Positions 1-38,305 of a stretch of DNA of 38,305 nucleotides are shown here, one piece after another. Source of the DNA: Planctomycetota bacterium. Lineage in GTDB: Bacteria; Planctomycetota; Phycisphaerae; Sedimentisphaerales; Anaerobacaceae. The notes below the pieces were generated by a model. That model had not been told where the DNA came from. It searched no databases and saw nothing but the letters and a program-made list of their open reading frames with translations. Numbering within the stretch: position 1 is the first letter of the stretch; each line of letters starts with the position of its first letter. Location of the stretch: assembly GCA_016872975.1 (NCBI GenBank), contig VGYL01000002.1, positions 1 through 38,305 on the forward strand, written 5' to 3'. Both the position numbers and the translations under genes were made by a program.

Positions 1-2102
1 CATCCCGCACAGGTGGCCAACGTCTTCCCATCGGTGGAGAACTGCACCGCATGGACCGGACCACACCAAGCTGGCAGGTTGGCGTGGCGCAATCGTCCGG
101 AGGCGGGATCGAAGACGCGGATCGTACCATTGCGGTCTCCCAACGCCAGCATCTTGCGATCCGGTGACAGTGCGGCGGACGTCAGCGCCCCTGCCAGCGG
201 CTGCCATCCCGCCGGCAATTCCACCTCCCACCGCCGGATGATTTCCGCAACGCCGAGAGTCGAAGCGCCCGCCGACCACGAAAGGCCGGCCTCCTGCCCC
301 TCCGCACGCCGGGGCGGATCACGGTTCCCATTAGGGTCCATCAGAATCTGCATCAACCGGCCCGATTCTGCGTCCCAGACCCGCGTTACGCCGTCGCCAC
401 TGGTGGACGCGAGCCGGCGGCCGTCCGGACTGTAGGTCAGCGTGCCGACGGGACCGCGGTGTCCACAGGTCTCCAGCGTCCAGGATTCGACCCCGTCGGG
501 AGTCAAGGGTCTCCGGACCAGCGCCGTAGAGGCCAGGGCCTCCCGCGGCCGGAGATCGACCCGTCGGATCGGGACGGGAGCCTTCCTCTCGCCCAACTGG
601 TGCTGGAGTTGGCTGATCTCGTCCTGGCCCTGGACGTACTCCTCCAACAGCGAATTCAGGGCCTCTTCAGCCTCCTTCTTATCTCGGCCGAGAATCCTGG
701 CCCGCAGATCGGCCAGCTTGAGCTTCTCCGATACCCCCTCCAGCTCCCTTTGGATTCGTTCTTCGTTGGCGCGACGGACCGCCCGTTCTCCGACGATCCT
801 GGTATAGGCCGCCAGAACCGTTCCCAACAGGACCAGAGACACCGCCAGGCCCATTCCTATCTGAACCCGATACTTCCCGGCCTTCCTGCGCAGAAAGTAC
901 AGCGTCGTGTGCGCGCGGGTGTCCAGGGGCTCGCCCTCGAGGTAGTTGCCGATATCCTTCGCCAGCGCGCCCGCGGAGGCATACCGCTCGTCCGGATGGG
1001 TAGCCAGGGCGGTCAGGAGGATGGCCTCCAACTCGCCGTCGATCGATTTATCGAGTTCGCGGGGGCGCTGGATCCGGCCTTCCATGACCCGGCGCAACAC
1101 ATCCAGGGTGGACCCGGACAGGTCATGCGGTGACTGCCCGGTCAGAAGCTCATACAGAATCACTCCCAGGCTGAACACATCGGTCCGGGTGTCGATCCGA
1201 TCCTGATTGCCGGCCGCCTGTTCCGGCGACATGTAGGCGGGCGTACCGGCGACCTGGCCCTCGATGGAGATGGCCGGTGCCTCCTCATCCTCCAGCAGAC
1301 CTCGCGCCAGACCGAAGTCCAGCACGTGGGGCTGGCCGTCCGGGCCAACCAGGATATTCGAGGGCTTCAAATCGCGATGGATCACCGCGTGTAGATGAGC
1401 GAACAGGACCCCCTGGCAAACCCGCTGCATCAGGACCAGCGTTTCCGGACGCGACAAGGCCTTGCTCTTGACATACTGGTCCAAGGGGACGCCGTCAATC
1501 AACTCCATCGCATAGTAGTACCTCCCTTGATGCAGACCACTGTCATAGAGCCGCGTGATGTTCGGGTGATCGAGCCGGGCCGTCAGCTCGACCTCGCGCT
1601 GAAAACGGGCCTGGGCCCGCCCGGATTCGATCCGGTGTGCGGCCAACAGCTTCAGGGCCACCTGCCGTCGGGTGCTCAACTGCTCCGCGCGCCAGACCAC
1701 GCCCATGCCCCCTCGACCCAGGGGCCCGAGGATCCGGTATCCCGGGATATCGGGCTGCTCCTCCGTCGGATCGGCCCCAAAAGGGCCGGCTCCCACGGAC
1801 AAAGGCGGAAGCGGCATCTCACCGGCAAGCAAGGTCGCCCCCGCTTGCCCGCCGGTCACCGGCGGCTCTCCCGAGAACAGGCGGACTTCAAAATCGCCGA
1901 GGGTCTGTGCTTGACCGAGCACAAGGTGTACATCGCCCGCGGCGCCGATCCGAATCCGGAACCCCTTGCGGGCCTTGGGCTCCTCAACGCGACGGCGTGT
2001 GATCAATCTTCCATTCTTCCAGACTTCTACGTACGCCATGGCAATGCGCCCGAATCCAGGGACTGCCACCCTGGGAGTCGTCCCCCATCCAGGGCCGTTC
2101 AC
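1..2102 (-). CDS. Serine/threonine protein kinase with transmembrane segment, coiled coil and C-terminal WD40 repeats (3' end truncated by window edge)
   Basis: Not in the ORF track because it runs off the left edge. Reverse-complement reading gives ...YRILGPLGRGGMGVVWRAEQ...HAVIHRDLKPSNILVGPDGQPHVLDFGLARG...GTPAYMSPEQAAG..., a hydrophobic stretch (IGMGLAVSLVLLGTVLAAY), then WD40-like GHRGPVGTLTYSPDGRRLASTSGDGVTRVWDAESG. Probable GTG start at 2102, 8 nt after the upstream stop; alternative ATG at 2039. Confidence 0.93.
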   Translation of the reverse strand, partial: MNGPGWGTTPRVAVPGFGRIAMAYVEVWKNGRLITRRRVEEPKARKGFRIRIGAAGDVHLVLGQAQTLGDFEVRLFSGEPPVTGGQAGATLLAGEMPLPPLSVGAGPFGADPTEEQPDIPGYRILGPLGRGGMGVVWRAEQLSTRRQVALKLLAAHRIESGRAQARFQREVELTARLDHPNITRLYDSGLHQGRYYYAMELIDGVPLDQYVKSKALSRPETLVLMQRVCQGVLFAHLHAVIHRDLKPSNILVGPDGQPHVLDFGLARGLLEDEEAPAISIEGQVAGTPAYMSPEQAAGNQDRIDTRTDVFSLGVILYELLTGQSPHDLSGSTLDVLRRVMEGRIQRPRELDKSIDGELEAILLTALATHPDERYASAGALAKDIGNYLEGEPLDTRAHTTLYFLRRKAGKYRVQIGMGLAVSLVLLGTVLAAYTRIVGERAVRRANEERIQRELEGVSEKLKLADLRARILGRDKKEAEEALNSLLEEYVQGQDEISQLQHQLGERKAPVPIRRVDLRPREALASTALVRRPLTPDGVESWTLETCGHRGPVGTLTYSPDGRRLASTSGDGVTRVWDAESGRLMQILMDPNGNRDPPRRAEGQEAGLSWSAGASTLGVAEIIRRWEVELPAGWQPLAGALTSAALSPDRKMLALGDRNGTIRVFDPASGRLRHANLPAWCGPVHAVQFSTDGKTLATCAG

Positions 2103-2109
2103 CTGCGGG

Positions 2110-2670
2110 TCAAGGGCTGGATACCTCCTTCCGTTCTCGACAGACGGCCTGTGCCTTTTGGAACAGATTGACCAGGTCCGGCGTCAGCCAGCCGGCGTGG
2201 AGCCATTGAGAGAAGTACTCCTCGAGTTCTCCGTAAGAGAACGTCGTGATCCTGTTTGCCTGAAACAGGGCCTTTTCCTGGAATAGCACGGCATGGGCGA
2301 TGGCCGCGTAGTAGAGGGCCGTGGCTACGTGCCGCAGGGGCGCGGACGGGCCGGATTCCGCCTGCCGGCGGTACCGGTCCTTGATCTGCCGGATGACGGC
2401 CGGATCGGTATCCGGATCGAGCAGCAGACTCCCCACCGAACAGGCCGCCAGGGGGTGGAACCGCTCCAGTACGTGGCGGAGCGCCTCCGGCAAGGCCGAG
2501 CACACGGTCGAATCCAACGGCACAGGCTCCGCCAGTTGGTCGCGCAGGAATTCCGCCCGTGCCTGGTCTTCGCTCGATGCATCCGGATGGGCCCGCGCCT
2601 CGTTGCCGACTTCCCAGAGCTGCGCCAGTTTCTCGCGGCTCAAACCGAATGTCGTCGATTCGTCTTTCAT
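2110..2670 (-). CDS. Hypothetical protein in a sigma factor/kinase operon
   Basis: 186-aa ORF between sigma factor and kinase genes, same strand, tight spacing; no family recognised. Confidence 0.75.
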   Translation of the reverse strand: MKDESTTFGLSREKLAQLWEVGNEARAHPDASSEDQARAEFLRDQLAEPVPLDSTVCSALPEALRHVLERFHPLAACSVGSLLLDPDTDPAVIRQIKDRYRRQAESGPSAPLRHVATALYYAAIAHAVLFQEKALFQANRITTFSYGELEEYFSQWLHAGWLTPDLVNLFQKAQAVCRERKEVSSP

Positions 2671-2700
2671 GGCGTCCTTCGACCTGCTGAACTCCAGTCT

Positions 2701-3486
2701 TCACCCCAAAGCCGCCGCGTCTGCGCTGCCGCCCGACAGAAACCGGAAGATCTCCTGGAATTCCGCCTCGGCCTCGGCATCGGAGCATGTCAGATTTCTC
2801 AACCGCCGCTTCAGGACACGGCAGAATCGTCGTTTAACCGTGATCAGCATACTGCCCGCCTGGACCTCCGTTGTCACGCCGCAGCGTTGGCAGATCTGTC
2901 TCAGGGACAGTTCCTCGGCGTTCTCGAAGATCGGGGCCAGGATCTTCAGTTGAAAGACCTCCCAGTGCGTCGCCATGCCACAGTTGCGGTACTGCGCGCG
3001 GATTTCGGCAAGAACCTGGTCCAGCAGCTCTGTAATCCAGGCATAGTAGAACGCCTGTTCCGGCGTGCCGGCGGACTCCGGCAGATCGATCTCTGCGAAC
3101 GGCGACGGGGACAGGCTGAGAATACCCCCGGCCGGAGCTCTCTTCTTGCGCTGCTTGTTCCGCCGGGCGTTCGCGACAAAGTGCTTGAGGGCCGTGAGCA
3201 GAAGTTGGCGGAAGCGGCCGATCTGGCGGTCGGCGGCACGGGGCAGCTTGGGCTCAACGAAGAACTCGCAGAAGAAGTCCTGGGTCCAGTCCTCGGCCTC
3301 CGGGTGACTACATCCGTGTCGGCGGAGGTACCAGTATACCGGCTTCCAGTAGGCGACAATGAGGCTCTCGGTCGCCAACCGGCGGCGGGTCTCGTCCTGG
3401 GTCCTGGCACTGAAGATCGCCGACCAATGGGTCGACGGAAATTGGCCGCCCCCTCCTGCCATCCTCGTTTTCTCCCGCCGGTTCAT
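2701..3486 (-). CDS. ECF-like RNA polymerase sigma factor
   Basis: STHWSAIFSARTQDE...AYWKPVYWYLRRHGCSHPEAEDWTQDFFCEFF...RFRQLLLTALKHFVANARRNKQRKKR resembles sigma-70 region 2 of planctomycete ECF factors. Alternative start at 3462. Confidence 0.8.
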   Translation of the reverse strand: MNRREKTRMAGGGGQFPSTHWSAIFSARTQDETRRRLATESLIVAYWKPVYWYLRRHGCSHPEAEDWTQDFFCEFFVEPKLPRAADRQIGRFRQLLLTALKHFVANARRNKQRKKRAPAGGILSLSPSPFAEIDLPESAGTPEQAFYYAWITELLDQVLAEIRAQYRNCGMATHWEVFQLKILAPIFENAEELSLRQICQRCGVTTEVQAGSMLITVKRRFCRVLKRRLRNLTCSDAEAEAEFQEIFRFLSGGSADAAALG

Positions 3487-3537
3487 GACACTACGCCGCC
3501 AACTGGGGGCCGGCCGCATCCCGGGGTATCCGTCCGA

Positions 3538-3721
3538 CTAGTACTACAACGCTATCTTGTGGGACCGCAGTAGTCGTAAGTCATTATGAAACAATGAGAT
3601 ACGGGAATGTCACTTCGGCGCCTTAACGCCAATAAGGCTACGGGGTGACATTTTCATAACCTCCTGTTCTAGCGTAGCTTATGTCAAACCGAGGGACAAA
3701 TCGTAGCGTTGTGGTACTAGG
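3538..3721. mobile_element. MITE-like inverted-repeat element flanked by TA
   Basis: ctagtactacaacgcta (3538-3554) and tagcgttgtggtactag (3705-3721) are inverted repeats (16/17 match); TA at both ends; no ORF inside. Confidence 0.6.
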
Positions 3722-3847
3722 TGACGGCCCCCGTGCCACCCTATGCCTATGTACGTACACACAGCCTCAACCCATCTCGCCCCATTATACCATTCGCGCG
3801 GCCCCGCATCAATACTTGAACCCGGATGTTGAGCCGGACGGACCCCA

Positions 3848-5074
3848 TTACGGCAGGACCGGGATCAGCACGACGTTCCGCACGATCTTCGAGGTGTTCG
3901 ATGCGAAACCGATGGTCCCGCGGGCGCGAGCGCCATCGACGGCTCGCGTGCGGAGCCGGCCGTTGATCTTGACGTCGAGCTCACCGCCGATCAGGGAGAT
4001 CTCGCAATCGTCCCAGGAAGTGTCGAAAGAGGGCTCTAGCGCGGGGGGAATCTTCGGGATCTCGACCACCCGCAACCGCGAGTCGCCTTCGTGGTCGATC
4101 CGGGCGGACGAGCGGCCGATGCCCGTGACGCCCAGGCGACGACCCTCCCCGATGCGCAGCCAGACACTCAGATCGTTGGCGTCCCGCCGGAACTGGAAGC
4201 GCAGGATACAGTCGGCAAATCGCTCTTTCGTTTGCACCATCGCGCCGGCGGGCGTGTGCACGACGAAGGCCAGAGCGTCCGGACCCGGCGGGGGGGCGTT
4301 GTCCGGCTCCAGCACCTCCAGGCCGGTCGCCTGCGGCCCCCCGCGCAGGAAAAGGGGCCTGCCAAAGGCGTGACGCAAGGGCTCCAGACGAACCTCTTTG
4401 AACCGGTGGACCTGCTTCTTATTGCCCGCATGCACCTGAAAGCCCAGATAACCTTCCGTTCTCTTCAAGTCGCTCACATCGATCAATTCGACGGTCTGGA
4501 ACCCGTTGATGCGATGGATCACGTGCTCGCCGCGGACCGTGATCGTATACTCGTTCCACCGATCCGGCCGGTAGTAACCGAGGCTGCGAACGGCATTGGC
4601 ATCGGCCAGGGGAAACACCTTCGTCGCCTGTCCGCCCTTGTCTCCGGGCGCCGTGGTCACGATCGCGAACTGGCCCGGCTGCGCGCCGGCCCGTTGCCAG
4701 TTGTAGAAACTCCCCATCCAGTTCGGCACGATATCCGCCTGATAGCCCTGGAGGGTCCACCTGAGGTCCTGGCCGGTCTTGCTTTTGGCAATGCGATCGG
4801 CACGGTAATCCACGCCGGAATTACCGCCCTCCGAACGGAACTGCAAGGACAATTCAAAGTCTCGAACCGGGCCGCCTTGCCAGATGAGATAGGTATGGTC
4901 GGCCATGTGCGTCCCCTCTGCCACACGCCCGACAATGGCGCCGTCCTCGACGGTCCATACGGCGGGATCGCCATCCCAGCCGCGCAGATCTCGCCCGTTG
5001 AAGAGGTCCACAGATTGCCCGTTGCCGGGGGCGGCCAGCAGGCCCACGATCATCAGCGCCGGCAGGTTCTTCAT
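3848..5074 (-). CDS. DUF1080 (3-keto-disaccharide hydrolase-like) secreted protein
   Basis: MKNLPALMIVGLLAAPGNGQSVDLFNGRDLRGWDGDPAVWTVEDGAIVG...FELSLQFRSEGGNSGVDYRA...WNEYTITVRGEHVIHRINGFQTVELID. Typical DUF1080 motifs, signal peptide, and a second laminin-G-like half. Confidence 0.85.
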   Translation of the reverse strand: MKNLPALMIVGLLAAPGNGQSVDLFNGRDLRGWDGDPAVWTVEDGAIVGRVAEGTHMADHTYLIWQGGPVRDFELSLQFRSEGGNSGVDYRADRIAKSKTGQDLRWTLQGYQADIVPNWMGSFYNWQRAGAQPGQFAIVTTAPGDKGGQATKVFPLADANAVRSLGYYRPDRWNEYTITVRGEHVIHRINGFQTVELIDVSDLKRTEGYLGFQVHAGNKKQVHRFKEVRLEPLRHAFGRPLFLRGGPQATGLEVLEPDNAPPPGPDALAFVVHTPAGAMVQTKERFADCILRFQFRRDANDLSVWLRIGEGRRLGVTGIGRSSARIDHEGDSRLRVVEIPKIPPALEPSFDTSWDDCEISLIGGELDVKINGRLRTRAVDGARARGTIGFASNTSKIVRNVVLIPVLP

Positions 5075-6159
5075 GGTGCGTCTCCCGAGGTCGATTCGTT
5101 CTTTTTCTCTGCCGGGCTCTCCAACCGCTTGATCTGGATCTCGCTGATCTGCAGCGAGGAGTCCTGGTTGCCGGAGTACGCGGCCAGATGGACCGCAATT
5201 CTGCCCCGGGCCGGCCCGTCCAGGCGCACCCGGCCGATCTCCTCGCCGTTGAGCCAGGTGGAATACTGGTTTTGCCGGGCTTCGACCAGCAGCGTATTCC
5301 AGGCTACACGATCGACGGTGTCCTCCCGGAGGTTGGCCAGGGCCGGTACCTTCTCGGACAGCCAGATGCTCCCCGGCCGCCCTGGCGACATCCCGGAGTC
5401 TCCGATCGTCACCGAGGGCCCGCCGGTGTCCTTTCCCTGGCGCAGGGACGCCCATGCCTGCACCGGCCCATGGGCCCGAAACGTGATCGAGAGCTGGAAA
5501 TCGGCGTACTCGTCTTCCGTCACGAGGGAGGTGCGTTTCCGGCTTGGGTCGGGTACGGCCGTCAGTCGCGCCGCTTTGACCGACCAGCCGGCGGCGTCCG
5601 AAGCCGTCCATCCCTGCAGATCGCTTCGATTGAACAGAGGAATCCACGGCGATTCCGCGACCGCGCTGGGCCGGGATTCGACGATGTAGTTGTGGGTGCC
5701 GTGACAATCCGTGCAGATCGACGTCTTGGTAATCACCCGGCCGTTGGGCCGCGTCTTTCCCAGCCACTCGTCCCGAAACGCTTCGACTCTTGCGACGTCG
5801 GTGTGCCCCTCATGGCACGCGCTGCACATGTCGTTCACCTGGCCTCTCCCAAAGAGGCGGTCCGGCTTGGTCACCTGCATCTCATCGTGCATGTGCTCCA
5901 CGGAGGGCCCGTGACAGGACATGCACATCACCCCTGGCATCGCGTGCCCGGCCGTGATGGCTTCATACTGGAGCCCCAGATGACAGGTATAGCACAGGGC
6001 ATTCCCGTCCGCCCTCGCCGGTTGCTTCGGCTGCTCCCGGTCCTCGTGCCCCCCACAGACCCCCCAGGTCTGCAGGAGGGCCACCAAGGCCAAAGCACCC
6101 AGGATCGAAACGGAATCCGCTGTCCGAGATCGCCGTTTTGAATTTTGGATTTTGATCAT
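5071..6159 (-). CDS. Tetraheme c-type cytochrome fused to a DUF1080-like domain
   Basis: Four CxxCH motifs (CYTCH, CMSCH, CSACH, CTDCH), then PLFNRSDLQGWTASDAAGWSV...DFQLSITFRAHG...WNTLLVEARQNQYSTWLNGEEIGRV. 4-nt ATGA overlap with the next gene. Confidence 0.85.
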   Translation of the reverse strand: MIKIQNSKRRSRTADSVSILGALALVALLQTWGVCGGHEDREQPKQPARADGNALCYTCHLGLQYEAITAGHAMPGVMCMSCHGPSVEHMHDEMQVTKPDRLFGRGQVNDMCSACHEGHTDVARVEAFRDEWLGKTRPNGRVITKTSICTDCHGTHNYIVESRPSAVAESPWIPLFNRSDLQGWTASDAAGWSVKAARLTAVPDPSRKRTSLVTEDEYADFQLSITFRAHGPVQAWASLRQGKDTGGPSVTIGDSGMSPGRPGSIWLSEKVPALANLREDTVDRVAWNTLLVEARQNQYSTWLNGEEIGRVRLDGPARGRIAVHLAAYSGNQDSSLQISEIQIKRLESPAEKKNESTSGDAP

Positions 6160-6200
6160 TCGGATTTGTTTCGAGTTTCGCGTTTCGTGCTTCGAATTTC
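6137..6200. repeat. Dispersed AT-rich repeat (GGATTTGTTTCGAATTTCG-like), copy 1
   Basis: tttgaattttggattttgatcattcggatttgtttcgagtttcgcgtttcgtgcttcgaatttc; similar strings near 14408, 14825 and 27049. Confidence 0.7.
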
Positions 6201-6273
6201 CACTCGAGATTGCGTCGTCGAAGTACTTGTGCCGACCTGCTTAGAGCCTGTCGTAGGACGGTATACTGGTGGA

Positions 6274-7446
6274 TTACACGTATTCCCACTCGCGCAGCCA
6301 TTGGTACTCGGCGGGCAGGTCCGCCCAGCGCTGCTGGATTTGCGCTTCCAGCCACACCTTGTCCGCCGCGGTGACCGGCAGAGGCCGGGTATAGGAGGCC
6401 AGGACGGCATTCTCCGCTTCGTAGACGGTGGACACCCCGGGAATCACCGCGGTCACGCCCTCTTTCGAGAGAATGCTCTGCAGCGTCAGCCGCGCCAGGT
6501 CGTTTTCCAGCTTATTCCCCACGCCCCAGGCGCCGGTCTTCACTTGGTTATGGCTCGCAAACAGCGAGCCCCCGAAGAAAGGCTTGATCGTGATGACGCC
6601 CACGTCGTGCTTCTGCGCGACGTCAAAAAGGCTGACGTCCACCAGTCCGTTCTTCTGGGAATTCAGGATCTCCACATTGTCGCCCACGGGCGGCTGGGTC
6701 TTGGATTTCGTCTTGGCCGTGCAGGGGAAAATGATCATCTCGAACTGCGGGTATTTCTCGATCGCGTGCTGCAGCCAGCGGCTCGTATGCGAGGACACCC
6801 CCAGATGCCGTGCTTTGCCCGCCTTCTTCAACTGTTCGAAGGTCTCCACCATCATTTCTATGTCGGCGTCGGTATTGGTGCCGTCCATCTTGGCCTGCGG
6901 CCGCCAGATGTCGATATAGTCGCTGCCCAGGGCCTTGAGACAGTTTTCCACGTTCTCGATCTGCGATGCGACGTTGCAGTACTGCGGATGCCGCGGGCAC
7001 TTCTTGTAGTCATCGGCGGCCACGACCATCTTCTCCCGGCGTCCCTTCAGGGCCGCGCCGAACGCCATCGCTTCCGCCAGACCGGTGATATCCAGATGGT
7101 TCACCCCGGCCTCAAGGCAGGCACTGACCACCTCGTGGCGGTTCTGCGCAACCTTCTCCGGAACGACGGGGTCCTTGTCGTCGATGAATTTGCCCCACCA
7201 CCAGCCCTGTGCGTGTTCCTGCCAGGGCGCCTTCCAGTGCCCGCCCAGGCCGATTTCCGACAGGACCAGCCCCGTCTTGCCGAGCCGGCGATAGTGCATC
7301 TTCGGATGGTAGTTGAGGATCTTGGCGGTCTCGACGGGCTTCCCTGATGACGCCCGGCCTGCGACACAGGTGCCCGCGAGGGCCCCCATTCCCGCCCAGG
7401 AACTGCTCTTGAGAAACGCACGGCGTGACAATTGTTCTTTACGCAT
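6274..7446 (-). CDS. TAT-exported aldo/keto reductase family protein
   Basis: MRKEQLSRRAFLKSSSWAGMGALAGTCVAG (twin Arg), MHYRRLGKTGLVLSEIGLGGHW, ARHLGVSSH, VITIKPFFGG, IPGVSTVYEAENAV. The long ORF's upstream starts look spurious. Confidence 0.88.
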   Translation of the reverse strand: MRKEQLSRRAFLKSSSWAGMGALAGTCVAGRASSGKPVETAKILNYHPKMHYRRLGKTGLVLSEIGLGGHWKAPWQEHAQGWWWGKFIDDKDPVVPEKVAQNRHEVVSACLEAGVNHLDITGLAEAMAFGAALKGRREKMVVAADDYKKCPRHPQYCNVASQIENVENCLKALGSDYIDIWRPQAKMDGTNTDADIEMMVETFEQLKKAGKARHLGVSSHTSRWLQHAIEKYPQFEMIIFPCTAKTKSKTQPPVGDNVEILNSQKNGLVDVSLFDVAQKHDVGVITIKPFFGGSLFASHNQVKTGAWGVGNKLENDLARLTLQSILSKEGVTAVIPGVSTVYEAENAVLASYTRPLPVTAADKVWLEAQIQQRWADLPAEYQWLREWEYV

Positions 7447-7691
7447 CGGGTGTCTCCTCTGAAAGTACGAAAGATCCCCTACGGACACCGCCAGGCAAAA
7501 CGGTCTCCATCTGACTCCGGTTATCATATCGGTATCCCGCTCGGTATTCAACAGTCCGTGGGAATCCCTCAGGGCAATTGCCCTGATCTCCAGGACGGGC
7601 ACGACGACAAGCGGGCAGTTCTTGAAACGCCGAGAATCGTCCAGTACCATAGTCATGGCGGTGGGTTTATGGTTTTCCGCGGCGGAACAAC

Positions 7692-10349
7692 ATGAGTGAA
7701 AAGGTCATTTGGTGGCCGGATGCGTCTGTCCGGGCGTTGGAGCGGGATGCGATCGGCCCGAAGGGGGCGAGTCTGTGCACGCTGCGACGGCTGGGCCTGC
7801 GGGTCCCCCGGTGCTTCTTTGTGACCACCGCCGCATTCCGATCGCACCTGGACGCGCACGGGCTGCGCGCATGCGTCGCCTTGCGGCTGGGGGACTTGAA
7901 TTCGCAGCCGGACAAGGTACCGGGCGTGCTGGAGGAGATCCGTCAGCTCTTCGCTCAGGCAACGATGGCGGATTCTCTGCGGGAACAGATCGCGGCGGCG
8001 TACGCCCGCTTGAGGGCGCCGACGGTAGCGGTACGCTCGTCGGCCACGGCGGAGGACCTGCCCGGACACTCCTTTGCCGGGCAGTATGAGACGATTCTCG
8101 GCGTCACGTCGCTGGAAGGATGCCTTGATGCCGTCCGGAGGTGCTGGGCCTCCCTGTGGACGGAACGGGCGTATGAGTATCGCCGGCGCAACGGCATCGA
8201 CCATGGGCAAGTCGCGATGGCGGTGATCGTGCAGCAGCAGATCGAGCCGGCGGCGGCGGGGGTGGCGTTCAGCGTCGACCCGGTCACCGGCAGCCGCAGC
8301 CGGATCGTGGTCGAGTCGTGTCGCGGTCTGGGCGAGGCTCTCGTCTCCGGGCACGTCCAGCCCGACCACATCCTCCTGCGCAAGAAGAACCTGGAGCTGA
8401 TCCGCCAGACCCTTGTGGGGGAGGAGCCCTCCTTGGACCTGAAGTCCGCGCGGAGACTGGCGCGCCGCGTGCGGCGTCTGGAGACGCGCCTCGGCGGTCC
8501 GCAGGATGTCGAGTGGGCCCTGCGCGACGGCGCGCTCTGGTTTCTCCAGGCCCGGCCGATCACCGGCCTTCCGGAGCCCAAACCCTGGGAAGACCGGCAG
8601 GTCTGGACCAATCTCAACCTGGGCGAGGTCGCGCCGGATGTTATGACACCCATGACCCATACGGTCATCATGCTCATGTTCGAGCCGCTGTTTGGCCCGG
8701 TCTTCCGGCTCTTCGGCGCCGACATCCGCCGGCATCCTCCGGCGGACTTGGTGGCCGGCCGGGTCTACTTCAACATCAACACGGGCCTGGCGGCCGCCCG
8801 GCCGTTCGTCTCCCCCGCGCGGCTGGCCGCGATGAACAACGTCTTCGGCGGCGAACAGAACCGGAGTTTCGAGCTCGGCCATTTTGACCTCTGTGACGAG
8901 GACTTACCGGACCTGGGGTTTCGCTGGCTCAAGTACATTCTCTCCTGGTCCCGGCTGCTCCGCAGTCTGGTCGCCCATCGACCCGGCAGGAACGAGGCGT
9001 TCCAGGCCGGCTTCAAAGCCCGTAACGACACATTGGACCGCTTTGACAGCGCCGCGGCGACCACGGAAGAGCTGACCCGCATGGTGACGCAGACACTCCA
9101 CGAGAACATGAAGGACTGCACGCTGCTCTTCCTGTGGCCGGGCAGCGTGGCGTCCATGGTCTTTCAGAGTGCCTGTCAGCGCTGGCTGGGCGGTGCGGAT
9201 CAGGCTTTGGGATTCCGCCTATTGGCGGCCCAGGGTGGCATGGCCGATACGGACGCGGGACTCGATCTGTGGCGCCTGGCCGCTTGGGCCCATGAGGATC
9301 GGCGGACCGAGGCGGCGCTGCTGGGCGACGGTGCCTGGAACGCGATTCGTTCGAGACTTGCCGCCACCGACCATGGCCGACAGTTCCTTGCGGTTTGGGA
9401 CCGGTTCATGGCCACCCACGGGCAGCATTGCCACAGCGAACTGGAGTTCTTCAGCCCGCGCTGGGCCGAAATGCCGGACTATATTCTGGGTCTGGTGCAG
9501 AGCTATCTCCGTTCCCTTGATCGGGCCAATCCCCTGGAGAAGCAACAGCGACTCGCCGAGGAGCGCGAGCGGCTCACGGAGCAATGCCGCGAAAAGCTGC
9601 GAAACCCGATCAAACGGCGGCTCTTCGATTGGTCGCTGGACGCGACGCAGAAGCTGACGCGCGACCGGGAGAACTGGAAGAACGAGGCGGTCCGGCTCTT
9701 CGCCGGCTTTCGCCGCATCTTCCTGGAGCTGGGCAGACGCTTGCAGGAGAAAGGCATCTTGACCGAGCGCGAGGACATCTTCTTCCTGGAGATCGCGGAG
9801 GTCGAGCCGGTGGTACAGGGCCGGGCCGATTTCGACGTGAAACAGCGGATCGCCCAGCGCCGGGCCGAGTACGAGTGGAACCGGGCGCAGACCCCGCCGC
9901 CGGTGGTCGTGGGCCGTTACGATCCCCAAAAGCATGTTGCATTGCAGATCGACACGAGCGTCAGGGTGCTTCAGGGCATTGCCGTCTCGCCCGGCGCGGT
10001 CACAGGCAAGGCGCGTGTCATCGTGCAGCCGCAGGAGGGGCAACACGTCGAGCCGGGGGAGATTCTCGTCGCCCCGGTCACGAATCCCGCTTGGACGCCG
10101 TACTTTCTGCCGGCGGCCGGCGTGGTCATGGACATGGGCGGCGTTCTCTCCCACGGCGCGATCATCGCCCGCGAGTACGGCCTGCCCGCCGTGGTCAACG
10201 TCGGCCCCGCCTCCCGGATCATCCGCACCGGCCAGACCCTCCGCGTTGACGGCGACTGCGGCACCGTCACGATCCTGGACGAAGAAATCCCAGGCACGAA
10301 GCACGACACCGCGAAAACGGAGAGATCAATTCGGAACGGATTCCAATGA
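7692..10349 (+). CDS. PEP-utilising/PPDK-N dikinase with rifampin phosphotransferase-like domain order
   Basis: N-terminal ATP-binding motifs (IGPKGASLCTLRRLGLRVPRCFFVTTAAF, VAVRSSATAEDLPGHSFAGQYETILGV, QDVEWALRDGALWFLQARPI) and C-terminal swivelling His domain (GGVLSHGAIIAREYGLPAVVNVG). No PEP synthase TIM barrel after the His domain. Confidence 0.85.
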   Translation: MSEKVIWWPDASVRALERDAIGPKGASLCTLRRLGLRVPRCFFVTTAAFRSHLDAHGLRACVALRLGDLNSQPDKVPGVLEEIRQLFAQATMADSLREQIAAAYARLRAPTVAVRSSATAEDLPGHSFAGQYETILGVTSLEGCLDAVRRCWASLWTERAYEYRRRNGIDHGQVAMAVIVQQQIEPAAAGVAFSVDPVTGSRSRIVVESCRGLGEALVSGHVQPDHILLRKKNLELIRQTLVGEEPSLDLKSARRLARRVRRLETRLGGPQDVEWALRDGALWFLQARPITGLPEPKPWEDRQVWTNLNLGEVAPDVMTPMTHTVIMLMFEPLFGPVFRLFGADIRRHPPADLVAGRVYFNINTGLAAARPFVSPARLAAMNNVFGGEQNRSFELGHFDLCDEDLPDLGFRWLKYILSWSRLLRSLVAHRPGRNEAFQAGFKARNDTLDRFDSAAATTEELTRMVTQTLHENMKDCTLLFLWPGSVASMVFQSACQRWLGGADQALGFRLLAAQGGMADTDAGLDLWRLAAWAHEDRRTEAALLGDGAWNAIRSRLAATDHGRQFLAVWDRFMATHGQHCHSELEFFSPRWAEMPDYILGLVQSYLRSLDRANPLEKQQRLAEERERLTEQCREKLRNPIKRRLFDWSLDATQKLTRDRENWKNEAVRLFAGFRRIFLELGRRLQEKGILTEREDIFFLEIAEVEPVVQGRADFDVKQRIAQRRAEYEWNRAQTPPPVVVGRYDPQKHVALQIDTSVRVLQGIAVSPGAVTGKARVIVQPQEGQHVEPGEILVAPVTNPAWTPYFLPAAGVVMDMGGVLSHGAIIAREYGLPAVVNVGPASRIIRTGQTLRVDGDCGTVTILDEEIPGTKHDTAKTERSIRNGFQ

Positions 10350-10406
10350 CCAAGACCCCGATGTTCAAAACGGACGCTCGCCCGGTATCGGCATTTTGGT
10401 CATTGG
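10343..10406. terminator. Candidate bidirectional terminator/stem-loop between convergent genes
   Basis: ccaatgaccaa (10343-10353) and ttggtcattgg (10396-10406) are perfect inverted repeats between the converging ends of the dikinase and nucleotidyltransferase genes. Confidence 0.45.
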
Positions 10407-10439
10407 AGGTTTGGATTCAGGCTGTGGTGCGATAGCATC

Positions 10440-10889
10440 CTACGCCAGGTGTTCCAAGTCCGCCAAGTCTTGATGCCGCCCGGCGGCTTTCTTGTTGCGC
10501 TTGAGGTGATCGAGGCTGATCAGATTTACGGGAACTCCGTCCAGAGTGTCCTCCACACGGTCGGCGTAGCACGCGGAGAAATCGACGCCGGAGACCGTGG
10601 TGGAAATCTCGATTCTGACCGGGGGCACGCCCAGGCGAATGATTTGCCACTCTTGGAGGAACAGCTCCGCCGACAAGTCAGGAACATCGAAGCCGAAGTC
10701 CTTCAAGGCGGCGACCACCCGATCCGCGTTGGTGGGGTGGACCGCGATCCAGATATCCATGTCGGCGGTCGCGCGCGGATAGCCGTAGTAGTTGACCGCA
10801 TAGCCGCCGATGAGCAGGTACTCAACGTGGTGCGCGTTGAGCAATCTCAAGAACTCTTTGAAGTCGGGTGGTAGCTGGATCGTAGCCAT
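10440..10889 (-). CDS. Nucleotidyltransferase-fold protein (MNT/AbiEii/DUF6036-like)
   Basis: YLLIGGYAVNYYGYPRATADMDIWI matches the GG..A...G..R.T.D.D nucleotidyltransferase signature. Confidence 0.8.
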   Translation of the reverse strand: MATIQLPPDFKEFLRLLNAHHVEYLLIGGYAVNYYGYPRATADMDIWIAVHPTNADRVVAALKDFGFDVPDLSAELFLQEWQIIRLGVPPVRIEISTTVSGVDFSACYADRVEDTLDGVPVNLISLDHLKRNKKAAGRHQDLADLEHLA

Positions 10890-11058
10890 AGACTATCTGC
10901 CGCATCAATTCCGCCGCTTGCAGACGCTCGTGGGGTGTCCTGGAGAGCCAATAGGACTTCTCATCCGACGGCCCCCGAACCGATCCGACGGAGAACGCCT
11001 TCCTGTCGACCTGCAACGCTTGTAGGGTGGGGCTTGCCCCACCAGCTTTCTTGTCCAT
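10822..11058 (-). CDS. Small protein partner of the nucleotidyltransferase (TA-like pair)
   Basis: DEKSYWLSRTPHERLQAAELMRQIVYGYDPATTRLQRVLEIAQ resembles small ORFs usually upstream of such nucleotidyltransferases; overlaps the next gene by 68 nt. True start may be downstream of the palindrome at 11026-11043. Confidence 0.65.
   Translation of the reverse strand: MDKKAGGASPTLQALQVDRKAFSVGSVRGPSDEKSYWLSRTPHERLQAAELMRQIVYGYDPATTRLQRVLEIAQRAPR
11026..11043. repeat. Short palindrome ggtggggc-tt-gccccacc
   Basis: 8-bp perfect arms, 2-nt loop, inside the N-terminal part of the small ORF. Confidence 0.65.
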
Positions 11059-11397
11059 CGCCCCACTCTACCAGGAGAGAGCGGCCGTGTAAACACGCAA
11101 TCGGTCATCGAGGCTTCCGGCGGGAACGACGGGGCGGCCGGCTCGGCGAGAGCTCGGCCTCGATCTCCTCGATCGAGGGCAGGCTGGACTTGAGTTCTTT
11201 GGGCAAAGCGCGAGTCAGGCGGTATTCAGAGACGCCGATGGCCTTGTTGACCCCTTTGAGGGCGTACTCGGCCACGAGACGGTTCTTGTCCTGGCAGAGG
11301 ATCAAGCCGACCGTCGGCTGATCGGTCGGGTGCCGCAGGCGGTCGTCCACCACGTTGCAATAGAAATTCATCTTGCCGGCATACTCGGCCTTAAAAG

Positions 11398-11495
11398 ACG
11401 CCTGCGACAAAAGTCTGCGAGTGCGGTCTCGATCCGCGTTCCTGGACCAGAAACAGGGGGCAGTTGGGCTAATCCCCGACTTTTGTCGCAGGCAT
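11398..11495. mobile_element. 98-bp MITE-like element with 18-bp TIRs and 8-bp TSD
   Basis: acgcctgcgacaaaagtc (11398-11415) and gacttttgtcgcaggcat (11478-11495) are inverted with one mismatch; cttaaaag flanks at 11390-11397 and 11496-11503. Confidence 0.9.
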
Positions 11496-11994
11496 CTTAA
11501 AAGGGCCTTTCTTGAGGTCCACGACGACAAAGCAACGCAGACGCAGGTGATAAAACAGCAGATCGATGTAGAAGTCATCATCGCCGATATCCAGATGGTA
11601 TTGGCGCCCGACGAAGGCAAAGCCCTGGCCCAACTCCAACAGGAACTTCTCCACGTGAACCAGTAGCCCCGTCTCCAACTCGCGCTCATGGAATGGCTCT
11701 TCAAGCGTGAGAAAATCGAAGATGTAAGGGTCCTTGAGGGCCTGGGTGGCCAAGTCCGATTGGGCCGGAGGAAGCTGCTGATCGAAGTTCGTAATCGCCT
11801 TGCCCTGCCGCAGATGGGCATCGCTGTCGATCATCAGGCCCAGAACGTTGCGGCTCCAGCCCTGAGTCAACACCTGACGCATATACCAGAACCGGACGGC
11901 GGAGTCTTTCACTCTCTCCAGGAGCAGGATGTGATGGCCCCAGGGAACATGGCTGATCACTGTGCCAAGTGGCAACAACATCGGGTCGTCGGTG

Positions 11995-12083
11995 CGCAAT
12001 TGTGCCACAGCTTGTGGCACAATTGCGTCGGATGGCGCCGACCCGGATTTTCCAGTCAAAAGTGCCACAGGCTGTGGCACTTT
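11995..12083. repeat. Two palindromic modules inside the DUF1016 coding sequence
   Basis: 11995-12027: cgcaattgtgccaca-gct-tgtggcacaattgcg (15-bp arms). 12059-12083: aaagtgccaca-ggc-tgtggcacttt (11-bp arms). They encode IVPQAVAQL and KVPQPVAL on the minus strand. Confidence 0.9.
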
Positions 12084-12484
12084 CAGGTCATGTTCCCGGT
12101 GCGCGCGATAGAACGCGATCATTCGCTTGAGGTTCCGTTCGGAGAAGCCCTTGACGTCCGGGATCTCGTTATGGAGGTCGCGCGCCAACCGGGGAATCAC
12201 GCCTGCGCCCCAACCTTTCTGTCGCTGACGGGCCTCAATGGCTTGACCGATGTCCCAATAGAGGCGGATCAGTTCCGCATTGGCGGAAAACGCGGCCCGT
12301 ACTTGCGCCGTGCGGATGCGCTGTTTGATGTTCGTCAGCAGCGACGGATAGTCCGCGGGCACATCGGTCCGGCTCATACGATGTCGGTTCGTCTGTTTGC
12401 GCGGCATGACCGCAGTATACCGAGTTCAGGTCCTGCACGAAAGGCCATTTCGCATGTCCGTTGTGCGAATCGGGCCGTCCATGA

Positions 12485-12612
12485 TGCTACAGCTTGCGGC
12501 ACAATCGGCAGGATGTGATCGGTCGATGATTTCGCCACCGGCGGTGGCGAAATCTCTGCCACGCAAGTGCAACCCTGAGCGGGCGGCAATTGTGCAGCAG
12601 CTTGCTGCACAA
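12485..12612. repeat. Three further palindromic modules upstream of the DUF1016 gene
   Basis: 12485-12501 degenerate tgctaca-gct-tgcggca; 12528-12554 gatttcgccacc-ggc-ggtggcgaaatc (12-bp arms); 12590-12612 ttgtgcagca-gct-tgctgcacaa (10-bp arms). Confidence 0.85.
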
Positions 12613-12687
12613 CGGAAATGCCGTCGTACACGCGATCGAAACGAACCATGTACTTCAGGTTCCGCTGTCTACCCGTGCAAACGTGCT

Positions 12688-13023
12688 TCACGGGCGTCCG
12701 CTTCTGCGCTCGGGAAGATGGCCCGCCGGGGCGAGGAACGCCGGCGCGACGTTCCAACGCTGTCCATCGTCGGTCAGGATGCTGGCCGTCTTCTGGTTGA
12801 GTCTCTGGATGACGCCGTGCTTCCATTCGCCGCTCGACGTGCGAAAGCCCACCCGGTCGCCGGTGTGGAACCGCGCCATGAGCGCCGTGCTGCGGGCCTG
12901 GGCGATCAACTTCAGACGTTCGACGATCAGGCGATTGAGATAGCGCAGATCTTCCTCGCCCAGATGCCGAATCGCTTCCGCCGCGTCCTCTCGATTCTTC
13001 AGCCTGCCATGTTCGTCGGTCAT
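12688..13023 (-). CDS. Small hypothetical protein, possibly with a C-terminal KOW/SH3-like segment
   Basis: MTDEHGRLKNREDAAEAIRHLGEEDLRYLNRLIVERLKLIAQARSTALMARFHTGDRVGFRTSSGEWKHGVIQRLNQKTASILTDDGQRWNVAPAFL; coherent composition. Confidence 0.65.
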   Translation of the reverse strand: MTDEHGRLKNREDAAEAIRHLGEEDLRYLNRLIVERLKLIAQARSTALMARFHTGDRVGFRTSSGEWKHGVIQRLNQKTASILTDDGQRWNVAPAFLAPAGHLPERRSGRP

Positions 13024-13177
13024 GGTTTCACCCGCCACATCCCTGGCCTGCCTGAGATCACAATTTGTGACTTGAAGAAGCCATCAATACTCCGTTCTTT
13101 CGCGAAGCCGTCACGCGCCCCGTGGCGAGGGCATCCCCTCGACGGGTTCGGACCAGGCTCGGCCCTTGTACTCCATG

Positions 13178-13245
13178 GCACGGCCAGGATGGCCGTGCGA
13201 CGCAAGGGCGAGACGCCCTCGCTACGCGCGGGCAGGATGCCCGCG
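13178..13245. repeat. REP-like cluster of three short hairpins
   Basis: gcacggcca-gga-tggccgtgc (13178-13198), agggcg-aga-cgccct (13205-13219), cgcgggca-gga-tgcccgcg (13227-13245). Confidence 0.85.
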
Positions 13246-13283
13246 ACACCACGAGCATCGCAACCGCAGCCGCATGACGGTCA

Positions 13284-14372
13284 TTATTCCGCGACTTTGG
13301 CGGCGACGAGGTCACCGACTTCGCTGGTCGAGTAACCCATCTTGCCGGCGGCCAGGGACTTGAGCTTGTTGGCGGTGGCCCACATGACCGCCTGCTCCAT
13401 CGCCGCGGCGGCCTTCTCTTCGCCGAGCGTTTCCAGCATCATCTGCGCAGCGCAGATCGCGGCCAGGGGGTTGATGACGCCTTTGCCGGTGTACTTGGGG
13501 GCGCTGCCGCCGATGGGCTCGAACATACTGACGCCCTCCGGGTTGATGTTGCCGCCGGCCGCGATGCCCATGCCGCCCTGGATCATGGCGCCGAGGTCCG
13601 TGATGATGTCGCCGAACATGTTGCCGGTGACGATCACGTCGAACCACTCGGGGTTCTTTACGAACCACATCGTGGTCGCGTCGACGTGGTAGTACTCGCG
13701 GGCGATGTCGGGATACTGCGCCTTGCCCATCGCATGGAAGGCCCGTTCCCACAGGTCATAGATGTACGTCAGGACGTTGGTCTTGCCGCACAGGGCCAGC
13801 GTGTTCTTCTCGCCCCGGCCGCGGGCCTTCTTGCCGTGCTTGCGGGCGTATTCGAAGGCGTACTTGAGACAGCGGTCCACCTGGTGCCGCGTGTAGACCG
13901 CGGTCTGGACGGCGACCTCGTGTGGCGTACCCTTCATGGTGAAGCCGCCGGTGCCGGTGTAGGCGTCGCCGGTGTTCTCGCGCACCACGACGAAGTCGAT
14001 GTCCTCGGGTCCTTTATTCTTGATCGGGGTCTCGACGCCCGGATAGAGCTTCACCGGGCGCAGGTTGATGTACTGGTCCAACTCGAACCGGGCCTTGAGC
14101 AGAATCCCTTTCTCCAGAATCCCCGGCGCGACCTCCGGATGCCCGATCGCGCCGAGCAGAATCGCGTCGAACTTGCGCAACTCCTCGACCGCGCTGTCGG
14201 GCAGCGTTTCGCCTGTGCGTTCATATCGCTCGCCGCCGAAATCGAAGTGGGTCAGGTCCACCTTGAACTTGAACTTGTCCGCCGCGGTCTTCAACACCTT
14301 CACCGCTTCCGCCGTCACTTCCGGCCCGGTCCCATCGCCAGGGATCACCGCGATCTTGTACGTCTTTGCCAT
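13284..14372 (-). CDS. leuB: 3-isopropylmalate dehydrogenase
   Basis: KIAVIPGDGTGPEVTAEAV...VVRENTGDAYTG...NVLTYIYDLWERAF...NMFGDIITDLGAMIQGGMGIAAGGNINPEG.SMFEPIGGSAP: isocitrate/isopropylmalate dehydrogenase family. Confidence 0.92.
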   Translation of the reverse strand: MAKTYKIAVIPGDGTGPEVTAEAVKVLKTAADKFKFKVDLTHFDFGGERYERTGETLPDSAVEELRKFDAILLGAIGHPEVAPGILEKGILLKARFELDQYINLRPVKLYPGVETPIKNKGPEDIDFVVVRENTGDAYTGTGGFTMKGTPHEVAVQTAVYTRHQVDRCLKYAFEYARKHGKKARGRGEKNTLALCGKTNVLTYIYDLWERAFHAMGKAQYPDIAREYYHVDATTMWFVKNPEWFDVIVTGNMFGDIITDLGAMIQGGMGIAAGGNINPEGVSMFEPIGGSAPKYTGKGVINPLAAICAAQMMLETLGEEKAAAAMEQAVMWATANKLKSLAAGKMGYSTSEVGDLVAAKVAE

Positions 14373-14407
14373 CGAATCGTCGTCCTTTCTTCGTTGCTAC
14401 CACAAGT

Positions 14408-14481
14408 AATGTCGAAATCCGAAATTCGAATCTCGAAATTCGAAACAAATCCAAATGCTCGAACATCAAATGTTCAAAACG
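14408..14481. repeat. Dispersed AT-rich repeat, copy 2 (inverted orientation)
   Basis: gaaatccgaaattcgaatctcgaaattcgaaacaaatccaaatgctcgaacatcaaatgttcaaaac. Confidence 0.7.
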
Positions 14482-14847
14482 TCAGCCATTCTTGCGCACG
14501 ATCGCGCCGAAGATACTCATCAGTTCCGTGGCTTCCTGGCTCAATGCCTGTCTGCGCGTCTCCTGTTTCTGATCGTCACAGGTGTCTACCAGTCGGAGCC
14601 AGTACCGGCTCTCTCTGGACTCCTTACGGCAGATCCGAATCCGCATGAGGAAATCCTTCTTGCTCAAGGCCTCATTGGCCTCGATGTAATTGGCACCGAC
14701 CGAACCCGATGCCTTGACGATCTGCCGGCCGTCCTCAACATTGGCGATGGTCCGCTTCAAGCCCTTGACGAAAGCACGGACATCCCGTGCGAATGCGAAC
14801 GTCCGGTCCTCCAGATCGTACTGTTTTGGATTTCGAATTTCGGTCAT
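14482..14847 (-). CDS. Four-helix-bundle protein (23S rRNA intervening-sequence protein family)
   Basis: FAFARDVRAFVKGLKRTIANVEDGRQIVKASGSVGANYIEANEALSKKDFLMRIRICRKESRESRYWLRLV is typical of the family. Start set at 14847 because the longer ORF overlaps the sulfatase stop and reads through a repeat. Confidence 0.85.
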   Translation of the reverse strand: MTEIRNPKQYDLEDRTFAFARDVRAFVKGLKRTIANVEDGRQIVKASGSVGANYIEANEALSKKDFLMRIRICRKESRESRYWLRLVDTCDDQKQETRRQALSQEATELMSIFGAIVRKNG

Positions 14848-14881
14848 TCGTGCTTGTTTCGGATTTCGTGCTTCGGATTTC
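14825..14881. repeat. Dispersed AT-rich repeat, copy 3
   Basis: ttggatttcgaatttcggtcattcgtgcttgtttcggatttcgtgcttcggatttcc. Confidence 0.7.
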
Positions 14882-14894
14882 CGGCCCTGCCGGC

Positions 14895-16445
14895 TCATTC
14901 CTTCCACTTTGGGTTCGGCTGAGGCATCACCGCCTCAACCTTGTTTCGCCATTCGTGCAGCATTCGTTGCAGCTCGGCTGCCTTCTCGGGCATTTCAGCC
15001 GACAGGTCGCGCTGCTCGCCGAGGTCGGACCGCAGATCATACAGTTCCACCCGGTTGTCTTCATAGAATTCGATCAGTTTGTAGTCGCCCGCGCGAACGG
15101 CCCCGCCGGGCCCGCCGCCCTGGTTACTGTAGTGGGGGTAGTGCCAGTAGATCGCTTTGCGCTGCGGCCGGCCTGTGCCTTGGAGCAGGGGGACCATGCT
15201 TTCCCCGTCTACATGCTGGTCGGGCTTGGGCGGCAGGCCCGCCATTTCCAGCATCGTCGGGTAGAAGTCCGTGCTGGTCACCGGCTCGTCACACGTGCTG
15301 CCCGGCTTGACGACGCCGGGCCATTTGATCAGCATCGGCTCGCGGATGCCGCCTTCGTAGAGCCAGCCTTTGCCTGCGCGCAGGGGCAGGTTGCTGGTGG
15401 GCTGGCCTTCCGAGGTCGCCAGGCCGCCGTTGTCGGACATGAAGAAGACGATCGTGTTGTCCGCGAGCCCCTGCTCCTCGAGCTTCTTCATCACCCGGCC
15501 CACGTTCTCGTCCAGGCTCTGGATCATGGCCGCATAGACGGCATGGTCCTGCACGATGCGCGTCTTGAGCGTGGCCCGCCATTTCTCGTCACCGGCCGCC
15601 GTCTTGGGCCAGTCCTCATTCGAGCGGAAACGCTGTCCGTCGTCCAGCCCCAATCGTTGGGCCTTGGCCCTGTACTTCTCGACCAGCTCCTTCTTGGCCT
15701 CCAACGGAGTGTGGACCGTGTAGAACGACAGATACAGCAAGAACGGCTGGTCCTTGTTCTGCTCGATCAGCTTGAGCGACTCGTCCGTGAGCCGGTCCGT
15801 CAGGTACTCGCCGGGTCGGCCCTCTTCCAGGCCCGGGATCGAGCGATTGCCCCGCGCATAAGGATAGAAGAACGTCGGCGGCGAACCCGCGTTGTTGCCG
15901 GCGATGTTCACGTCGAAGCCCTGCTTCTCGGGGAAATACGGCTCATTGCCCAGGTGCCACTTGCCCACGAACCAGGTCCGGTAGCCCGCCTCCTTCAATG
16001 CCTCCGCGAGTGTGGTTTCCTCCAGTTTCAGGTAATGGAAGTACTCGGCCGAGAGCAGCTTGCCGCTACGGGCCCCCGGGATCCAGTTGGTCAACCGAAG
16101 CCGGGCGGGGTACTTGCCGGTCATGATGCTGGCCCGGGTTGGCGAGCAGACGGGACAGGCGGCGTAGGCCTCCGTGAAGCGCATCCCCTGGGCCGCCAGC
16201 TTGTCGATATTGGGCGTCTCATGGAACGTGCTGCCGTAACAGCCCAGGTCCTTCCAGCCCAGATCGTCCACCAAGAAGAACACGAAGTTGGGTTGGCGCG
16301 ATGATCTGTTTGTAGTGTGCTCGTAAGAGCATAAGAAGAAACGCCTTACGGCGTCACTACAAACCAGGCTCTGCGCCGTGGCGCTGCCGCCCGGTCCCAG
16401 GAATGCCGCCGCACCGATCGCCTTGAGAAAATCACGTCGTCTCAT
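14895..16445 (-). CDS. TAT-exported type I (formylglycine) sulfatase A
   Basis: MRRRDFLKAIGAAAFLG (TAT), NFVFFLVDDLGWKDLGCYGSTFHETPNIDKLA, CSPTRASIMTGKYPARL (C-x-P-x-R), GKWHLG, FFMSDNGG. Confidence 0.94.
   Translation of the reverse strand: MRRRDFLKAIGAAAFLGPGGSATAQSLVCSDAVRRFFLCSYEHTTNRSSRQPNFVFFLVDDLGWKDLGCYGSTFHETPNIDKLAAQGMRFTEAYAACPVCSPTRASIMTGKYPARLRLTNWIPGARSGKLLSAEYFHYLKLEETTLAEALKEAGYRTWFVGKWHLGNEPYFPEKQGFDVNIAGNNAGSPPTFFYPYARGNRSIPGLEEGRPGEYLTDRLTDESLKLIEQNKDQPFLLYLSFYTVHTPLEAKKELVEKYRAKAQRLGLDDGQRFRSNEDWPKTAAGDEKWRATLKTRIVQDHAVYAAMIQSLDENVGRVMKKLEEQGLADNTIVFFMSDNGGLATSEGQPTSNLPLRAGKGWLYEGGIREPMLIKWPGVVKPGSTCDEPVTSTDFYPTMLEMAGLPPKPDQHVDGESMVPLLQGTGRPQRKAIYWHYPHYSNQGGGPGGAVRAGDYKLIEFYEDNRVELYDLRSDLGEQRDLSAEMPEKAAELQRMLHEWRNKVEAVMPQPNPKWKE
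16308..16364. repeat. 57-bp palindromic element (family A) inserted in frame in sulfatase A
   Basis: gtttgtagtg ... cactacaaac perfect 10-bp ends; inner hairpins tgctc-gtaa-gagca and acgcc-ttac-ggcgt; encodes VCSDAVRRFFLCSYEHTTN. Confidence 0.9.
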
Positions 16446-18016
16446 CGTCCGTCCTTTCTGTCTCTTGCCTGCCGCCAGGTCTCGAAGTCGTCGCGCGGCT
16501 TCCCTGCGGGCATCTTCGCCCCCGTCTCGCTGCGCCACGCGTGCAGCAGGCGACGCAACTCGTCCGTCTTGGCCGGCATCGTGGCGGCCAGGTCGTTCTG
16601 CTCCCCCAGGTCATCCCTCAGGTTGTACAACTCCACGTGACCGTCCTCGTACCACTCGATCAGCTTGTAGTCGCCGGCTCGGACCGCGCCGCTGGGCCGG
16701 TTGCCGCTGCCGTGATAGTGCGGATAGTGCCAGTAGATTGCCTGGCGATCCAGGGTCCCTGTGCCTTTGAGCAACCTGGTGAGACTGACGCCGTCCACGT
16801 GCTGGCCGGGCCGGAGCGGCAGACCCGCCATTTCGAGCATGGTCGGATAGAAATCCGTGCTGGTCACCGGCTCGTCACACGTGCGGCCGGGCTTGACGAC
16901 GCCGGGCCACTTGATCAGCATCGGCTCGCGAATGCCGCCTTCGTAGAGCCAGCCCTTGCCCGCCCGCAGGGGCAGATTGCACGTCGAACCTTCCCGTCCG
17001 ATGGTGGACAGCCCGCCGTTGTCGGACATGAAGATCACGATCGTGTCGCGCTCCAGTCCCAGCGCCTCCAGCTTGCCCAGGACCCGCCCGACGCTTTCAT
17101 CGACGCTGTGCACCATGCCGGCATAGACCGCATGGTCCTGCACCAGCCTCGTCCGGAAGGCACCGTAGACGGGCTTGGCGCGCGGGCCGTCCATGGGCGG
17201 GAGATCCTTGGCCTTGGCTTCGTACTTGCGGGCCAGGTCGCTCTTCGATTCCAGGGGCGTGTGCACCGCATAATGTGACAGGTACAGCAGGAATGGCCGG
17301 TCCTTGTTGGCCTCGAGGAACCGCAGCGACTCGTCCGTCAGCCGGTCGGTCAGGTAGTCGCCCGCTTTGCCGCCCGCTGGCAGCGTCTCCAACGAACGAG
17401 TGTTCTTGCTGTAGGGATGGAAGTACGTCGGGGGGGCGCCGGAATAATCGCCCCCGATATTGATGTCGAAGCCCTGGCGGTCCGGATAGTACTTGGCCCG
17501 GTCCTCGTCGCGCGTCGCCAAATGCCACTTGCCCACGAAGCCCGTCACGTATCCGGCCTCCTTGAGGGCCTCGGCGATGGTCACTTCCTCCAGCGGCAGG
17601 TGGTCGCGGTATGCCGTGGGCTTCTGGGGCGCCCCGATCCAGTCCGTGATCCCGAGCCGGGCCGGGTACTTGCCGGTCATGATGCTGGCCCGCGTCGGCG
17701 AGCAGACCGGACACGCCGCATAGGCATTCGTGAACCGCATTCCCTGTGCCGCCAGCCGGTCAATGTTGGGGGTTTCGTAGAACGTACTGCCATAGCAGCC
17801 CAAATCCTGCCGGCCCAGATCGTCGATCAGGAAGAACACGAAATTGGGCCTGCGCGGCGACTTGTTTGTAGTGTGCTCGTAAGAGCATAAGAATAAACGC
17901 CTCACGGCGTCACTACAAACCAGGCCTCGGGCCTTGGCGCTGCCACTCAGGCCCAAGGCCGCGGTAGCGCCAATCGCCTGGAGAAAGCTCCGTCGGTTCA
18001 GCAGACTCCCCTTCAT
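16442..18016 (-). CDS. TAT-exported type I (formylglycine) sulfatase B
   Basis: MKGSLLNRRSFLQAIGATAALGLSG, NFVFFLIDDLGRQDLGCYGSTFYETPNIDRLA, CSPTRASIMTGKYPARLG. Paralogue of sulfatase A; ATGA overlap with it. Confidence 0.94.
   Translation of the reverse strand: MKGSLLNRRSFLQAIGATAALGLSGSAKARGLVCSDAVRRLFLCSYEHTTNKSPRRPNFVFFLIDDLGRQDLGCYGSTFYETPNIDRLAAQGMRFTNAYAACPVCSPTRASIMTGKYPARLGITDWIGAPQKPTAYRDHLPLEEVTIAEALKEAGYVTGFVGKWHLATRDEDRAKYYPDRQGFDINIGGDYSGAPPTYFHPYSKNTRSLETLPAGGKAGDYLTDRLTDESLRFLEANKDRPFLLYLSHYAVHTPLESKSDLARKYEAKAKDLPPMDGPRAKPVYGAFRTRLVQDHAVYAGMVHSVDESVGRVLGKLEALGLERDTIVIFMSDNGGLSTIGREGSTCNLPLRAGKGWLYEGGIREPMLIKWPGVVKPGRTCDEPVTSTDFYPTMLEMAGLPLRPGQHVDGVSLTRLLKGTGTLDRQAIYWHYPHYHGSGNRPSGAVRAGDYKLIEWYEDGHVELYNLRDDLGEQNDLAATMPAKTDELRRLLHAWRSETGAKMPAGKPRDDFETWRQARDRKDGR
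17864..17920. repeat. 57-bp palindromic element (family A) inserted in frame in sulfatase B
   Basis: Same length and ends as 16308-16364; two substitutions seen; encodes VCSDAVRRLFLCSYEHTTN. Confidence 0.9.
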
Positions 18017-18034
18017 TTTCCGGCCTCCAGAGTA

Positions 18035-18520
18035 CTACGCACTGGTTTTCATAATGTGATCGAGCAACCCGCCGTCGCGGATGATCTCCAAGGCGAAATC
18101 GGGCAGCGGCAGGAACGTGATCTTCGTCTTGCTTGTCTTGTCCCGAATCACGCCGGCATCGTAGTCGATCTCGACCTCGTCGGCGTCTTTGATCTTGTCC
18201 ACGGCGTCCGCCGATTCGATCAGGTAGAAACCGCAGTTGATCGCATTGCGATAGAAGATCCGCGCGAACGACCGGGCGATCACCGTCTGCACCTTGGCCC
18301 CGCGGATCGCCCAAACCGCGTGCTCCCGGCTGGACCCACAGCCGAAATCGTCGCCCGCGACGATCACGTCGCCCGGCCGGACCTTCTTCACGAAGTCCTT
18401 GTCCAGGTCCTCCATGCAGTGCTTCGCCAACTCCGCCTCATTGTCCGTATTCAAGTACCGGGCCGGGATGATCTCGTCCGTATTGATGTGGTCCCGCTTA
18501 TATACATGTGCCTTTGCCAT
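18035..18520 (-). CDS. leuD: 3-isopropylmalate dehydratase small subunit
   Basis: [24 protein letters not shown]...[46 protein letters not shown]. Confidence 0.95.
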
Positions 18521-18574
18521 CGTATCCTCACTTGTGATCAGAGCCGAATCGTGGATTTCATGCTTTGCGTGCGC

Positions 18575-19837
18575 CTACAGGTATCTTCTGGGATCGGTGA
18601 GCTTGCCTTCAATCGCGCTGGCCGCCGCCGTGGCGGGGCTGGCGAGATAGACTTCGCTCCTGGGGTGTCCCATGCGGCCGACGAAGTTGCGGTTGGTCGT
18701 GCTGACGCATTTCTCGCCCTGGGCCAGGACGCCCATGAAGCCGCCGAGGCAGGCGCCGCAGGTCGGGGCCGAGATCACGCAGCCGGCGCTGTAGAACACG
18801 TCGAACAGGCCCTCATTGGCTGCCTGCTTCCAGACTTCCGGCGTGGAGGGCACCACGATCGTGCGGATCACCACCTGCCTGCCCTTCATAATCTTAGCCG
18901 CGATGCGGAGGTCCTCGATTCGGCCGTTCGTGCAACTGCCGATATACGCCTGGTCCATCGCCTTGCCCGCGCACTCACCGATCGGGACCGCGTTGCTGGG
19001 CAGGTGTGGCAGGGCGACCGTCGGTTCCAGCTTCGAGCAGTCGAAGATCTCCGTCGCCAGGTACTGGGCGTCCGGGTCCGACTCGAACACCGTGTACGCA
19101 ACCTCCTCCTTGAGATGCTCGTCCAGATACGCCTGGGTGACCTTGTCGAAGCCGATGATGCCGTTCTTGGCTCCGGCCTCGATGGCCATGTTCGTCATCG
19201 TCATCCGGGCTTCCATCGACATCCCGGCCAGCGCCGGCCCGACGAACTCCATCGCCCGGTACAGCGCGCCGTCGGTGCCGATCCGCCCGATCACCGCCAG
19301 GATCACGTCCTTGCTGTAGACCCCGTGCGGCAGCGCGCCGTTGAGGACGAACTTCATCGACGCCGGCACCTTGAACCAGAGCTTGCCGGTCGCGATGGCC
19401 GCCGCCAGGTCGGTCGAGCCGATCCCGGTGCTGAACATCGCGAACGCGCCGTAGGTGCAGGTGTGCGAATCGCCGCCCACGCTCACCTCGCCCGGCCGGA
19501 TATGGCCCTGCTCGGGCAGCAGGGCGTGGCAGACCCCCGCCCGGCCCAGCTTATAATAATGCTTGATCTTGTGGCGCTTGGCCCAGTCGTCCAGCCGCTT
19601 GTGCAGCTCGGCGCTCGGGACATCCTTGGCCGGCTGGAAATGGTCCGGCGTCACCACGATCTTGTCCGGATCGAACACCCGGTCGATCCCTTTCTCCACC
19701 AGCATCGAGATCGCCGGCGGGGTGGTCACATCGTGGCACATCACCACGTCGATCTCCGCCTCCACCAACTGCCCCGGCGCCACGCGGTCCACTCCCGCGG
19801 CCCGGGCCAGGATCTTCTCGGTGATTGTCATTCCCAT
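18575..19837 (-). CDS. leuC: 3-isopropylmalate dehydratase large subunit
   Basis: [13 protein letters not shown]...[45 protein letters not shown]...[17 protein letters not shown]...[35 protein letters not shown]: aconitase family. Confidence 0.95.
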
Positions 19838-19870
19838 CTTCTCTCTACCTTTCTGAATCAATACTCCCCC

Positions 19871-20392
19871 TCACAATTCCCGGATGCGGTCCAGGAATTG
19901 GGTCAGGACATCATACGCTGTCTGGGGTTCTGTCTTCTTCTCGGGTTGTCTTTTCGGATTGCGGTGGGCTACCCAGTTGCGATATGCCACGACCGATCTC
20001 GTGTCCTTCGACAAATCCCTGCCCACGTATCGCTCCAGAAGGCTGATGAAGTCATCGATTCGCCATCGCTCGACCGCATCCACAAACTTTGCATGCACCT
20101 GCTCGGACAAATCCAACGGCGGTTCCTCCAGAATCCCCCGGCCCTTGCCTTGGACCAGCGTAATGATCCGGCGCTCGAAAATGGCACACAAGGACAAGAC
20201 CGTGAGGTCATCAATCTCCTCCTGGCTCCTGGCGATCCAGTCCGTGGATTCCCGACGAGAAGTCCCGAAGAACCGTGTACCTTGGAGAGCCATCTCGTTG
20301 TTCGTGTCCAAGCTCGTCTGGACCACCCGCAAGCAGTCTTTCGTCACCTCGTATTGTCTCCATACCGCGTCCAGAGGGTTATCCCACATCAT
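19871..20392 (-). CDS. HEPN-like hypothetical protein
   Basis: ORF of 173 aa with a C-terminal YRNWVAHRN segment fitting an Rx4H HEPN motif; overlaps the upstream gene by 14 nt. Confidence 0.55.
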   Translation of the reverse strand: MMWDNPLDAVWRQYEVTKDCLRVVQTSLDTNNEMALQGTRFFGTSRRESTDWIARSQEEIDDLTVLSLCAIFERRIITLVQGKGRGILEEPPLDLSEQVHAKFVDAVERWRIDDFISLLERYVGRDLSKDTRSVVAYRNWVAHRNPKRQPEKKTEPQTAYDVLTQFLDRIREL

Positions 20393-20825
20393 AGTCGGAG
20401 ACCTCCGAGAGCAAGTCCAGGAACAACTCCTGCGCCAATCGGTGTACCCGCCTCAAGCGTGTCTCTCCGATCCAGTACCAGCCAGCCTCTCCCATTCCCT
20501 TGAACGAACGTCTTACGCCGGCCTCTTTGGGGGGTAGATAGAGCAGGTGGTTGCGATCGAGCCGCCCTACGATGTCGACACGTCCTTCCGCCCCGATGAT
20601 CTGAGCGCCGACCGGCAGCAGGTCCGCCACCTTCTTTCCTTGCGCATCCTGGATCGTGAGCGTCGGGGCTGCGTAACGACCCAGGGCTTCCTCATCGAGT
20701 TCCATGGTGCCGCGCGACACTTCAAGGTCGGTGCCTTCGATCCACTTCTCCGCGTCCGAGTACAAGGCGTTCACCCTGGCGAGGTACTCGTCCTGTCTGG
20801 ATTTCGTGCTGCTTCTCATAATCAC
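20379..20825 (-). CDS. Hypothetical protein, possible partner of the HEPN-like gene
   Basis: 148-aa ORF directly upstream and overlapping the HEPN-like ORF; coherent composition. Confidence 0.6.
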   Translation of the reverse strand: MIMRSSTKSRQDEYLARVNALYSDAEKWIEGTDLEVSRGTMELDEEALGRYAAPTLTIQDAQGKKVADLLPVGAQIIGAEGRVDIVGRLDRNHLLYLPPKEAGVRRSFKGMGEAGWYWIGETRLRRVHRLAQELFLDLLSEVSDYDVG

Positions 20826-20896
20826 ACCCTTTCTTTTCGGGGCTATCCTTCTTATGGTAACGTTCGGTGTTCGACGGCGGTGCCTTGTTCGTTACC

Positions 20897-22456
20897 CTAC
20901 AATTCCACCTTCAGTTGCATCGTTGTGTCCTTGGCCGCGACCATCCGATTGATCGCGTCCACGTAGGCTTTGGCGCTGGCTTCGATGATGTCCGTCGAGA
21001 TGCCCCGGCCGATGAAAGTCCGGCTGTCGTCGCGAATCCGCACCGTCGCTTCGCCCAGCGCCTCTTTACCGCTGGTGACGGCCCGGATCGAATAGTCCTC
21101 CAGGTCCGGCGCAAGCCCGGTGGCCTGGCGGATCGCCTCGTAGGCGGCGTCGACCGGACCGTCGCCGAAGGCGGCCGCCAGCTTGGTCTCGCCCTGCGAG
21201 CGCATCCGCACGCTCGCCGTCGGCAGCGTCCCGGTGCCGGAGGCGACGTGCAGGTACTCCAGGACGTAGACCTGCTCGACGACGCGGATCTCGTCGTTGA
21301 CGATCGCCGCCACGTCGGCGTCGAAGACCTCCTTTTTCTTGTCCGCGACCTCCAGGAACCGCTGGTACGCCTGCTCGACTTCGTCCTTTGTGAGCTTGTA
21401 GCCGAGCTGCTTGCAGCGCTCCGCGAAGCCGTGCCGGCCCGTGTGGCGGCCGAGGACCATGCGCGAGCCGCCCAGGCCGATCGTTTCCGGCGTCATGATC
21501 TCGTACGTCGATCGCTCCTTCAGGATGCCGTCCACGTGAATGCCCGACTCGTGGGCGAAGGCATTGGCGCCGACAATCGCCTTGTTCGGCTGGACCACGA
21601 AGCCGGTGAGCTGCGAGACCAGTTGACTCGTCCGGGTGATCTCCTTGGTATTGATATTCGTGGACAGCCCGTCCCGGGCGGTCTGGCTGAAGAAGTCGGC
21701 CCGCGTGCGAATCGCCATGACCACCTCTTCGAGGGCCGCGTTGCCCGCCCGCTCGCCCAAGCCGTTGATCGTGCACTCGACCTGCCGGGCCCCGTTGCGG
21801 ACGCCGGCCAGGGAATTGGCGACCGCCATGCCGAGGTCGTTATGACAATGCGTGCTGATGACGCACTTGTCGATGCCCGGCACGTCGCTCTTGAGCCGGG
21901 CGATAAGCTGGCCGTACTCGAATGGCAGCACGTACCCGACGGTATCGGGGATGTTCAACGTCGTCGCCCCGGCCTCAATCACCGCCGCGAGGACCTCGAC
22001 CAGGAACGGAATCTCGCTGCGGCAGGCGTCCTCCGGCGAAAACTCCACGTCGTCCGTGAAGGTCCGCGCAAACCGCACGGCCTCGACCGCCATCTTCACG
22101 ACTTCCGCGGGCTCTTTCTTGAGCTTGTGCTTCATGTGAATCGCCGAGGTCGCGATGAAGGTGTGGATCCGCTTTTTCTTGGCCGCGGCGACGGCTTTGC
22201 CGGCCGCCTCGATATCGCCCTTGTTGGCGCGGGCCAGGGCCGCCACGGTGGGTCCCTTGACCTGTTCGGCGACGAGCCTGGTGGCCTCGAACTGGGCGGG
22301 CGAGGATACGGGGAACCCCGCCTCGATGATATCGACACCCAACACGGCAAGCTGCCGGGCGATCTCCAGCTTCTGCGGGATCGACATGGCCGCCCCGGGC
22401 GACTGCTCGCCGTCGCGTAACGTGGTGTCGAAAATGACGACCTTTTCTCCAGACAT
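20897..22456 (-). CDS. leuA: 2-isopropylmalate synthase
   Basis: MSGEKVVIFDTTLRDGEQSPGAAMSIPQKLEIARQLAVLGVDIIEAGFPVSSPAQFEA...STHCHNDLGMAVANSLAGVRNGARQVECTINGLGERAGNAALEEVVMA...ESGIHVDGILK. Confidence 0.94.
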   Translation of the reverse strand: MSGEKVVIFDTTLRDGEQSPGAAMSIPQKLEIARQLAVLGVDIIEAGFPVSSPAQFEATRLVAEQVKGPTVAALARANKGDIEAAGKAVAAAKKKRIHTFIATSAIHMKHKLKKEPAEVVKMAVEAVRFARTFTDDVEFSPEDACRSEIPFLVEVLAAVIEAGATTLNIPDTVGYVLPFEYGQLIARLKSDVPGIDKCVISTHCHNDLGMAVANSLAGVRNGARQVECTINGLGERAGNAALEEVVMAIRTRADFFSQTARDGLSTNINTKEITRTSQLVSQLTGFVVQPNKAIVGANAFAHESGIHVDGILKERSTYEIMTPETIGLGGSRMVLGRHTGRHGFAERCKQLGYKLTKDEVEQAYQRFLEVADKKKEVFDADVAAIVNDEIRVVEQVYVLEYLHVASGTGTLPTASVRMRSQGETKLAAAFGDGPVDAAYEAIRQATGLAPDLEDYSIRAVTSGKEALGEATVRIRDDSRTFIGRGISTDIIEASAKAYVDAINRMVAAKDTTMQLKVEL

Positions 22457-22936
22457 TGTAGCACTCCAATCAGGGAAAAAGGAAAAGGTCAAGAGTAAAA
22501 AGTGCGGCAGGACGGGCTCCTCGATCGTGTGCGGGCCGCAGCCCCTTTCACCTTTCTACTTCTTCCTTTTCACTTGCCGCGTATTATGCCCGAACGAGGG
22601 GCAAAACGCCACGGTTTTGCGTAAGTACGGGAGGGATAACGAGTTGTGGGTGTTCTTCTGTTCTGCGCCTTAGCGGCGCAGCAGCAGGGTGCGCAGGCCC
22701 GCAAGGCCCGGGAGGAAGGAACGAATTGTGCCCCGAGTACCCATAGTCAATACAAGTATACCTATCGGCCGAAAGAAGGCAAGACTTTTTTTCAGGGCAA
22801 TTCCATGTGCCCCACCACCTTGGTGACGAGCGTTTGGAGTTCCGCCTTCAGGCGGGTCCAACAGTCCGACCCTCCTTTCTTCTTCTGCGTTCAAATATGG
22901 AGCCGGCTGCGCCGCAAGACTGTCAGACCCGCCTTA

Positions 22937-23091
22937 TGAGTTTTGGCGGGCAAGTTCGGTAATCAGAGCCCGGCCACGGGCGCTCTTCGTAGGGCGAGCG
23001 TCCCCGCTCGCCGAAGATGTCGTGCGAGGACGCACGACCTACGCCCAGAGCGGCCCGCGCGGCCATTACCGAAGTTGCTCGTCAAAACTCA
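22937..23091. mobile_element. TA-flanked MITE-like element nested in family C
   Basis: tgagttttggcgggcaagttcggtaat and attaccgaagttgctcgtcaaaactca are 27-bp inverted repeats with 3 mismatches, flanked by TA on both sides. Confidence 0.8.
22989..23042. repeat. 54-bp double-hairpin element (family B), intergenic copy
   Basis: gtagg-gcgagcg-tccc-cgctcgc ... gtcgtgcg-agga-cgcacgac-ctac; related to 36940-36993. Confidence 0.8.
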
Positions 23092-23118
23092 TAAGGCGGA
23101 ACTCCAAACGGGGAAGTT

Positions 23119-23143
23119 TATGCTCTTACGAGCACGCTACGAA
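23119..23143. repeat. Half copy of the family A element
   Basis: tatgctcttacgagcacgctacgaa is the reverse complement of the first half of family A with two mismatches. Confidence 0.7.
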
Positions 23144-23193
23144 CCAGGCGTCATGCTGCCCCCACCTACGAGGTTCTTGGGGCGGAATCGGCG

Positions 23194-24612
<1,419 letters not shown>

Positions 24613-24778
24613 GTTCAACTCTCTAATAACTCCGGTACCTGTCCCTTATGGGAGGCCCACTTATACCGCATAACGTCCCCCGTCCGCAAGAGGAAGCTGC
24701 AAATGTACAAGCTTGCACGGTGCAGTCGGGCCTGCTACGATGGCGGCGCTGACAAGGACCCTTATAGGAGGTAATGCC

Positions 24779-26170
24779 ATGACCATCGATTCTCGTGCCA
24801 CCACGCGCCGCCAGTTTCTCCATCGTTCGACCGCTGCGACCGCCGGGGTGGCGCTGGGCTTGAATCTGCTCGGTACGCCGGTCACGCGCCCGGTGTTGGG
24901 CGCCAATGGGAAGGTCCGCGTCGGATTCATCGGCGTGGGCAATCGCGGGACGCAGTTGCTCCACGGATTCATGGCCCAGAACGATGTGGACATCGTCGCC
25001 TTGTGCGACGTTTATGAGCCCTACCTCTCCCGGGACTACAGCCAGGTCGGCCAGGCCGTGATCGATTCCATCGGCGCGCGGGCGCCGAAGATGGGCGAGA
25101 AGTTCGCCGGCGAGGTCGCCCGGTACAAGGATTTCCGCCGGGTGCTCGACCGCAAGGATATCGACGCGGTGGTCATCGCCACGCCGGACCACTGGCATGC
25201 GATTCAGACGATCCAGGCCTGCCAGGCGGGCAAGGACGTGTACGTGGAGAAGCCCCTGTCCGTGACCATTCACGAGGGACGCAAGATGGTCGAGGCCGCC
25301 GCGAAGTACCAGCGGGTCGTCCAGGTGGGCCTGCACCGGCGCTCGTCGGCGGTATACGCCGAGCTGGCGAAACAGATGCAGGGAGGCAAGATCGGCAAGA
25401 TTACGGTCGCCCGGGCCTATCGTGTCAGCAACATGGACCCCGCCGGGATCGGCAAGTACCCCGACACGACCCCGCCCAAGGAGCTGGATTGGGACCTGTG
25501 GCTCGGCCCGCGCCCGCTGCGCCCGTACCGGGACAACATCCCGCTGTACAAGTTCCGCTGGTGGGAGGCCTACTCGTCGCAGGTGGCCAACTGGGGCGTC
25601 CACTACTGCGACGCGATCCGCTGGGTCCTGAAAGAAGAGGCGCCGATCTCGATCTCGGCCCACGGGGGCCGGTTCGCCATCGACGACGACCGCACGATCC
25701 CGGACACGATGGAAGTGATCTTCGAGCTGCCTTCCGGCGTTCTGCTGGTCTTCGGGCAGTACGAGGCCAACGGGCTCGCGCCCCTGGAGTTCGGCGAGAT
25801 CGAGTTCCGCGGCACGCTCGGCAACCTGTACGCGGGCTCGGAGGCCGGCGGCTATAAGCTCGTCGCCTCGCCCGGCGGGCAGTTCCAGCCCGCCAAACCG
25901 CGCATCGCGTCCGAGGAGAAGCCGGGGGTCAAGGGGGTCGACCTGACCGTCCAGCACATCCGCAACTTCGTCGACTGCGTCAAATCGCGGCAGCGCACGA
26001 ACTGCGACATGGAGACGGGACACCGCTCGACGACCTTTGCCCTGCTGGCCAACATCGCCCTGGCGACGAAGTCCCGCCTGGACTGGGACCCCAAGACCGA
26101 GCGCATCACGAACAACAGGGACGCGAACAAGCTGCTGCACTACCGCTACCGCAAGCCCTGGACCCTGTGA
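24779..26170 (+). CDS. TAT-exported Gfo/Idh/MocA family oxidoreductase
   Basis: TTRRQFLHRSTAATAGVALGLNLLG (TAT), VRVGFIGVGNRGTQLLHGFMAQNDVDIVALCDVY, DAVVIATPDHWHAIQTIQACQAGKDVYVEKPLSVTIHEGRKMVEAA; taggaggt at 24766-24773. Confidence 0.95.
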   Translation: MTIDSRATTRRQFLHRSTAATAGVALGLNLLGTPVTRPVLGANGKVRVGFIGVGNRGTQLLHGFMAQNDVDIVALCDVYEPYLSRDYSQVGQAVIDSIGARAPKMGEKFAGEVARYKDFRRVLDRKDIDAVVIATPDHWHAIQTIQACQAGKDVYVEKPLSVTIHEGRKMVEAAAKYQRVVQVGLHRRSSAVYAELAKQMQGGKIGKITVARAYRVSNMDPAGIGKYPDTTPPKELDWDLWLGPRPLRPYRDNIPLYKFRWWEAYSSQVANWGVHYCDAIRWVLKEEAPISISAHGGRFAIDDDRTIPDTMEVIFELPSGVLLVFGQYEANGLAPLEFGEIEFRGTLGNLYAGSEAGGYKLVASPGGQFQPAKPRIASEEKPGVKGVDLTVQHIRNFVDCVKSRQRTNCDMETGHRSTTFALLANIALATKSRLDWDPKTERITNNRDANKLLHYRYRKPWTL

Positions 26171-26221
26171 CGGCAGGGCCGTCGCGGACGGCCGATAAAA
26201 GCCGGCCTGGTGCTTCGCTGT

Positions 26222-26324
26222 GTGGACAATGTGGACGGCGTGGACCCCGTGGACGGGAGCGACATTCCCTGAGGTCCACAAAGTCCACGTCGTCCACCTC
26301 GTCCATTCTGTCCACGACGTCCAC
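26222..26324. repeat. 9-bp-periodic GTGGACnnn / GTCCACnnn inverted repeat array
   Basis: Four gtggac units at 26222, 26231, 26240, 26249, then gtccac-type units at 26274, 26283, 26292, 26301 (gtccat), 26310, 26319. Confidence 0.9.
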
Positions 26325-26497
26325 GCAAAGACTCCCGCCGCCGGGGGCGCGGCTACGTCCGATATCGGCTGGGCCTGTTACTCAAGATCTGCCCCGAATT
26401 AGCCGACAAGACCTGTGGCACACTCTGACAGGGAGGGCGTTTCCCGGGACGGATTCGAAACCGGCCACCGACGAAGACTCGTGCGGCGGACTGTCGA

Positions 26498-26932
26498 ATG
26501 GTAAAGACTTACAGAGGATTCACGGTTGTTGAACTCCTGGTGGTCGTGCTGATCGTGGGCATTCTGGTCACCGCGGCGATTCCGATGATGAAGGGCCGCA
26601 CCGATGCCACGAAGTGGTCTGAAGCCAAAATGGCGATGGGAACCATCGCTCGGGCCCTGCGCACCTACGGCACGGAGAAAGGTAGCTTCGCGGATGCCCC
26701 GAGCCTCGCAGAACTCGGCATCATGGACAGCGACCTGGACGGCACATATTTCTCCCACGAGGCCTACACGATCACCTCGGCCTCCGCGTCGAACGGACAA
26801 ACCAGCTTCGTGATCACCTGCACCGTGGTCGATTCCCTGCGGGCCGATGTCCCGACCAGCCCTGCCGTCATGGCCCTGACCTGCAACGCCGGCAATGGCT
26901 ACCAGCCTACCTTCGCCGCTCTCGGCGAATGA
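26498..26932 (+). CDS. Type IV prepilin/type II secretion pseudopilin-like protein
   Basis: MVKTYRGFTVVELLVVVLIVGILVTAAIPMM: prepilin G^FTVVEL cleavage/methylation motif and hydrophobic helix. Confidence 0.88.
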   Translation: MVKTYRGFTVVELLVVVLIVGILVTAAIPMMKGRTDATKWSEAKMAMGTIARALRTYGTEKGSFADAPSLAELGIMDSDLDGTYFSHEAYTITSASASNGQTSFVITCTVVDSLRADVPTSPAVMALTCNAGNGYQPTFAALGE

Positions 26933-27048
26933 CCCCCCGAGACCACCGCGACGGCGGAAATCCGAAATCCGACACCGCGAAAGCGGGAGACCGACAAATC
27001 CAAAGGACCCAGAGTCAAGACGGAGCCCCCGGCCGGCCCAGGCGTTTC

Positions 27049-27109
27049 GGTCATTCGTGCTTTGAATTTTGAATTTGTTTCGAATTTCGGACTTCGCTAT
27101 TCGAATTCC
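27049..27109. repeat. Dispersed AT-rich repeat, copy 4
   Basis: cggtcattcgtgctttgaattttgaatttgtttcgaatttcggacttcgctattcgaattc; overlaps the 3' end of the hydrolase ORF. Confidence 0.7.
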
Positions 27110-28040
27110 CGCCCCCCGGTGTTTTGAGAAACCCCTGGTATCGCAGCCAATTGGCGCAGGCCTGGGTCCACGCGGCGCATGGATGATTCACCGGGCGGAC
27201 GCCGAAGTCGTGCGTGGCGGTGGCGTAGATGTGCAGCTCCGTCGGCACGCCGGCCTTTTGCAGCGCCAGGAACATCGTTACGCTGTGCTCCGGCGGGCTG
27301 ATGATATCGGCCCCGCCGTGCACGAGGAAGATCGGCGGCGTCCCGGCGGGAATCCGCAGACCCGAGGCGATCTCGTCCTTGTCCTTTGCCTTGAGATAGC
27401 CCGAATAGGCCGCGATGGCGAAGTCGGGCCGGCAGGAGATCTTGTCCACGTCGTCGACCGGTGCGTAGGTCCGCTTTTCGAAGCTCGTCGCGGTCGCAAT
27501 GGCCAGATGCCCGCCCGCCGAGAAGCCTATCATCCCGATCTGCTGCGGCTGGAGGCCCCATTCCCCGGCCTTGCTCCGCACGAGACTGACCGCCCGCTGG
27601 GCATCCTGGAGCGGCCGCCGGGCCGGCTCGCCCTTGACCTCATCCGGCCGCCGCGGCACGCGGTACTTGAGGATGATCCCGGTGACCCCGATCGAGTTCA
27701 ACCACGCGGCCACCTCCTCGCCCTCCAGTTGCCAGTAGAGGTCCCAGTACCCGCCCCCCGGACAGATCAGGACCGCCGTTCCGGTGTCCTGATCCTTCGG
27801 TGGCCGATAGATCGTCAGCGTCGGCCGGGTGACATTGGTCACCAGTGTCGTCGATTCCGTCACCTCGACATATTTGCGGCTCGACTTCGGCGACGGCCGC
27901 GTCTTCTCCGCCCCCACCGTCCCCGGCTCCTCCGGCGCCTCCCCCGGCCAAACCGTCACCACCAGCGGCTCCTGTGCCGCCGCCGCCGCATCAACTCCAC
28001 ACATCCCAACGACCAGAGAAACCGTCAATGCAAATCGCAT
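27051..28040 (-). CDS. Secreted alpha/beta hydrolase (esterase/BD-FAE-like)
   Basis: Signal peptide, LTIYRPPKDQDTGTAVLICPGGGYWDLYWQLEGEEVAAWLNSIGV, GMIGFSAGGHLA (G-x-S-x-G), FLVHGGADIISPPEHS. Confidence 0.88.
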   Translation of the reverse strand: MRFALTVSLVVGMCGVDAAAAAQEPLVVTVWPGEAPEEPGTVGAEKTRPSPKSSRKYVEVTESTTLVTNVTRPTLTIYRPPKDQDTGTAVLICPGGGYWDLYWQLEGEEVAAWLNSIGVTGIILKYRVPRRPDEVKGEPARRPLQDAQRAVSLVRSKAGEWGLQPQQIGMIGFSAGGHLAIATATSFEKRTYAPVDDVDKISCRPDFAIAAYSGYLKAKDKDEIASGLRIPAGTPPIFLVHGGADIISPPEHSVTMFLALQKAGVPTELHIYATATHDFGVRPVNHPCAAWTQACANWLRYQGFLKTPGGGNSNSEVRNSKQIQNSKHE

Positions 28041-28146
28041 AATTGATTGATCGTCCTTTCATTGCATTGCCCGATCTGTTTGGCGTTTGCCTCGGTACCG
28101 TCGACGGCTCAACATGTTGCCCTGCAGACTCCTCTCGTTGGGGCTC

Positions 28147-28692
28147 CTATCGGTTGTTGTATCTTGGCAACACGTCTCTTGCCACTACGCGGATTGCCCG
28201 TTGCATCGCGCGCGTTAGGGTGTCGCAGTCCCTTAGGACTACTTCCAAGAAGCCAAACGCAAGGGGAAAATGGCAGTGGCGCATCGGGTCGGGAGCGCAG
28301 GATATATGGAGGTGCGGCCCCTGTTTTAGGTCGTCGGTGTCGGCCGGGTCAGTATGAATGCAGAGTAACTCATCGTACTTGTGTGCCGCAGGCAAGATCG
28401 CTAACAATGTGAAGTATGCGCGCTCGAGCGTGAAGGTGTCACCCGCAGAAGCCCGCCACGACTCATAGTAGCGGCAACGAAGCCCTTGTATTGAAGTCCG
28501 GAAGCTCTCTTCAGTACGGATGGAGCCCCCCGTTTTCTCATCGGTTGCGACAAGTCTGATCGCACCTCCAGGGCCGGACCTCGCATAGCGAACTGCCACA
28601 CGCGAGTCTCCTTCGCGAAGCGGAATGAACATCTCATGCAGCGTGTTCGAACGCTGGCGCAGATTCCGCTCTGGCACCGTGATCAACGCCAT
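28147..28692 (-). CDS. Hypothetical protein coupled to the N6-methylase gene
   Basis: 181-aa ORF starting 4 nt after the methylase stop; contains KQGPHLHISCAPDPMRHCHFPLAF; no family recognised. Confidence 0.65.
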   Translation of the reverse strand: MALITVPERNLRQRSNTLHEMFIPLREGDSRVAVRYARSGPGGAIRLVATDEKTGGSIRTEESFRTSIQGLRCRYYESWRASAGDTFTLERAYFTLLAILPAAHKYDELLCIHTDPADTDDLKQGPHLHISCAPDPMRHCHFPLAFGFLEVVLRDCDTLTRAMQRAIRVVARDVLPRYNNR

Positions 28693-28696
28693 AGTC

Positions 28697-31315
28697 TTAG
28701 TCGCCTATGCCAACAAGGGACAGTTGCGATTCCGAAAGGCCAAATGCTTGACCGACGGCTCTATCCAAATCCCCCATCACCTTGGGATTGCCCGGCGAAC
28801 TGGCGAGTGTGTCCACAAGTCCCACGATCTTTCGCGTCAACGGAGCCGGAAGCGAGGCGGGTCCGGGTATGTGGAAGTCACGCAATGTCTTGACCTCCAG
28901 CATCAGGTAAGCCCGTTTGTACTTGTGTGATGATGAGGCGAGTTGCCAGTGGCCGATTGCAGAGTTCATTACAGCGCATACGACTTTGAGCAGGGACAAC
29001 CCTCCTTTACCAGAGCGGGGGACCAGATATGGACAGTGTGAGACAGCGTACCTGCCTTCCGTGTCGATACCGAATCGCGGTAGCAGGACCAGATGTGGCG
29101 TGACGATCTTAGGTACGAACATCTTGTCAGGTGAACGCGGCCGTTCGGGTTTCCACCACTCGACCGTTCCACGTCGCACACTGGAACGACCCGCCAGCCG
29201 ATCTTTCGACTTGCTCAAATACTTCCAGGTCTCCGGGTAGCTCTTGCGTAGGTCGGTCTCACTGAGTTGTTCACCATCTGGACCAAAGGGCAGGAAGACT
29301 ACCGTTGTCGGCCTTGTCGGAACACCAAACCTCACCATTTGGCGATCCGGAAGGATAGGACGCCAGATATCTCGCTCGCCCTTGGGACAATCCCGCGATG
29401 GCAGGACGAAGATGTCGTCCGCGCCTGTGACAAGCCCTTGTCGCACCTCAATAAACTGTTCGAGACGAGGATGTAGCTCGATGGCATTCTGGAGCGCTGT
29501 TTCCTCTGGGCGGAGAACATGCCAACGGTCACGGCGAAAGTTGTCCTGGCCCGCTTCGAAGACTCGGTATCCATCACTCGCAATGGTCCGGCCTGCCAGA
29601 GCGTCTTGGAGCGCGGCTCCCACGAACTCCTGGCACTTCACAATAGTTGCGGGGATGTGGCGCTCGCTCGTTCGTTCCGCGATAAGGAGGATGACATACA
29701 CCCCAGTCTGCTCGAAGACCGGTACTTCTGAGAGATCGGCAAGTACTCTGATAGTGAACGTCTCAGATATCTGTTGGCGGAGTTGTGACGCGCTCTTTGA
29801 AAGGAGAAAACTGTGCGGCAAGACAAAGCAGACCATCCCGCCTGGTGCAGTGTGGTCGATTGCTGCCTTCAAGAACGCGAGATAGAGGTCTTGTTTTCCC
29901 AGACCTTGTTCCGGCATATACGACGACAGTCGTTCGCGAATTGTGGTCGAGAGCCCATCCCATTTGACGAACGGCGGATTCGCGATAACGACATCGAACA
30001 TCCAGTCTGGGTGCTGCCGAAGACGTTGGATGGCCTCGCCCGCCTCAATGTTCAACGTCGGGGGAAACCTGCCGGTTAGCACCAAATGCAGGAGAGATAG
30101 GGAAAGTCGCGTTGCCTGACACGCGTTGGGGTCAACATCAATCCCATGTGTGTTCGCGAACGATTCCTGAACTGACTCCGTTGAGAAGGTCTCGTTGGCC
30201 GGATCACACTGCATCTCCAGTAATGTCCGGAGAAACATGCCGGATCCGCACGCCGGATCCATCGTACGTAGCGCACGGAACGATCGTGGTGTTCGATGCT
30301 CTCTCAGATATCGGGCGAAGAACCGTGCAACGTACTGTGGAGTGCAGACACTGCCAAGGTCCTTGTTCTGAAGTTCCTCGGGGAGTTCTCGGAATAGCAT
30401 CAGGTCCGACGGGCTGTTGTCACGCAGGACCGAGACATAGTGCTCATAGATGCGGCTCAGCGCGTGTTTGGAGATCAGGTGGAAGTTGTACCTATAGGGA
30501 GAATACCGACTCCAGTAGAAATTGCGAGCCAGATCCTGCAAGGACTCGGCGTCCCAGGCATCGAAGACATCCAGTTGGTCAAGAATCTCCTTGAGCCAGT
30601 CGGGCAGATTCGTTTGACCCATGCGCTCAAACGCCAGATAGATGAGAGATTTTGCGTTCCTCCGAGCCGGCGGGAGTCCGCTGAGCAGCGAGATGAGCAG
30701 CCCCTTCTCCAACGGCTGCATACGATTTCGGTAGTCCTCAAGAGCGCGGACCAAGATGACGGAATTGATCAGGGCAGAGACTTGTGGCAAGCCGACGCGA
30801 TTACCCAAGTCGCTTCGAACCGCACGCTTCCAGAATGACACCGTAGCGATGAGGGCATCATCCAGTGCCTTGACGTTGGGATTTGGGCGGTTGCCTGTCA
30901 GACGATCAAAAGCATCTGCCCGCCAGACGTCCTCTGACAGGGTTGCGGGAAAGAAGTGGTCATACGGTGGGTCTGTCCGATTGAATACCACCCGCATCCC
31001 GCGCCCCTCGGGAAGCAAGTGCCAATCCACCAAGTTGTTGTACGAAAGTTCAAGCAACGTTCGACGCTCTGACACGGTGAGGTCCATGTACGGAGTATCT
31101 GTCCGTAGGAAGGAGATGACGGCGGTCCGGTCAAAGCCATGCTCCACCACCAAGTGTCCGTTGCAGAACCGCTCCGTGCCAGGGTATCGGTCGAGTTGAT
31201 CGCTGGGGCGCCAGCCGAACTCGCTGGCAAACCGCCGAAGAGCATCAATCGCTTCGATACCCTGGATGTCCTGATCCGTGAGATCACGAAGGAGTTTCGA
31301 GCCTCGATCAGCCAT
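28697..31315 (-). CDS. Eco57I/type IIG-like N6-adenine DNA methyltransferase
   Basis: TMDPACGSGMFLRTLLEMQCDP (SAM motif I), DVVIANPPFVKW (catalytic NPPF), GKQDLYLAFLKAAIDHTAPGGMVCFVLPHSFLLSKSASQLRQQI. Confidence 0.9.
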   Translation of the reverse strand: MADRGSKLLRDLTDQDIQGIEAIDALRRFASEFGWRPSDQLDRYPGTERFCNGHLVVEHGFDRTAVISFLRTDTPYMDLTVSERRTLLELSYNNLVDWHLLPEGRGMRVVFNRTDPPYDHFFPATLSEDVWRADAFDRLTGNRPNPNVKALDDALIATVSFWKRAVRSDLGNRVGLPQVSALINSVILVRALEDYRNRMQPLEKGLLISLLSGLPPARRNAKSLIYLAFERMGQTNLPDWLKEILDQLDVFDAWDAESLQDLARNFYWSRYSPYRYNFHLISKHALSRIYEHYVSVLRDNSPSDLMLFRELPEELQNKDLGSVCTPQYVARFFARYLREHRTPRSFRALRTMDPACGSGMFLRTLLEMQCDPANETFSTESVQESFANTHGIDVDPNACQATRLSLSLLHLVLTGRFPPTLNIEAGEAIQRLRQHPDWMFDVVIANPPFVKWDGLSTTIRERLSSYMPEQGLGKQDLYLAFLKAAIDHTAPGGMVCFVLPHSFLLSKSASQLRQQISETFTIRVLADLSEVPVFEQTGVYVILLIAERTSERHIPATIVKCQEFVGAALQDALAGRTIASDGYRVFEAGQDNFRRDRWHVLRPEETALQNAIELHPRLEQFIEVRQGLVTGADDIFVLPSRDCPKGERDIWRPILPDRQMVRFGVPTRPTTVVFLPFGPDGEQLSETDLRKSYPETWKYLSKSKDRLAGRSSVRRGTVEWWKPERPRSPDKMFVPKIVTPHLVLLPRFGIDTEGRYAVSHCPYLVPRSGKGGLSLLKVVCAVMNSAIGHWQLASSSHKYKRAYLMLEVKTLRDFHIPGPASLPAPLTRKIVGLVDTLASSPGNPKVMGDLDRAVGQAFGLSESQLSLVGIGD

Positions 31316-31548
31316 GTGATGCCCCGAATCCTATCACAACCATCTGTCTCTCTGAATCCACACCGCGTCAGATTCCAGCAGAAGTTGCCGGTTCAAGATC
31401 TGACGTGTCCATCAGTTGATGCTTGATAGTAGAGGATCACTGGTGCATTGTAAAGATGGAAATGCAGGAGAAGGCGAGCGGGCGAACCCCATGCCACCAC
31501 AGTCGTTCTTGCGCGGGACCTTCGCGGACCCGGGAGTTGTCGCTGATT

Positions 31549-31776
31549 CTATGCGGTCTTCTGGGTTATCAGGTCTTTGTCGAACTCCAGCCTGTAGGAT
31601 AGGATTGTCTTCAAGTCGATTTTCTTGGAGGCCTCCAGAATCTCGATGCCCACGATTCTGCCGTTCGCGGTCGTGTCCAGATTGACGCCCTCCGTGATTT
31701 CCACGACCCCTTCCGGCGTCTCATTGCCCAACTCCAAGTACAGGGCATCGACCTCGTCGTCGTAATGTACCCTCAT
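31549..31776 (-). CDS. DUF2283 protein (putative antitoxin)
   Basis: MRVHYDDEVDALYLELGN...EITEGVNLDTTANGRIVGIEILEASKKI is typical DUF2283; 4-nt overlap with the upstream DUF4258 ORF. Confidence 0.85.
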   Translation of the reverse strand: MRVHYDDEVDALYLELGNETPEGVVEITEGVNLDTTANGRIVGIEILEASKKIDLKTILSYRLEFDKDLITQKTA

Positions 31777-32003
31777 GGGGTCCGTCCTTTCTTCCAGGGA
31801 TAGTTCGTTATCACGGTTATTCTATCACCTTCCACGGCGGCCACAATCTTCAGTGGATATCGGAAGCCTTCGACCTTCTCGACGATCTCGTGTCTGCCTG
31901 GAGGTAGGAGCCTTTCCTTCAGGAGAGCGACGACCAGGGATTGGGGAATCTTGTACAGAGCCGCCCTTCTTCGTGCATGACGGGAAAACTGGATTTCCAC
32001 CAT
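31773..32003 (-). CDS. DUF4258 protein (putative toxin)
   Basis: MVEIQFSRHARRRAALYKIPQSLVVALLKE...GDRITVITNYPWKKGRTP. Confidence 0.75.
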   Translation of the reverse strand: MVEIQFSRHARRRAALYKIPQSLVVALLKERLLPPGRHEIVEKVEGFRYPLKIVAAVEGDRITVITNYPWKKGRTP

Positions 32004-32010
32004 GAAGCTC

Positions 32011-32223
32011 CTATCGTTGCCTCATGTGTTGCTCAATGGCATCGATCTGCTCGTCCGTGAGTCCTTCATAGACTCGCGCTGCCAGGGCCAGCACGTCGCC
32101 CGGTTCCTCAATGGGTTGGACCACCAGACGCACCTTCTGGCCTTCCGTAAGCTCCACGTCGGCAGGGGCAACGGGGCGAAAGCTCCCATGCTCGTAGACC
32201 GCTTCGATTGTTTCTGTCTTCAT
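32011..32223 (-). CDS. DUF104/AF2212-like antitoxin family protein
   Basis: MKTETIEAVYEHGSFRPVAPADVELTEGQKVRLVVQP. Confidence 0.85.
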   Translation of the reverse strand: MKTETIEAVYEHGSFRPVAPADVELTEGQKVRLVVQPIEEPGDVLALAARVYEGLTDEQIDAIEQHMRQR

Positions 32224-32398
32224 CGAATTGCTCCTTTGTACCACAGCAATATTATAGCGGTCTTTGCGGTTCTTGTCCTCGTCTTTTCGAGACAATCGAA
32301 GCGGTGCATTGTCCGTATCCGGCCCGCTGTCCGCCGGTGCCTTTCAGGCGGGATTCCTTGATCTGCAACGTCCACAAGTCACCTCGTAAGATGCAGAA

Positions 32399-32415
32399 GG
32401 TGTGCACAGCACACC
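32399..32415. repeat. Short palindrome ggtgtgc-aca-gcacacc
   Basis: 7-bp perfect arms followed by ctaca; similar layout to 11026-11043. Confidence 0.55.
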
Positions 32416-32473
32416 CTACAGTTGCTGCTCGGGCCCCATGCGAAAAAGGCCCAAGGTCAGAGACGCAGCCCCG

Positions 32474-33250
32474 TCACAACCGCAGCCAGGTCGCCGCGTT
32501 CTGGTGGCGGATTCTCTCTTTGTCCGGCTCGGGGGTGTCGAGGACTTCCAGTTTCACCAGGGCGGGGTCGGGGTAGTTGAAGGGCATGCCGGTGCCGAAG
32601 ACCAGCCGGTCGGGACCCAGGTTGGTGAGCAGTTGGCCCAACTCGTTCGCCAGTACGGCGGTCAGACGCGAAATCTCGATGGCGTAGTTGGGTGGCAGGC
32701 CGTTGTCTTTGCGGCCCAGCGCGGAGGACACGTAGCCGGCGCCGTTGAGCAGGAGAAAGCGGGCCTGCGGGTGGGCCTTCACCAGCGCGACGATCTCGGC
32801 CTGCGGCACGTCGGGGACGTTCAGCAGCCAACTCCGCTGGCGGTTGTCCTCCACGCGCAGGGGGATGGAAATCACCACGTTTCGCTCCGTGGCGGCGGCG
32901 ATCAGTTCCGCGCAGCAGGCGTCGGACAGCCCGTAGTTGTGCCACTTGGGATAGAGGCGCAGGCCCGTCATGCCGAATTCTTCATGGCAGATCTTCAGAT
33001 CGTCCTGCCACCCGGCGTAGAAGGGGTTGAGGACCGCAAAGGGGATCAGCCGGTCGCGGTGGCGGCAGGCTTCTTCCATCAACTCCTCGTTGCCCGCCTG
33101 GGCGTTGCGGTAGGTGATCGCCGCGGCGCTGGAGACGACCGCCTTGTCGATCCCCTTGGCATCCATCAAGGCCAGCAGCGAGGCCGCCGTGTTGTGCCGC
33201 AGCCGCCGGAACGCAAAAGGGCCTAGATACGCATTCACGTCGATGATCAT
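32474..33250 (-). CDS. Amidohydrolase-related (TIM-barrel metal-dependent hydrolase-like) protein
   Basis: MIIDVNAYLGPFAFRRLRHNTAASLLALMDAKGIDKAVVSSAAAITYRNAQAGNEEL...GLRLYPKWHNYGL...LGPDRLVFGTGMPFNYP. ATGA overlap with the upstream gene. Confidence 0.8.
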   Translation of the reverse strand: MIIDVNAYLGPFAFRRLRHNTAASLLALMDAKGIDKAVVSSAAAITYRNAQAGNEELMEEACRHRDRLIPFAVLNPFYAGWQDDLKICHEEFGMTGLRLYPKWHNYGLSDACCAELIAAATERNVVISIPLRVEDNRQRSWLLNVPDVPQAEIVALVKAHPQARFLLLNGAGYVSSALGRKDNGLPPNYAIEISRLTAVLANELGQLLTNLGPDRLVFGTGMPFNYPDPALVKLEVLDTPEPDKERIRHQNAATWLRL

Positions 33251-34182
33251 GATTTCCGCCTCCCCAGGAGTCTCATCATATTCCCGCTCAGGATCTTCCC
33301 TTTGTCCTGCGCGCTCAGGTTCGCGCCGCGAATCTTGCCCACGCCCGCGGTCATGGACATGTCGCAGCCGAACACGACCCGCTCCGCGCCGACCGTGGTC
33401 ACCGCCATCTCCACCGAGCCGGCGTCGGTCACACTGCCGCTGGTGTCGAGATAGACGTTCGGGGCGTGGCGGGCGGCCTTGACCGTCCATTCCCAATCCC
33501 CGCCCCCGGTGATGTGGGCGCAGATGAGCATCATCTCGGGATACCGGCGGGCCAGCTCGGCGAAATGTCCGCTGTCCGACATGTGCGGCTGGTCCTCGAC
33601 GAAGTAGTGGGAGTGCCCCGCGTGGTGCAGGATCGGCACGCCCAGCTCGATCGCCAGCTCGACGACGGGAAACACCACCGGTTCGGTGCAGGTGTGCTCG
33701 TTGTAGAGCTTGATGCCGATGAACCCACGCTCCTCGACGCACCGGCGGATGTCGTCCAAGGCCTCCGGGCCGTAGCCGGGGTTGACGTAGCAGTACCCGA
33801 GCACCCGGCCGGGGAACCGCCGCATCGCCTCGGCCGTCCACTGGTTGCATTGGCGAAACCCCTCCGCGGTCGCCGGCCGCTTCGGCGTCAGCATCGAGCA
33901 GCACAACTGGTCGATCCCCAGCTTGTCGGCCGCCTCGATCAGCTTGCGATCATCCGCCTCCCACGTCGCCCGGCTGTGGTGCACCAGGTGCGCATGGCAG
34001 TCGATGACCTTGCCTTTCGCCGGCGGGCTACCAGACGCATCGGGCACAGATTGCCCGGCCGTGCCGCCCGTCAATGGCAGTGTCGCCCCCAGGGCCACGG
34101 CCGCCGAGCTCTTCAGGAGCGTTCGTCGCGAAACACGCGGGCGCGATCCGGATAAACTCGCCGTTATCTGAGAGATAGTCAT
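33247..34182 (-). CDS. TAT-exported amidohydrolase_2 family protein
   Basis: VSRRTLLKSSAAVALG (TAT), VIDCHAHLVHHS, GFIGIKLYNEHT, ILHHAGHSHYF, LICAHITGGGDWEWT, NVYLDTSGS, VVFGCDMSM. Confidence 0.9.
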   Translation of the reverse strand: MTISQITASLSGSRPRVSRRTLLKSSAAVALGATLPLTGGTAGQSVPDASGSPPAKGKVIDCHAHLVHHSRATWEADDRKLIEAADKLGIDQLCCSMLTPKRPATAEGFRQCNQWTAEAMRRFPGRVLGYCYVNPGYGPEALDDIRRCVEERGFIGIKLYNEHTCTEPVVFPVVELAIELGVPILHHAGHSHYFVEDQPHMSDSGHFAELARRYPEMMLICAHITGGGDWEWTVKAARHAPNVYLDTSGSVTDAGSVEMAVTTVGAERVVFGCDMSMTAGVGKIRGANLSAQDKGKILSGNMMRLLGRRKS

Positions 34183-34265
34183 CTGTTTCTGCCTCCTTCT
34201 ATGTCTCCCTGGCTTCTTTTTGTAGCAGGAAGATCTACGCGCGGGTCAAGAACCTACCCTGCCGA

Positions 34266-34613
34266 CTACCGCAGGTGCAGGACCAGACGTAATCCCTTTT
34301 CGATCTGCTCCATCAGGTTCGGAGGAAGGGTGCCAATCCTCTCGGTCAAGCAGGTCTTGTCTGCCGTTATGATCTGGGATACGTTGGCCACCGAGTCCTT
34401 TGGGAGTCCGGTCAATTTCTGGGGGAGGAACACATTGCCCGGTGCTTGAGCCAACCTGGTATTGGACGTGATGACGAGCGCGATCACGGTCGCGATCCGG
34501 CTGCGATTGAAGTCATCAGACTGGAGCACCAGAACCGGTCTGCGATAGCCCGGTTCCGATCCCGCAGGTTCGGGCAGACCCGCCCACCAGATTTCTCCCC
34601 GTTGGATCACCAT
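34266..34613 (-). CDS. MazF/PemK-family endoribonuclease toxin
   Basis: MVIQRGEIWWAGLPEPAGSEPGYRRPVLVLQSDDFNRSRIATVIALVITSN...GLPKDSVANVSQIITADKTCL. Confidence 0.93.
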   Translation of the reverse strand: MVIQRGEIWWAGLPEPAGSEPGYRRPVLVLQSDDFNRSRIATVIALVITSNTRLAQAPGNVFLPQKLTGLPKDSVANVSQIITADKTCLTERIGTLPPNLMEQIEKGLRLVLHLR

Positions 34614-34843
34614 TTCTCGTTGCTGATGGAGGCAATCTGAATCGCGACCAACTCCGGCTCCAGTTGGGACTTCTCTTTCGTGTAGACCTCGTCAAGCCTT
34701 TTTGTCACGTCGCCGTTCTGGTAGGCGGCCAGGTAGGCGGCCAGCGCCGCGACATAGAACTCACTCAGCGACATGCCGAGCTCTTGGGCCAACCGCTCCG
34801 TTGCCTCGTAGATCGGATTGGGTACTGAGATTTCTGTCTTCAT
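34607..34843 (-). CDS. RHH-type antitoxin cognate to MazF
   Basis: MKTEISVPNPIYEATERLAQELGMSLSEFYVAALAAYLAAYQ; overlaps the toxin start by 7 nt. Confidence 0.85.
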   Translation of the reverse strand: MKTEISVPNPIYEATERLAQELGMSLSEFYVAALAAYLAAYQNGDVTKRLDEVYTKEKSQLEPELVAIQIASISNEKW

Positions 34844-34968
34844 GTTGTCTTTGCCCATCGACATCGGATGAACGCACCTCTAACTCCGGGTATTGTACCA
34901 CCCCCGTCAAGCCCACGCAACGTCGGGAAAATGCGGCGTAGGGCAATGGGGTGTTCGGCGACGAGGCG

Positions 34969-35090
34969 GTTTGGAGTTCCGCGCTTACGCGGGTCTGAGA
35001 GTCTTCCGGCGCGGCCGGCTCGACTCTGTAAATGCGGACGGGAAAAGGAGGGCCGGACTGTTTGACCCGCCTGAAGGCGGAACTCCAAAC
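34969..35090. mobile_element. 122-bp family C palindromic element
   Basis: gtttggagttccgc... and ...gcggaactccaaac terminal inverted repeats; reverse complement aligns with 22832 onward. Confidence 0.8.
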
Positions 35091-35202
35091 GCCACGCACA
35101 ATGTGGAACTCCGAACAGCGTTCTACATGTACCGTAGGGGCCCACCCGGGTTGAGGAGGGTGGCCAGACGCGATGCAGTGCGTTTGAGGACCTGAACGCA
35201 CT

Positions 35203-37560
35203 CTACCGAAGGGCTGGCACCGCCGGGCCGCGCCAGATGCTGCCGCCGAAGGTGGTGACGTAGAGCAGGTTGTCGTCGGCGGGGTCAAAGGTCAGACGCT
35301 GGATGTTCGAAAAGGGCAGGGCGTCGAAGGCTTGCCAGGTTTGGCCGTTGTCCTGCGAGAGCCACAGGCCCGCACCGGGGGCGCCTTCGGTGAGGGTCAT
35401 ATAGATCCAGTCTTCGTGCTTCGGGTGGAAGTAGCCGCCGAAGGTCTGGCGGGCCTGACGGCCGATTCGCTGCCACGTCTGGCCGGCGTCGGTCGTGCGC
35501 CAGAGGCCGCCGGATTGGTCGCCGCCGCCGGCGTCGCAGACGCCGACCAGGATGATGTTGCTGTTGCGCGGGTGGACGGAGAAATCTTTGGGATAGAGAA
35601 ACAGTTGCGATGCGTTGACCTTTTCCCACGTTTCGGCGCCGTCGCGGGAGCGGTACAGGCCGACGCCTTCGCTCACGAGCGGCTTGCCCTGAGCGGGCCG
35701 CATGGCGCAGATCATCGCGAAGAGTGTGCCATCGGCGTGCAGGAGCACGCGGGAGACGCGCATATTCAGCGGATGGCCCAGGCCGGTCTTCTTGAGGGTC
35801 CAGGTCTGGCCGTCGTCGGTCGATTTGTAGACCCCTTCCATGAAGACGCCGGCGTAGAGGGCGCGGGCGTCCTTCGGGCTGCGCGGGTCCAGGACGATGG
35901 ACGTGACCGGCCGCAGCGGCAGGCCCTGGGCCTCGGGTTTCCAGGAAGCGCCGAAGTCGCGGGAAATGCAGGCGCCGCCGGGACCGTTATGGCCGTGACG
36001 CTCGGAGATGATGTTGTCGTTGGGGATGTCGTGCACGTTGGAGAACGCCCCCCACATCTTGCCCGGGATTTCGGGATCGAAGGCGATCTCGTAGCAGGTG
36101 TTCCGCCAGGGGGCCCAGGTGTTCTTGTCCCACCAGATCCACGTTCTGCCGGCATTGAGGGAGCGGGCGAAGCCGATATCCGTATACGCGATGTAATGGC
36201 GGTTGGCTTCGAACGGGTCGAGGTAGTAGTTCCAGGTGGTCGTGACCACCAGGCCCGTGCAGGCCCACGCGGAGCCAGGCCCGGGCTGTTGGCCGGGGGC
36301 GGGATAGGTGTCGCCGTTGAACCACGTGGCGCCGCCATTGTGGGTGATGTACGACTGGCTCCACACCAGGATCAGGCGGTTGGGGTCGCTGTTACAGATC
36401 GCGGCGCCGAAGGGCGTGTCGCCGCCTTTGTACGACTGGCCCGCCGAGGCGGTCACGTAGTTGGGCGCGACGTTGTACTCTTTGAAGCGTGGGTCCTGGA
36501 AGTAGGTGGCCCGCCAGGTGCCGCCGCCGTCGTCGCTGCGATAGACGGTCTCATGGTGCGGCGGATGGAAGCCGGTGCTGGTATTCAGGACGTACACCGT
36601 GAGCGGTCTGGCATCCGTGGTCAGGATCTGCCGGTACTGGGCGATGGGACCGTACGACCACTGGTCGGCCTTGGTCGTGCCCAGGTTGATGCCCCGGCCC
36701 ATCGCCGATTCCCAGGTCTCGCCCCGGTCCCGGGAGCGGTAGACGCCCCCGCGCAGGATGCCGTCTTCCAGCTTGCTGGTGACGGTGCAATAGAGCATTG
36801 TGCCGGTGGCGTCGGAGCCGCCGGCGAAGCCCTGGATCTCCTTCCAGGGCAGTCCCTCGGTCTTCTCCGCCCAGGTCCGCCCGCCGTCATTGCTGCGCCA
36901 GATGCCCCGGTCCGTGGCTGCGAACATCGTATGCTCTTCGTAGGTCGTGCGTCCCCGCACGAGTTCCGAGGCGAGCGGGGACGCTCGCCCTGCGGGGACA
37001 AAGTGGAACCCCACGACTCGGCCTTGCGGACCTGGGCAGGGAGTCCACGTGAGGCCCGCATCGCGCGACAGTTGGCACCGGCCACTGCGGGTGCCCACGA
37101 GGAGCAGACGCGGATCGGAAGGGTGGATCGCGATCTCGCCGGAGAGGGAGTCCTTGAGGTCGCCGACCGGCGCAAAGGTCCGGCCGCGATCCCGACTGAC
37201 CTTCAGACGGCCGCTGGAGGAGGCGTACATCACGTTGGCATCGGTGGGGTGAAAGCCCGGACGGCACTGGGTGTCGGTCCGCAATTGGGCGTGGTGGATC
37301 ATCCGCCAGTTATGGCCGCCGTCTTCGGAGAGGTAGGCGGCGCTCATGTCGCAGTTGAGCATCATCAGGTTCGGATCGGCCGGGGAGATGGCCGGTGCGA
37401 ACATGCCCCCGCCGCCGGACAGGCCCAGGGGCTGCCAGGTGCGGATTGCGGATCTCGGATTGCGGATTGAAGACTGGCTCGCGGCATGGCCGCAGGAGGC
37501 CAATACCGCCAACACCAACACCAGGCACTCTCGGGATGAAAGAAACCTGCGGCGTCTCAT
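35203..37560 (-). CDS. Secreted BNR/sialidase-like or YCF48-like beta-propeller repeat protein
   Basis: Repeated S.DGG..W / SRD.G.TW motifs (YLSEDGGHNWRMI, VSRDRGRTFAPV, LSRDAGLTWTPC, RSNDGGRTWAEK, RSRDRGETWESA, KSTDDGQTWTLK, LSQDNGQTWQAF) after a signal peptide. Confidence 0.9.
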   Translation of the reverse strand: MRRRRFLSSRECLVLVLAVLASCGHAASQSSIRNPRSAIRTWQPLGLSGGGGMFAPAISPADPNLMMLNCDMSAAYLSEDGGHNWRMIHHAQLRTDTQCRPGFHPTDANVMYASSSGRLKVSRDRGRTFAPVGDLKDSLSGEIAIHPSDPRLLLVGTRSGRCQLSRDAGLTWTPCPGPQGRVVGFHFVPAGRASPLASELVRGRTTYEEHTMFAATDRGIWRSNDGGRTWAEKTEGLPWKEIQGFAGGSDATGTMLYCTVTSKLEDGILRGGVYRSRDRGETWESAMGRGINLGTTKADQWSYGPIAQYRQILTTDARPLTVYVLNTSTGFHPPHHETVYRSDDGGGTWRATYFQDPRFKEYNVAPNYVTASAGQSYKGGDTPFGAAICNSDPNRLILVWSQSYITHNGGATWFNGDTYPAPGQQPGPGSAWACTGLVVTTTWNYYLDPFEANRHYIAYTDIGFARSLNAGRTWIWWDKNTWAPWRNTCYEIAFDPEIPGKMWGAFSNVHDIPNDNIISERHGHNGPGGACISRDFGASWKPEAQGLPLRPVTSIVLDPRSPKDARALYAGVFMEGVYKSTDDGQTWTLKKTGLGHPLNMRVSRVLLHADGTLFAMICAMRPAQGKPLVSEGVGLYRSRDGAETWEKVNASQLFLYPKDFSVHPRNSNIILVGVCDAGGGDQSGGLWRTTDAGQTWQRIGRQARQTFGGYFHPKHEDWIYMTLTEGAPGAGLWLSQDNGQTWQAFDALPFSNIQRLTFDPADDNLLYVTTFGGSIWRGPAVPALR
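36940..36993. repeat. 54-bp double-hairpin element (family B) inserted in frame in the BNR protein gene
   Basis: gtagg-tcgtgcg-tccc-cgcacga ... ggcgagcg-ggga-cgctcgcc-ctgc; encodes AGRASPLASELVRGRTTY on the minus strand. Confidence 0.85.
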
Positions 37561-37662
37561 ACACCTGCCACCTTTCAGAATTTGTTTCACTGACGCAAAA
37601 GCACCATCCCCAAGGCCTTCCGGCCTTGGGGCTGCCACCCGATCCCCGTTATGGCATCGCCC

Positions 37663-37687
37663 GTTTGTAGTGTGCTCGTAAGAGCAT
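37663..37687. repeat. Half copy of the family A element
   Basis: gtttgtagtgtgctcgtaagagcat is identical to the first 25 bp of the 57-bp elements. Confidence 0.9.
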
Positions 37688-37696
37688 ATCTATCTC

Positions 37697-37764
37697 CACG
37701 GGCGGGACGCCCGTGCTACTCATGGGCAAGATGCCCATGCTACTCATGGGCGCTCGCGCCCATG
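37697..37764. repeat. REP-like cluster of three hairpins at 24-bp spacing
   Basis: cacgggcg-gga-cgcccgtg (37697), catgggca-aga-tgcccatg (37721), catgggcgc-tc-gcgcccatg (37745 onward), each followed by ctac. Confidence 0.9.
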
Positions 37765-38305
37765 CTACGGGTACTGCGATTCGATTCGGACGGTCGTTGC
37801 CAGAGGTCTGCCATTCACCGTGCCCGTGAGCTCGCCCGTCGCGTGGAAGCGCACCTGCCAGCGGTCTGCGATGTTGACGCCGGCCGGCGGCACGAGCTGG
37901 ACCGAAGTCGGCTGCTGCACCTGCTCGTCCGCGATCTCGAAGACGTGCAGGAAGAGGGATCGCGCCGCGGTGCTCGGGTCGGGGTCCCCGACGCCCTGTT
38001 TGGCGTTGGGGGTCCCCGCGCCGACCTCGATCCGCCAGGGACAGATCGGCGGTCGCAGTCGCCGGTCGGTCAGATGGTTGTACTGGGCGGTGGGTTCGAG
38101 CGGGTGGCCCCAGGCCTCCTGGTCCGGCCCGCCGCGCAGGACGATCTCGGCCTCTTGGGGCAGCAGCGTATGCAGGAACATCCACGACCGGCCCTGCGAC
38201 AGGACCGTCTTGTCGCCATCCGCCTCGGGCAGACTCAGCCAATGCAGGGTGTGCTCTGCACGCCGCAAACCGTTCGATGCGAGATCGGTATGCGAAGCAG
38301 ACCCT
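37765..38305 (-). CDS. C-terminal part of a protein truncated by the right window edge (possibly heparinase II/III-like)
   Basis: Open frame from 38305 leftward: ...GSASHTDLASNGLRRAEHTLHWLSLPEADGDKTVLSQGRSWMFLHTLLPQEAEIVLRGG...; family call is tentative. Confidence 0.6.
   Translation of the reverse strand, partial: GSASHTDLASNGLRRAEHTLHWLSLPEADGDKTVLSQGRSWMFLHTLLPQEAEIVLRGGPDQEAWGHPLEPTAQYNHLTDRRLRPPICPWRIEVGAGTPNAKQGVGDPDPSTAARSLFLHVFEIADEQVQQPTSVQLVPPAGVNIADRWQVRFHATGELTGTVNGRPLATTVRIESQYP

Follow-up and report, generated by a model that had tools for sequence, protein, structure and literature searches.

Two tandem sulfatase genes on a contig of a Planctomycetota bacterium (VGYL01000002.1) each carry a 57-bp palindromic segment, in frame and at the same site between the signal peptide and the mature enzyme. 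The locus raises the question of what kind of element this is, how it came to lie inside two open reading frames and whether the residues that it specifies belong to the sulfatase at all. We analyzed the whole stretch of 38,305 nucleotides (the window) together with the source genome, its congeners and more distant relatives. With a probability of roughly 0.8, the segment is a non-autonomous inverted dimer of GTAG-tagged REPs, similar to REPINs and BIMEs, that sits in frame in genes, the 19 residues in the sulfatases being a tolerated passenger.

Two in-frame palindromes in tandem sulfatase genes

The two segments (Table 1) are the same at 55 of 57 bases (96.5%), are free of stop codons and on the minus strand read VCSDAVRR(F/L)FLCSYEHTTN as the predicted peptide. 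Each follows a twin-arginine-type signal (MRRRDFLK... or NRRSFLQ...) and precedes the NFVFFL(I/V)DDLG start of the mature sulfatase, and both proteins keep every invariant position of the family alignment. A structure prediction for sulfatase A made with 8 homologues reached a mean pLDDT of 40 and was left out of the analysis. A first-pass annotation of the window had described 57-bp in-frame palindromes at one site of the two tandem genes, with 19 stop-free codons, and our analysis reproduces both the boundaries, to the base, and the reading. Two half copies that it placed elsewhere in the window fared differently from each other, in that the distal one is an exact unit whereas the other is a variant with GTAGCG replacing GTAGTG. 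Of its loop sequences, GTAA and TTAC, one needs correction: the second loop of the sulfatase A copy is TCAC instead of TTAC. The complementarity of GTAA and TTAC is a simple consequence of one REP unit being present twice, once in each orientation.

Table 1. Positions of the sulfatase genes and repeat elements in the window (nucleotides, counted from its first letter) and of the repeat inserts in GltB (amino acids, aa).
Feature	Position	Strand
Sulfatase B gene, PF00884 and SGSH_C, from MRRRDFLK	14895-16445	-
Inverted GTAG-REP dimer of 57 bp within the sulfatase B reading frame (VCSDAVRRFFLCSYEHTTN)	16308-16364	-
Degenerate E2 half, directly upstream (coding sense) of the sulfatase B dimer	16365-16391	-
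Sulfatase A gene, tandem paralogue of B	16442-18016	-
Inverted GTAG-REP dimer of 57 bp within the sulfatase A reading frame (VCSDAVRRLFLCSYEHTTN)	17864-17920	-
E2 half (AGTGGCAGCGCCAAGGCCCGAGGCCTG), adjoining the sulfatase A dimer on its upstream side (coding sense)	17921-17947	-
Single REP unit, GTTYGTAGTG family, tag one-base variant	23119-23143	-
Single REP unit, GTTYGTAGTG family; flanks non-coding by codon model	37663-37686	+
GltB repeat inserts	aa about 289-387, 703-751, 1404-1509	

The repeat unit and its dimer

Alignment of the copies defines a repeat unit in which GTTYGTAGTG precedes a 5-bp stem whose loop is GYVA, the stems being mainly of the types TGCTC/TGCCC and ACGCC/GCGTC. The GTAG tag lies directly 5' of the short stem-loop, as in GTAG-tagged REPs, and the complete element consists of two inverted REPs and a spacer that can fold as a single unit, the arrangement found in REPINs and BIMEs. 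As a dimer built from GTAG-tagged REPs, the element has its closest family in the GTAG REPs and REPINs; the earlier likening to Rickettsia palindromic elements (RPEs) was apt for a dispersed, in-frame repeat, but the Rickettsia elements are a neighboring case. Folded as a single strand, the dimer is predicted to form a 10-bp outer stem and two 5-bp hairpins (-16.6 kcal/mol, z ~ -6.6). Compensatory changes in the inner stems occupy 34 cells, against 13 after shuffling and 0-4 in slid controls, and the base immediately before GTAG mismatches freely and does not pair.

The family is abundant in the source genome, and not by chance: GTAGTGNNNYCGYVAGR matches 402 half units, its reversed pattern only 2, and there are 17 complete exact pairs against 0 in the control. 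All close units on opposite strands (39/39) face inward, usually with one unit of each stem type per pair and, in most, a spacer of 7-13 bp. At up to 6 mismatches 177 units (control 2) were found in 1.71 Mb, falling into 58 paired elements and 55 single units. With hundreds of copies in the genome and congeneric sulfatases that lack the insert, the first-pass view of a dispersed element, as opposed to a sulfatase domain, is upheld; the segment is neither a fixture of all related sulfatases nor confined to this locus.

Most copies of the family belong to one Phycisphaerae-type genus, in which it has expanded, eight congeners holding 1-149 copies, nearly all other genera searched in the family and order 0-2, and one genus 15. 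Database records that contain it are mostly MAGs of Phycisphaerae, Sedimentisphaerales or Planctomycetota. No match for the element was found in Rfam or in plasmid records, and no exact match in viral contigs. A few records labeled otherwise, two Desulfobacteraceae MAGs (L275, L301) and a Verrucomicrobia MAG (L287), carry the same REP, representing either transfer or misbinned planctomycete contigs.

Insertions in unrelated genes

Comparison with insert-free homologues reveals RPE-like in-frame insertion in a set of unrelated genes, comprising those for the sulfatases, GltB, RsmB, RlmN and YgiQ. The large subunit of glutamate synthase, GltB (L067:13589-18913, contig C6 of the source genome), has three in-frame repeat inserts, of which two are bounded by REPs of the GTTYGTAGTG family (aa 302-353 and 1418-1509) and the middle one consists of other repeats. 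In the last of the three, repeats of another GTAG REP family form an array that occupies the middle of the REP dimer. Alignments to the GltB proteins of relatives continue on both sides and skip the insert, and those to PDB sequences break exactly at the repeats. Further in-frame copies in the source genome lie in YgiQ, an HdrA-like protein, an alpha-L-rhamnosidase, a 3-keto-disaccharide hydrolase, and a BatA/VWA gene and its neighbors. Among loci that database searches added from other genomes, RlmN has an in-frame copy inside the radical-SAM region, one such protein matching the full-length model at 376.8 bits (cut-off 290), and the insert-bearing GltB, YgiQ, RlmN and RsmB proteins all score above or near the full-length or equivalog cut-offs of their families. 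The same in-frame 58-bp dimer is found in RsmB of two separately assembled species (L280:2-1222 and L306:1043-2479), whose RsmB proteins are ~80% identical, and this insert is a case of long-term vertical retention. Closer to the arrangement in the window, a sulfatase and a beta-propeller protein of the congener G002 have a dimer just after the N-terminal signal (L269:4054-4110 and 2168-2224).

Two loci deserve separate mention. At L103:4882-15323 three neighboring open frames (DUF4175-like, BatA/VWA and DUF4159) contain an in-frame element each, and at L154:7855-10008 a REP dimer lies exactly between the FGE (sulfatase-modifying-factor) and BNR-repeat domains of one open frame, where it possibly fuses two genes.

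Most intragenic copies keep the reading frame

Frame and pair statistics cover 1.71 of the 8.09 Mb (21%) of the source assembly, which is a fragmented MAG of 1451 contigs, 92% complete with 5.65% contamination, and coding status was taken from an in-house fourth-order model and Pfam/NCBIfam matches instead of full gene calling. Most of the 57 classifiable pairs lie without coding DNA on both sides, and 15, an intragenic share of ~1/4, have it on both sides on one strand. Thirteen of these 15 keep a single frame, 2 shift it and 0 introduce a stop; by our own arithmetic the probability of at least 13 of 15 in frame is ~3e-5 if frame were random. Lengths divisible by three are found in 11/15 of the coding-flanked elements vs 18/42 elsewhere (p = 0.04), a bias that is modest when taken alone. 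The usual phase of the in-frame elements begins exactly at GTT, yielding V(C/R)S... ...TTN. The two copies in the window are absent from the 15 because the adjoining signal region is short and provides too little coding signal.

History of the sulfatase site

The tandem sulfatase pair is present in congeners, and the eight congeners lack the dimer at the same site. Four congeneric genes (sulfatase B of G002, A of G007, and A and B of G008) have ...KA(A/E)GLGDG... at this position, which comes from one half of E2 (GGTGGCAGCGTCAAGGCCGNAGGCCTTGGCGATGG), a second dispersed repeat, whose ends gave 166 hits over the 1.71 Mb (control 0); the remaining congeneric sulfatases are shorter here. Both dimers in the window directly follow an E2-like half (Table 1). 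Of the 58 paired elements, 24 have an E2 end within 45 bp in the expected orientation and 2 have one in the wrong orientation; for random positions the share is 0.3%. This proximity in one orientation suggests that E2 halves act either as landing places or as partners in mosaic elements. The mature parts of genes A and B are 71.5% identical, vs 96.5% for the dimers, and the duplication is older than the dimers, so that the two dimers would have arisen either by two insertions beside E2 or by one insertion plus gene conversion.

E2 itself is a palindromic/TIR family of ~100 bp bounded by GGTGGCAGCGTCAAGGCCG...CTTGACGMTGCCACC, with examples at L063:9040, L064:8998 and about 37610-37641 of the window. 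Its arms have REP dimers inside them or next to them in many cases.

Candidate mobilizing enzymes

Y1 HUH transposases (RAYTs) are thought to move GTAG REPs (PMC3733652, PMC3116915). Twelve Y1_Tnp genes are present in the source genome, and Y1 genes flanked by REPs of other GTAG families occur in the genus (L026 and L027, and in relatives L185, L318, L322 and L324). A survey of ~65 Y1 loci from 13 genomes turned up none in which two GTTYGTAGTG-family REPs flank the Y1 gene, an absence that is no proof because the MAGs are incomplete; units of the family are only occasional, single and distant at these loci. Since no such flanked gene was found, we infer the Y1 (RAYT-type) mobilization of this family by kinship. 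The caution with which mobility had been proposed before is still appropriate, and it applies equally to the mobilizing enzyme. Apparent links between the GTTYGTAGTG family and Y1 genes were rejected, as they came from repeat-encoded peptides common to the long open frame of L026.

A third family, GTAGCATGGGCGTCCCGCCCATG, flanks a Y1 transposase-like gene in L026 (1135-1883) and L319 and also lies at 37697-37744 of the window; in many frames it specifies peptides that recur, SMGVPPM and HGRDARAT among them. Y1 transposase genes are likewise flanked by GTAGGGTGGGGCTTGCCCCACC and its relatives in L027, L185 and L318 (variants in L322 and L324), which are candidates for complete RAYT-REP pairs in the genus.

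A model for in-frame spread and its alternatives

We propose that the copies spread as short units that fold when single-stranded, and that their most likely mover is a RAYT-type Y1 HUH transposase. After insertion a filter would act for an open phase, a stop-free orientation and a frame-keeping length, and the survivors would lie mainly where proteins tolerate them: in domain linkers, in loops and at the junctions between signal peptides and mature enzymes, for instance. In the two sulfatases the dimer lies directly behind the E2 half, which relatives carry at this site without the dimer. As judged from sequence, the predicted 19 residues most likely represent no sulfatase domain but a passenger that the enzyme tolerates, and a role of the peptide in export or folding is unsupported because many host proteins are cytoplasmic. 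A broader scheme, which we offer tentatively, is that several palindromic families (the REP dimer, E2 and GTAGCATGGGCG REPs) repeatedly invade the same protein sites, next to or within one another, with halves of earlier repeats as landing places, and that linkers and signal junctions of these planctomycete enzymes grow by serial in-frame insertion of structured mobile DNA. If true, serial insertion would be a steady source of new protein segments and no occasional accident.

The element is short, with terminal inverted repeats, an internal spacer and many copies, all of which would also suit a classical MITE with 10-bp termini (GTTTGTAGTG...CACTACAAAC) mobilized by a DDE transposase that duplicates its target. 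However, no target-site duplication was found at the sites inspected, the two sulfatase copies and the GltB insert, which argues against a DDE-type MITE. In addition, the conserved unit is the GTAG tag plus hairpin, with the base before GTAG unpaired, and single units are as common as pairs (55 vs 58), as expected of REPs and not of MITEs, making this origin unlikely. It is quite unlikely as well that the segment was selected because its mRNA fold or the encoded peptide paces export of the sulfatases or spaces the signal peptide from the enzyme, which would account for its presence at one site in both tandem genes. The strong fold, the signal-adjacent dimers in the congener and the high identity of the window copies relative to their genes are compatible with such a function, but many intragenic copies reside in the cytoplasmic enzymes GltB, RlmN, RsmB and YgiQ, orthologous sulfatases manage without the insert, and recent insertion or gene conversion accounts for the copies being so alike.

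That the insert-bearing genes are decaying pseudogenes or assembly artefacts, their open frames being coincidental, is very improbable. The source assembly is fragmented and two of the 15 coding-surrounded elements do shift the frame, yet the other 13 are in frame without stops, both sulfatases retain their invariant positions, the inserts in GltB, YgiQ, RlmN and RsmB are compatible with near or above cut-off family scores, and the RsmB insert recurs in frame in two separately assembled species. The preferred reading of a GTAG-REP dimer tolerated in frame turns the insert-free congeners into empty counterparts of filled sites, with which the tolerance of enzymes for segments of 19-90 residues can be probed. 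It also carries a warning for annotation, as such segments are no domains.

Comparison with known repeat systems

GTAG REP families, their dimers and their hosts, Planctomycetes and Verrucomicrobia among them, were described by Di Nocera et al. (2013; PMC3733652), who reported in-frame intragenic dimers encoding 20-30 residues, among GTAG hosts most numerous in Opitutus terrae. As in those REPs, the tag of the family described here lies 5' of the stem-loop, copies are numerous and form inverted dimers, some of them in frame within genes, and one genome houses several families; the family differs in that no family-flanked RAYT was found, about one quarter of the pairs are intragenic and copies are nested with other repeats. 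By word search, the main text of that paper does not name the Phycisphaerae-type host genus, and our literature search for planctomycete in-frame palindromic repeats found nothing. Inverted REPs, a variable spacer and a hairpin, along with Y1 genes flanked by the other REP families of the genus, are features held in common with REPINs and BIMEs. In contrast to REPINs, which in P. fluorescens SBW25 are nearly all extragenic (14 of 1,067 16-mers overlap genes; Bertels and Rainey, 2011, PMC3116915), many copies here lie within reading frames, and a cognate RAYT was not found. Similarly to the RPEs of Rickettsia and Wolbachia, in-frame palindromes occur in functionally diverse genes whose proteins are apparently functional, whereas sequence and host differ and RPE-1 is longer, a separation based on published descriptions; RPE-4 and RPE-6 of Rickettsia have been classed in the CGTC superfamily, the counterpart of GTAG (PMC3733652).

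Since in-frame intragenic GTAG REPs have been published (PMC3733652), the GTTYGTAGTG family is a new family of a known kind, and its host group is new as well. Its notable features are its intragenic share, single genes in which several repeat families are nested, and the hits at signal junctions and in core enzymes, which include glutamate synthase and rRNA methyltransferases. Protein-coding palindromes of the REP type are thus not peculiar to Rickettsia, Wolbachia and Opitutus, but are plentiful in large planctomycete genomes.
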